64,000 nucleotides of DNA from Rhizophagus irregularis (taxonomy: Eukaryota > Glomeromycota > Glomeromycetes > Glomerales > Glomeraceae). A program made the translations under genes and the position numbers. Where the stretch lies: positions 4,960,001 through 5,024,000 of the forward strand of contig NC_089432.1 of the NCBI RefSeq assembly GCF_026210795.1, given 5' to 3'. Shown here piece by piece: positions 1 through 64,000 of this stretch (positions are counted from its first letter, which is position 1; the number at the start of each line of letters is the position of its first letter). Below the pieces are notes generated by a model. It ran no database searches, was not told where the DNA came from, and saw nothing but the letters and a program-made list of their open reading frames with translations.

Positions 1-933
1 ACTGTAGAAAGTTATTTAGAACTTATATATGGGCCTTTAATACCTGAGAATGAAGAAGAGAATGCTGAAGATAATATAAGTGATTCAAGTTCTGTTAGTA
101 GTGATGATGATATTCCAACTGCTGGAAATCAACATTGGCAACATACACAAAGCCAGAGTCAAGGACGAGGATGAGGACGAGAACAAGGACGAGGTCGTGG
201 TCGTGGTCTTGGTCGTGGTCGTGGTCGTGGTTGCGGCCATAGTCATGGTGGACATGGTCATATTTTGCAAAGACCAAATAATGAAGTTGAAGACATAAAT
301 CAAGTCGAATATCTTCCTCCGGTGAATAATCTTGAAGGTATTCTCAAGAAAGTTCGTGCAGCTATTTACCTTTCTTTAGAGACACATTGGAATGTGCCAA
401 GCGAATTATCATTGGTTGCAACAATATTAGATCCCAGAATGAAAAGCTTCCTATATGTGGAAGACTTACATCGTGAGGAACAAAAAACACAAGCTGAATC
501 TCTTTTAAGTAACCTCTATACTCAGCTCAAGCATGATTTGGAACTTCCAGAGGAAGTTAGATCACCCATTTTGGATGATGATGATGATATATTTGAAAGG
601 ATGTGGGCCAGTAACCAACAGTTAACACAAACAGGTAATAATGATAATAATGAAATTATGTGTTACTTGCGGTGTCCTGATGAACCGAAAAGTACAGATC
701 CTTTGGTATGGTGGAGGGATCATAGATCAAGTTATCCCATTCTATCAAAATTAGCTCAAAAATATCTCTCAATTCCCTCTACATCTGTACCAAGCGAACG
801 GCTCTTCTCTGACGCTGGTAATCACGTTTCTGCAAAAAGAACACGATTGGCTCCCGATTTAGTTGATCGAATTTTATTTTTAAAACGTAATAGTACATAT
901 TTTCCCATATTTCCACCTTTAGAGAACAAATGA
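1..933 (+). pseudogene. hAT-family transposase, C-terminal part, cut by window start
   Basis: One frame runs from the first base to the stop at 931-933. It contains ETHWNVPSELSLVATILDP and, near the end, the hAT C-terminal dimerisation signature around SVPSERLFSDAG, which identifies a hAT (Ac-like) transposase. The N-terminal DNA-binding and first catalytic parts lie outside the window. An arginine/glycine-rich run (GRGRG repeats, about 160-235) interrupts the RNase H-like region, and a TGA at 172-174 breaks the frame inside this CGA/GGA-rich repeat, consistent with a single C-to-T change. The rest of the frame is open, so inactivation looks recent, or the RG stretch is a non-coding expansion. 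The terminal inverted repeats cannot be judged from this end. Family call is firm; loss of function is likely but rests on one codon. Confidence 0.85.
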
Positions 934-1097
934 TTGATTTTAGTATAATATAATTAGGAAAACTTAGTATAAATAACATATATAATATGAACAATGTATA
1001 TACTATATGAATAATATAAATAAAATTTCATTGCGTTTATGGTCTAATCACAAAAGGTGCCAATTCGGGCAAATTTTTAGTTAATAAACTTCCGAAC
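934..1097. other. hAT 3' untranslated/flanking sequence
   Basis: Short AT-rich stretch between the transposase stop and the 34-bp tandem repeats. No gene or clear terminal repeat seen. Confidence 0.4.
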
Positions 1098-1268
1098 GAA
1101 ACGAATGAAACCGGATATAATAAATCTGGATGAAACGAATGAAACCGGATATAATAAATCTGGATGAAACGAATGAAACCGGATATAATAAATCCGGATG
1201 AAACGAATGAAACCGGATATAATAAATCTGGATGAACGAATGAAACCGGATATAATAAATTCGGATGA
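1098..1268. repeat. 34-bp minisatellite, five units
   Basis: About five head-to-tail copies of a 34-bp unit (GAAACGAATGAAACCGGATA then TAATAAATCTGGAT). Units differ at one or two positions and the fifth lacks two bases. A reading frame crosses it on the minus strand but only as a by-product of the repeat. Confidence 0.9.
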
Positions 1269-1434
1269 AGCCGAAGCAACTGAATCTCTCCGGTGTTAAA
1301 TCTGAATCGGGAGAATCTGGATTTAAATCCGAATGTCGAAGGTCGGATCCAAACCCTACTCAAGGCAGATTTATTCATTGATACTGTCAATCGAATAATC
1401 ATGTGACCGACGATCATGTTACGAATGTTGCAAA

Positions 1435-1580
1435 TGTTACGAATGTTTAATATGTTAAACATGTTTAACATATGCAACATATTTAACATATATAACATAT
1501 GCAACATATAACACATATTTAACATATTACATTTGTTAAATATATAGCATTTATTTAATATGTTTAACATGATTAGCATA
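1435..1580. repeat. AT-rich palindromic short repeats
   Basis: A run of partly palindromic ATGTTTAACAT / CATATGCAACATA words. Simple-sequence expansion with no coding content; the minus-strand frame through it encodes only repeated Met/Leu/Asn words. Confidence 0.7.
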
Positions 1581-2370
1581 GTTATTTTTGTTATAAATAT
1601 ATGTGTTCCAAGCCAATGTAAAAGACAGATAATTCTGTTATATTTTAATAAAAGCATTTATTAAATAAATTATCTCATTTTTTTATTTTTATAGTTTGTT
1701 ATATTTGTGAGTCATATTTGCGTCTGAGTGTATATGCCCGTGTGTGCAATACCGTATTCGCATTTGACTGAAATTTCATTTTATTTTATTGTGTAACCTT
1801 CGTAAATTGATCGACAGTGATATATTTACTAATATTTACATATAGCTATTTTCACTTTGCGTTCATTAATATTATTTAATATTTATTTTATTCAATTATC
1901 CTTCTGCTTACCATACACCCATACGCTTATTTTTATAAGCATACAAGAACTGGCTTAACAATACCCATGGAATAACAAGTATTTATCAATTTATCTCTAA
2001 CCACTCTTCATTATTTGTAAAAAAAAGTTCCTATCTTATCCTATTTTAAAAAGGTCTAAAAAGGTTAGATTATAAGCTTTAATCATTAGCAACGCTCGTA
2101 CTAAACCCAATCCAAATTTCAAAATTAACAACCTTAGGTTGTACACACAAAAGAAACTTTTTATTTAACCAAAAGAATTTTTTATTATGTTAAATAAAAA
2201 AAATTTTTTATACAAAATTTAAAATCTATGAATCTAAGTCGCCGCAGATCAATCTAATCTAGTTTAATACTGTAACACTTGTTATAAGAATGATTATTAA
2301 ACTTTAATAAAGTACTATATTCCATTAAAATGATATCGACAGAAAATTTGATTGATTGCATAAGAATTAA
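1581..2370. other. gene-free AT-rich stretch downstream of kinase 1
   Basis: No coding signal on either strand and no terminal repeats recognised. It holds the 3' flank of the minus-strand kinase gene that ends at 2371. Confidence 0.5.
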
Positions 2371-4681
2371 CTATGAAATTATTGAACTTTTTTGAAGTAC
2401 TTTTAATCTATTTTGTGCTTTTTGATATCCTTGTTTAGCAGATTTTTTATACCAATAAACCGCTTTATCTATATCTTTTTTAATTCCTCTTCCATATTCA
2501 TACATAATACCAAGATTATATGGTGCTACTTTATTACCTAAATCTGCAGATTTTTGAAATAATTCAAATGCTTTTTGATTATTAACGTTAGTACCAATAC
2601 CACAAATATAACAAAACCCTAACATTGTTATTCCATCTAAATCTCCTCCTTTAGCTGATTTCTCAAATAATTTAAAAGATTTATTATAATCTTTTTCAAC
2701 ACCTACTCCATCTTTATAACAAATACCTAAATTATATATAGCTATTATATTTTCATTATTTGCAGCTTTTTCATACCAATAAAAAGCCATTTTTAAATCT
2801 TTTTTAATACCTATTCCATCTTCATAACAACAACCAAGAAATATTTGTCCTGCAGTATAATCTTTATTAGCAACTTTTACAAAATATTCAAAAGCTAATT
2901 TTTCATTTTTTAAAGTTCCACGTCCATATAAATAACAAATACCAACATAATATTGAGCCAAAATTTGATTTTTTTTTGATGCATTAATGAATAAATTGAA
3001 TGCTTTCTCATGATTTTCATTTGTTTCAATTCCAAGATAATTAAAATATCCAAATAAAAATAAAGAATTTGAATTATTTTGATTACTGGTATTATTATTA
3101 TTTGATAATAACCAATTATAAATTTCTTTTGAATTGATATTATGATTATTAAAAAAGCTAATGGTTTGTTGTTTTACTAATTTTGATACAATTCCTTTAT
3201 TTAATAATTTAAAAATAAAATCATTAATTTCAGTAACTAGTCCATTATAAACTTTTTCAGATGATGATTTTATATTATTAATTTCTTTTGAATCTATATT
3301 ATCAAAATTTTCCATAAGTTCAGATAATTCTCCATGTGGACCTGGATTATTATTACTGCTTAAAGGAACCTCATTAAGTTCTTGTTTGCCTGATGATTGT
3401 TGATCTTCTATTATTGCATCAATTTTTGTAACGATCGCTTTCAACCAATCAACAACTTGAAATATGGTAGGACGATTATCTGGCTCACCATCCCAACATT
3501 CTGAAAAAATAATTTAAGATTAACTTTTACTAAATATAAATAATTAAATTTCAAAATTTTTACTTACTAGTATAAATATTTATATAATTTTCAGATGTTT
3601 CAGGAACAATAGATTCTCTAAGACCTTGACTAATTTCTAAAGCCAAACCAACATCATATTGTTCACCTTCATTATAGAAAGGAGGTTGACCACTAGACAA
3701 TTCCCATAATAATACGCCAATACTATAAATATCACTTTTTTCATTTAATGAATACATTGGCATTTTTTGATTATTATGACTATTTCTTCGAGTGTTAAAA
3801 CATTTTGGGTCAACATAAGGAACCATTCCAAATAATTTAGATTGAAAATTGGATGATGCTCCAATTCTTTTTGATAATCCAAAATCTGCTAATTTGATTG
3901 TTTTTTGATGAACTAATATATTATTGGAATGCTATTTAATTAAAAAAAAAATTAAATGAGATGAATAAATGAAAAATAATATAGTTAATAACTAAATAAT
4001 CATTATAAATGATTTTATAAATTACTGTACCAAATCACGATGAACAATCCCCTCATTATGTAAGCATGATACGGCGCAAGCTAATTGGTACGCCATATTA
4101 TATCTGTCATCCCAAGTAAGGTTATTATAATTATTTTTTAAATAGCTTCGAAGATTACCACTATCTGCATACTCCATTACTAACCAATAATTTTGTAGGT
4201 GCTTATTTTGATTTTCTAATAAAAGAATTACATAATTTTGTAAATAGAGATTTTTAATAATTTAACGTTAATTATTACAAGATATCTTTATAATACCTAG
4301 CTCATATTTTGTTATTCCATAGCAACGAATGATATTATCATGAAAATCGACTTTACGTTGAATTTTTAACTAAATAAATATAAATTTTTATGAATAAAAT
4401 GAAAAGTCATAAAATGGATTAAAAAATTTAATTACCTCACGAACAATTTCTTTAACAGTGACATTATTAAGATTAAAAAAAGATTTTAATGCAAAACATT
4501 TTTCTAGGTTTTTCAAATTTGCACGATACACTTTTCCGAAACCTCCAGTACCAATTTCTTGAAAGTTTCTAAAATCGTTATATTCGTAATAATTTAAGAG
4601 TTCTTTATCAATAGCTTCTTCAATCCATTTAATCCATTCATTTGTATTCTCAGTATTATGCATTTTAATGTTATCAAACAT
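2371..4681 (-). CDS. Protein kinase (TKL-like) with C-terminal Sel1 repeats, copy 1
   Basis: Five exons, complement of join(2371..3500, 3568..3931, 4031..4215, 4297..4369, 4436..4681), giving 665 aa. All junctions are GT-AG and phases close. The kinase domain (about residues 38-305) has the glycine loop GTGGFGKV, the ALK lysine, HRDLHSNN, and ADFGLSKR followed by VPYVDPK in the APE region, so it should be an active Ser/Thr or dual-specificity kinase. A linker of about 110 residues leads to five Sel1-like repeats (about 425-655; motif A-x-Y-x-LG..Y..G.G..KD..KA..WY.KAA), which usually form a solenoid for protein binding. It is the only minus-strand member of the array. The start is set by homology of [16 protein letters not shown] to the MSDNKQ start of the other copies. 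No signal peptide or membrane segment, so probably cytosolic. Substrate unknown. Confidence 0.9.
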
Positions 4682-4775
4682 AGTGAATTTAACAGATAAT
4701 ATTAATGATAATGAATTGAAAGGTCAAAGTTTTATAAAATTTTTAATTAACTGAAATTATTCTATTTTAAGTATG
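4682..4775 (-). promoter_or_regulatory. Diverged copy of the family's proximal upstream module
   Basis: Read on the minus strand, ATACTTAAAATAGAATAATT, then TTTTATAAAACTTTGACC and TTTCAATTC, lines up in order with ATACTTAAATTGGAGTTATT ... TTTTACAACCTTGACC ... GTTCAATTTTATC found just before the start codons of the plus-strand copies. The shared block probably holds the core promoter. Function is inferred from conservation and position only. Confidence 0.55.
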
Positions 4776-7472
4776 TTATGCAAGATCTTCTTTGGATTAT
4801 AGTCACACTGTGTCACCAGTATCACCAACAGAAACAGTTGTCAGTCGGGACGATATATCAGCCGGTAAATTTTTTCTCAGAAAAAAATTATCACGTGATT
4901 ATCATCTGCATGTGTAGCCATGAACCCCTTCACTGGTTGAAAAGACGAAGATTTAACTAGCCGGTTAAAGAGTTGAAATGCATTAAAAAAGGAAAAGTCA
5001 AATTCTGAGACAATGGGAAAATAGATTATGTAAGCATGACAAAGCAATGATCTGCATCCAAAAAAAGGAAACCCGATGAGAACAAAATTTTATCGTTTAA
5101 CGTATTTGTTTCGTACGCTTCGTAGTGCTAAATATAGTTCCGAGACCAAACATATTAAAGGACATTTTATAATTTTTTTCATTTTTTTCATTTTTTTTAA
5201 AAAAAAATAGAATCTTAAAAAAAATTAGATTTTGAATTGCCATAGAATTACGACACATAACAATTTGATTAGTAAATTCATATTGCTAAATAAATTATTT
5301 AAAAATGGTATATTTTTTGTAATATGTAAAGTATAATTATAAGATAAAAAAATTGGTCATTCTATTATAATTATCATAATAAAAAATTGATTTAAATAAA
5401 TATGTTAATCATTATATATTGAAATGTTTGGAGGATACATACTGTAATTGAACGAGAAAGTTTAATACCTTTCATTACAGGTTTTATAAAATAACAATTT
5501 TGTTTCTACATTGTTAACGAGATATTTAATATTTTCAATTGCAGAAATTTTGCTTACAATGATAATTTTATTATTCCTGAAAATATAAATAATTATAAAT
5601 TTACATAAATTAAATAAATGGTTATCGTTATTGTAGCAAAATAATCAGAAGGTGATGATAGGCCAAATATGGGAACGATAAAAGTTTAAATAAATATAAT
5701 AAACCACTCAACCAATTAGGTTCCCTACCTTTTTTGCCAAACCTAGGGATTGAAAAGGAAAAATAATGATTATCGCCAGCAGGTTATTTCCTCATAGCTA
5801 AGAACGATTTTGAAATATTTTTTTTTCAGTCTTATCACTTGTAAAACATGTAAAGCGTTATTTTCTATTTCTTTGTCAACCGGCTCGTTCACCAAGTATT
5901 TCTTGGTTTTACAAAATTCCTTTCCACCAAGAAATACTGTATATAATATTTTATTGCGGGGACAAATAGCTTATTTTAACTATGTCACGTTCTCGTTCTT
6001 AAATTTCTCGTTATGAGTTTATCCGTTGAACGCAGTAATCCTTATGAATGACACTCTTATCACATGATTTAAGGTGATAATGGTTATTACGTATATTGTT
6101 ATTCGTCCATTTTTACTACATTTAAGCTTAAGGATCGCTTCACACACGCAGTCATTTCGATTTAAGTATTTTAGCTGGTAAAGTAATATCCATAAAAAAA
6201 TATCTGATGAGAAATAGAGTAGCAAGAGCAAGGGTAAAATTATTTACTTTTATTACATTCACATATGCGTACCGTATAGTAGTTATCGTTATGGCTTGAC
6301 GTTAATATATAATCCCGATTTACTGAATTCTACTATAAAAATCCTTTGGAATATTATTAATTTTTTTTCATACATTGAAACAATGACTTAATTAATAGCA
6401 AGGACAGGGATAAATATTAAAACATTTAGTCGTCATTTATTTTATTTTACCTTATTTTTTTTTGTATTAGTTATGTGAAAACCTTAATCTTGGCAAAAAC
6501 AACAGGTGATTTCATCGAAAAAAAAAATAATTCATTACTAAAAAAAAAATTAAAAAATTTAATACATATTAAACCAAAATATTCATGTTAAAAGTTTAAA
6601 AGTTTCAATAATAAAAGCTGCCATAGAATCTAATGATTTAGAAGAATATAGAAAGATTACTGAAGAATATGGTCAATTTACATACCTAAAAGAAGATGTA
6701 AAAAAAGGAACTGAAGAGAAGACCTAAAGAAATATCGGGTGAAGATATAACGGTGATCTGCTCATTATGTTGGCAAAAATCATATTATACTCAACGTAAA
6801 AATACAATATAAACATGAGCTCCATGTAAAATTTATGCCGTATAACCTACCAATGATACAAGTAACTCTTTGAACAATATTAACTCCAGACTTAATAACG
6901 GTTTCACGTTCTCTAGCCTAATTAATTTCATTTGCAAATTTATTATTTTTTTTAAAATGATTTTTTTGGTAATTATTATTTTTTTCTTTTTTTGTAATAT
7001 TACATACAATATACCTAAAATATACTTGAAGGCGATATTTTAATTTCCTCGTGCAAATAAATGATCGACAGAGTCCAGCTTATACAAAACTGCCTTATAT
7101 ATTGTACTATACCTACAAGATCTGGTTGATCAATATAATAATTGGTCAATATAAATAATCGGATTTTTTTATTGTGATAAACTTTTGGCACAGCGTACAG
7201 TATTGCGGCTAACTCCGAGCAATAAACAATAATCCGAGTTTGTATACCCTTCCTTTTTTGGATAATGCATTATGTTAATTATGATTCTGGAGAGATGCGT
7301 AGAAACGATCTCTTGTTACCTATTTATATATTACGCAGATATTAGTGGCGTTGTACAACTATTATTATAGAACAGAATTGCATAAATAGGCTTTTTTTTT
7401 CGTTATCGTACAAAATATAACTTTTACAATTTAATCCTATCGTTTATAAAATTTTTCTTATTATTATTCATT
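4776..7472. other. gene-free region between divergent kinase copies 1 and 2
   Basis: About 2.7 kb of AT-rich sequence. Short frames (for example 5810-6016 and 6019-6231) show no family resemblance or codon pattern. Around 6604-6725 a plus-strand stretch reads as KAAIESNDLEEYRKITEEYG followed by QFTYLKEDVKKG before a stop, which looks like a scrap of a real coding exon of unidentified family. No other feature seen. Confidence 0.45.
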
Positions 7473-9017
7473 ATGTCTAATAATACAACAATACAAGATA
7501 CCGAAAATACAAATGAATCGAACGCTTGGATTGAAGAAGTTATTGATAAAGATCACTTAAATTATTACGATTACAACCAATTTAGTAACATTCAAGAAAT
7601 TGGTTCCGGAGATTTTGGAAAAGTGTACCGTGCAAATTTGAAAAATTTAGAAAAATTTTTTACGTTAAAATCTTTTTTTAATCTTGACAATATCACTATG
7701 AAAGAGATTGTTCGTGAGGTAATTAATATTAAATATATATATTTTTTTTACAATCCATGATTTTTATTGTTTTTTAAAAATTTAAAATTTAAAATTTATT
7801 TAGTTAAAAATTCAGCATGAAGTTGGTTTTCATGATAATATCATTCGTTACCATGGAATATCAAAATTTGAATCAGGTATTATAAATTACTTTAAAAAGT
7901 GTAATATTCTAAGTTTTATTTATAAAATCTCATTTCAATAACTGTTTTTTTTCTTAGAAGATAATGAACATCATATTAATTATATCCTGGTAATGGAATA
8001 CGCAGACAGTGGTAGCCTTCGAAACTATTTGAAGAATAATTTCGGTAAGCTTACTTGGAATGATAAGCATCATATGGCTTATCAGTTAGCTTGCGCTGTA
8101 TCATGCCTACATAATAAGGGAATTTCCCATTGTGACTTGGTAAACATATTTATTATAATGATAACGTTTATATTTTTATTTATTTATTAAAATATTTGTT
8201 TTTTTTAATAGCATTCTGGCAACATATTAGTTCATCAAAATATGATCAAATTGGATTTTGGGTTATCGAAAAGAATTGGAGCATCAATTAATTTTCAATC
8301 CAAAGAGATGATTCCTTATGTTGATCCAAAAATCTATAATAATAACAATAACCAAATAACACAAATGTTAACATTAAATGAAAAGAGTGATATTTACAGT
8401 ATTGGTGTGTTACTATGGGAAATTTCTAGTGGGTTACCTCCTTTTTATGCTAAAGATAATCAATATGATGTTAATTTAACTTTGGAGATTGCACAAGGTC
8501 TTAGAGAAGAAGTTGCTTTTGACACACCTGAAGATTACATAAAAATTTATACTAGTAAGTTTTAATTAATTTAATTATAATTTAATTATTACTTAACTAA
8601 TTTTGAATTATTTTTTCTTTTTAGAATGTTGGGGTGAACCAGATAATCGTCCTACTATATATCAAGTAGTTGATTGGTTAAAAGCAATTATTACAAAATC
8701 AAAATTAAAAGATTCTCAATTCTCAAACAATCAAAAATTTAATTCAAAATCAAAAGAAGAATTATTTCAATTTATCAAAAATTTTGATAAAATAAATATA
8801 AAAGAAATTGATCCTATAACAATAACAAATAAAAGAGAGAAACTTTTATTTGAAAAAGGTTATGATATAATAGTTGATGAAATAAATGATTATTTAATTA
8901 AATTAGCAAATAAAGGAATTGAATGGATATTATTAAGACAAGAAGTTATTAAATATTTTAATAATCATAATATAAATTTAAAAGAAATTTATAATTGGTT
9001 ATTAAATAATCAAGATG

Positions 9018-9049
<32 letters not shown>

Positions 9050-9739
9050 TCAAATATAATTTTTTTATTTGGATATTTTATATTTTTTGAAATTGAAACA
9101 AAACTTAATATTGAAAAAGCATTTAATTTATTTTTAATTGCATCAAAAAAGAATCATATATTTTCACAATATTTAGTTGGAAGTTGTTATAAATATGGTA
9201 ATGGTACTATAAAAAATGAAAAATTAGCTTTTGAATATTTTGAAAAATTGGCTAATAAAAATTTTACTTATGGTCAAGTTGAAATTGGTTTTATTTATAA
9301 AAATGGTATAGGTGTTAAAAAAAATTCAAAAAAAGCTTTTTATTGGTATGAAAAAGCTGCAAATAATGGTAATTTAACAGCTTTAAATACTCTTGGTCTT
9401 TATTATAAAAATGGTATTGAAGTTGAAAAAAATTATATTAAAGCTTTTGAATTATTTAAAAAATCTGCTAAAGATGTTTATCCAAATGGTTTAAATTCTT
9501 TAGGTTGTTGTTATGAATTAGGTATTGGAACTAATATTAATATGAAAAAAGCATTTGAATTATATCAAAAATCTGCAAATTTGGGTGATAAGGGTGCTCA
9601 ATATAATCTTGCTATGATGTATGAAAATGGAAAAGGTATTTTAAAAGATATAGATAAAGCTATTTATTGGTATGAAAAATCTGCTAAACAAGGTGATCAA
9701 GATGCACAATATGAATTGGATAAACTTAAAAATCAATAA
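7473..9739 (+). CDS. Kinase-like protein with Sel1 repeats, copy 2, altered catalytic core
   Basis: Five exons, join(7473..7718, 7804..7876, 7958..8139, 8212..8554, 8625..9739), 652 aa, frames and splice sites intact. The glycine loop is GSGDFGKV and the lysine is kept in TLK. The catalytic-loop arginine is replaced (HCDL in place of HRDL), one codon is missing just before DFG (KLDFG against KLADFG in its sisters), the activation segment is two codons shorter (SKEMIPYVDP against [12 protein letters not shown]), and [10 protein letters not shown] has lost its D. Every change is in frame, so the reading frame is being kept while catalysis may be weakened or redirected. Five clear Sel1 repeats follow (about residues 430-645), preceded by an asparagine run near 9017-9050. 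Sequence is more diverged from copies 3-7 than those are from each other. Likely a pseudokinase or low-activity kinase scaffold; that reading is inference. Confidence 0.85.
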
Positions 9740-10590
9740 TTTATAAAAAAATTCAATATTGTAAAATTGTAATAATGTAATCAAACTAAATGTAATTCTA
9801 CTACAAATAGAATATAATGTTTTAAGATAAAATGAATAAATTAAATATCATAGATATGAAAATGTTTGAATCAATTTAGAATTTTTTTTTTCCTAAAAAA
9901 GTTTAAACTCAAAATATGATACAAAATTTCAGGAAATCTATATTTTCATCGCTTTCCATTTGGATTGTTTTATTATCTTTTTTTTTACTTTTATAAACCT
10001 ATAACTTGGTCTTATTTTTTTTTGACTTCATTTCAACTTTTTTATCTTTTGCTGTTCCTAGTGCATTTAAAATAGTATATTACTTAAATTACATACCCTA
10101 TAAGAAAAAAATGTCCATAAGATGTACATAAAACAACTGATAAATAAGAGTCATTAATTAAACATAATTTAACCACCTTATGTATATAATTCAAACATCA
10201 AATACCTATATTTTAAACATAAAACATACATAAAAATGAGCCCATTTTGAACGAAATATGGTCATAATTTTGTCCATTTTATATCCGTTTTATATGCATA
10301 TTCTGTCCACTTTATGTACTAACTTTGTCATAATTTATCAATTTTATATTTATTATATGATCATATTTTATAAATTATTTATTCATTAAACATAATTAAA
10401 TGTTCAATTATTTATTTATCAAATGTATAATAAAATGTTGCTACTTACAAATATATTAAATTACAAACTATTCCACTATTTCTTTTGCTTGTTTACTTCA
10501 GTTGATCTTGGCGGATTTAACATTTTTTTTTGGTGTTTGTTCTATTTTAACCAATTTAGTATTATTCCTCTTACATCACATCACAACTGG
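9740..10590. other. gene-free AT-rich stretch
   Basis: 3' flank of copy 2 followed by AT-rich sequence with repeated TATGTACATAA and GTCCATTTTATA words. Similar words recur at 12890-13200, so both may belong to ends of a decayed element, but no clean inverted repeat could be drawn. The short plus frame at 10423-10635 is probably chance. Confidence 0.4.
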
Positions 10591-10759
10591 AACCTACAAA
10601 AGAGAACAAATGAAACGTTAGAGAATGTTCATTAAAGGAGATGAATTCAAATAAAATAGTTCTTAATTCTCTCATCAAGATCTGAAATCTGAAATCTACA
10701 CGTCTAAAAAAAAGAGAAAATAAAAGTTAGAAAAGTTTCTAATTAATTAAATAAAAATG

Positions 10760-11654
10760 AAATTATGCATTGGAATATACGAAACTTATATTTTAAACAT
10801 CTCATGTGTTCCAGACTTGAAACCTACAAAAGAGAATAAATGTTAGAAAACACTTCTGATTAAACACAAAAAAATAAAGTTTTGCAATGAGTATTGCGAA
10901 ACTTACCATTTCCATTCTCCTATTAATCAAAAAGTCCAAAGCTTACAAAAAGATAATAGTTTCTTTAAAAAAAGAATATGTTTTAAAGTCTGAATTAAAA
11001 CTTTGAATCTAAACACCCAAATTGAAGGCGAAACCTACAGCAAAAGAAAATAAAATGAAATGTTAACAAAGAAGAAAGAAAAAATGGAATATTAATAATG
11101 CTTACTCACGTCCCAAGTAAATAAAATCTTTTCATTTTCATATACCTTCCAAATGTCCAGTTCCTATAAAAGAAAATAAATTGAACATTAGTAATATTTA
11201 CTAATGTTCTTAATTAAAAAAACTCCTCCTCTCACTTACTTTTTTAAATACTTTCTAAAGTATTTGTTGGTTGAATCCCTACAATAAAAAAAAAAGGAAA
11301 TAAAATGTTAATACTTCCAAGGGTCAATCAATCTCAAAGTGTTGGAGAGTAACTACGAAAATAAAAAAAATATTTTTTATGTAAAAAAAAGATCGGATAT
11401 CTGATGATCTAATGATATTACATCAAATATCTGGATTAATTAGATTCAGATCACACTTCTAGTCCGAAGAGAGACTTAAAAAATTTTTTATTGCTAGTAT
11501 TTCACATGAATCGTTCAGAAAGACAAAAAAATTCACCTAAAAAATATAAGAAAAACAAACAGTTAGTGATATTTATTAACTCACGTCCAGAAAACTGAAA
11601 AACTGCCTAAAAGGGAAAAAAATCGAAAACTTACGAAAATGTTGCACTATGAAA
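10760..11654 (-). CDS. Possible multi-micro-exon gene of unknown function
   Basis: On the minus strand a series of GT-AG intervals separates very short exons: 11352-11315 (38 nt), 11278-11240 (39), 11163-11146 (18), 11034-11015 (20), 10941-10907 (35), and one starting at 10823. Several acceptors have CTAAC or TTAAC, a pyrimidine tract and TAG, and donors include GTAAGTGAG and GTAAGTTTCG. Spliced in this order the phases fit and the frame stays open for about 60 codons, with pieces LRLIDPWKDSTNKYFRKYLK, NWTFGRFRLQFG and LDFLINRRMEM. Earlier exons may lie at 11536, 11606-11585 and 11654-11635, also phase-compatible, but two of the implied introns are only 28 and 36 nt. The end past 10823 is unclear. 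I do not recognise the protein. It could be a real micro-exon gene, a decaying one, or a chance alignment in AT-rich DNA. Confidence 0.35.
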
Positions 11655-11699
11655 CTACAAAAGAATCACCTAGAAAAAAAAATAGAAATGTTAAAAATG

Positions 11700-13421
11700 T
11701 TTGTCTAAAAAAAGGTAAAAGCACCCATAAGAAGAAGTTTCTTTAATAAAAGTATAAAGGGGAAAAGAAAGAAGGGAGAGAGAAAGAAATAAGAAAAGAG
11801 AAGGAAGGAAGAACAAAGGGAAAAAGAAAGGAAAACGTGTCTGTAGTCTATTCTAAATTATGTATCAGTACATGTGATATCTAACTTTTTTTAGTTGTAC
11901 ACAGTAGCTTGTGTAATGGAAAAGTTAGAAATAATATATGTAATTATATATACTGTATATAAAAAAAAAAATCACGTGGCATAGTGATTGATTAAACTTT
12001 TTAGATTTCAAGTTAAAACTCTTTTAAAAGTTTGATCGAACTGTTGAAACTTTCTTTTAATCATTTTTAATTTTCTTTTAAAGGTTTTGATCAAACTATC
12101 GAAACTTCTTTTTTTTGAAAAGTTTTGAGCTTTCAAATTTTTTTTAATTTTTTCTTTTTAATTAATTAATTATTTTTTTGATCAAACTGTTCTTTTTTAA
12201 AAATTTATTCAAAATTTCAAAAATTTTTATTCTTCTTTAAATATTATTAACATTTTACATTCTTTTAAGTGGTTCTTTATTCCATCTTTTAATAAACATT
12301 ACTGACTTTTTTTTTTCTTTTAAGACAGTTGGATAATTATATATATATATTCTTTATTTCTTTGAATTTCAGTGAGTTCTTCTTTATTTTTCTTTAAATA
12401 CTTTTAACAAAATGGTATTAATATTTTATCTTTTTTTTCCTTTTTTTAGATGGATTTATTATATCGAATGTCAATGAGATACCTGCTGGTAAGCGAAATT
12501 AATAGTAGGACTACTACTAGAAAGTAAGAGCCAGAGGAATGGCTGGAAGGAAGTAAGAGAGAGAAAGTAGGTGATATAATGTTACAGGGGAGCAAGTCCA
12601 TTTACTATTCTTTATCTGCGAACGAATTTAACAGAACAATCAGGTGATATTGTTGTCTAAATCAGGTTCCCACCTTGTTATAGTTGTGTCACCAGGGGCG
12701 CTATGTCAACGGAAATTTAGTACGTTGATCGCTTAAAAATCCGCGGCTATCCAATTATAACAAGAGGATTAATAGTTTTTAGATAATTTTATTTCAATAT
12801 AAATTTAAAATTAAATTCTACAACACATTTTATTTTAAAATACTTCTAGAATGAGCAAATTTTTCTTTTCTATAATTAATATGAATAATAACATAATTTG
12901 TCCATTAAGTTATATTTACGAATGTTGGTAAATGTACAAATAACGTATATAAGATATATAATATAATTTATGTATATTTTTAATGTACAAGTAATGTATA
13001 CAAAATGGCAAATCTATTTTTTTATGCATTAACATACATAATTTGTAAATTATTTGTGCTATTTAATGTACATTTTATGAACTCCAAAAAGATACAATCT
13101 TAAAATATGAGCAAATAATAGACAAATAATGGACATATATGACGTTATATGGTCAAATTATGTATAACTTATGAACAATTCATTTTTACATGCGCATGTA
13201 ATTCTACTAAAGTACCAAATTTATGTCAATATAATTTTTAAAAAAGCAAACATTATTATCTTTTTTTTCAACATTTAAGGTAAATAAGCAAGCAAAGTAC
13301 TTAAGCAGATTATATCAACATAGATAAACCCCATAAAGTTAGGTTTAGAAATTTTGAACATTGTTTAAATTAAACTTAAGTATATCTAACGTACCTACTT
13401 ATTCGAAACACAGCAGCCGCA
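11700..13421. other. gene-free, low-complexity region
   Basis: Contains a purine run (about 11760-11840), diverged tandem words built on TTTTGATCAAACTGTTGAAA (11990-12220), and AT-rich sequence. No coding frame or element boundaries identified. Confidence 0.45.
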
Positions 13422-13424
13422 CAT

Positions 13425-13665
13425 CCCTATAAAAAATGTTTGTTCGATAAATATTCGGAATGGGGTCAATTTTCTGGACACTCGCTCGCTATTATACCAT
13501 ATTTGTTACAATTTAATACAAGATGTAGGGGATTGAGAATTTTTAACCTCATAAAAAACGTACAATATCATGATGAATGTCCAATAAATGTCAAGTAAAT
13601 GTTCGGAACGGGGTCGATTTCCGAACAAAAAACTGAACAATGTTTGGAAAACATTTTTTATAGGG
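13425..13665. mobile_element. 241-bp MITE with CCCTATAAAAAA ends
   Basis: Begins CCCTATAAAAAATGTTT and ends with its inverse AAACATTTTTTATAGGG. Inner arms also pair (GGAATGGGGTC near the left, GGAACGGGGTC near the right). No coding capacity. The same terminal sequence bounds the shorter element at 28410-28515. Superfamily uncertain; no clear target duplication here. Confidence 0.75.
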
Positions 13666-14109
13666 CGTACAATGTAAAATCTATCCACTGAAATAAACGT
13701 AATCTTATGTGTTCTTACATCATTGAAGCTAGTATTGTTTCTAGCGCAATTTTATTACTAAATCTGAAAAAGCAAAATGAAATTATTTTCAATATTTATT
13801 TGAATACTAAGTTTAGTTACACGTAATTTTAATGATTTTTTTTTTTTTTAAAAAAAAAGTGATAATTTACATAATAATCTTTCTATTTTCTACGCGTTAA
13901 TATTTTACATTAATTTCATCTTGGTATAAACGATTCTTTGATTAAAAATCTGCTAAACAATACTTTTCACAGATGAGTTGCTAAATATTAAAAATTTAAA
14001 TTACCTCGTTGATAACTTTTGATGATGTCATTATTACGGTCCTGCGGTTGATGGACAAATTGTTTGTTTGGTGGTACGCGGCAATAATCGGAGAATAATT
14101 TGCACAAAA
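13666..14109 (+). repeat. Family upstream block of kinase copy 3, distal part
   Basis: CGTACAATGTAAAATC, GAAGCTAGTATTGTTTCTAG, ACGATTCTTTGATTAAAAAT, and CAATAATCGGAGAATAA occur in this order here and, with changes, near 28385-29450 (copy 5), 39025-40320 (copy 6) and in part before copies 4 and 7. It is the distal 5' flank that was duplicated with each gene. Its proximal half now lies at 16325-16437, separated by a retroposon. Confidence 0.75.
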
Positions 14110-14230
14110 GGAAAAAAAAAAACAACTCTTTCCCGTGGGAACCAAAATTCTTAGAATTCCGCAGTAAGACTAGTAAAATATTAATAAAAATTTAAATTTT
14201 TTGCTTTTTCTTACAAAAAATTATAATAAA

Positions 14231-14731
14231 ATGGAGTCATACCGGGGACAAGAGGAGTTCGAAGAACAGCTCTTAAGAGATGTCAAGACTTTTGTAACAA
14301 AAAACTTCAAAGAAGCTCAGTTACGACAAAAAGAGGAGCTGGACGATACCTTCGATAAAATTTTTTTCAGGACGCTTAAAACCCACAGGCTACTAGTCAA
14401 AATTAGTGAGATAACAGGTATAAAGGGTGAAAATGTTGAAATAATAGCAAGAAGTATAATGAGGTTTGCATATAGAATACAAAATAACGACGTTCAAAAT
14501 ATTGGAAAACAAAATTCTCGCCTTCGTTCATGGCTGCGCCAAGCGCAGCAAAAAAAAAATCTGACACATGATACAATGCTAAATGCAGAAATTGATAGCG
14601 AGTTAAAACACCAATCAAACACGTCCAAGAACAAGGAAAAAAGCAAAAAAAAGAAAAACGTAAAAAAAATTAAAAATAGAATAGTTCAGGAGATTGTACT
14701 TCCAACAAAAGCCGATCAGGTCCCAGGTTAG
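14231..14731 (+). CDS. Retroposon ORF1, basic helical protein
   Basis: Starts MESYRGQEEFEEQ and runs 166 codons to a TAG. The N-terminal 100 residues are charged and probably helical (KEAQLRQKEELDDTFDKIFF, ISEITGIKGENVEIIARSIM). The C-terminal third is very lysine-rich (KNKEKSKKKKNVKKIKNR), suited to RNA binding. The next ORF begins 27 nt after the stop in the same frame, with open codons between, so ORF1 and ORF2 look like one former protein of about 620 residues split by a single amber codon, or a stop that is sometimes bypassed. The related minus-strand element has an ORF of similar place at 53172. Function inferred from LINE ORF1 proteins. Confidence 0.7.
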   Translation: MESYRGQEEFEEQLLRDVKTFVTKNFKEAQLRQKEELDDTFDKIFFRTLKTHRLLVKISEITGIKGENVEIIARSIMRFAYRIQNNDVQNIGKQNSRLRSWLRQAQQKKNLTHDTMLNAEIDSELKHQSNTSKNKEKSKKKKNVKKIKNRIVQEIVLPTKADQVPG

Positions 14732-14758
14732 GAGGCGCAAGGAACTCGGTCACGTGAC

Positions 14759-16099
14759 ATGCTTTTTTATGATATTCCAGTACGCTATAGCGAGACAGAA
14801 GTATGCAACGCAATTAAACAATTAGGAACGGTGCATAGAATTACAATAAAAAAACATTATAAATATCAATCGATGAAAGCCGAGATTTCATTATTAGAAG
14901 AATACGAAGATTCGTTCGTGAAAGGAGCGTGGAAAGAAAAGATACTGATTGGAAGCAACGAAAAAAATAAAAAAGTCATTGATGTCCGTTGGTTCCATGG
15001 AGACAAGACAGTAAAAGACATAAAGGAAAAATGCAAGTGGAAAGCCTACAAAGTGATTCAAACGAATTACTACCAAGACATAGCGAGAAATAACTTCACC
15101 TTCGAATTTGGAAAAACAGCGTGTTTTGGAAATAAGACGGTTTTCTTAGCATATTTCAAAAATAAAGAACAACTCGAAGCAGCGATCGCCATGGATAAAA
15201 GTATGGATAACAAATGGGTAATACATGGAAGACGCAATGAGAGTATGGTGAAAATAGCCTCAAAAGAGGTGACAGTCAGATCTCTCATAAGCACATCCCC
15301 GGGAAAAACTAACAAAGTAATATCTATTAACAACCATGGATCAACATCAGCTACGCCTAATACTGTCATCCATACAACCACAGAAGAAGTAGTAGATACT
15401 GTTAACAAATACAGGAAGAATTTGCTGGATGAAACCGAAACACCTATTCATCCATCAGTAACGCCTACGATAAAAGGTTACACTTCACCGGAGAATGTGG
15501 TTAAGATTATTAAAGAATATAGAGGAGAAGTATTTACAGAACATGAAAAAGCACTGATTCAAGAAGAAATTCTTAAAGACTTATCGGAGAAAGAGGAGAA
15601 AGAGGCAATGATTGAAAGAAGAAGAGAAGAGCTTACATTAGAGTTTAAAGCGTACGCTCAAAGAATGGAAGAAAGAAGGGAAAAAAAAGAGGAAGAAAAA
15701 GGAAAACCGATAAGTAAAATCGTTACGCCTGTGGAATTACATGAATTTGCCAAAGTCAACGCTGATTGTACAGAAAGACTACAAAAGGAGAGTGATCGTC
15801 CATATACGCTCTCAAACAATAATCCCTTTTTAAAGGAAGAAGAAGACAAGTCACCTTTATCAGAGTCTTCGGACGATGATGAATGTTTAAAAGATGTCAA
15901 AAAGCGTATAAAGAAGAAACAAGGCGCAAGAAGTAGTGATTCGGAAGAAGATTCAACCATAGATAGCTTGAGCGAAGTCGAAAGGAAGACGGAACTCCAA
16001 CCTGAAACTAAACCCGATACTGATAAAATAAATAAAACACCCCTGGAAGGTTTTAGTAGAGGGTTAAAAAAGGGTAGGAGTAGAATTAAAAAAAAGTAG
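14759..16099 (+). CDS. Retroposon ORF2, RRM-like RNA-binding protein with acidic tail
   Basis: 446 aa from MLFYDIPVRYSETEVCNAIK. The first 80 residues fit an RRM fold (YDIP as the RNP2-like strand, then LGTVHRITIKKHYKYQSMKA). A second RRM-like unit follows near 110-165 (CFGNKTVFLAYFKNKEQLEA). After residue 230 it turns into a charged, probably coiled region (KDLSEKEEKEAMIERRREEL) and ends in acidic/serine-rich and basic segments. Two relatives lie in this window: fragments at 24470-24918 (plus) and 52095-51751 (minus), which share the K(Y/F)GG-F-K-I-NK-KYILIYFNN block. No RT, endonuclease or zinc knuckle. Likely nucleic-acid chaperone of a LINE-type particle. Confidence 0.75.
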   Translation: MLFYDIPVRYSETEVCNAIKQLGTVHRITIKKHYKYQSMKAEISLLEEYEDSFVKGAWKEKILIGSNEKNKKVIDVRWFHGDKTVKDIKEKCKWKAYKVIQTNYYQDIARNNFTFEFGKTACFGNKTVFLAYFKNKEQLEAAIAMDKSMDNKWVIHGRRNESMVKIASKEVTVRSLISTSPGKTNKVISINNHGSTSATPNTVIHTTTEEVVDTVNKYRKNLLDETETPIHPSVTPTIKGYTSPENVVKIIKEYRGEVFTEHEKALIQEEILKDLSEKEEKEAMIERRREELTLEFKAYAQRMEERREKKEEEKGKPISKIVTPVELHEFAKVNADCTERLQKESDRPYTLSNNNPFLKEEEDKSPLSESSDDDECLKDVKKRIKKKQGARSSDSEEDSTIDSLSEVERKTELQPETKPDTDKINKTPLEGFSRGLKKGRSRIKKK

Positions 16100-16324
16100 A
16101 TTAGGATAGTTTTCATACAGATGTAATAATTTTATTTTAGTTTATCTTTGGTTATGTTTATCCGCGCCTTGGTTAGATAACCCATGGCTTTGGTATGGAG
16201 GGGTTCAAGATTGTATGATCTTGAATTTCAAGTATTGTTGTTATAAATTATTATGTATTTGTGATGCGTTACTTTTACTATTAAAATTACTATATACGTT
16301 TACCAAAAAAAAAAAAAAAAAAAA

Positions 16325-16437
16325 ATAATTTGCACAAAATACTTAATTGGGGTTATTTTCGTTTCTGTGCGCAATACAACCTTGACCATTCAATTTTATC
16401 ATTTTTTACCCTTTTTCTGTTAATATTATTATTAAAT
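16325..16437 (+). promoter_or_regulatory. Proximal upstream module of kinase copy 3
   Basis: Holds AATACTTAATTGGGGTTATT, TTCGTTTCTGTGCGCAATA and CAACCTTGACCATTCAAT, matching the block before copies 4, 5 and 7. The distal half of the same module lies 2.2 kb upstream beyond the retroposon, so promoter function may be impaired. Confidence 0.65.
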
Positions 16438-18754
16438 ATGTCTGATAATAAACAAATGAAAAATACAGAAAATACAAATGAATGGATTAACTGGATTGAA
16501 GAAGCTGTTGATAAAGAACATTTAAATTATTATCAATACAACCAATTTACTAACATTCAAGAAATTGGTACCGGAGGTTTCGGAAAAGTGTACCGTGCAA
16601 ATTGGAAAAATACAAAAAAACAATTAGCGTTAAAATCTTTTTTTAATCTTAATCACGTCACCATGAAAGAAATCGTTAGTGAGGTAATTTTATATAATAC
16701 ATTTTTTTTTTTTTACAATATTTTATTTTATCTAGCCTATATTATATTTATTTTTAATATTTGAATTTATTTAGTTAAAAATTCAACGTAAAGTTGATTT
16801 TCATAATAATATAATTCGCTGCTGTGGGATAACAAAATTTGAATCAGGTATTAATGAGATACTTTAATAAATAAAATATTCCAAATTTTATTCATAGAAT
16901 TACATCTCATTAATTATTTCTTTTTTTTTAGAAAATCAAATTAGCAATAATTATATGTTGGTAATGGAATACGCCGACGGTGGTAGTCTTTGAAACTATT
17001 TGGAAAAAAACTTTAGTAAGCTCACATGGGACGATAAATTAAATATGGCGTACCAATTAGCTTACGCTGTATCATGCTTGCATAATGAAGGAATCATCCA
17101 TCGTGACTTGGTAATTTACAAATCATTTATAATAATTTAGTTATAATAATATTATATTTCATTATTTATCTCATTTGCTTTTTCTAATTAATAGCATTCT
17201 GGCAATATATTAGTTCATCAAAACACGATCAAATTGGCAGATTTTGGGTTATCAAAAAGAATTGGAGAATCATCCAATTTCCAATCCAAATTATTTGGGA
17301 TGGTTCCATATGTTGATCCGAAAAGCTTTAACAAACGAAGAAATAATAATAATCAAATGTTTTCATTAAACGAAAAAAGTGATGTTTACAGTCTTGGCGT
17401 ATTATTATGGGAAATATCTAGTGGGAAACCTCCTTTTTATACTGAAGGTGAACAATATGATGTCAGTTTAATTTTGGATATTTCACAAGGTCATAGAGAA
17501 ACGGTTATTCCTGATACGCCCGATGATTATGTAGAAATTTATACTAGTAAGTAAAATTAATTTAAGTTTAACTAGAGTATTATTTTAATTAATCTGAAAA
17601 TTATATTTTTATTTGTTTTAGAATGTTGGGATGGTGAGCCTGATAATCGTCCTATCATATATCAAGTAGTTGATTTGTTAAAAGCAATGATTACAAAAAC
17701 AGATATAATAACGGAAAATCCTCAATTATCAAATGAACAAGAATTTAATGAGGTCTCCATAAGTACCAATAAATCGGAATCACAAGGAGATTTATCTTAA
17801 TTTATTCATTATTTTAATAAAATGAATACAAAAGAAATTGAAGATATCATGGCTGTACCAAATGAGCAAGAGAAACTTTCAGCTAAAAAAGTTTTTAACA
17901 GAGTAGTTGATGAAACAAATGATCTAATTTTTAAATTAGCAAATAAAGGAATTGAATGGAAATTAATAAAAAAGGAAGTTATTGAATATTTTAATAATTA
18001 TAATACAAATTCACAAGAAATTTATAATTGGTTATCAAATAATCAAAATAATTCAAATTCAATTTTTTTACTTGGATATTTTAATTATTTTGAAATTGAG
18101 ACAAGTGAAAATAATGAGAAAGCATTTAAATTATTTATTAATGCATCAGAAAAAAATCATATATTAGCACAATTTTTTGTTGGTGAATGTTATAAAAATG
18201 GAAATGGAACTATAAAAAATGAAAAATTAACTTTGGAATATTTTGAAAAAGTGGCTGATAGAAATTATGCAATTGGACAATTAGAAGCTGGTTATTTTTA
18301 TAAAAATGGAATAGGTATTAAAAAAGATTTAAAAAAGGCTTTTTATTGGTATAAAAAAGCTGCAAATAATGGAAATATAATAGCCATGCATAATTTAGGT
18401 AATTGTTATTTACATGGAGAGGGTGCTGAAAAAGATTATAATAAAGCTTTTGAATTGTTCAAGAAATCAGCTGAAGAAAATTATTTTCGTGGAATAACAA
18501 TGTTAGGATATTGTTATGAAAGAGGTATTGGAACTAAAATTGATAAGCAAAAAGCATTTGAATCATATCAAAAATCGGCAAATTTAGGAAGTTTAGTAGC
18601 ACAATATAATGTTGGTATTATGTATGAAAGTGGAAAAGGAATTACAAAAGATATAAATAAAGCGATTTATTGGTATGAACAATCTGCCAAACAAGGATAT
18701 CAAGATGCACAAAATAAATTAGAAATACTTCAAAAAAAAATCAATAATTTATAA
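16438..18754 (+). pseudogene. Kinase-Sel1 copy 3 with two nonsense codons
   Basis: Exons by homology: join(16438..16683, 16775..16847, 16932..17110, 17195..17546, 17622..18754), splice sites and phases all intact, nominal 660 codons. Two stops interrupt it: TGA at 16991-16993 where copies 4, 5 and 7 read CGA (SLRNY), and TAA at 17798-17800 where copies 4, 5 and 7 read CAA (LSQLIQNF). Both fit C-to-T changes. Everything else is conserved: [27 protein letters not shown], and five Sel1 repeats. The first stop removes the C-lobe of the kinase and all Sel1 repeats. With the retroposon in its promoter this copy is probably dead, although read-through or editing cannot be excluded by sequence alone. 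Confidence 0.85.
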
Positions 18755-18764
18755 TAAATTTTCT

Positions 18765-19860
18765 CTAAATATGATACTTTTTATCATTAAATAGTAAATC
18801 GTAAATCATTACATTATTTTTCTTTTATTTATTCAAATAGCGTAAGATATAATAAAAAAAAGAGTCATTATTATAATTTAATAATTATTCCTATTGACAG
18901 TATATTTTTTTTTATCATCAAGTTAGCTTGAATACTATATTTACTTGTATGGGATGTATTTAGATCCGATTTTCTGCAAAAAATAATTTTATTATTAGTG
19001 TAAGTTTCAATAATAAATTTTTAAACTTTACAAACTTCACAGAAGATACTACTTAATATTTTTCACTATCAGATGTTTTACAAATATTTTTTTGTTTTAT
19101 TATTCACAGTTTTCAAATTGTTTCTCATTTCTTCGCTTACGGGAAACAAGTTCATTTGAATGTTTTATACAAAGTTGATCATCCACTTGCGATTAAACTG
19201 TCAATAAAGAGACTTTAGGACTCTGTCTTGTACTTTTTAAGTGCTAACTTTCAAAACTTTTTCGTTGGAATTTTATAAAAGACACAAGACCCATTATTTC
19301 GCTTGCAAAAATCTCTTGCCATTGCAATTGAGAAGTTAAACCTAAAGTCAGATCTGTTAAACTTAGTTGAGAAAGAGTTATTAAGCCAGGACCCAGAAAT
19401 ATATATATATAGGGGTCAGGTGAAAAAAATTTTTTACTATGAGCTGTACGCATTTTTTCAGGGCCGGAATTATGATAATGTCAGTCGGTTACTATAATAG
19501 GAAATAAAATTCTGACTGGAATTATCAAAAACTATCATTTTTTTAGTTCAAAATACGTAAACTGAATGTAACATCGGTATCTATTTGTCGATCACATAAA
19601 ATTAAATCACATGACAAATCAATTTGCCAATCTATGTTTCCGTTTATTATGTCTAGATAGACGTGATTGCATCACATATCAAAAAGAACTTTTTACTTTT
19701 TAGACATATGCAACCTCATACAGCCTTTAGAAAAAGACTACACCATTCAAGGCCATCCATGCTAACAATTTATTCAACGAATGGAGAGCCAAACCATATT
19801 TTCTACTCATAAATATTTACATCTTGATAAACGATTCTTTGATTAAAAATTTGCTAAACA
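18765..19860. repeat. Duplicated 3' flank of kinase copies, copy A
   Basis: Matches 25507-26560 almost throughout, for example GCGTAAGATATAATAAA, CAGATGTTTTACAAATATTT and TTGCCATTGCAATTGAGAAG. Within it, at 19387-19440, lies one end of the CCAGGACCCAGAAATATA element family seen complete at 41360-41909. Small frames at 19244-19497 are not conserved as protein between the two copies beyond the DNA match. No gene. Confidence 0.8.
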
Positions 19861-20045
19861 ATATTTTTCACAGATGAGTTACTAAAAATTAAAAAATTAA
19901 TTTACCTCGTTGTTGTTATAAATATAAAAATTATATTTATTTTAATAGGTATTCTCATGTCATTACTACTATTAAACTACCCCCTAAAAAATTCCAAAAT
20001 AATCATGGCTAAAAAATTAAAAGAATTTCGTGCGACAATATGACT

Positions 20046-20215
20046 AGTTTGCACGAACATGTGAAAGTAAACAGTGACGAATAAGGAGGTGATAAAGTGA
20101 ATAAGATCTTGCCTACTAAAAAAACTAACAACTAAGTCCCTCAGATAAATAGGGGTGTCGGGGTGGGTGTGACAATGTGATGAATTAAAAGTATGTCACG
20201 TGATTGCGGAATTTT
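20046..20215. repeat. Interspersed repeat shared with 52630-52790
   Basis: GTAAACAGTGACGAATAAG, AACTAAGTCCCTCAGATAAA and GTGTGACAATGTGATGAAT occur in the same order and spacing near 52640-52770, where the sequence is bounded by inverted repeats. Here the ends are worn. Non-coding MITE copy. Confidence 0.65.
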
Positions 20216-20224
20216 TCGGGCTAA

Positions 20225-20425
20225 TCGTCATTACTGTGGTACTGCGGTGATGTACAAATGGTGGTACACTAGTACCTGGTGACACTGTTCGGAGAATAAA
20301 GTCCATAAAATGCTTAAAATGGAGAGTTATTTTCGTTGCAGTGCGCAATAAAATTTTACAACCTTGACAACCTTGACCGTTCAATTTATATTTTTTAAAC
20401 TTTTTCCGTCAATATTATTATAAAT
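20225..20425 (+). promoter_or_regulatory. Family upstream module of kinase copy 4
   Basis: Contains TGGTACTGCGGTGATGTACA, CGGAGAATAAAGTCCATAAA, GTTATTTTCGTTGCAGTGCG, CAATAAAATTTTACAACC and TTGACCGTTCAAT before the start codon. The same ordered words precede copies 3, 5, 6 and 7. An extra ACCTTGACA duplication is present. Probably the core promoter and 5' leader; inferred. Confidence 0.65.
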
Positions 20426-22691
20426 ATGTCCGATAATAAGCAAATGAAAAATACCGAAAATACAAATGAATGGATTAATTGGATCGAAGAAGCTATTGAT
20501 AAAGAACATTTGAATCATTATGAATATAACCAATTTACTAACATTCAAGAAATTGGTGCCGGAGGTTTCGGGAAAGTGTACCGCGCAAATTGGAAAAATA
20601 CAAAAAAACAATTAGCGTTAAAAACTTTTTTTAATCTTAATTATGTCACCATGAAAGAAATTGTTCGTGAGGTAATTTACTGTATATATAATATAAGATG
20701 TTTTTTAGCCTATATTATTATATTTTAATATTTGAATTTATGTTAGTTAAAAATTCAACGTAAAGTTGATTTCCACGATAATATTATTCGTAGCCATGGA
20801 ATAACAAAATTTGAATCAGGTATCATAAAGAGATTTTAATAAGTATTATATCTAAATTTTATTCACAAAATTTCATTCCAATTTTTTTTTTCAGACAACA
20901 AAATTGGTAATAATAATTATATAATGGTAATTGAATACGCTAACGGTGGTAGTCTTCGAAATTATTTGGAAAAAAACTTTAGTAGGCTTACATGGGACGA
21001 TAAATTAAATATGGCGTACCAATTAGCTTATGCTGTATCATGCTTGCATAATGAAGGAATCATCCATCGTGACTTGGTAATTTATTTATTATTAATTAAC
21101 CATTGTTCGTAATACTGTATTTGTATTTATTTATTTAATGTATTGTTTTAATAGCATTCCGGCAATATATTAGTTCATCAAAACATGATCAAATTGGCGG
21201 ATTTTGGGTTATCGAAAAGAATTGGAGAATCATCCAATTTCCAATCTAAATTATTCGGGATGGTTCCCTATGTTGATCCTAAAAGCTTTAACAAACGAAG
21301 AAATAATAATAGCCAAATATTTTCATTAAATGAAAAAAGCGATGTTTACAGTCTTGGCGTATTATTATGGGAATTATCTAGTGGGAAACCTCCTTTTTAT
21401 ACTGAAGGTGAACAATATGATGTTAGTTTAATTTTGGAAATTTCACAAGGTCTTAGAGAAACAGTTGTTCCTGACACGCCCGAAGAATATGTAAAAATTT
21501 ATACTAGTAAGTAAAATCTTAAATTTGTTATAATTTAAATATTGTTTAATTAATTATATTTGTGCTTTAGAATGTTGGGAGGGTGAGCCAGATAATCGTC
21601 CCACTACATATCAAGTAGTTGATTTGTTAAAAGCAATGATTACAAAAACAGATATAATTACGGAAAATCCTCCACTATTAAACGAGCAAGAATTTAGCGA
21701 GATTCATTTAAATACCAATAATTTGGAATCACAAGGAGAATTATCCCAACTTATTCAAAATTTCGATAAAATGAACACAAAAGAAATTGATAATAGAGCA
21801 GTATCAAATAAGCAAGTAAAACTTCCAACTGAAAAAGATTTTAACAGAATAGTTGATGAAACAAATGATTTAATTTTTAAGTTATATAATAAAGAAATTG
21901 AATGGTATTTAGTAAAAGAGCAAGTTATTGAATATTTTAATAAATATAATACAAATTCACAAGAAATTTATAATTGGTTATCAAATAATCAAAATAATTC
22001 AATTTCAATTTTTTTACTTGGATATTTTAATTATCTTGGAATTAAGACAAGCCGAAATTATGAGAAAGCATTTAAATTATTTATTAATGCATCAGAAAAA
22101 TATCATATATTAGCACAATCTTTTGTTGGTGAATGTTATCGATATGGACATGGAACTAAAAAAAATGAAAAATTAGCTTTTGAATATTATAAAAAAGTGG
22201 CTAATATTAATTTCACACGTGGACAACTTAGAATTGGTTATTGTTATGAAAATGGAATGGGTACTGAAAAAGATTTAAAAAAGGCTTCTTATTGGTATGA
22301 AAAAGCTGCAAATAATGGAAATATAATAGCAATGCATAATTTAGGTGGATATTATTTAAGGGGAGATGGTGTTGAAAAAGATTATAAGAAAGCTTTTGAA
22401 TTGTTTAAGCAATCAGCCGAAGGAGGACATTCAGGTGGAATTGTAATGTTAGGATATTGTTATGAAAAGGGTGTTGGAACTAAAATTGATAAGCAAAAAG
22501 CATTTTATTTATGTCAAAAATCAGCAGATTTAGGTTATGTGTCAGCACAATATAATCTTGGTGCTATGTATGAAAATGGAAATGGAATTACAAAAGATAT
22601 AAATAAAGCGATTTATTGGTATGAAAAATCTGCCAAACAAGGATATCAAAAAGCACGAAATAGATTAGAAATACTTCAAAAAAATAAATAA
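20426..22691 (+). CDS. Protein kinase (TKL-like) with Sel1 repeats, copy 4
   Basis: join(20426..20671, 20747..20819, 20895..21076, 21155..21506, 21571..22691), 657 aa. Glycine loop GAGGFGKV at 44-51, ATP lysine at 66 (LALK), HRDLHSGN at about 164-171, LADFGLSKR near 181-189, VPYVDPK further on, and [16 protein letters not shown] closing the kinase at about residue 300. A polar linker rich in N, Q and E follows, then five Sel1 repeats from about 425 to 650, ending [20 protein letters not shown]. All key catalytic residues are present. Its 3' flank was split by a mariner-type element 17 bp after the stop. Probable cytosolic signalling kinase; partner bound by the Sel1 solenoid unknown. Confidence 0.92.
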
Positions 22692-23099
22692 TTTATAATA
22701 GTAAATTACACTCCTGCGCAAAAAGTTTAGGACCACTCTATTTTTAATTATATTAAATAAAATTTTATTCTTAGTTTTTTTTAAAAAAAATTCTTTACAT
22801 TGTAATTTCTTGAATAAATATAAAAATTATCATATTGATATTTATAAATCATATAATACAAGATTTTTTTCTCAATGACGAATTTTTAACTTTTCAGTAG
22901 AGTGATTACAAAAAAATAAGTAATATAAGATTATATTTCAAATTTCGTAAAAATCGAATCAAGAAAGATCGACAATATACAGTATATATGAAAATCATTA
23001 TTTCGATAAAAAAACAACATTTTGGTAAAGAGCAGTTTATTGACAAAACGCGTAAATCAAAAAATAAGAAATACTTTAATCTACAAAGTCTTCAAAGTC

Positions 23100-23456
23100 A
23101 TATTTGTTTTAGGGTAATACAATAGATTACTATAATATTGTTGATTACGGTAGTGTTTCGTAGTATTATTTTTATTATCTTTGATGTTGTAGTAGTAATT
23201 AAAGGAGTTGTGGTGGGTTTTTATATAACATTACCGAAGACCATACGAATAGTAGTAGTTATGCGGATAGTTTAGTGAACCTATTTGGGTGAGCAGGATG
23301 GTAGATAGTTCTTTTGAACATAAAATCTTAAGTCCCTAATAATATTATAGTATTAGTTCGATCGTGTTCTTTACTAAATGTTATATAATGTAGATCTTTT
23401 CCTTTTTTGTAATTTTTCTTATTTCTAAATAAAGTTGACTTCGTTAAAAAAAAAAA
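23100..23456 (+). mobile_element. 3' end of a retroposon with poly(A)
   Basis: Sequence ending ATAAAGTTGACTTCGTT followed by 12 A residues, then unrelated DNA. It lies inside the mariner-type element. The left limit is not visible. Confidence 0.45.
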
Positions 23457-23599
23457 ATATATATAAATTGTTGATCCTTAATTTCTTGATAACTAACGTT
23501 TTTAATACATGGGATAACTTGCCACCGGGATAGTGAAAGAGTACAACAACACAACCGATTATATAATACTTTTTATTATAAGGATGAGGAAGTTTTGTT

Positions 23600-24003
23600 A
23601 AGAAAAATATTACGGAGTTCTTTGAACAGTATGCTTCAAGCGAGCGCAGCAACGATATAAAATCATGTGATCTGGAAGAGAAGATACGCAAATTGAAAAC
23701 TAAGGTAACCGACAAGGAACAAATAATATTGAAAGAGAGCAAGAGATAACAAGAAAGATGAATTTTTAGTGCATCAAATAGTACAAATGACAAAATTAGT
23801 GGAAAGTAAAAAGTTACGGAAATGGAAATTACAAAATTGGAAAATAGTAACAGGGAGTTAGAAGTTGATGTAACAGTCAAAGAACGAACAAATTTAGAGA
23901 AAGAAGAAGAAATTCGAGAACTAGAAAAGAAGAAGGAAATAGACACGAGTTTATCTAACAAAAAAGTTAAGGATAGCTTCAAGTCAACAATTTTGAACGA
24001 ATA
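23600..24003 (+). mobile_element. Coiled-coil-coding fragment of RRM retroposon family
   Basis: Plus-strand frame 23822-24003 reads MEITKLENSNRELEVDVTVK then ERTNLEKEEEIRELEKKKE, a heptad-rich segment like that on the minus strand at 52564-52301 (EKIDILEKEKKIAEERIKSL). Upstream codons to about 23640 also look coding but are broken. Together with 24470-25260 it may be one element split by the minus-strand piece between them. Confidence 0.5.
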
Positions 24004-24059
24004 AGCTGGAAATATTTTTGTTGAATACGTCGAGGAATCACATGTTGATGTGAAAAAAA

Positions 24060-24462
24060 GTGAGTCAACATTGTGCTCACTTGAAATTTTTCGTTAGGAA
24101 AGCCACTCGTGGAACGGTAGCTAATTGGGATAGTGTCCATATGATAATCATTTGTATGTATTTTAAAATGAATATCATTGGTGCCGATATTTCGATCGGC
24201 AAGTTTAAAAAGGAAACTTTTAGATCTGCGGATTTCGTATATCTTGTTACAACCAGCCCGATTAGGACTGGTTACATGAAATTTGTTGAACGAGATACGG
24301 AAGGTTTTTCATTATTTACTCTCATCTCTCTCGGAGGACTAAAGGTAAAGAAGAGACCACCGAGTGGTCCTCTCCCCTCAGGTTAAAGGGTTTTTCCAAA
24401 AAAAATTTATTTACTGCGGAATTTTAACAAAAAAACGGAAAGGGGAGAGAGTTTTTTTCTCG
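24060..24462 (-). mobile_element. 5' fragment of the 46.1-49.0 kb retroposon family
   Basis: On the minus strand it starts GAGAAAAAAACTCTCTCCCC, the shared head motif, then matches the first part of the element at 49045-48450. Shared stretches include TACTGC...AAAATT...AAAAA near 24415 and 49000, and ATGATAATCATTTGT...GAATTTCATTGG-like sequence at 24138-24300 and 48455-48610. It lacks about 270 bp present in the longer copy. Confidence 0.6.
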
Positions 24463-24469
24463 ATTTTCA

Positions 24470-25260
24470 TGGGTATTGGTCGGATGAAGAGAATTTATTA
24501 TCAAAGTATAGGTCACGTGGAGAGAATGAGCATAAAACGAAGTTATAAATATAAGTCGGTCAAGGCTTAAACTTCGCTTCACAATAATCTATGAAGGACC
24601 AATATCACAATTAACAAGAACGGTCATCAGCATTTTTTCCGGATGTTTGATTCTAAGTTAACACCACGGGAGATAAATAAAAAATTTTGTTGGCAAGCAT
24701 GTAAACAAATTTCTATGGGAAATGAGATAACGGATGGTGAAATTGTGAAAGAATACAACAAGAAATACGGAGGCTTTTTCGGAAAAGTTAGGATCAACAA
24801 ATTGAAATATATCTTAATATACTTTAACAACGAAAATGATATGATGAACGCGATATACAAATCAGGGATGGAAGATGAGTTAGGAAAAGGATTACAATTG
24901 ATCAAGATGAGCTTATAGGTAAGGACGGTAATTTCAGGTCTCGGAGGATCCACAAAACGAAGCCAGACAACAAGGTATCTGACAAGTCGAAAGATGAACA
25001 AACTCAAGATACAAGGAATAGGTTACGGGGTCCGAAGGAACTTGGAAATGACAAGGTTATAACTTTTAATAAATTGAGTGAGGTTTTTAGTGATAGAATA
25101 GATGAATTAACGATAATCAAAGGATATCAACGGATAAGTTATTAAAAGAAAAGAAAGATGAAAAGGTTATAAATGAAACAAAAAGCGTGTTGCGACAGGT
25201 CAGGTTACTAGGGGGATTGTGAGAGTGATAATGAATAAAATCTTTTAATGATAGATTATA
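24470..25260 (+). mobile_element. RRM-retroposon fragment
   Basis: Reads GHVERMSIKRSYKYKSVKA, the equivalent of GTVHRITIKKHYKYQSMKA in ORF2 at 14759, and after a break the frame 24643-24918 gives KYGGFFGKVRINKLKYILI and YFNNENDMMNAIYKSGMED, matching the second RRM-like unit. Several interruptions; a decayed copy. Confidence 0.7.
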
Positions 25261-25506
25261 GTACTATATTAGACGAGATTCAAATTAGCTTAGGTCTTCT
25301 ATAGTATAGATTCAAATTTTGTATTAGATACTTTATTAACATAATGTATGTATGTACGTTGACTTTGTGGTTGATTACTTTGGTAATTTTTTATGTTTAC
25401 TTAAAAAATTATAATATATATTTTTTTTGAATATATAAATAAGAATAAAACTTTAATTAATATAATCAAAAATAAAATGGTCCTAAACTTTTTGCCCGGG
25501 AGTGTA

Positions 25507-26560
25507 TTTCTAATCATTAAATCAAATCATAAATCAATTAAATAGTACACTACATTATTTTTTTTAATTTAAAAATAGCGTAAGATATAATAAATAAATC
25601 TTTAATAATCATTCTTATCGACAGTATATTTTTTATCATCAAGTTAACTTGAATATATATACTTGTATAGGAAGTATTTGGATCAGATTTTCTGCAAAAA
25701 GTTATTTTAATATTAGTGTAAGTTTCAATAATAAATTTTAAACAAACTTCACAGAAGATACTTAATATTTTTCACTATCAGATGTTTTACAAATATTTTT
25801 TGTTTCATTATTCACAGTTTTCAGATTGTTTCTTATTCCTTCGTTCACAGAAAATAACGAAGTTCATTTGAATGGTTTATACAAAGTTGATCATCCGCGA
25901 TTAAACTGTCAATAAAGAGACTTACTACTCTGTCTTGTACTTTCTAAGTGCTTCTAAAGTTAACTTTCAAAACTTTTTCAATGGAATTTTATAGTCCACA
26001 AAAGACACAAGACCCATTATTTCGCTTGCAAAAATCTCTTGCCATTGCAATTGAGAAGTTTAAACATAAAGTCAGATCTGTTAAACTTAGTTGAGAAAGA
26101 TTTATTAAGCCAGGACCCAGAAATATATATATATAGGGGTCAGGTGAAAAAAATTTTTTACTATGAGCTGTATGCATTTTTTCAGGGCCAGAATTATGAT
26201 AATGTCAGTCGGTTACTATAATAGGAAATAAAATTCTGACTGGAATTATCAAAAACTATCATTTTTTTAGTTCAAAATACGCAAACTCAAACCTAATTTG
26301 AATTTAACATCGTTATCTATTTGTCGATCACATTAAATTAATCACATGACAAATCAATTAGCCAATCTATGTTTCCGTTTATTAAGTCTAGATAGACGTG
26401 ATTGCATCAGAACTTTTTAGACATTCCTCTTCGAATGCAACCTCATACAATCTTTGAAAAAGGACTACACCATTCAAGGCCATCCATGCTAACAAGTTAT
26501 TCAACGAATGGAGAGCAATATCAACAAAAACTATGACATGGTACAAGTTAAGATGCCTAT
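25507..26560. repeat. Duplicated 3' flank of kinase copies, copy B
   Basis: Counterpart of 18765-19860, displaced from kinase copy 4 by the mariner-type insertion. Shares the same embedded piece of the CCAGGACCCAGAAATATA element (26108-26160). Non-coding. Confidence 0.8.
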
Positions 26561-27440
26561 AAAGCAAACAATCATAGAACACTCTTTACATGCCCTAAAA
26601 GTTCGATGTATTTTAAAAAATTTACTATTTCAAAATTAATTAATCCCAAAACTCGAAAAAACAGTTAAAGAGATGTGAAAGACATAATCATTGTATCTTT
26701 AAGACGCAAAAAACCAAACCAATTACTGACTTGAAGATGTTTTTACAAGTCGCAATCTTTTCTTCGTCCTATATTCTATTTGAAATACAAATTAAATTCA
26801 ATACCTACACCATCAGAGTATAATTCTTACACCTTATTTCTTTCGCCAACAACACACGTAACCAAATAGAAAGAGCTAGATCAATCTTAGACAGATCGAT
26901 CGTACGTATTTTCAACCTCAAGTTTGCCCAATTTATCCTCAACACCCAAACAAACGAAAACATTCCTATTCCTAATTGAACTCCTTCACCACAAGCTGTC
27001 CGATTAGACAATTTACCTTTTGTTCCTCAAGAACCACTATTATGCACCATTAGCTTCCACTTGATTTTCCCATATCAGATAATGAAGCCGCTTATAAAAG
27101 AGCCAAAAACCAAAGAAGCCCAAGACGACGCAGTAACAAAAAAAAAATAGCTGACAAAAGACAGGGAAGATTCTGAGTGGTTTGGGCACGCACCATTTCG
27201 CCTTTAGAAATCTAAAGTTGAGAATTTAACGCAATTTCAAAACTTTTGCCATAATACAAATCTTCGAATATCTAATACTGAAATAAAAATTTCAAAACGC
27301 AAGATCAAAAACTGGTCTGATTTCAACTTTGCTTACAATCTAACGGCAGAAATAGAATATTGTTCAAACACCTCAGATGATATGAAATTGCTTGAATTTA
27401 GAACAATTAAACGCAATATAAAACGGACAGTGTCCAACTT
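26561..27440. other. Decayed, formerly coding-like stretch
   Basis: Less AT-rich than its surroundings and with short open pieces in shifting frames (for example around 26800-27150), as expected for an old transposon-derived coding fragment. No motif lets me name it. Confidence 0.35.
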
Positions 27441-27643
27441 AGGGATTGGAATCGAAAATCGAATCTTTTCAAGATTTTTCTTATAGACGACCAACCTAAC
27501 TTTGAATCAGTTTCTAATTTCAGCAAAAATAATCAGCACTTGGCCGTCATGAAAAATTACTTTGGAGTCAGGTTAACTTATATGTAAAAAATTGCTGAGA
27601 ATCGATTCTCGAGAATCGACTTTACTAATCGATTCCAATCCCT
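27441..27643. mobile_element. 203-bp MITE, hAT-like ends
   Basis: Begins AGGGATTGGAATCGA and ends TCGATTCCAATCCCT, with inner pairing of AATCGAATCTT and GAGAATCGACTTT. The AGGGATTGGAATCGA type of terminus is common in hAT MITEs. No clear 8-bp target duplication remains. Confidence 0.7.
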
Positions 27644-28405
27644 ATTTCAAAGAAGATTTGCCTTTCGATGCTCTGATGACCATCGACATCCTTCTTCATG
27701 TCAATCTTAAATTTTTTATTTTATTTTACGTATTCATTTTAGTCATCATTAACACTAATCGTAGACAACCCATACTGCATTTTTAATTTAAAACAACTTA
27801 GAATAGTGTGACCTGACAGGATTTACGTAAGGCATTCCTTTTTTAGGTTTGAAAGAAAAATCCAGGCTTTGATAATATAGCCACCTAAGACGGCACTTCC
27901 TTATGGAGGCTTTGTAGGTTATCAAAACTAGAAGTAGATACGAGTCATTAATATAACTTAGATAGTTTGATTTCTCTTATACTTAGTTTCGATAATAATA
28001 AATAAATAATATCAATAATATTTTTAATTTTTATCAGTTAATTTTCGATGATAATATTTACCACTTATTTACCAAAGTATTACGAATTCGAAAAAGTGAC
28101 ATCAATAATTTCATGAGATCGTCTGAATATATATATATATATATATATATCACATCGTCAGTTTTATTCTAGCAAATCACAGGTTTCTGCAATGTATTTC
28201 TCTTTTAAATTATAATTTTTTCAAAATTCATATGAAGATTTGATTCATTTTTCCGAAAATTTAATTAATTAAGAATAAAAAAAAGATTTAAAATTTTTAT
28301 ATGAAAGTAATATTTTTATAAAATATAAAAATATTATAAATCACGTTCCATCACACACTACTATCTGAAGTAAAAAGAAGTCGTCGCTAACGTACAATGT
28401 AAAAT
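27644..28405. other. gene-free stretch
   Basis: AT-rich, with a (TA)n microsatellite at 28127-28150. No coding signal; the frame at 27592-27786 starts inside the MITE and is not credible. Confidence 0.5.
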
Positions 28406-28409
28406 CCAA

Positions 28410-28515
28410 CCCTATAAAAAATTTTCAGAAAAATGATCACGTGTCTTGGTTTCTTCAGAATAAAAACTAGAAAAATGATTATTTATCGAAGTTTTTTCCA
28501 GAATTTTTTATAGGG
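28410..28515. mobile_element. 106-bp MITE with CCCTATAAAAAA ends
   Basis: CCCTATAAAAAATTTTC at the left and GAATTTTTTATAGGG at the right, with CAA on both sides (28407-28409, 28516-28518). It interrupts the family upstream block between GTAAAATC and AAAATCGAC, as seen by comparison with 39045-39065. Same terminal family as 13425-13665. Confidence 0.75.
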
Positions 28516-28575
28516 CAAAATCGACTAACTGAAATAAACGTAATCTTATGTGATTTTATATTATTGAAGCTACTA

Positions 28576-28947
28576 CAGTCAACTCTTAATATAACGAAGT
28601 TGGCGTCCGGCCTTCGTTATAGGAATATTCGTTAATATGATGGGAAAATCTGGTATAACCCGGAAAATTTTTGTATATTATGGTATATTGTCGTATAATA
28701 ATTGTATTTTATAATGCAAAAACGCAAGTTACACAAAATATCTTCGTTATATTTCGTTATAAAAAAAAATTCGTTATTAAAAGGGGCATTTTTCATATAC
28801 GGTTTATAAAATTTACTTCGTTAAACGGTATACGGCATTTAATAGTAAAATTCGGTATAATGAGATTTTTTTCATCTGTACCACACTGAAGATCCGTTAT
28901 ATTGTAAAATTCGTTATATCAAAATTCGTTATAAGAAGAGTTGACTG
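28576..28947. mobile_element. 372-bp pogo/Fot-type MITE
   Basis: Ends CAGTCAACTCTTAATATAAC / GTTATAAGAAGAGTTGACTG, each next to TA. The AACGAA and CGTTATA words repeat inside. TIR and TA target match the pogo branch of Tc1/mariner. It sits in the upstream block of copy 5, within GAAGCTAGTATTG, which is uninterrupted at 13722-13735. Confidence 0.8.
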
Positions 28948-29384
28948 TAGTATTGTTTCTAGCTTAGATTTATTACTAAATATCTATGAAAAAGTAAAAC
29001 ACAATTATTTTTCAATATATATTTGAACACTGAGATTAATTACACGCAAAGAAAAAAAAAAAGATAATTTAAATAATAATAAAAAAAAATATTTATCTAT
29101 TTTCTACTCGTAAATGTTTTAATTTAATTCACATCTTGGTAAACGATTCTTTGATTAAAAATCTGCCAAACAATATTTTTTTTCAAAGACGAGTTACTAT
29201 AAAATATTAAAATTTAATTTACTTCGTTTATAATTTTGTTAAAATTTTTTTTTTTCTGTAACCGACAAAAATTTCGCGATCATGTGATCGAGGTTAAATG
29301 TGTCAATTTTTATTCACTTTTTATTTGTCACCGGATATTTTTACGTGTTGCCGTGCCAAAAATCACGTGATCACAAAATTTTAG
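28948..29384. repeat. Family upstream block of kinase copy 5
   Basis: GTATTGTTTCTAGC, TGAACACTGAGATTAATTAC and ACGATTCTTTGATTAAAAAT in the order seen at 13730-14000 and 39090-39310. Confidence 0.7.
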
Positions 29385-29568
29385 TTTTGCGGTACTGCAG
29401 TTGATGTACAAATTGGTGAGTGACACTGTGCGACAATAATCGGAGAATAAATTGCATAAAATACTTAAATTGGAGTTATTTTCGTTGCAGTGCGCAATAA
29501 AATTTTACAACCTTGACCGTTCAATTTTATCATTATTTAACCTTTTTCTGTCTATATTATTATTAAAT
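29385..29568 (+). promoter_or_regulatory. Family upstream module of kinase copy 5
   Basis: The fullest copy of the module: GCGGTACTGCAGTTGATGTA, CAATAATCGGAGAATAAATT, GCATAAAATACTTAAATTGG, GTTATTTTCGTTGCAGTGCG, CAATAAAATTTTACAACC, TTGACCGTTCAATTTTATC. It preserves the empty site of the retroposon that interrupts copy 3's module. Promoter role inferred. Confidence 0.7.
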
Positions 29569-32044
29569 ATGTCTGATAATAAACAAATACAAAATAGTGA
29601 AAATACAAATGAATGGATTAATTGGATTGAAGAAGCTATTGATAAAGAACATTTAAATTATTATGAATATAACCAATTTACTGACATTCAAGAAATTGGT
29701 GCTGGAGGTTTTGGAAGAGTGTACCGTGCAAATTGGAAAAATACCAAAAAACAATTAGCGTTAAAATCTTTTTTTAATCTTAATAATATCACCATGAAAG
29801 AAATTGTTTGTGAGGTAATTAATTATATAATACATTTTTTTTTTACAATATTTTTTTTTATCCAGCATATATTATATTTATTTTTAATATTTGAATTTAT
29901 TTAGTTAAAAATTCAACGTAAAGTTGATTTTCATGATAATATAATTCGTTGCTGTGGAATAACAAAATTTGAATCAGGTATTAATAAGAAAGATACTTTA
30001 ATAAATAAAATATTCCAAATTTTATTCATAAAATTACATTTCATTAATTGTTTCCTTTTTTTTTTAGAAAATCAAATTAGCAATAATTATATGTTGGTAA
30101 TGGAATACGCCGACGGTGGTAGTCTTCGAAACTATTTGAAAAAAAACTTTAGTAAACTCACTTGGGACGACAAATTCAATATGGCGTACCAATTAGCTTA
30201 CGCTGTATCATGCTTGCATAATGAAGGGATCATCCATCGTGACTTGGTAAATTTATTTATTATTATTTAATCATTGCTCGTAACACTATAGTATTTGCAT
30301 TTACTCATTTAATATATGTTTTTTAATAGCATTCTGGCAATATATTAGTTCATCAAAACACGATCAAATTGGCAGATTTTGGACTATCAAAAAGAATCGG
30401 AGCTTCATCCAATTTTCAATCCAAATTATTTGGAATGGTTCCTTATGTTGATCCTAAAAGCTTTAGCAGACGAAGTAATAATAATAACCAAATGTATACA
30501 TTAAATGAAAAAAGTGATGTTTACAGTGTTGGCGTATTATTATGGGAAGTATCAAGCGGACGACCTCCTTTTTATGCTGAAGGTGAAGAATATGATGTTA
30601 GTTTAATTTTGGAAATTTCACAAGGTCTTAGAGAAACGGTTGTCCCTGATACACCTGATGAATATGTAAAAATTTATACTAGTAAGTAAAATTTTAAATT
30701 TATTTTAACTTAAATATTTTCTAATTAATAAATTATATTTGTGTTTTAGAATGTTGGGATGGTGAACCTGATAATCGTCCTACCATATATCAAGTAGTTG
30801 ATTTACTAAAAGCAATAATTACAAAAACAGATATAATAATGGAAAATCATCAATTATTGAATGAAAAAGAACTGAATGAGGTTCCTTTAAGTACCAATAA
30901 TTCAGAATCACGAGGAGAATTATCCCAACTTATTCAAAATTTTAATGAAATGAATACAAAAGAAATAGATAATATAATAATGGAAAATCCCCAATTATTG
31001 AATGAGCAAGAACTTAATGAGGTTCCTTTAAGTACCAATAATTCAGAATCACGAGGAGAATTATCCCAACTTATTCAAAATTTTAATGAAATGAATACAA
31101 AAGAAATTGATAATATAGCAGTAGTAAATGAACAAGAGAAATTTTCAACTGAAAAAGATGTTAACAGAATAGTTGGTGAAACAAATGATTTAATTTTTAA
31201 ACTATATAATAAAGGAATTGAATGGAAATTAATAAAAGAGCAAGTTATTGAATATTTTCATAATTATAATACAAATTCACAAGAAATTTATAATTGGTTA
31301 TCAAATAATCAAAATAATTCAAATTCAATTTTTTTACTTGGATATTTTAATTATTTTGGAATTGAGATAAATAAAAATAATGAGAAAGCATTTAAATTAT
31401 TTATTAATGCATCAGAAAAAGATCATATATTAGCACAATTTTTTGTTGGTGAATGTTATTTTTATGGACATGGAACTATAAAAAATGAAAAATTAGCTTT
31501 TGAATATTGTGAAAAAGTGGCTGATAGAAATTATGCAACTGGACAATTAGAAGCTGGTTATAGTTATGAAAATGGAATAGGCATTGAAAAAGATTTAAAA
31601 AAGGCTTTTTATTGGTATGAAAAAGCTGCAAATAATGGAAATATAATAGCTAAGCATAATCTTGGTGATTGTTACTTAAATGGAAATGGTGTTAAAAAAG
31701 ATCATAATAAAGCTTTTGAATTGTTCAAGCAATCAGCTAATGGAGGATATTCAAGTGGAATCTTAATGTTAGGATATTGTTATGAAGAAGGTATTGGAAC
31801 TAAAATTGATATGCAAAAAGCATTTGAGTTATATCAAAAATCAGCAAATTTAGGAAATGAGATAGCACAATATAATATTGGTACTATGTATGAAAATGGA
31901 AATGGAATTACAAAAAATAAAGATAAAGCGATTTATTGGTATGAAAAATCTGCCAAACGAGGATATCAAGATGCACAAAATAGATTAAAAATACTACAAA
32001 AAGAATCAACAATTCATAAAATAAAATCTTTATTTTTTAAATGA
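29569..32044 (+). CDS. Protein kinase (TKL-like) with Sel1 repeats, copy 5, duplicated linker
   Basis: join(29569..29814, 29905..29977, 30068..30246, 30330..30681, 30750..32044), 714 aa, the longest of the family here. Kinase motifs are complete: GAGGFGRV (the usual lysine after the last glycine is arginine), [38 protein letters not shown]. The extra length comes from an exact-frame 47-codon tandem duplication in the linker between kinase and Sel1 repeats ([20 protein letters not shown] appears twice). Five Sel1 repeats follow and the protein ends in a basic tail. The reading frame is clean, so the duplication is tolerated. Likely functional. Confidence 0.92.
30839..31120 (+). repeat. 141-bp in-frame tandem duplication in exon 5 of copy 5
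   Basis: Copies at 30839-30979 and 30980-31120 differ at only a few positions. Copies 4 and 7 have a single version of this segment, so the duplication arose in copy 5 recently. Confidence 0.9.
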
Positions 32045-35000
32045 TAAAATGTAAATCAATTTTTTTTAATTTTTAATTAAAAATCATTCTTATCGCAAGT
32101 ATTTTATTTTTATTTTCAAGTTAACTGAATATATATATTTTTCTTTTAAATTAAAACGCCCGTTCTAGGATTACAAAATCCATGAGGATTTGATTCATTT
32201 TTCCGAAATATTTTTGAAATGATTGTATATATGAAAGAAAGATAATGGTAATTAAAGCAGTACTTTTTATATTCAAAGAAAAAAAATAATAATTTAAAAC
32301 TTTATGTAAAAGAAATTTTTACAATATATAAAAATATTATAAACCACGTGTACAAAGTATTTTTCACATAATGGTAAACTTGAAATTAAGAATTAATGAA
32401 TGTGACAAAACAAAAAAAAACCAAAAAAAAAAATCCACTGCTTTCGCACTTTATGATAATAGTAACTAACTACGACTCCGAAAAGCCAGAAAAGTTTTAT
32501 AACACCCTTAATACTTTTTTTTAATCACTCAAACCCTTTTACTACTATTGTATTTTCATTACAAAAAATTCTTAGTAGAGTTTAAGGAACAATAACAAGT
32601 AACAACTCACAAACATGAAAAGTTTTGTATGATGAATAAATTTAAATTTTGAAATATAAATTGTAATGTCAAATTTACGTAACATAATATTTGAAATATA
32701 AACTGTAACAACGGTAGTGTTATTTGTGTTATTTACATAATATTTATATCTAATCAATTTGGAATATAAACAATTATTAATCACTTCAATATATTTGTGG
32801 CAATTATTTATAACGTTTTTCTAACGTTTCTTTACTAGTTCTGAATACAGCGGTAAAATCTTGATAAAGTTACAAGTCTTCAAGAATTAAATACTACCTT
32901 AAAAAATTATCAGTTTAAAATATTGAAAATAAATCCCTGAACACAAAAAAATTATTAGGGAAGATACTCATTTTTTACTTACAAATTGCAAGTTACAGGA
33001 TATTGATCATATTGGCAAAAGGTTCTGAGTGAATGGAGTTCTCTCCTTCCACCATGTAAGTCATTATTTTGATAGAATTTAAATTTTTTTTTTTTTTAAA
33101 GAAAAATATAAATTTTGATAAGGCCATACAAACTTGATTTTATGGTTTTCATGATATAAAAATTTCATCAATAACCCGGCAACCCGGCTTTTAATTTTTT
33201 TTTTCAAAAATTTTATATGCGAAATTTTTTTTCAATATTTAAAAAATTCTCACCCGGCATAGCAATAATATAAAAATTTTTTTTTTAAGACTTAACAAAA
33301 CTGACCCGGCCGGACTATGAAAACCATTTTTACCACTTTGTGTCGCCTAATTGCAATTAATAAAAAAATTTTTTATTAAATATTTGTATTTCTTTTAATT
33401 AAATATAAATTTACATTTTCATTACTTTCCTTCCCATTCATATATTACTAATATAACCACTTTATAATATATAAATGAACGTGCAAAATGTCATAGGAAA
33501 TTGAACTAAAGGAAAGTTAATTTGCAATTGAGCAAATATATTTTTTTTATTTCTTGTTTCAAAAAGCAATTAGTCTGGGTTAACGAAATTTTGTCAGAAA
33601 TCATATTGGTCCAAAATTTTTTTTCTTAAATAAAAGAAGTTATTTGATTATTAATTATTAAGTAGATGTCATTATTGCTAGGGTATCCAGGCTCGTGCAA
33701 TGCAAAATAAAAATGCTAAAATAATATAAATTACGCAAGATTTATTTTATCTTAAAACTAGCTGAAATCTGTTGTGTTGCAACAGAAATAATAGAGTTCA
33801 AATCAACATGATGAAATTTCTGATATAATTTAGGAAAATTAGTTATTATCTGTTATATAATATTAATTTAAGAGTTTTTATTTATTTATAATTTGTTGAA
33901 TGATAAATAAATTCTTGATTAAAATTTAATATAAAATAATTATAATAATAAAAAATATTAAAAATAAGTATTAATTGTACTAATTGTTTAAAAAGTATAT
34001 ATAATTTAGAAAATTAATTTTTTGGCTGGATATTTTTTAAAAATCATATTTATTCTAACTAAAAAAAATCATATAAAATATATTTATTCAATAAAATAAA
34101 ATATCTATAACGATTACATCGGTACCGACCCAATCCAAACCTAAAGGGCAGAAGAACAAAAATAAATTAATAAACTGGGAATGGATAAACCAAACTTTTT
34201 CGTTAGATATCCTGAAATGAAAAATTTAGTATTTTTTATTTTTATGGATTAGCTTTTACATTTAACCTAACAATAATTTCCGATTTGATCAAATAAACAC
34301 TCGTATATTATTAGTGCAGTATATTGTTAGTGCAGATAAAATTAACCTTTAAATCTTGTTTTTTTTCCATTTTTAATTTATTCTTTTCTCTTTTTCGTAA
34401 TAAAAAGGAGTTGGCTTAAAATAATTCAAAATAAAAATGGAAATCACTCACCATTGTTGCTTTATCTTTTTTTCACTTAAAAAAAAAATATTCATCTCAA
34501 AAATCATCATCTTTTTGCAAAAGAAAATTCTCAATATTTCATATATTTCATTTTCATTTTAATTAATTACTTATATTAATATTTTTATTAATGTTATAAT
34601 AGTCGTTATGGACAATTATAACATGAACCATAGAGAAATACAACATTCAAGTAAAGGTATAAAGCGTAAAATTTCCTGATATGGAATTTCTATAGATTCA
34701 AATTAAAAATATAATATATTTTAAAGTATTAAATAGTAATGAATTTTATTATATAAAATGATCAATATTAAACTTGAAGCGTGATTTTATATTTCAAAAT
34801 CTTACTAACTAGGAAACGGAAACCGCTGTTAAGTCCTAATTGCCATTTAATTACTAATATTTACTGAGGAATGGTCGTAAAAAGTTTAGCTTTCAATAAG
34901 CACGCAAATAGACTAGTAACCTGCACTTCAGTAGTCTTGTACGGCCATCATCCAAGAGATATTGGAATTTTTTAATTGCAGATTAATAAATAACGAAAAT

Positions 35001-35409
35001 TCAATATATGATATGAACATTTTTCCTGTATTAAAAATATCATCAATATTTGAACGTCTGATTGTAAAAATTTTCAGGACGATTTGGAAAGTAACATCAT
35101 ACGAATAAGAAAGGTTATTGGCTCAACCGTGTTGAACTTCATAATAATGATAATAATGATAATATTAATCGTTTACAGCTCTTTTGTCCAAATTGGAATT
35201 TGGAACGTATGGTAATCACAGCATGTAATTGTCATTTAATCTATTGAAGATTTTCTCAAGCGAAAATCCCGGTATTATTTGATTGTGAATAATCAAAATA
35301 CAAATATTTAAATGGAGCATCTCTTTTTTCTTTCTTTTTTTTAAAAAAAATTAATTAGTTAATAATATAAACCAAAGTTTATTTAATATCTATTTTGTAA
35401 TAAGTGAAA
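32045..35409. other. gene-free AT-rich region
   Basis: 3.4 kb with no coding frame of note. Around 33120-33330 GGTTTTCAT...ACCCGG and its inverse CCGG...ATGAAAACC suggest a worn inverted-repeat element. GAGCGTAAAATTTCC-like and CCAATCCAAACCTAAAG words near 34130 recur near 39880. Nothing else supported. Confidence 0.45.
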
Positions 35410-36480
35410 ATGACAGATTCAGCCGCGCTGTAATGGATCGTTCGGTTATTACTTATGATGATTATTCAAAGAGAGGATACGATGGATGCTCTCAATCGGA
35501 TCAAAATGTTCTTTATCGATCTCATTTAATTGGCGGTAAGTTCCAACATTTAATGAAGGTGCGTGTTAATTCAGGTTCATTAAATTTTGACACTCTAAGT
35601 GCAAGTTCTTTTAAAAAATGATGATATACCATTAGGTCAAAAAATAACAAACTATCATCGTCAACATAATATTTTTGAAGACAAACAAATGTGCATGATC
35701 GTTAAAGCAATGAACGGAAAACTGTAGAAATTGAAGTCGAGTCAATTGATACAATTGATCAATTGAAAGACAAAATTTATGAAGGATGTATACCAGATCA
35801 GCAAAGATTAATCTAAGCTGGTAGGCAACTTGAAGATTCCCGTACTTTGGCGGATTACAAAATAAATGATAGGTCCACGTTACCTTTAAAATTAAGATTA
35901 AGTGGAGGTGGTTGTCTTCCCACCTTTTTTATTCGTCCGAATATGCTTGCCCCAAGATTTTACGCAAATTGATGATAAAGGTTTAACTTTTATGCGAGGA
36001 AATTTTGAATATAAGCGACCTTGTGGTTGGAAAAGAATTGCTCTCAATGTATGAAGATAACATTTGGCTTGGAGTTGATGAAGAAAAGCAATCTATAACA
36101 AGATCAGTACAAAATGAATGGTTAGGTATTCTTTGATATGCATGTATTTTATTTATTTATTTAATATCTTTATGTGTTAATATAATATTTTATAAATTTA
36201 ATAGTTTATCCTGGAACTGCTAGAAATAACTGCAAATCGATTGCTGAAGATTAGTATCGCTTGTGTAAGGGTAAACGATTTGCATTTGGACATTGAACTT
36301 ATTCTACTTCAGATATTGATGTTGCATATTTATACGCTACTAAATTTACTCATGAAGGAAATAATTATAAATCGTGTTTCAAAATAGGATTAATCCAAAC
36401 GGCTTAGACAAAGTTTCGAAGGAAGAAACTGGAGTTGGTGAATATTGGATTTCACCTGTAATAGCGATTATTGAGATAGT
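35410..36480 (+). pseudogene. Ubiquitin plus ADP-ribosyltransferase-like fusion, pseudogene
   Basis: At 35721-35911 the plus strand reads TVEIEVESIDTIDQLKDKI, then PDQQRLI, then [16 protein letters not shown] and LKLRLSGG, unmistakably a ubiquitin fold. Downstream come GWKRIALN, a GT-AG intron of about 80 nt near 36125-36204 (phase fits), and NNCKSIAED, GKRFAFGH, YSTSDIDVAYLYATKFTHEG, whose spacing resembles the PARP-type ART catalytic motifs (HGT ... YSTS). The upstream frame at 35433-35621 may be an N-terminal exon. Several stops and at least one frameshift interrupt the gene, including one in the ubiquitin part (35814-35816). A glycine pair at the end of the ubiquitin domain suggests the intact relative could be processed or act in cis. 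ART assignment is less sure than ubiquitin. Confidence 0.7.
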
Positions 36481-37129
36481 TTTGAATAAATCATGAAAAA
36501 AAAAAAATAGATTGCATTACTTTTTAACATTATTCAAATGTAAAAGAGCTTTTTGGAGCGTAATTTCAGTACCGCTGTGGAAAATAAATTGATTTCCATT
36601 GTTTAATAAGCAAAGTCATTCAGGGGGTTGAAACTATTTACATTTCAATTTTTATGACTATGGATAAATACTCATGAAATAAGTATTTTTCATAGTATTA
36701 ATTCTCGATATCATATAAATTTGAATGTCTTATTTTTTATTATAAATGAACAGACATTCCATATATTTTACATTTTATAATCCTAACTCCCCTTTAAACA
36801 TGAAACTCTTAATGACGAAAGTATAAAAATCAGATTAACATAAATTGTTACTATAATAGTAATATTCTAATTTTGGAATTTTTTTTATCCTCATTGATAC
36901 GTATAATACAAATAACGTTGTCAATAGCGCCAAATAATTTTTTAAAAACTCGGAAGCGATTTAATAATTTAAATATCTGATGAAGATTCTGATAAATATT
37001 CTAATTTGGAAAGCATCAGCCATAAAATTCTTACTGTGATAAAGTTATACTAGTGGAAATAACTGAATGATATGATAAGTTTATCAAAGACACAATTTAT
37101 AGTCTGATGACCGGTTTTATAATTTCAAA
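36481..37129. other. gene-free stretch
   Basis: AT-rich, no coding frame or repeat recognised. Confidence 0.4.
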
Positions 37130-37560
37130 ATTCTTGAGTAGGTACCATTTTGATCGATTTGAAGACATAAAACAAATTGGTGATGATGGATTTGCAAAGT
37201 ATATTCTGCAACATGGAATGACGGTAAATCAGAATATTATAACAACATGATGATAGTTAGAAAAACAAGAGCCTCGTCCTATGAAAGTTAAATGGATCAC
37301 AAAATATGTCATAAATGAGACATGTTTAATTAATAAGATAAACATATATTTATTATTAATGACATAGTAATTTGCTTAATTTTGATGTAAATGAAATCTT
37401 TAAAATATATTGGGAACATTTACAACGACTGTTAGATCATTACGGTTTCATGGAATAACCAAATATGATTATTTTAGAATTTGCTAATAAAAGAAATTTA
37501 AGAAGTGATCTTTCAAGTAATTTCAATAAAATTTCATGGAAAACCAAAATTAATTATTTC
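37130..37560 (+). pseudogene. Protein-kinase relic (N-lobe and hinge)
   Basis: FDRFEDIKQIGDDGFAK is a glycine-loop region, and about 270 bp later EFANKRNLRS, LSSNFNKISWKTKINY matches the hinge/αD segment (EYA.GG.LRNYL..NF..L.W..K) of fungal TKL-type kinases. Frames are broken and the rest of the kinase is missing. It differs from the kinase-Sel1 array enough to come from another subfamily. Confidence 0.6.
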
Positions 37561-37764
37561 AGTTGTGTAGATTATTTCCTGTTAATCCATCTATTATTAC
37601 TTCATACTTTGATGATGGGTACTATTGACAATATCATTTCAATATTTAATCTTATAATTAATAATTTTATTATCAATAGGTAATACAAATAATAGAATAT
37701 GTTTTATTTTGAATTCTTAAATTTTACATTAATTTTATTCCCGTTTATTCATGATAAATAACAG

Positions 37765-38046
37765 ATGAATATCAATATTAATGAGAATGGGTTTGATTGT
37801 TATTTACATTTTTCTTCATTTATTATTACTTTTTTAGAATTATTATTTAAATTTATGTGTACAAATTGCAATCCTTATGACTTGAAAACAATAAATAAAA
37901 TGCTAAAACCTGACCTTTATGTTAATCATAGAATAAGATATTTATTAAAATACAAAAAAAAATGTAAACATCCTAAATGTAATCATAATCATAACCACTT
38001 GTTGTACGAACCAGGATTTACATACATATTTGAATCCCAACGCTAA
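37765..38046 (+). CDS. Short ORF of unknown function
   Basis: 93 codons, MNININENGFDCYLHFSSF..., with a cysteine/histidine-rich end (KKKCKHPKCNHNHNHLLYE) that could bind metal. No start context, splice evidence or relatives in the window. Might be an exon of a lost gene or chance. Confidence 0.2.
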   Translation: MNININENGFDCYLHFSSFIITFLELLFKFMCTNCNPYDLKTINKMLKPDLYVNHRIRYLLKYKKKCKHPKCNHNHNHLLYEPGFTYIFESQR

Positions 38047-38369
38047 TTTGAGATTGATTTATTCTGCTCTTCAAAGTTCAAAGTTAAAGACACTTAATAA
38101 TCTTCGTTTTTTATCAAATTACGATAATTGCATTTGCTTCATCTAACTGAGGTGAATCCAATTTTCAAAATTTTATATTCCTGCGACCATTAGGTTATGA
38201 TAGAATTTTAGACATTAAAAATAACATATACTTAAGATTAAGCACCTCTATAACAAAAAAAGGGTATTTAATAACGGCCAAATACGGTATATTACGAATT
38301 TTAATCGATCGATTTAGTATGACGATTTAAATAACATGAGACGATATAAAGTATATAACGATTTAAATA

Positions 38370-38550
38370 ATGCGGAAAATAAATTACCAAATCATGATGC
38401 ACTATTCCCTCATTATGTAAACATAACACAACGTGAGCCAACAGATACGATAAATCACATTTATCATTTTAAGTAAAGTTTTTAAAATTCTTCAATTAGT
38501 CTTGAAGGGTACCTCTATCAGCCAGCATATTCTATTACTAATAAATAAAT
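38370..38550 (-). pseudogene. Relic of kinase exon 3
   Basis: On the minus strand the sequence follows the array's exon 3: LVIEYA, then SRLIEEF, with CCTTACATAATGAGGGAATA-like and CATCATGATTTG|GTAATT at the donor. Frameshifts and stops throughout. Shows a former minus-strand kinase copy. Confidence 0.55.
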
Positions 38551-40274
38551 AATTAAAAATTATTAAAATTTAAATAATATATAAATATACCTTATTCAAG
38601 AATGCTTTCTGAATTTTCATTTTTGGATAAGTCTGGATAATTCTCAACTGTAAATATTCATAATAAACTTTTGTGGTAAGATTATGCACTAAATTTTTAT
38701 CTTTAAAATATAAATGCGCTGTTTTTAGTACATTTAAAAATGTAGAAAATACAGTAGATAACGTTATATTAATTAAATTATATAATTTTATTAGAATACG
38801 TACCAAATTATGTTAATGTAAGTGCATCATTACATTTAAGTAATCGTAGTACGGTACCTAAGCAGATTATTAAAAGAAAACTACTTAAGTATAATTTAAA
38901 CAATTTAAACAAACGTTTACTAAATTTAAGTATATAAGTATATTTAACGTACTTACTTGGCTGAAACATAGCCGCACTAATCTATCATTATTAATCCATC
39001 ACTACTACCTTGAAATAAAAAGAAGTCATCTCTAACGTACAATGTAAATTCAAAATCGACTCAATGAGATAAGTGTGTTTCTATATTATTGAATCTAGTA
39101 TTGTTTCTAGCTTGGATTTTGTTTATGAAATATAAAAGTAATTATTATTCAATATTGTTTGAATACTAAGATTAATTACACACAATTTTAATACTTTTTT
39201 TTAAAAAAAAATTACTAAATTAAATCACGAATAAAAAAAAATTTTATGCGTAAATTTTTCTATTTTCTACTCGTAAATGTTTTTTAATTTAATTCACATC
39301 TTATTTTGGCAGATTTTTAATCGAATCGTTTTTACCAATATTTTTCCAGCAGGCTCGTCTTTCTTTTAAATATTTTATTTTATATAATTATAAATTATTA
39401 AAACTTATGTCAAGAAAATGGAGTCAACAAAAAAAATTACAATAAAATAATAATTAATGAACAATTAAAAAAATAGTAGCAAAAAAAGTACACTTTTTTA
39501 TTAGTTTATTCAACAAAATGTATAATAATAATAATAAATAATCAAAAGTAAAAAAAAATAAAAAATTAATTAAAAAAGATTGATTTTCGAAAAAAAAAAG
39601 ATTATATAAATAGGTATTGAGATAAAAAACAAAAATGAAAAAAAATAATTGAAAAAAATTAAGCCAAATAATTAAAAAATACTTTTTTCGGGTTGAAAAA
39701 AAAGAACCAAAAAAAAAAATAGAAAAATAAATTATAAAAAAAGAACAATATTAAGATAAGTATTAATTATACTAAAAATATTTTATTTATTCCTGATCAC
39801 CAAAAGGTGAAAAAGCAAAATAATTTTTTAAAAAATTATTAAGGAAAAAAAGATATTCAGCAATGTCAATACGATCACTGATCCAAACCTAAAGTGGAAA
39901 AGAACAAAAAAAAGGGAATCTTTAAAGAAAAAAGAAAAATAATTAAATAATTAAAAATCCGGTTTAAAAAACCGTGAAAGAAAAAAAAAATATTATAAAG
40001 AACCCAGACTTAAAAGAACCGGAAGAAAGGGAAAAAATTTTTTAAAAAATTCTGGCCGCCGTCATCTTGGTTTAACCGTTACAAAAAAAAAAAATTCCAG
40101 TTTAATAGGAAATGAATAAATTCAGTTTAACCATCATTTAAAAGTAAAAAACCAAAGGGAAAAACATAATTATGACCTTCGACAGCAATCTAACCATAAT
40201 AAACACAGAACAGATCAGGCGCAGATACATCACGGGGTTCCATGTTACACAATTCAATTATTTATATTTTAGTT
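38551..40274. other. gene-free, with decayed upstream block and A-rich tract
   Basis: 39025-39350 repeats the distal family upstream block (CGTACAATGTAAATTC, CTAGTATTGTTTCTAGC). 39380-40160 is strongly A-rich with no structure I can name. Confidence 0.5.
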
Positions 40275-40452
40275 ATCATGTCATTTATTGCGGTACTGCG
40301 GTTAATAGAGATTGTGTGACAATAACTAGAGAAAATACTTATAATGGGGTTATTTCCGTTATTCCGTTAACGTGCTCAATAAAACTTTACAGCTTTTTTA
40401 CTATTTTATTTTTGCATTTTTTAAACTTTTTCTGTCAATATAATGATTCAGT
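40275..40452 (+). promoter_or_regulatory. Decayed upstream module of kinase copy 6
   Basis: TGCGGTACTGCGGTTAATAG, CAATAACTAGAGAAAATACT, GGGGTTATTTCCGTTA and CAATAAAACTTTACAGC preserve the order of the family module with many changes. Confidence 0.55.
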
Positions 40453-42410
40453 ATGTCTGATAATACTAAAAAGGTGCAAAATACCGAAAATACAAATGAA
40501 TGGATTAATTGGATTGAAGAAGCTGTTGAGGTAAAGAACATTTAAATTTTTATGAATAACCAATTTACTAACATTCAAGAAATTAGTGCTGGTGGTTTCT
40601 GGAAAGTGTACCGTGCAAATTGGAAAAATACAGTAAAACAATTAGTGTTAATCACGTCATCATGAAAGAAATTGTTTGTGAGATAATTTATTATATATAA
40701 TACAATTTTTTTTTTGACAATGTTTTTATTAGCCTATATTATATTTATTAATTAACGTAAAGTTGATTTTTATAATAATATTATTCGTTGCCATGGAATA
40801 ATAAAATTTGAATCAGGTATTACCGTAGTATAATACTTTAATAAATAATATATTTCAAATTTATTCATTTCAATAATTATTTCTTTTTTTTTTAGAAAAT
40901 CAAATTAGTTATAATTATATGATGGTAGTGGAATACTCTGACGGCGATAGTCTTCGAAATTATTTAAAGGAAAATTTTAATAAACTTACCTGGGACGATA
41001 ATACCTTATGGCGTACCAGTTGGCTTGCGCTGTATCATGTTTACATAATGAGAAGATTATCCATCGTGATTTGGTAATTATTATTTTAATCGTTGTTGGA
41101 AATTCAATGCTTTCATTTACTCATTTAGTATATACTCTTTAATAGCACTCCGGCAATATATTAGTCCATACAAATTGGCGGATCAAAAAGAATCGGAGCA
41201 TCATCCAACTTTCAATCTAAATTATTTGGGATGACCTTTATGTTGATCCGGAAAATTTTAGCAGGAAAAGAAATAATAATGACCAAAGTATTCATTAAAT
41301 GAAAAAAGTGATGTTTACAGTGTTGGAGTATTATTATGGGAAATATCTAGTGGTCAACCAGGACCCAGAAATATATATATAGGGGTCAGGTGGCGAAAAA
41401 TTTTTTTACTATGAGCTGTACGCAGAGACTTTTTATATGAGTAGTACGCATAATTGACACCTGATATTGAAAATCCTGCAAAAATACGCAAATAAAATTT
41501 CAGACATTAAGTTATTAATTATTTTATCATGGCTTCTCTATTATTTATAAAACCAAATACTAATGTGAAAAAATAGAATTTACCATTTTTTCAATAATAT
41601 TTTTCTAAAATTTCACTTTTAACCATTAGAAATTTCTTTCAATTAATACTAAATATTACAATGCAGTTAATTAAATAAGTACGTACAATAAAAATATTTT
41701 ATATATAAGATTAGCCAAATTTAGGCCAAAAATACGCAAACTAATTTTTTACATATAAAAATTTTGATAAAAAATACGCAATCTTGATGACCTAACTATA
41801 GATGAAAAATTCTAAAATTGTACGCAAATCAAAACTTTACTCCGTCTAATTCCACTATGATGGCGACGCATCTGTGTACCCTACCCCTGTATATATATTT
41901 CTGGGTCCTGGTCAACCTTCTTTTTATGCTAAAGGTGAACATTATGATGTTGGTTTAATTTTGGAGATTTCGCAAGGTCTTAGAAAGACGGTTGTTCCTG
42001 ATACACCCGAATATTATTAGAAATTTATAATAGTAAGTAAAATATCAAATTTAAATAATTTAAATATAACCAGAGTATTATCATAATTAATCTTAAATTA
42101 TAATTTATTTGTTTAGAATGCTGGGATGGTGAACCTACGGAAAATCCTCAATTATCAAATGGGCAAGAACTTAATGAGGTTCCTTTAAGTACCAATATTT
42201 CAGAATTACAAGGAGAATTGTCTCAACTTATTCAAAATTTTAATAAAATGAATACAATAAAATTAATAATATAGCAATATCCTTAACTGAAAAAGATTTT
42301 AACTGAATAGTTGATGGAACAAATGATATAATTCTTAAATTATTAAATAAAGGAATTAAATTTAAATTAGCAAAGGAACAAGTCATTAAATATTTTAGTA
42401 ATTATACTGT
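40453..42410 (+). pseudogene. Kinase-Sel1 copy 6, degenerate and truncated
   Basis: Starts ATGTCTGATAATACT and follows exons 1-5 of the family, but has a frameshift in exon 1 after EEAVE, loss of the codons around the ATP lysine, loss of the DFG segment in exon 4 (GGCGGATCAAAAAGAATC where sisters carry GCGGATTTTGGTCTATCAAA), a MITE at 41360-41909 in exon 4, and an exon 5 that stops matching at about 42408 with no Sel1 repeats. Intron boundaries are still recognisable. A long-dead member of the array. Confidence 0.85.
41360..41909. mobile_element. 550-bp non-autonomous DNA element in exon 4 of copy 6
   Basis: Terminal inverted repeats AGGACCCAGAAATATATATA and TATATATATTTCTGGGTCCT. Flanked by the 8-bp repeat GGTCAACC (41352-41359, 41910-41917), which is one copy in the intact sisters' consensus context (TAGTGG-TCAACC). 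An 8-bp duplication suggests hAT. No coding capacity. Single-ended relatives sit at 19387 and 26108. Confidence 0.85.
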
Positions 42411-42930
42411 ATGTAATTATTTATTATTTGAATACTAAAAATATAAAAGCTTGCATAATTTTGTTTTTACAATAATACCCAAAACCTTAAAGATAAACAT
42501 TGATTTTTTCACATAGTAGTAATATACCATTATTATCAAATACTATAACGATAATATATAAATCTTTCCATTTTCTGCTTGTACTAAGTCTAATGTTTAA
42601 AATCTACTAAGTATACCTATCCTATCCATTACCTACTTAATTAAAACCAAGCAATCTGATTGCTGAGTATATCTTTACTGAGTCCGGTCTGATGATCTTT
42701 CTGAGTCCAGGCATGTAAATTTTTAGCACAGTCATGTGAATTTTGATGCAGACCGAATTTAAACTTTGATAAACTTCGCTACCATCGGATGAATTACAGC
42801 TGTTTTCATAAGACCTGGGACAAACCAAATTTTTGAACCCGATCTGCCAATCTGCTGATCCGGTATTTTTAGCTGGGCACGTGATCCTGATTTGATAGTT
42901 TGGTTTGTAAAATAAATAACTGAACCAGAT
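42411..42930. repeat. Left arm of a split inverted-repeat element
   Basis: TTTTTAGCACAGTCATGTGA (from about 42720) is the inverse of the end near 46015-46034, and AGCTGTTTTCATAAGACCTG...AAATTTTTGAACCC (42794-42850) is the inverse of 45621-45668. The two arms are now separated by the retroposon at 42931-45202, so a long foldback element was probably interrupted. Outer limits approximate. Confidence 0.55.
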
Positions 42931-45202
42931 CGGTAAAAAAAAAACTCTTTCCCACAAAAATCTGGAACAAAATTTCATGAAGTTGGACGTTTTATTTTTA
43001 TTACAAAAAACTTTTTTTCCATTTATTTTTCTAACCCTTTTCTTGGAAAGAGTATTAAGATATACTTTATTTACTTTTAAAAGATACACCCAACATTTTT
43101 AAATAGTTTTTCATCATATTTTCTTCCTGTTGCTTTTCGTATAAAAAATAAGGAACAATATTAGGTTCACAACAGTATTCACAAATATCCCTTCTTTCCT
43201 TATAATATTATGGAAACCTCTCAAAAGGACTTATGTACGGAGAACACTAAACCCAAAGGACCTCAAGAAGGCTCCAAAGCTATCGTTCATTTATACCACC
43301 CTTGCAATACTTACACCTTTTCTTTTTACACTAAAAGACTCAACCTCAACCCCTATGTGGTGTTGGACACACGTGGTAGTGGCACCCTATATAATACCAA
43401 AAAAGCTAGATACTTCCTAATGGAGTTAGACAAAGATGCTGATTTCAATTAAATAAGGAAAAATTTTTTCAACATTTACACCAATGATATTGATATGACG
43501 CATGATCATCATAGGATCTTCAATTCAAGTAGTAAAAAACTCAACATATATCAATTACCTAATAGGGACATACCTCACATTCACCTTTGCTATTAATTGC
43601 CAATTTTCATTTGACATTGTTAAAAAATATTTCAAACGTTTATGCCAATTACTTTTGGACAAATTTATGTCCATAAAAAATAGATTATCTTCAACATCTT
43701 CTAAAAATAGACAGACTAAAACTTTTATCTGGTTCAGTTCCAGGTCCCATGTGATTTACCTGGGATTTTATTTTCCTTGTGGAAACAATAACTACTATGG
43801 CAATATAGATTACTGCTTCCAACCCACTGCCTTCATTATGTCACAAAACTGCTGGAAGTGTAATGCACATCTCTGCCTATCTTAACGGTCACTTTTGACG
43901 AACAGCTTGAAGAAAAATTTCCAAAAAATCCACACGTTTATAAAGATTTAACCAACAATGGAATCCCCGAGCAAAAAAAGTTCACTTAACACGCTTAGGT
44001 GTATTATATGAAGTTATCATTAAAAGATATTGTGATTACAAAGGAAAAAAAGATAAAGACCTTAAGATGGTCATAGAACCTATTACCATTCTTACCAAAA
44101 AAGGCATCCCTATGACTCAGCCTTATTATAAAGAATATAGAAACCTAACATTTGATATTGTTCGATTCTCACAGCAAATTAAACATTGGAATCATTTGAA
44201 ACAAAAGACTATAAAAATGGAATGCTGTACAATATACACCAAACCATTTTTACTGAAAGAACAAACAAGGCATTGTCCAGAATCAGTCGTCTTCAAACAA
44301 TTATGTCACTGTGTTGATAAAGCTCTGATACATCCATCATACAAAGGTAGAATTGACAAAGAAAAAGTTATACTATGACATACTAAGAATTGGTTACAAA
44401 GAATTAAAAAATGCAACAAATTCAAGAAAAAGCTACCACCTTTACCTACTGATTTTACGGGTGATACCCGTAAATATTACTTTGATACATACAACATTAA
44501 CCTCTTCAACTACAAAGTTAGATGCTGATTTGATGTGTCTAATATTCCCCAATATAACTACGGTTATGAAAAAGCTCAACTCCTTTACAAAAATTTTTTA
44601 AACAGATGTTTTCACCCGCTTATCATAGAAAAGTCACCTCAATATGATGCAGAAAACAATATTTTTTTCATTTCAGATTACTATTGCGAAATCATCAATG
44701 ATGATTCAACTTTCTTTAATAGAACTACACCACCTCTGGATTATCCTCTTCCCAATAACAGAAGACCTAAACGTCCTCTTAGAAAGAAATGAACTTAAAC
44801 ATTAGAATGCCTGCCCACACCTGGGCAGGATCATTGATCGTATTTATACAATAATATATACCCTTAAAATAATCACAGACCTAACATAATATATCATTTT
44901 GGATATAACAGTATTTACATACAATAGCTAGTTAATAGTTAAAAGAAAAATACGAATGACTTGACTTGAATTCCCTTTTGTTCTTTTTTTTGTTCGTCTC
45001 CTTTCATTGTCCATTTGATTTATTAGTATAGTCCTAGTTTTTCAAATAGTTTGACCAAAGGGTGAGGTCCCATAGGGGATGAAGTTCTGAATCCTATACA
45101 CGTATATTAGTAGATAGACATGCAAATGAATTCTCACTTATATTTGTAGTAGTTTTGGTACTACCACTCTTGTAGTAATAAAATAAAATAAAATAAAATA
45201 AA
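42931..45202 (+). mobile_element. Non-LTR-like retroposon with unrecognised ORFs, (TAAAA)n tail
   Basis: Flanked by the 10-bp repeat TGAACCAGAT (42921-42930 and 45203-45212). Begins CGGT-A(9)-CTCTTTCCC, the shared head, and ends in a run of TAAAA units at 45178-45202. ORFs on the plus strand lie at 43210-43452, 43502-43885, 44067-44378 and 44535-44792 and probably derive from one or two longer proteins; the coding part is broken in several places. No RT, endonuclease or integrase motif was found. Its last 200 bp match, in inverse, the 3' end of the element at 46101-49045. Confidence 0.7.
43210..44792 (+). pseudogene. Broken ORFs of the 42.9-kb retroposon, family unknown
   Basis: Segments include METSQKDLCTENTKPKGP..., a stretch with SQNCWKCNAHLCLS that could be a metal-binding CxxC...C motif, and a C-terminal piece MSNIPQYNYGYEKAQLLYKN ending in NNRRPKRPLRKK. 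The basic end would fit nucleic-acid binding. I do not recognise a domain. Codon use and frame lengths are above chance, so this was coding. Confidence 0.5.
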
Positions 45203-46034
45203 TGAACCAGATTAGTGGGTTAGTGGTAAGGATGGTCACCAGTTCTAGAAAACTGAGATCTTACTGGTCCTACACCCAAAAAAGACAGACTGGTCCATTT
45301 CATATGAGACTGTGGTCTTTCGATCCTAGGTTAATTCAGGCCAGATACATAGTGTCAGCCGGAATTACTAAATGTGACAAGCACGTGATCCCGAATAAAT
45401 AGTTTAGCTACCAGGCAAAAATTTTTTTACTGGTTCTGTGATTGTAACACAAAATTTTTGTGTTACACTTACTTGTAATTCTGACTGGCACTATAAATTC
45501 AGCCTGAATTAACAGCAAGACTGATGAAAAGACTGAAAGACCACAGTCTGGTCTTAAGACTGGCAGTCCTGGAACTGAATAGAACCAGTAGGACCAATGA
45601 CTATCTTTAGTTAGCAGTTGGGTTCAAAAATTTATTTTGTCCCAGTTCTTATGAAAACAGCTGTAACTGTGCTGAGTCCTGTGATTTTGATCAATCAGAT
45701 CGAACTAAATTTATTTTTTTTCTTGTACATATTTAATAATTATTAGTTTAGATTTTTTTATACAATAAAATGATTAAAAACTTTAACAAAAATTAATTGC
45801 ATCTTAATTTATTGAAGCAAGAAGTTCCTAGCAATTTATACTATATCCTTATTAAAACCATTATTTCATTAAATATTTAAAAGTAAAAAAATTTTTTTAT
45901 AATAACTCTCATTATAAAGTGAAAGTAAAAAAAAAGTCATGTAAATCAAGCTCTATAATCAATTGGTGAATTGGATTTTAAGTGAATCACTGGATCGCAA
46001 GGTCTGATAATCTGGACCCAAATTTACATGACTG
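45203..46034. repeat. Right arm of the split inverted-repeat element
   Basis: Holds the inverse partners of 42720-42850, and an inner hairpin formed by AGACTGTGGTCTTTC (45310) and GAAAGACCACAGTCT (45535). Non-coding; the 45202-45402 frame is not credible. Confidence 0.6.
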
Positions 46035-46100
46035 TGCTAAAAAATAAATGTAATCTAGTAAATGTGTTTTCATATTATCAAAGCTAGTATTAGATCAAGT
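46035..46100. repeat. Remnant of the family upstream block
   Basis: AAATGTAATCTAGTAAATGT and CAAAGCTAGTATTAG resemble ACGTAATCTTATGTG...GAAGCTAGTATTG at 13690-13732. Shows that a kinase 5' flank once lay here. Confidence 0.5.
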
Positions 46101-47019
46101 TTATTTATTTATTTATTTTATTACTAAAAGAGTAGTAGAACCAGACTATTACAAATAAAAGAAAAAAGAATTCGAAAAAAAACTTAAACCTAATATGTGT
46201 ATATAGAACTTTGTTCTTCATCCCCTACGGGACCTCACTCTTTGATCTGTACTATTTGATAAAGTAGGACTATGCTAATTAATCAAATGGAAACCATAAA
46301 AAAACCATCCAAAAAACTAGCTACTATTTACAAAAAAGAAAAATTAAAAGGGCAAGTATATGTAGTCTAACTCTATCCTACAGCAATCAAAATTAATAAA
46401 AAATTAAGATCCGTATTTTCCTTTCAACTAAGGTTACCACCTGTGAATACTGTAAGAGGTGAAGTGGTTTACACTATTTTAAGTTGTGTTATTCGTATGA
46501 TAACGTAATACGTATACTTTTTGTCAAAATGACAAAATACTAATTAAATTTATTTTGACAGACGTAATGTATTTTGATAGATGTAATTAATTCATAGTAA
46601 TTTTATAATAAATAGTGAATTGGTCCATTCACCAAAATATAATGTAATTAATTAGCGGAGAAGTATAGTAATATGAACTAAAATGTAGACTAAACTACTA
46701 GATAAGGGTATCGTACTCCTGATATAAGAATACTAATATATATAATATATAAATTTTAATCATGCTTAAAACCTGAAGATCCAATTGCCAGGGAGTCAAT
46801 ATCTGTAACTGGTGTGAGACAGAGTCATTTCATTTTGTAATTCTGAAATGAGAAATAATGATTCTTATTGTGAACATCGTCATGTTTATTAGGTTGATAT
46901 TCAATAGCTGCTGTATCATCAGATACTATGGCGAATGTGTGGGTAGGATATTTCATAGTTCTTTGAGTTCGAAGATTATTTTTCTTGAGAAAATTGGTGA
47001 GTTTTTTATCTAAGGAAGC

Positions 47020-48209
47020 TCAACTTAGGCCTTGTTGATGTCTATTGTCTCTGTTTACCAAGTAATTAGGTATATAACTATGAAAACTTTCTGATGCATG
47101 CGTTAGAGATGCGATGTTATTAACATGAGCATTATAATGCTTTGGAGTCATTCCATGATATGTTGCTTCTGCTTCCAACTTTAGTCTGTTGATTCTATGT
47201 TGTTGACTTTTTTCTACAATATGTGACGGTACATAAATTCCCATAATGTCAAAACGGTATATTGGAGTTCTTGTGATATATTTGCCTCTTGTATTATAGC
47301 GTGAAGTCTTATCTTCAGATGGATAAAAAGATTCATCAACATTGTACATATAAGTAAACCACTCACAAGATTCAGGAACCACATAACGATCGTTCACATA
47401 AATCAGATCTTTTGGTATAATATCATGGTATTTTGTAGGTATGAATACATCCAGAATCGGGTTGTAATCAACAGGTGGTACTGAAGGACTAAAAAGCATT
47501 GACGCTTGATTGAGTTTCATCATGATTTGTTTCTTATAATTTGAATCTATCACAAAATAAGGAACCAAAAATGGATAATCGTCAGCGTTCAGAATCAAAT
47601 GAGATTGTTTGTACAATAAATATCGAATGAGTACTTTGACATATTGAGATTTCAAGAATAAAAAATGATATTTGCACACCATCGCCAAATAATCCTGATT
47701 TTTAGCCTTACGATTGAATGGTAATCGCATTTTATTAAATACACGACGGCAAGTGCATTTAAAACATATATTTTGCTGTTTTTGCGTCCGTAAATTATGA
47801 TTTAAGGTGTATTGGAAGTTGGACAAAGTTTTTTGATACATATGTCTATTGCCCAGTTTCGTGATAAAAGAGAATCTCTAGCATGAATATTACTATTATA
47901 GGAAATACCCAGTTGTCTAGAGGTAATACGTTTTAATTTATCATCAAGCCATCTGTAATATAATAAATTTGCATAAGAGGCCTTGTTATTAACGAAATCT
48001 GTTGGTACATGTTCCGATTTCTGTTCATTTTTAGGTTTGATATTCTGGAAACATTGTGTTTTTGCAAAAATATGTTGATAAGTGACGCATGCGCTTCTAT
48101 ATTGTGATATGACAAACGGAGTAGAAACATCACACTGTATATCTTTGTGAAAATGTTTAGAGTTATTGATATGAGGGCAAGAATTGAATATGCCAAATAA
48201 AAGTGACAT
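47020..48209 (-). pseudogene. Unrecognised retroposon protein, 46.1-kb element
   Basis: Two overlapping minus-strand frames (135 and 273 codons) with sustained coding character: ICFKCTCRRVFNKMRLPFNR holds a CxxC...R motif, followed by YPFLVPYFVIDSNYKKQI and PPVDYNPILDVFIP. Histidines and cysteines in CPHINNSKHFHKDIQC could bind metal. The family is unknown to me, and no catalytic motif is visible. The frame change between the two pieces marks the copy as broken. Confidence 0.5.
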
Positions 48210-48603
48210 TTCTTATAAGTGAAATTAAAAAAAGATTTTGTAGAATAATTTCTATTGGTTGTACTAGAAGTACGTGAGCTTATTATTTTAATTCTATCCA
48301 ATAATTTGTTACGTAAGAAATTAAAATATTTATCTTGTATATGACGAGGAATAACTCTTTGTGAAGAAAAAAAATGCGTAAGCATACAGCTAATTTGATA
48401 TTTGTGGCTGGAAAATGAACTTGTGTTGATATAATAAATCAGTTTAGTCTTCATATGATAATCATTTGTGTGTATCTTCAAATGAATTTCATTGGCGTTT
48501 TGATTCTGATGATTAGCAAGCTCAAAAAAGAAACTCCTAGATCGGCGGATTTCATAAATCTTGTTATAACCAGATTGGTTTGGCGTAGTCACGTGAAATT
48601 TTT

Positions 48604-48870
48604 TCAGGGAGACCAAGAGAGTATTTTTTTCTGGTCCTTAGGTAATTTTTTTGAAAAAAAATTATTATTTTGTTGAATAGAGTTATTATTAACTGGAAAA
48701 TAATCATCAATATCCAGGGCAAAAATATCCTTTGTTGTGAGAACATTTGACATGTCGTCTTCAGGTGGGTGGTATTGATAGTCATCTACTGACGGTGAAG
48801 GTTCACCTAGTTGAATAAAAGAGTGTGAATAACTAGACCAGTCTATTTTGACATAATTTGAAGAAGTCAT
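48604..48870 (-). CDS. Small acidic ORF at the 5' end of the 46.1-kb retroposon
   Basis: 88 codons, MTSSNYVKIDWSSYSHSFIQ..., acidic (DDYQYHPPEDDMS, ALDIDDYFPVNN). It is the part absent from the related fragment at 24060-24462. No domain recognised; may be the N-terminus of the main protein before a break. Confidence 0.35.
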   Translation of the reverse strand: MTSSNYVKIDWSSYSHSFIQLGEPSPSVDDYQYHPPEDDMSNVLTTKDIFALDIDDYFPVNNNSIQQNNNFFSKKLPKDQKKILSWSP

Positions 48871-49064
48871 ATTCCTTTAGGTATGGAAATAATAAGAACA
48901 GAAAAACCTCGTATTGCGACCAGCGGCGCCCAGTTGGGCCTCCTCCCCTTTGAAGTTTTCTTAGAAAACTATAAAAATGAACACAACGCTATATTACTGC
49001 AAAAAATTATCAAAAATAAAAAAGGGAAAGAGTTTTTTTTTTTCCTATTAGTATTAAATCAAAT

Positions 49065-49913
49065 TAACGTTGTGACACGCCCCATAGGATATTAAAATAA
49101 AATATCATATGTTGCCACCGACGTGTTAAGTTCGAATAATATCTATGCTTGGTTTAAGAATAAAATTAGTTACAAAACATTAATAAACCATTAATTAAAA
49201 ATAATTAATGTGGCACTTTTTGCTCATAAGAAAAAGGCTAAAAGAATGTGTTAGTTTATTATTAAGGACGAACTAAAATTTTTATTTTCCAAAAATTGAA
49301 CTGCGGAATTTCCTATCGAAATCCACTTGTATTTATACATTTTTAAGAAAAATATTTCTCATATTTTCTATCTTTTCTAATAAAATTTGAAGATCTATTA
49401 TCATATGTCTATCTCGTTACACTAAACTAAACTATAAATATAATTTTATCGGCTAATTATTTACCCATCGGTTAATTATTTATCCTTCGGCTAATTATTT
49501 ATCCTTATTCTATTTTATTGTATTTTTCAATTATTACAACGTCTATGAAATTGTAACTGTTACGCAAAATCTTGCTCACATGATTTCTGATGTCATATGA
49601 CTATCTGATATACAGTACATTTGTGTATATGTCGATTTCTGATTATATTGATATACAACTGCAGATTTTTTTTTTTTTTTAAATAGTAATGCACTTTATT
49701 AAGATATTTAGGATTTAAAATAAATCCATAACTGTATACAAAAGCACTTAGAGCAAAAAAAGTTCGAGACCTTCTAAATCCTATAACTGAGTTAACCTAT
49801 CTAAAATTCTAATATAAAATCTAAACTAATACATTGTGTTCGATTCTATAATTATTTTGTTTAATTACGTTACTATTCTAAAGTTTATATGATGTTTTTG
49901 GATTTTTTGCTAT
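49065..49913. other. gene-free AT-rich stretch
   Basis: Contains three near-identical words CGGCTAATTATTTATCC (49450-49500) in tandem. No coding signal. Confidence 0.5.
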
Positions 49914-49922
49914 TTTCTATGT

Positions 49923-51119
49923 AAAGCTCCGAACGGTTCCGGTTTGAACCGGGAACCGATCCGGAACCGGCAAAAAATTCGGTTCGGTTCTCGGTTCTGT
50001 TTTGGACTTGGAACCGTCCGGTTCGGTTCGGTTCTATCCGAAATTAAGAAAAAATGCGAAAAAACGAATATACGACTATCCAGTGATCGTACAAGGACGA
50101 GCCATAGCTCGTTGGAATCCTCTCATCGAGACGCGTCGAATGGTGGTAAAATCAAGTCTCTAGCATCGATAGATCACGAGATAGCACATGGTGAGTGTTT
50201 CTTAAAAAATTTGCATTAGAAAACGATCCATTGATGCTAGAGACATGAATTTACCACCATTCGACGCATCTCGACGTGACGAATCTAATGAGCTATAATT
50301 CGTCCTTTTACAATCACTGGATGGTCGTGTATTCGTTTTTTCGCATTTTTTTTTAAATTTTCGAATGTCAAAAATTAAAATTCTGATACAAGCGATTAAA
50401 CGCCATCTATTGATCACACAAAGACGAATATTAGCTCATTGGATTCGTCTCACTGAGACGAGTCGAATGGTGGTAAAATGATGTCACTAGCATCGATAGA
50501 TCGTTTTCTAATGCGAATTGTTTAAGAAACACTCACCATGGGCTATCTCACGATCTATCGATGCTAGAGACTTGATTTTACCACCATTCGACTCGTGTCA
50601 GTGAGACGAATCCAATGAGCTAAAATCGTCTTTGTGTGATCAATAGATGGCGTTTAATCGCTTGTATCGGAATTTTAATTTTTGACGTTCAAAAATTTAA
50701 AAAAAAATGCGAAAAAACGAATATACGACCATCCAGTGATTGCAAAAAGACGAATTATAGCTCATTAGATTCGTCTCGTTGAGATGCGTCGAATGGTGGT
50801 AAATTCATGTCTCTAGCATCAATGGATCGTTTTCTAATACAAATTTTTTAAGAAACACTCGCCATGTTCTATCTCGTGATCTATCGATGCTAGAGACTTG
50901 ATTTTACCACCATTCGACGCGTCTCGATGAGAGGATTCCAACGAGATATGGCTCGTCCTTGTACGATCTCTGGATGGTCGTGTATTCATTTTTTCGCATT
51001 TTTCTTAATTTCGGATAGAACCGAACTGAACCGGACGGTTCCGGTTCGGTTCCATTTCGGTTTTCGGTTCTACCCGAACTGCAAAAAAACCGAACCGAAC
51101 CGACCCGTTCGGAGCTTTA
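49923..51119. mobile_element. 1.2-kb nested palindrome (foldback, MULE-like)
   Basis: The left half pairs with the right half over its full length: AAAGCTCCGAACGGTTCCGG at the start, GTTCGGAGCTTT at the end, centre near 50520. Flanks carry the 9-bp repeat TTTCTATGT (49914-49922, 51120-51128), as expected for Mutator-like elements. Each half is itself an inverted repeat, so the core (TCGAATGGTGGTAAA...TCTCTAGCATCGAT) appears four times in alternating orientation. GC content is well above the surroundings. The frames crossing it are by-products. No transposase. Confidence 0.85.
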
Positions 51120-51750
51120 TTTCTATGTTTTGAGGCTTTAACTATTTTCTAAAATATTATTAAACTATTCGTGAAAAAAAGAAAAATACAAAACCTAAAT
51201 GATGAAATAAATCATAAAAAGCATTTAAAATAAAGTTAAAAAATTTTTTTAAAAATCTTCAAAAGAAAAAAACTATACTTTTCATGGAAAATATCATAGT
51301 CATCTTGGATCAAATACTCTATTGACCTTCGATTGCTCGATCAAGTTCCAGTATTGCTTTTCCTAAAAAAAAAATTTTTAATTTATTAAAATTTTTTGGA
51401 ATAATTTGTTCATTCTTTATCAGAATTTCCCTTTCTCCCTGCTTTTGCACAACACGCTTTTTGTTTTTATTAGTCTTTTCTTCATTGTCATCATCCGATA
51501 TTTCCACCGCTTTCTTTTTCCCTTTATTTGATGGCAAGGTTGGCATTTTTTCCAATTCTTCAAGTCTTCCTTTAAAGGTACTGTTTAAATTATCCAATTC
51601 TTCGTGTTCTTTTAAAGTTCTTGGAATTGTTGAAATATGATCGGTTGGTGGCTTGGCGCTTCAACAAATTCATCCTTCTTTTTTTGTTGAGGAGTTTTGA
51701 ATCTGTTGATTCCAAAACGTTTCTTGTATGTTCCATTTTCACCAATCAAT

Positions 51751-52564
51751 TTATCCTGACTTTTTATCTTCAACCCATCTTTCATCCATTGTCGATTTGT
51801 AAATTGCCTTTAATAAGTCATTTTCATTGTTAAAATATATCAAAATATATTTAATTTTGTTTATTTTGATTATTTTTGAAAAATGGCCTCCGTATTTTTG
51901 ATTCATTGTCTTCAAATTCTCATATTTTGGCATCCCTGGTAAATCATTAAATTTTTTATATGCTTGCCATTCATATCTTTTCTTTATGTCTGTAGGGCTC
52001 ATTTTTTGCATCAAACATCCTAAAAAAAATAGTACTGATTGTTTTTTTTGATTGCTATATTGGATCCTCCTTTCATGAATTTTCATCCATTTCATTTGTT
52101 AGGCGAATTCGTGCTCAAACAGTTTTATATTTATAGTTCCATTCGACCTCTAATCTCTCTATATAGCCTACATTTTTTAAACTTTTGTATATTACCTCGT
52201 CCTTCCAATAAGCCAGAAAGTCATAAAATTTTAAGTCACGTGATCATTCGGCAAAATGTTCTTTCAAGTAATCATCGTCGGAAGTTATTTTAACTGGAAT
52301 TTAAGTGATCTTCCCCTTTTTTATTTCTTGTGTAGATGATTTCTTTTTTTTGGATTTTCTGCACTGATCGTGGCTTTTTGTCTTACTTTTCTGCTTGCTT
52401 GATGCGGTAATCTTGCTCGTTGTCTCTATTTCTTCTAATTTTGTCACGTCATTTTCTAAGGATTTTATTCGTTCCTCTGCAATCTTTTTTTCCTTTTCTA
52501 AAATGTCTATCTTTTCTTTATCTTCCCTACTTTTGACTTTCAGAAGTTCTAATTCATCCTTCAT
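51751..52564 (-). pseudogene. Coiled-coil and RRM-like coding part of the 51.3-kb retroposon
   Basis: EKIDILEKEKKIAEERIKSL gives a coiled coil; then VGYIERLEVEWNYKYKTV aligns with LGTVHRITIKKHYKYQSM of ORF2 at 14759; then DIKKRYEWQAYKKF and QKYGGHFSKI with KYILIYFNNENDLLKAIYKS match the second RRM-like unit and the fragment at 24643. Frames change several times. Confidence 0.7.
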
Positions 52565-52589
52565 TTTCGTTATATAACTACCCCAGCCA

Positions 52590-52805
52590 CACCGGCAAAA
52601 TTTTGCACACAGGGCCGCATTATGGCGTTATGCACTAACACGTGAAAATAAACAGTGACGAATAAGTTGTGATGAATAAGGTTTTACCTGCTCGAAAAAA
52701 ACTAAGTCCCTCAGATAAATATAAACAGTGAAACTCGGATGGAGTGTGACGATGTGATGAATAAAAAGTGATCACGTGACTGTGCAAAAATTGCCGGTGC
52801 GACTG
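52590..52805. mobile_element. About 215-bp MITE inside the 51.3-kb retroposon
   Basis: Ends CACACCGGCAAAATTTTGCA and TGCAAAAATTGCCGGTGCG are inverse to each other, possibly extended outward by CCCAG/CTGGG. The interior matches 20046-20215. It separates ORF1 from the coiled-coil part. Confidence 0.65.
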
Positions 52806-53172
52806 GGCTAGTTTTCGTTACATCTACTGCTGCGCCTTCTTTTACTGCGCCTTCTATGGAAATTCCCAGGAGTATTTTTTCTAAAATTCTTTTGATGGTT
52901 TCGCCGCCTAGTTTCATTGTAAAAACAGCGAAATCTATTAGAATATTTTCATTCATATGCATATGCCTGTCATTCCTTTCATCTCTTATTCCTATTTTTA
53001 TGTTGCCTGGTGGAAATAATATATCTTCATCCAAATATTTCTTTTCATATTCTTCCAAACTTATACGCTTGTAATATGTTATACACCTTGCAAAGTCGTA
53101 TATGTATTCTATCCCAAAACCTGTAAAGCCTCTATAGTATTCGTTCATGTATTGTTTGAGAGTCTCTTCCAT
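52790..53172 (-). pseudogene. ORF1 of the 51.3-kb retroposon
   Basis: MEETLKQYMNEYYRGFTGFG..., about 120 codons before the frame enters the MITE. Its place and the run NENILIDFAVFTMKLGGETI parallel the helical N-terminal ORF at 14231. Predicted helical, no catalytic motif. Confidence 0.55.
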
Positions 53173-53285
53173 TTTTGTTATGTAAAATATGTATTTATTA
53201 TATGTTTTGCTAATAAAATTTAAAATTTTTCTTTCGTAAAAATTTGGTCCGAAAGATCGTCAGGAAGAGTTTCCACAACTGCAGA

Positions 53286-54395
53286 TTTGTGTACATTAGA
53301 TTAACTTAATAAATGATATTGGTTTTATTTACATATGTAGGAGCAGTAATCCCGCAGACCCGCACCCATAATAAAAATAGTTTACTATTTTTAGCATCAC
53401 AATTTGGGGAAAGTTTACTTTATTTTTATCATTTATTAGTTGCGCGTTTTTTTCAAGTTTTTTTTATTTCTATAAGTAAAAATGTAATAATTTTATAACA
53501 CATGATTTAATACTTTTATTTTCATGTTTTGATCTATTTATATTATAATATATTTTTTTCTTTATTAAATATAAAATATTACAATGAAACTAATTAAATA
53601 AAAGGTATTTTTCGTTAGAAATATTTGAAATATTTATAAAAAAATATTTTTATTAAAAAAACATAATATATTACACATAAAATATATAAAATATTCAAAT
53701 GAAGAAAGAAAAAAATAAAAAAAACAAAGACTTAGAATATTTTATTTTTTTATTTTTTAACAAGAAAAAAAACAAAAAAAAACTCGGTTAACGCACATAA
53801 CTTAAATAAATATTTTAAAAAGATCACGGGTGCAGGGTTACGTAGTAGTAGTGTAGTTATTTTTATCATTGTTTATATTATTCTATATTATTTATTTTCT
53901 TTATTTGTAATATTTATATTATATATGATTTTTATTAAGAGTCATTGTAGGATAATTAGCTCAATAGTTATTCACTGATAGAATATGTCATTTGTGTTCT
54001 ATTAAAAAGTGGCTTATAATAAGGAAATATCACTATTGTAATCACTTAGTTACACTACGATGAAACAATAACAATCAAATAGATATGATGTCAATACTAT
54101 ATCCACAGATTAGATGTCATTTGATATCAGAAGAAAAAAAAGATGGAGAAATAGATATAAATATACCTTCTGCCAACTCGTTGATATAAGTCATATAGGT
54201 TATAATAAGATATATGAAGTTATATTAAGTCATATTCCCTTAAGTAATATACTTCCATCACCTTTTATCACTTTTTACTGTTTTGTTGTAAACTCATAAC
54301 CTTACGTTTATTTAATAAAATCGGTAAACTTCAGTTTATTTTAACTTGTTGTTTCTGTGTATTATTATAAGATTCGTCTTATAACCGTCGTGTGC
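53286..54395. other. gene-free AT-rich stretch
   Basis: No gene. A word near 54195 (GGTTATAATAAGATATATGAAG) weakly resembles 48565-48545 read in inverse, so a small retroposon scrap may be present. Confidence 0.4.
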
Positions 54396-54992
54396 CAGTG
54401 TTCGGCAAATGACTTGAAATGAACAAATGACTCAAATGACAAGTCATTTGTCATTTGTCATTTGCAACTCAAATGACCTGTCATTTGAGTCATTTGAAAA
54501 ATATTAAATATTCTGAGAATTTTTACTAATTATTTTGTTTATTTTAATTAAGAAAACAAAAATATTAAAACAAAATTGGTTTAATATATATAATCAAAAA
54601 AGTTCCAATAGTAGCTAGGGGATAGGTAAATAAACGGGGGGGCCAACTCAAGGTTACACAGGCTGATCAGTGATCGGACAGAACTGAAGCCTTATAAAAC
54701 TGGTTACACAAGCGAAGCCTCGATATTAAAAATTTAGTTTTTTTAGTTTTTCTCGCCACATATACATAGAAAAGCAGCCGATCTCAAAAACTAAGACCAT
54801 TTATGCTAGCTCTAAATAAACGAATTGTTTTTATCAAAATCGAACCACTGTAGCTTTGCAAGGGTTACTTTTTTTCTTGTTAATTTATAAAAACATATTG
54901 AAAAGTTATCATTTTATCGTTTCATGCTTTTATTGCGTGAATTTTGGCTTTAACAAGTACTTTATTCTGTAAATTTTGGCTTCGCTATATTA

Positions 54993-56486
54993 CTATTCTA
55001 CAAAAATTTGTCCTTTTGATATGGCTTCATTGGAGAAGGGAGTTTCTTTTTTAAGGTGATCCAAAATTAAAAATATTAAACTTTTTTTTTTCTTGTACCT
55101 TGCTTTGTCCCCAAAGGCCCAAAGTAACCACTGTAACTCACTTACTAAAAACATTTTTGAAAATTCTTCTTCAGCGCCATCCAATTTTGCCCAGATTTGA
55201 AGCTGTACTAATGCAAGAATAGGATCCTTTGGAACGTTAGATTTTTTCATCAATGTATGTGTATTTTTAGTTTTGGAGGTTTTGGATGAATTTTGAATAT
55301 CATTTCGCATGGCTTTCAGGTTTTCTCTAAGACTTGAGGTGCCTTTCTCAGGAATGAGATCATTGAATTTTCGCCAAGACTTTTGCCTACTCTTCATATA
55401 GATAGAAATAATTCGTTCGTAAAGAAAATTTTTAGCGTCATCTTTTAATTCCTGTTTTTCAGGTTCATGTATAGAGAGCATTTGACTGGAAATATTAAGA
55501 AGTGCGTTAAAAGCTCCTAACAATAGTGAGTTGCACATTAAACTATTATTTATATAATGCAGAATATTGGGACCAAGTTCTTTGTGCTTTTCAAATAACA
55601 ATATTATTAATGACTCCATTTTGTACATGAATTTTAAAAAATCTTGGCCTGGAACTACATTTGTCGTCTGTGATCGAACATCTTTTTCATAGACAACTTG
55701 TTCTGAGCTTAGAATCATGAGGTGAGCACGAATGATATCAAATTTGGGATGTGATCTTATTATTTTATCACTTTTTGTTAATTTATATATAACCCATCCA
55801 ATGATGTAAGAAAACTTTAATGCTTCAGCTGGTTCTAAAACAAGAATTTTTTCAGGTTCCAGATAAGAATCAGCCAAAAAATGAGTGTGTATACTATTTG
55901 GTGTTGTTTTCTTACTAAAAGTGAGTTTGATTACATTTTGTAAAAGTAAGTATGCAATAAGCCTTTGAGTTGGAGAATCATTTAAATTAGTTATAGAAAG
56001 AAAGTCTTGATACCAAATCCCTGAACATTGATAATTATTAAGATAAATTTCAAGGTGAGAACTCCAACTGGCTAACCATTGAATTCCTGTTTTTTTTGGA
56101 ATAGCTTCACTCGCCATTTTTTTAATAATGTCTTGCCATTTATGTAGTAATTTATCAATAGAATCCTGGTAAAGTATAGTTTCTATAAGATTACATCGTT
56201 CCTTTTGAAAGAAAGCAATTCTAACATTTTCTTGATTAACGTGTTCATCATGTGATTCTAACGGAATCTCAATTCTCCCCATAATCAAATTGTCTGCGAG
56301 AAGGTTTTTAAAGACATTACTAGAAAGAGATGATAATTGTGCCAAACGGATAAAGTGCTTCTGATCGGTAATATTTTCATCATTTTTTACTGAAATTTTT
56401 TTATCTTTTCGATAGTCTCTAATTGTTAAATAATATTTTAGATAATATTTGTATGAATAGGGACAATGGCGTACAAGTAAGGACAT
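54993..56486 (-). CDS. 497-aa companion ORF of the P-like transposon, unknown function
   Basis: Uninterrupted from MSLLVRHCPYSYKYYLKYYL to FSNEAISKGQIFVE. Largely helical, with no recognised domain. Notable parts: WQDIIKKMASEAIPKKTGIQ, EPAEALKFSYIIGWVIYKLT (possibly buried helix rather than membrane), and KEFNDLI-like basic segment RQKSWRKFNDLIPEKGTSSL. It begins 13 bp past the last transposase frame on the same strand and lies inside the TIRs. It could be the transposase C-terminal region continued through an intron, or a separate protein. The EPAEALKFSYIIGWVIYKLTKSD segment resembles the end region of P/THAP9-type proteins (..Y.aGyi..kl), which favours the first. Unlike the transposase frames it has no stop. 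Confidence 0.65.
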   Translation of the reverse strand: MSLLVRHCPYSYKYYLKYYLTIRDYRKDKKISVKNDENITDQKHFIRLAQLSSLSSNVFKNLLADNLIMGRIEIPLESHDEHVNQENVRIAFFQKERCNLIETILYQDSIDKLLHKWQDIIKKMASEAIPKKTGIQWLASWSSHLEIYLNNYQCSGIWYQDFLSITNLNDSPTQRLIAYLLLQNVIKLTFSKKTTPNSIHTHFLADSYLEPEKILVLEPAEALKFSYIIGWVIYKLTKSDKIIRSHPKFDIIRAHLMILSSEQVVYEKDVRSQTTNVVPGQDFLKFMYKMESLIILLFEKHKELGPNILHYINNSLMCNSLLLGAFNALLNISSQMLSIHEPEKQELKDDAKNFLYERIISIYMKSRQKSWRKFNDLIPEKGTSSLRENLKAMRNDIQNSSKTSKTKNTHTLMKKSNVPKDPILALVQLQIWAKLDGAEEEFSKMFLVSELQWLLWAFGDKARYKKKKSLIFLILDHLKKETPFSNEAISKGQIFVE

Positions 56487-56499
56487 TTGTTAAATAAAA

Positions 56500-59400
56500 T
56501 TATAATATATACCTTCTTTCTAATGTAGTAATGCCAGCTCTAGTACTATCAGCTTTTCCATAATTAATACTTTTTACTTCAGATGAAACTAATGCTGTCA
56601 CTTGATATTTATTTAGAGCATGTCCATAAGATTTGAGAGTATGTGTTGAGGAGTCCCCACCAAGTTCACGAATATTACCAAAAAGCCCTTCAAGCATATC
56701 TTGTGAAATGCGTCTTGGTTGAATCATTGAACCTGGATACTTTTTCAAAAAATAGTTAATCATTCCAAGAAATCCATTAATAGATAAAATCAAATCAAAT
56801 TGGCATTGTGATGAAATCCATTCTTTAGGATCTTTTTTTTGTTTATTACCATCTACAAACCAATTATATATTTCTTTTAAAGTATTAATACGTGGATCTT
56901 CTAAAGATTGAAAACTGATTTTACTATGCATAATTTGACGATATTTTCGTGAATATTTACTAAATTCCTATAAAAAAAGTAAATATTTTAAAAATTATAA
57001 AATTATATTAATTGTAATAATTATTTTGTACTTACTCTTGTTCCTTCTGAGATTTTTTTAAGTTCATCAATAGATGCCAATGCATCTTCAACTTCTTTTG
57101 ATATAGTATGTTCTGCAAGATCAACACGCATCTTGCTCCATGAAGTTAACCATATATGACGTTTTGTAAGTTTTGTAGCTTGAGCTGTTGCATGTTTAAT
57201 TGTATGATCATATACGCCTTTTATGTGCTTCCAACTAATCTCCTTTCCATTAAACATTATTTCTCTGGAATTTTTTTCATCTATATGGCTTTTTGATAAG
57301 TTATTTCTTAATTTCTTAAATACATGTGTAGGATCACTAATAAAGAACCAATCTTCTCCAGTAATAGGATTTATTGTTTTATAATTTGTTGAAAGTCATT
57401 CAATATCATGAACAGGTCGAAGAAATTCACTAATATGATGATTAAAAACTTGCCATTCTTCAATAGGTTTATTTTTTGATCCAGGAATTTCTACAGTAAA
57501 TATTGATGTAATAGAATCAAAATTTGTAATTTTTCCTAAATACCATTGATTATCTTTTGGATTTTTAAATTCACAAAATTCATTAATATTCCATTCTGAT
57601 TTTAAAGGTGTTTGTGGACGAATAAAAGCTCGATCAATTGTAATTTTTGTAAAACTATCCCAATCAAGCTGACGTACAGTAAACTTTGTCTTTTCAAAAT
57701 TGCTATCTACAATTTCTGCTACATGATAAGATTTTTTGTCTTTTCTGAAATTAACTTCTACAAGATCACCAGATGACCACTTTGATGCATACCAATCAAA
57801 CCTTTTGATATGGTTTCTATTTTCACCTGCTCCATCACAAATTGAACCAATTGTATGTATACCTATACATTCTAATTTTGCTGCAAGACTAAAAATCAAT
57901 GTGTTTAAGTTATGTGCTGTCATATTATTAATGCCATAATATGATATAGGAAAAGAAAAATTATGAGTTATTGAATGCCAAACAAATTGGTGAACTTGAG
58001 TTGCAAGTTTGCGATCCTGTTTTTCAGATATAGAATTAGATAGGGAATTCTTTTCTTTTAATATTTCATGTTGACATTGTATGGCAAATTCTTGATATTC
58101 TTGCATTTCATTTTCAAAATCCAAATAGCCGACATAACAATTTTCACGTTGACTCCAAAGAAGACCTATAATTTCAAATAATTTATTTCAAAGTTAGTTA
58201 TATGTATTTGTTTAAAAACAGTTAAAAATAAATAAATAACCTTTTTGAATTTTAAATTAATCATGTGAAAAAAACCCTATTCGTCCATATCCCCAAACTT
58301 TATTTGTTGTTAAACTTGCTAACATTTGATGAGCAATTTTGTCTTGCCATCCCGAACATTGTTCATTTTCATTTATGTAACTTTTAAGTGTGGAGATTGA
58401 TGGTAAATGCATAATTGTTTTCATTGCATTATAAGCCGCATATCCAGATTTACTATATACAGATATAGCCCAGCGCAAAAACCTGCAATAAAGAAATATT
58501 AAATTTTTTTTTTGCAAATGAATTACCATTATTTGTTTTACTTACATTGGATGATATCTTGTTCCATTCAGCTTTTTTGCTTGAATGTGAATAAGTTCTT
58601 GAAAAATAGGATGCAAGTTTGAAATATCTACATTTTTGCTAGCAATATTTTCAGAAACAGTATGAACAACATTTGCAATTTTAGTTGACACTTGTATTTC
58701 TTCTTTTTCTATTTTTTCTTGCAATCGTTCTTTTATATTTGAGATTGTTTAATTTTCAATTTAATAATTTTTCGTTGTTCATTAACTTTTTCTGCAAGAA
58801 CATCTTTAGATGCATGTATGACTTTCATAGAATTTATGCCAGCCAAATATCTTCGACGAATTTGCTGCATTGTTTTTTGTAATTTTTTACAATTCTTACA
58901 CATATCATTATTATTTTCTGCCACAAGTATGCAGTCTATACGTCAGTATGCTTCACCTGGTTGACCTTGTTTTTCCAAAAAAGCAAAAGGAACGTGCTCT
59001 TTATTGCTAGTTTGTGCATTATTAATAAGCTGAGTTCCTCGAATGTATACTACATCACTAAAACCTTAAATTTCAAAATATTTGTTTAAAAAAATATATA
59101 TACATATATAAAATTATATAGTAATAACTTTTAAATTACCATTAGTGTTTTGTCCATAACAAATTCTAAGAGAAAAAATATATTGTGTAAGGATTTTTAT
59201 TTCGTCAAGAGATCTTTTCATTGGTTTGGCAGGAAAAGGAAGATGTGCTTCTTGTAATATTTTATCAAAAACACAAACTTCATATCCAAGTAAAACACCT
59301 TTAGCTATAATTATCATTTTCTTCTCTAATTGTCCCTCTCTTCCAAAAAAATGAAACTCAAGACCATCAGTAATTTTTTGTACTATAGTTCCCAAAAATA

Positions 59401-59842
59401 TTCCCTCTAGAAAAATCTTTTTTTGAATTAACGAAAAAATTTCCTCAAGACTTGTATACGTAGATGTTTTCCAGTATGAAGAATAATTTGATTCACCAAG
59501 AATTGATGCAATTGATGGGCTATTAGGATTTGGTTCCAAAAAAATAGTTGCAAAAGCTGACCTATGTCCTTTAAATAATCTTAAATTTTTTAGTGCAGTT
59601 ATCCATTTAGAGAAAGTATCATACTTTCGATCATTCTTAACACTGTATATATAAGCTTTTTTTTCCTTTGCGTCAAACATTATCACGCCCTCAAAGTATT
59701 TATCCAATGCCGGGAAAAAATAAACGGTTTTTCCTTTGAGATCAGGCCTGATATGCACAAGTTCTTGCAGTGTTTCTATCTTTTTTTGCTTTTTTACTGG
59801 TGGGGAATCACTGGTACCCTTAAAAGATCGTTTTTCTTGATT
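56500..59842 (-). pseudogene. P-superfamily transposase with Tudor/Agenet-like insert, broken
   Basis: Minus-strand exons by reading and GT-AG signals. Order: charged N-terminal region (59842-59128), a CKNCKKLQ...QQIRRRY coiled segment (58924-58733), the HTH-proximal RWAISVYSKSGYAAYNAM and LPSISTLKSYI, the catalytic part with FFSHD (first Asp), HQFVWHSITHNFSFPISYY and CDGAGENRNHIKRF (second Asp), then an insert with two Tudor/Agenet-like units (DLVEVNFRKDKKSYHVAEIV; NEFCEFKNPKDNQWYLGKIT), then FFISDPTHVFKKLRNNLSKS and QDMLEGLFGNIRELGG (likely catalytic Glu). These motifs are those of P-element/THAP9 transposases. Damage seen: TGA in EAY*RIDC near 58943, a frameshift near 58738, TAA after FFSHD near 58257, TGA after PVHDIE near 57396. 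No THAP zinc finger was found. Confidence 0.8.
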
Positions 59843-60896
59843 CTGTTAGTCATAGAAATATAAAAATATTACAATTTATTTCAAAAAAAAATAGTAACAG
59901 CGTTAGTTTCTTTTTGCAATTCACCATTTCTCCAAGTTATCTCTAATATTTGTCTAATTAAAAGGTATCTAGTTCACCGATCCAGTTTTTTTAAAGAACT
60001 AAAAGACGAACTGCAATAAAATTTATACTGGAGATAGTCACGCGTTACATCGTTTTCGGGGTGGTTTTTTTTTGAATAATCATTAATTGGTATTCGTGGC
60101 TTTTACTTAAGTAAAGTAGCGTTTTACAAAGATTATCATATAATTTTATATGTTTTTCATATGAGGCTTCAGTTCTGTCCAATCACTGATCAGCCTGTGT
60201 AACCTTGAGTTGGCCCCCCCGTTTATTTACCTATCCCTTAGATAGTAGTAAAGATTTTTTAATCACGTGATTTTGTTATTATTTTACAGGTTATTATTTG
60301 TTAATAATATTATTATAGACAGGATTATTTCACTTATAATTATTTCACTAATGATCATTTTATCCACACAGATAAAAGTTAATTGATTTTGCAATAAAAT
60401 ATTTAATTGTAACACATGTAGTGGATCCCATTTTTCACCATTTTTATATATAATTGTTGTCTTTATTTAATCATAAGATGGCCATAATATTTATTTATGC
60501 ATATAATTATATAATAAAATTATATATAATAAATAACATATCAGATATTATCACTTTAATAATTATGGTTGTGTTATTTATTATTTTCAGATTACAGTAA
60601 AAAATAAATAATTTGGTGAAATTGATTCTGTTTGTGATTATTTCGATTACGTCCTTCCTTTTTTGTACATCACGTGATTATGAATTGTCCAATAATCTTT
60701 AAATATTTTAATGACAAATGACCAAATGACAAAGGACGCAAATGACAGTCAAATGATACCCAATCATTTGGCATTTGTCATTTCGCGAATAATTCAAATG
60801 CCAAATGCCAAATGATGGGGTGTCATTTGACCAAATGACTCCTAATCCGAAAAATGGTCAAATGACCAGGTCATTTCCGAACACTGTGACGTGTGC

Positions 60897-62026
60897 TATT
60901 ATTAATCGTATTTTATAGTTGTTTACCTTGCCGATTCTTAATGAACAATACCGGAATACCAGGATAGGTAGTATTGAGTAAGAATCCCGTTGGTAATTTA
61001 CGATATAAAACTGCTAGCTATATGACTCTTATTTACTGATATAACCGGTAACATAACTAATTATTTGAATACTGAGGATAATGAATCTTACTTAATGTTG
61101 ATTCTTTTTTTTAAAAAGAATAAATGCATTTATATAATAATTCAATTAATAAAAAAATTAATAAAAAAATTCCATCATAAATCTCTTTTTTATAATTCAC
61201 AATTTGTTCGTTAGATTTTTAACAAAGATTCGTTTACTAATATCTTTCACTGATGAGTTACTAGATATTTAAATTTTAATTCACATGAATTAAATAACTT
61301 TATATCATTAATAATAACCCGGAAAAATTATGTATAGTTCGAAATTTTTTTTTGAAATTTTAATACTATTACTAGGAAACGAAATTGTTATTAAGTCCGA
61401 AGTGCTGTTTAAAGTTTTATTATTGTATATCGTCACAAAGTCACGTGCTAGACGAACTTCCCGAGTCCGGTGTAGGCCGTAAAGACGTTGCCACCATAAA
61501 TAAATTTTATTATTTGATAAAAATTATAACAAATCCCGAGTTTCATAATAAAATATACTATTAAAATGAAAATTTCAAGAAAGAAAATAATTCGTAAGTC
61601 TAATTTCTAAAAAATTATTAATTACTATATTTAAGAAAGAAAATAACCAATTAAACCAATGATTCCCTTTTTAAACTCCCAAAAAAAAAACCAATTAAAA
61701 CAATATCTGCTTATTTCGAAATCTCATAAATTATTCGTTCCATCCGATTATGGTGTAGATCATTTCCGGTAATCACGCCACAGTTAATAACCAATAAAAA
61801 TCCAAGAATAGTTAGACGTCATTACGGACGCAGTACATTTAAAATACTTCAAATTTTTATACACTTAAAAACTAAATATAACACTGCGCCAAAAACTAAT
61901 AATTTTACTAGGTAATTTGGAAATTACTAGTTTAAAATAGTTAAAATTGTTAATATTTAATGAGTGACACGCTCCAGGGGATTACTCATTTATTTCCAAC
62001 TCCCTATGAAAAATTAATATAATTAC
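60897..62026. other. gene-free, distal upstream block of kinase copy 7
   Basis: Contains AATACTGAGGATAATGAATC and GATGAGTTACTAGATATTTA, worn counterparts of the distal block at 13780-14000. No coding frame. Confidence 0.5.
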
Positions 62027-62234
62027 TGCGGTACTGCGGCTAATATAGTAGACTTGATGGTCAGAAAAATTTTTTGTTTGGTGATACCTAGCAACATTGT
62101 GCGACAAATAATCGGAAAATAAATTGCATAAAATACTTAAAATGGAATTATTTTTGTACGCAATAAATTTTACAACTTTGACCGTTCAATCTTATTGTTT
62201 TTAAAAACTATTCTGTCTATTATTATTATTTAAT
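62027..62234 (+). promoter_or_regulatory. Family upstream module of kinase copy 7
   Basis: TGCGGTACTGCGGCTAATAT, GCGACAAATAATCGGAAAAT, AAATTGCATAAAATACTTAA, GTACGCAATAAATTTTACAA and TTTGACCGTTCAATC in family order. Slightly shorter than in copy 5. Confidence 0.65.
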
Positions 62235-64000
62235 ATGTCTGATAATAAGCAAATGCAAAATACCGAAAATACAAATGAATGGATTAATTGGATTGAAGAA
62301 GCTATTGTTAAAGAACATTTAAAATATTACGAATACAAAGAATTTAGTAACTTTCAAGAAATTGGTACCGGAGGTTTTGGAAAAGTGTATCGTGCAAAGT
62401 GGAAAAACTTAGAAAAAAGTTTTGCCTTGAAATCTTTTTTTAGTCTTAATAATATCACTATGAAAGAAATTGTTCGTGAGGTAATTTAATATTATAATTA
62501 ATTTTTTTTTTTTACTCTATAATTTTTTAGTATTATTATATTTATTTTAAAAACTTGAATTTATTTAGTTAAAAATTCAACGTGAAGTTGATTTTCATGA
62601 TAATATTATTCGTTGCCATGGAATAACAAAATTTGAATCGGGTATTTATATAAAGATACTTTAGTAATAAATATAATCTTTTAAGATTTTATTCACAAAA
62701 TTGCATTTCAATAATGATATTTTTTTTTTTAGAAAATCATCTTAATAATAATTATATGTTGGTAATAGAATACGCTGACGGTGGCAGTCTTCGAAATTAT
62801 TTAAAGGAAAATTTCGGTGAACTTACCTGGGACGATAAGTACCTTATGGCGTATCAGTTAGCTTGCGCAGTATCATGCTTGCATGATGAGAAGATTATTC
62901 ATCGTGACTTGGTAATTATTATTTTAGTCATTTTTAGGTAATTCAATGTTTGTATTTATTCATTTAGCACGCACTCTTTAATAGCACTCTGGCAATATAT
63001 TAGTCCATAAAAACACGATCAAATTAGCGGATTTTGGTCTATCAAAAAGAATTGGAGCATCGTCCAACTTTCAATCTAAATTATTTGGGATGGTTCCTTA
63101 TGTTGATCCAAAAAGTTTTAGCAGACGAAGAAATAATAATCAAATGTTTACATTAAATGAAAAAAGTGATGTTTACAGTGTTGGCGTATTATTATGGGAA
63201 ATTTCTAGTGGACAACCTCCTTTTTATGCTGAAGATGAACATTATGACGTTGGATTAATTTATGACATTTCACAAGGTCATAGAGAAACGGTTGTTCCCG
63301 ACACCCCCGAAGATTATATAAAAATTTATACTAGTAAGTAAAATTAATTTAAATCTAACTAGAGCTATTATTTTAATAAATTTTAAATTATATTTTTAAT
63401 TGTTTTAGAATGTTGGGACGGTGAGCCTGATAATCGACCTACTATTTATCAAGTAGTTGATTGGTTAAAAGCAAAGATTACAAAAACAGATATAATAACG
63501 GAAAATCCTCAATTATCAGATGAACAAGAACTTAATGAGGTTCCTTTAAGCACCAATAATTCAGAATCACAAGGAGATTTATCTCAACTTATCCAAAATT
63601 TTAATAAAATGAATACAAAAGAAATTGATAATATAGTAGTATCAAGTGAGCAAGAGATACTTTTAAATGAAAAGGATTTAAAGGATTTTAACAGAAAAGA
63701 TTTTAGCATTATAGTTGATGAAATAAATGATTTAATTTATAAATTATGTAATAAAGGAATTGAATGGAAATTAGTAAGAGAGCAAGTTATTGAATATTTT
63801 AATAATTATAATACAAATTCACAAGAAATTAATAATTGGTTATTAAATAATCAAAATAATTCAAATTCCATTTTTTTACTTGGATATTTTAATTTTTATG
63901 TAATTGAGACAAGCCGAAATTATGAGAAAGCATTTAAATTATTTATTAATTCATCAGAAAAAAATCATATATTAGCACAATCTTTTGTTGGTGGATGTTA
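62235..64000 (+). CDS. Protein kinase (TKL-like) with Sel1 repeats, copy 7, cut by window end
   Basis: join(62235..62480, 62569..62641, 62733..62911, 62985..63333, 63409..>64000). [36 protein letters not shown] and [10 protein letters not shown] are all present, so the kinase should be active. The linker has a short extra repeat ([11 protein letters not shown]). The frame is open to the last base, where the second Sel1 repeat is just beginning (SFVGGC); the remaining repeats lie beyond the window. Exon lengths match those of copies 4 and 5 apart from one missing codon in exon 4 (NNQMF). Confidence 0.9.

Follow-up and report, generated by a model that had tools for sequence, protein, structure and literature searches.

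The window, a stretch of 64,000 nucleotides from Rhizophagus irregularis (NC_089432.1, positions 4,960,001 to 5,024,000), carries a cut-and-paste transposon that belongs to the P superfamily of DNA transposons. The element has terminal inverted repeats (TIRs), a target-site duplication, D-D-E motifs, and the Pfam TNP-like RNase H and GTP-binding domains (Table 1). The inverted repeat proposed in the initial annotation is present over 104 nt with 89% identity, and all four P/THAP9-type motifs that it listed (FFSHD, CDGAGENR, ISDPTHVFKKLRNNL and QDMLEGLFGNIR) are found on the minus strand of the window. The N-terminal half of the RNase H domain (PF21787, TNP-like_RNaseH_N) is recognized in 19 of 19 exons; its E value in the window copy is 2.1e-11. 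The GTP-binding domain (PF21788, TNP-like_GBD) is matched in 9 of the 19 (best E value 1.8e-11), several members ending upstream of it, and genome-wide at 25 places, each above the cut-off. In the exons measured its start is marked by an SDPTH motif of the [C/D](2)H type. In the relative L062 the C-terminal part of RNase H (PF21789) reaches 23.9 bits, the cut-off being 24; its E value in the window is 0.0034, and the motif QDMLEGLFG, with the catalytic Glu, is present. The window copy itself is broken by in-frame stops within its coding exons.

Table 1. Coordinates of the transposon and its parts within the window.
Feature	Position	Strand	Basis
Host repeat, ~857 bp when empty, carrying the transposon	54396..60886	.	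empty copies elsewhere in genome
Target-site duplication ATAGTAG (7 bp), one flank	54608..54614	.	perfect match to other flank
Whole P-superfamily transposon; 5' end at 60241	54615..60241	-	TIR ends; perfect 7-bp duplication on both flanks
3' TIR, reading inward CTAGGGGATAGG	54615..54696	+	TIR comparison
Exon 7: C-terminal domain (56419-56486 is intron)	54993..56418	-	
Exon 6: remaining GTP-binding domain, RNase H C part, catalytic Glu codon 56689-56691 (QDMLEGLFG)	56513..56967	-	
Exon 5: N half of RNase H, then the tandem Agenet insert and the beginning of the GTP-binding domain	57036..58165	-	splice-signal boundaries
Exon 5 landmarks: second Asp codon; Asp codon of D(2)H motif	57834-57836; 57333-57335	-	
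Agenet/Tudor-like unit 2	57405..57605	-	AlphaFold and Foldseek on relative L011; Pfam Agenet in relatives
Agenet/Tudor-like unit 1	57606..57782	-	AlphaFold and Foldseek on relative L011; Pfam Agenet in relatives
Exon 4: HTH-like region (by eye), first catalytic Asp in FFSHD, codon 58260-58262	58241..58482	-	splice-signal boundaries
Exon 3: Cys-containing and coiled-coil-like region (by eye), disrupted in window copy	58546..59064	-	splice-signal boundaries
Exon 2: N-terminal domain, no THAP match; 3' boundary approximate	59147..59842	-	
Exon 1 (inferred): start codon alone, then GT intron	59925..59927	-	aligned upstream regions of copies
5' TIR, element start CTAAGGGATAGG	60160..60241	-	TIR comparison
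Target-site duplication ATAGTAG (7 bp), opposite flank	60242..60248	.	perfect match to other flank

Target-site duplications were compared in 14 copies, from which C5 and the C23 twin were excluded for want of a located 3' end. This left 12 copies of the window's clade in which both ends are placed; 11 of them have perfect 7-bp duplications, and in the remaining one (C1:2.69M) no more than 4 of the 7 positions agree. The 11 copies yield the target motif NTANTAY. The other clade has perfect 7-bp duplications, read by eye, in both copies with both ends located; each is ATATTAT, which fits the motif and lies outside the 11-copy count. The single end fetched for C7 and for C31 was unrecognised, one end was fetched for C22:3.68M, L060 has a single end, and the ends of L058 were not found. 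Galileo, a P-superfamily element of Drosophila, likewise has mostly 7-bp duplications with a TA-N-TA core, GTANTAC (PMC4168063, which also places 1360 of Drosophila in the superfamily). Galileo bears a THAP domain and, within the excerpts of that paper, is described without an Agenet insert.

The transposase is encoded by one gene of about seven exons, in the order N-terminal domain, HTH-like region, RNase H catalytic domain, GTP-binding insertion domain and C-terminal domain. Alignment of the copies suggests that the protein starts MSKRK. A THAP domain was found by Pfam in none of eight N-terminal exons scanned, and searches with the N-terminal domain against Pfam, PDB sequences and known folds gave no significant fold and no sequence match; a likeness to RAMA-type domains is supported by nothing found. 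The HTH-like region of exon 4 is without a Pfam match, the C-terminal domain has none better than 0.053, and a sequence search of solved structures returned nothing for the catalytic exon.

The initial annotation had assigned the 497-aa open reading frame at 54993-56486 to a separate companion protein. The frame is indeed open from ATG to stop in the window, as it should be if the transposon had two genes, one for the transposase and one for a 497-aa companion. However, an intron bounded by GT and AG lies at the same place between exons 6 and 7 in 13 of 13 aligned copies, and the first ~22 codons of the reading frame fall within this intron, which is poorly conserved among the copies. Through this splice the exon with the Glu motif runs on into a conserved DYR start, and the frame is kept in all copies but L051, where 4 nt have been inserted upstream of the donor. 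The two-gene version is thus scarcely credible, and the companion gene was rejected in favour of a last transposase exon, the outcome which the annotation itself had named as refuting.

The transposase carries an insert of two Agenet/Tudor-like units, ~60 aa each and ~126 residues together, which follows the second catalytic Asp and precedes the D(2)H motif. The span first given for it, about 57940-57400, is corrected to 57405-57782. The two units are present as annotated; their site is not the start of the GTP-binding domain but a position ~20 residues earlier, ahead of the D(2)H motif by which that start is marked. In the fly P transposase, 36 residues separate the second Asp from the D(2)H motif (D303 to D339; PMC8230255, in the excerpts used); the corresponding interval here measures 160-166 residues, its extra length being due to the inserted tandem module. 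The insert probably falls between beta4 and beta5 of the catalytic fold, a placement which relies on motif spacing since AlphaFold models the catalytic part with low confidence (mean 49.5). Whether the module had been added or swapped in was left undecided by the annotation. It was added, with the second catalytic Asp on one side and the remainder of the catalytic domain on the other, and a swap for the GTP-binding domain is unsupported because that domain is retained. The insert was rejected as its substitute, all 25 PF21788 matches lying directly downstream of an insert match.

In other respects, too, the element can be set beside the Drosophila P element and THAP9. Common to all are the D-D-E RNase H domain, the [C/D](2)H motif after the second Asp, the GTP-binding insertion domain, TIRs and short duplications (PMC7776569 and PMC8230255, in the parts dealing with these features). 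Unlike them, the element here lacks a THAP match, has 7-bp rather than 8-bp duplications, and ends in a long C-terminal exon for which Pfam gives no match.

Genome-wide, the insert is matched 33 times, fragments included. It lies downstream of 23 of 24 RNaseH_N matches and upstream of all 25 GBD matches. The insert-less RNase H match (C17:4441781) is a decayed fragment ending near the insert boundary, and the ~2.1 kb beyond it hold no match to the element. Searches with PF21787 and PF21788, both independent of the insert, and with the Glu-motif exon revealed, within this genome, no intact P-type element that lacks the insert. Some Glu-motif matches, e.g. C10:5188223, have no insert nearby, and look truncated because an RNase H or GBD match is also missing there. 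Both of the deep clades, whose split has 100/100 support, carry the insert, as does the soil scaffold L062, from another source, which was the one relative among prokaryote contigs. Viral contigs contained no relatives by either the catalytic or the C-terminal exon. The catalytic-exon scans of viral and prokaryote contigs used peptide patterns taken from the insert and its left edge, and were therefore blind to insert-free relatives; the C-terminal-exon scan, made on viral contigs, was able to detect them.

The pN/pS ratio was pooled over five pairs (L062-L028, L026-L027, L029-L030, L011-L012 and L017-L023; 10 of 15 aligned sequences) which were picked for spread and are not strictly independent, and amounted to 0.42 for unit 1 (p 1e-7) and 0.32 for unit 2 (p 5e-12), compared with 0.22 for the N-terminal RNase H part and 0.15 for the GBD. 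Judged by these ratios, the tandem module is under purifying selection; with its presence beside 23 of 24 and 25 of 25 neighbouring domains, this bears out the expectation that it would be kept in relatives under constraint. Evolution of the module is two to three times as fast as that of the GBD, and such a rate (0.32-0.42 vs 0.15-0.22 in the neighbours) would also suit a neutral passenger, acquired once and functionless. So would the single-pair ratios above 1, of which there are four cases among the 23 pairs listed (unit 1, L012-L017 1.10, L017-L023 2.19 and L017-L020 2.28; unit 2, L009-L011 1.11). Against a passenger stand the pooled pN well below pS in both units, the retention of the insert in two clades and in another source, and the 26 of 134 alignment columns that are invariant over 14 sequences, and we regard it as improbable. 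A search for a host Agenet donor gave one weak match elsewhere in the genome (E value 0.042); it says little, being so insensitive that the transposon's own inserts were missed as well.

The likeness to chromatin readers comes mainly from structure prediction. In the AlphaFold model of the relative L011, residues 132-257 form two barrels, with most block means at 70-87 and the two lowest at 65 and 67; the insert is the sole confidently modelled part. As the initial annotation had anticipated, the predicted barrels are SH3-like and match tandem Agenet/Tudor folds (E value ~1e-6), so that the module is inferred to fold as two such barrels in tandem. The top four Foldseek matches are the tandem Agenets of NtAGDP3, AtAGDP1 and ADCP1 (E value 1.1e-6 to 1.5e-6, prob 1.00), plant readers of H3K9me2, with which the insert shares 14-19% sequence identity; FXR2 and SGF29 are also matched. 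With Pfam, Agenet is found in 4 of 19 whole exons (best 1.1e-4) and, when the insert alone is used, in 6 of 14 relatives (best 1.1e-5), TUDOR being found in 5 of the 14 (best 4.8e-4). Agenet scores remain below the curated cut-off of 27 bits in L011 (25.0) and L062 (18.3). The window copy has no Agenet match, only PTM_DIR17_Tudor at 0.055, and the insert profile retrieves Tudor domains among solved structures at E values of only 0.22 and 0.92, amid unrelated chains. We consider it close to certain that a tandem Agenet/Tudor module of ~126 residues was added inside a P-type catalytic fold.

The aromatic cage for methyl-lysine in AGDP1 is formed by Tyr122-Trp127-Phe144 (PMC6208443, in the excerpt covering it) and is incompletely matched by the insert. 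When mapped by eye on the insert alignment, two aromatic positions are plausible and the third is Ile or Leu, so a canonical three-aromatic cage is not evident from the residues, and the module may bind something else. Aromatic residues that are conserved include Phe/Tyr in unit 1 and Phe, Trp and Tyr/His in unit 2. Tandem domains of the FMRP/FXR type may bind DNA, RNA or another protein. A real tandem module that is no histone reader, and instead binds one of these or aids transposase assembly or the holding of target DNA, has a substantial though lesser chance of being correct. The incomplete cage would fit such a role, as would the tandem Tudor of FXR2, which has the highest target-normalised TM among the matches listed (0.74), and a site inside the catalytic fold beside the GTP-binding domain, which suits a structural or DNA-handling function. 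On the other side, the four best Foldseek matches are all H3K9me2 readers, and P and THAP9 transposases are described, within the excerpts of PMC7776569 and PMC8230255, without any Agenet/Tudor-type module.

Since the module resembles histone readers and is kept under selection, the transposase may sense chromatin state. The initial annotation had likewise suggested that it could bind methylated histone or arginine and might steer integration. The two barrels would dock on chromatin, most likely on methylated histone tails, and the docked module would guide the transposase to particular chromatin, or license it there, while the DDE site and the GTP-binding domain would carry out the chemistry. 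As a whole statement this docking, guiding transposase is the reading towards which we lean; its histone-docking step is held with much less confidence than the architecture.

To our knowledge, the chromatin-reader domains of mobile elements are mainly terminal add-ons on retrotransposon integrases. In the chromodomain-bearing Gypsy elements (chromoviruses), Gao et al. are said to have found in 2008 that the histone reader of the integration enzyme directs integration to heterochromatin. These would be analogues in the way they work, with enzyme, domain and position unrelated to those described here. Another mobile element with a captured Tudor-type reader is Gypsy-10_Ec32 of Ectocarpus, presented in 2025 as the first Tudor-bearing transposable element to its authors' knowledge (PMC12477816, in the excerpt concerned). 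That element is a retrotransposon with a single C-terminal domain, whereas here a DNA transposon holds a tandem module inside its catalytic domain. No description of a P element with such an insert was found in the open-licence literature.

A further, rather doubtful extension of the docking model is that mark reading would be coupled to target-DNA capture or catalysis, with new copies sent into silenced, repeat-rich chromatin where they would do little harm. The window transposon interrupts a repeat of ~857 bp, empty copies of which occur elsewhere in the genome. Of the 11 duplication-bearing copies, 8 (the window copy and seven others) have a paralogous site that is empty and lies within a multicopy repeat; L057 has a partial match, and for L052 and L056 none was among the 40 places scored per search. 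Insertions located in repeats survive better. The proportion of 8 in 11 is not significantly different from the ~50% of the R. irregularis genome reported to be repetitive (PMC11075540, in the portion used), and because of that background it does not demonstrate targeting. Integration directed to tRNA genes finds no support, since a search of 13 copy loci found a tRNA at none of them. The RNase H domain of P-type transposases can host a second large insertion beyond the GTP-binding domain, and two diverged clades have kept a tandem reader-like module within the catalytic domain of their DNA transposase. If the module reads histone marks, the chromatin choice of a cut-and-paste element would become directly testable through a compact, deletable module.

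The catalytic motifs that the initial annotation had named for a P-type transposase are all found in the sequence. Pfam detected TNP-like_RNaseH_N (PF21787) in 19 of 19 catalytic exons and TNP-like_GBD (PF21788), the GTP-binding domain, in nine of them (best 1.8e-11), while the match to RNaseH_C, with 23.9 bits, is just below the cut-off of 24. In the window's group, both ends were located for 12 copies; 11 of them have a perfect 7-bp duplication, and the remaining one agrees at 4 of 7 positions. In the other group, comparison by eye gave a perfect duplication in two of two copies, L059 and L061. The 11 duplications of the window's group have T-A-N-T-A as a common core, whose positions were picked after the data had been seen; it is matched at 35 of 44 positions (binomial p 5e-9), a score reached by none of 200,000 random site sets from the window. 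The same core has been published for Galileo, a P-superfamily element of Drosophila whose duplications are mostly 7 bp long (GTANTAC; PMC4168063). The duplications of Drosophila P are described as 8 bp (PMC7776569).

Searches of the genome (146.7 Mb, 32 contigs) with the element DNA, the insert, and the 497-aa open reading frame (ORF) gave 69, 33, and 68 matches, respectively, which are pieces from the best candidates scored and do not represent copy numbers. Thirteen complete or almost complete copies (ten from the element-DNA search and three others) share one order of modules, except that the N-terminal exon is unmatched in L057. In a tree, 20 catalytic exons fall into two groups of 11 and 9 rows with support 100/100; the window copy belongs to one, and L062, a contig from another source, falls inside the other. 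In L062, three exons are long open frames, namely the catalytic exon with its insert, the exon with the Glu motif, and the C-terminal exon; part of the upstream exons is present too. Its GC content of 31% and the introns that split its transposase point to a misfiled scaffold of eukaryotic, probably fungal, origin. Since the peptide patterns in the scan yielding L062 came from the insert and the sequence at its border, the insert in this contig provides no independent evidence against insert-free relatives.

Features of the transposon in the window and of related loci
Feature	Coordinates	Strand	Size	Remarks
Whole transposon	60241 to 54615	minus		ends and 7-bp duplication
Repeat harbouring the transposon	54396-60886		~857 bp (empty)	palindromes rich in CAAATGAC
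N-terminal domain	59147-59842			40% identity between the two groups; no family match; located where animal relatives have THAP
Insert, unit 1	57606-57782			Agenet/Tudor-like
Insert, unit 2	57405-57605			Agenet/Tudor-like
C-terminal exon	L054:4833-6254		~474 aa	well conserved across the family
L062	1-4222		4.2 kb	contig filed in a soil Bacteroidetes genome bin; intron-split P-type transposase of the window family

In the Drosophila P transposase, 36 residues lie between the second catalytic Asp, D303, and D339, where the GTP-binding domain begins (PMC8230255), whereas 160-166 residues separate the second Asp from the D(2)H motif in all ten copies measured and in L062. About 126 of these belong to the insert, which is preceded by some 17 residues and followed by some 21. 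Because the [C/D](2)H motif is stated always to come after beta5 (PMC8230255), this spacing puts the insert ahead of beta5, most probably in the stretch from beta4 to beta5. The GTP-binding domain is in its usual place, downstream. The initial annotation had the insert begin exactly where the GTP-binding insertion of Drosophila P starts; the position behind the second Asp holds, but the insert lies about 21 residues ahead of that domain, which is retained. Throughout the genome, each of the 25 GBD matches lies no more than 400 bp downstream of an insert match, and an insert match directly follows 23 of the 24 RNase H matches. The single exception (contig C17; L081:1-2501) is a decayed copy that stops near the insert boundary and beyond it runs into sequence not matching the element.

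In a pool of five pairs, pN/pS comes to 0.22 for RNase H N and 0.15 for GBD, and 0.42 (p 1e-7) and 0.32 (p 5e-12) for units 1 and 2, the p values being rough because the pairs are not strictly independent. Among the 23 single pairs, the ratio exceeds 1 in three for unit 1 and in one for unit 2; L017-L023 has such a ratio in unit 1 and is among the five pooled pairs. The module is under purifying selection, which the initial annotation had proposed as a check on the insert, and this selection is weaker than on the neighbouring domains.

An AlphaFold model was made for the catalytic exon of L011, a relative, using an alignment of 19 sequences. The model is poor overall (mean pLDDT 49.5); residues 132-257, with block means mostly 70-87, are predicted to form two consecutive barrels, each with four main strands. 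With this model, the top Foldseek matches in the PDB are the tandem Agenets of NtAGDP3, AtAGDP1, and ADCP1 (E values 1.1e-6 to 1.5e-6; prob 1.00), so that the proposed chromatin-reader-like fold is supported at the level of prediction. Among the best 50 of the 78 matches with E values no higher than 0.001, 45 belong to Agenet proteins, FMRP/FXR2, SGF29, UHRF1 or SETDB1; three further rows are ZGPAT, and two are complexes with uninformative titles. Profile searches agree weakly with the fold: Agenet matched 6 of 14 insert sequences (best 1.1e-5) and TUDOR matched 5 of 14 (best 4.8e-4). The Agenet bit scores of L011 and L062 are under the curated cut-off. Unit 1 resembles unit 2 (hhalign E value 4e-5, probability 70).

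No description of a P element with a Tudor or Agenet insert was found in searches of open-licence papers, which also covered Agenet domains in transposases and P elements in Rhizophagus; unpublished or automatic annotation of the same architecture may exist. A 2025 study presents a retrotransposon carrying a Tudor domain at its C-terminus as, to its authors' knowledge, the first element reported to have a domain of this type (PMC12477816). Transposon curation in R. irregularis included a P profile among those screened (PMC11075540); the main text of that paper mentions no P element, P superfamily, Tudor, Agenet or THAP. An earlier paper on R. irregularis transposons has "P-element" solely within the expansion of PIWI (PMC8647823).

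In the mechanism we propose, DNA would be cut and joined, as in P, by the DDE site and the GTP-binding domain, with the tandem Agenet module supplying an extra docking surface. Judging from tandem readers of the Agenet and Tudor type, its likeliest ligand would be a methylated histone tail, the binding of which might guide or license integration. When the AGDP1 cage residues (Tyr122, Trp127, and Phe144; PMC6208443) were mapped by eye, partly via an Agenet motif, the cage fitted the insert only in part. In unit 2, Phe and Trp are invariant and the Trp has a Tyr or His beside it, but Ile takes the place of the third aromatic; unit 1 has Phe/Tyr and Leu at the mapped positions. Given this partial fit, FMRP-like binding of other ligands is a serious rival to the histone tail.

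The 497-aa ORF, initially annotated as a companion of the transposase, appears from the aligned copies to be the last exon of the transposase itself, behind a putative intron. At the junction of exons 6 and 7, the GT donor and the AG acceptor are each present in 13 of 13 copies; the exon end is conserved, the intron sequence is variable, and the next exon starts with a conserved DYR. The frame runs through the junction, reading LERR-DYRK in the window copy, for instance, and LSRC-DYRR in L060, and is disturbed in L051 by a 4-nt insertion ahead of the donor. On this evidence, the idea of a separate companion gene is rejected. In the window, the first ~22 codons of the ORF are intron and the other ~474 residues are the last exon, which is conserved in the ten copies aligned (three of them shortened) and had no significant match in a Pfam scan. 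At the N-terminus, most copies in the window's group line up at an ATG; a GT intron comes next and then, in several, SKRK. Neither THAP nor any other Pfam family scored better than 0.18 in the eight N-terminal exons scanned, and the model of this region (mean pLDDT 58.4) had no fold match at an E value of 0.001. A lack of THAP is expected in a fungal family, because this domain has been described as confined to animals (PMC7776569).

The ends of the window transposon start with CTA(A/G)GGGATAGG, and its duplication, perfect on both flanks, is ATAGTAG. The joined flanks match four other genome places at 100% over 412 nt, and three empty copies of the repeat are 98.6-99.1% identical to the left flank and 99.7-99.8% to the right. 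In view of these near-identical empty copies, the insertion is real and, we infer, recent. The transposase gene of this copy is broken, with one in-frame stop common to a 98%-identical twin on contig C23, and thus the copy was probably mobilised by the transposase of another. For 8 of the 11 duplication-bearing copies tested, a paralogous site lacking the transposon was found in a multicopy repeat; as about half of the R. irregularis genome is reported to be repetitive (PMC11075540), this fits, but does not demonstrate, an insertion bias towards repeats. The window, with a GC content of 28%, also contains ORFs named by eye as kinase-like, several mutually similar ORFs named by eye as Sel1-repeat-like (2371-3444, 8603-9739, 17822-18754, 21624-22691, and 30839-32044), and an ORF at 265-933 whose end, by eye, resembles the C-terminus of a hAT-type transposase.
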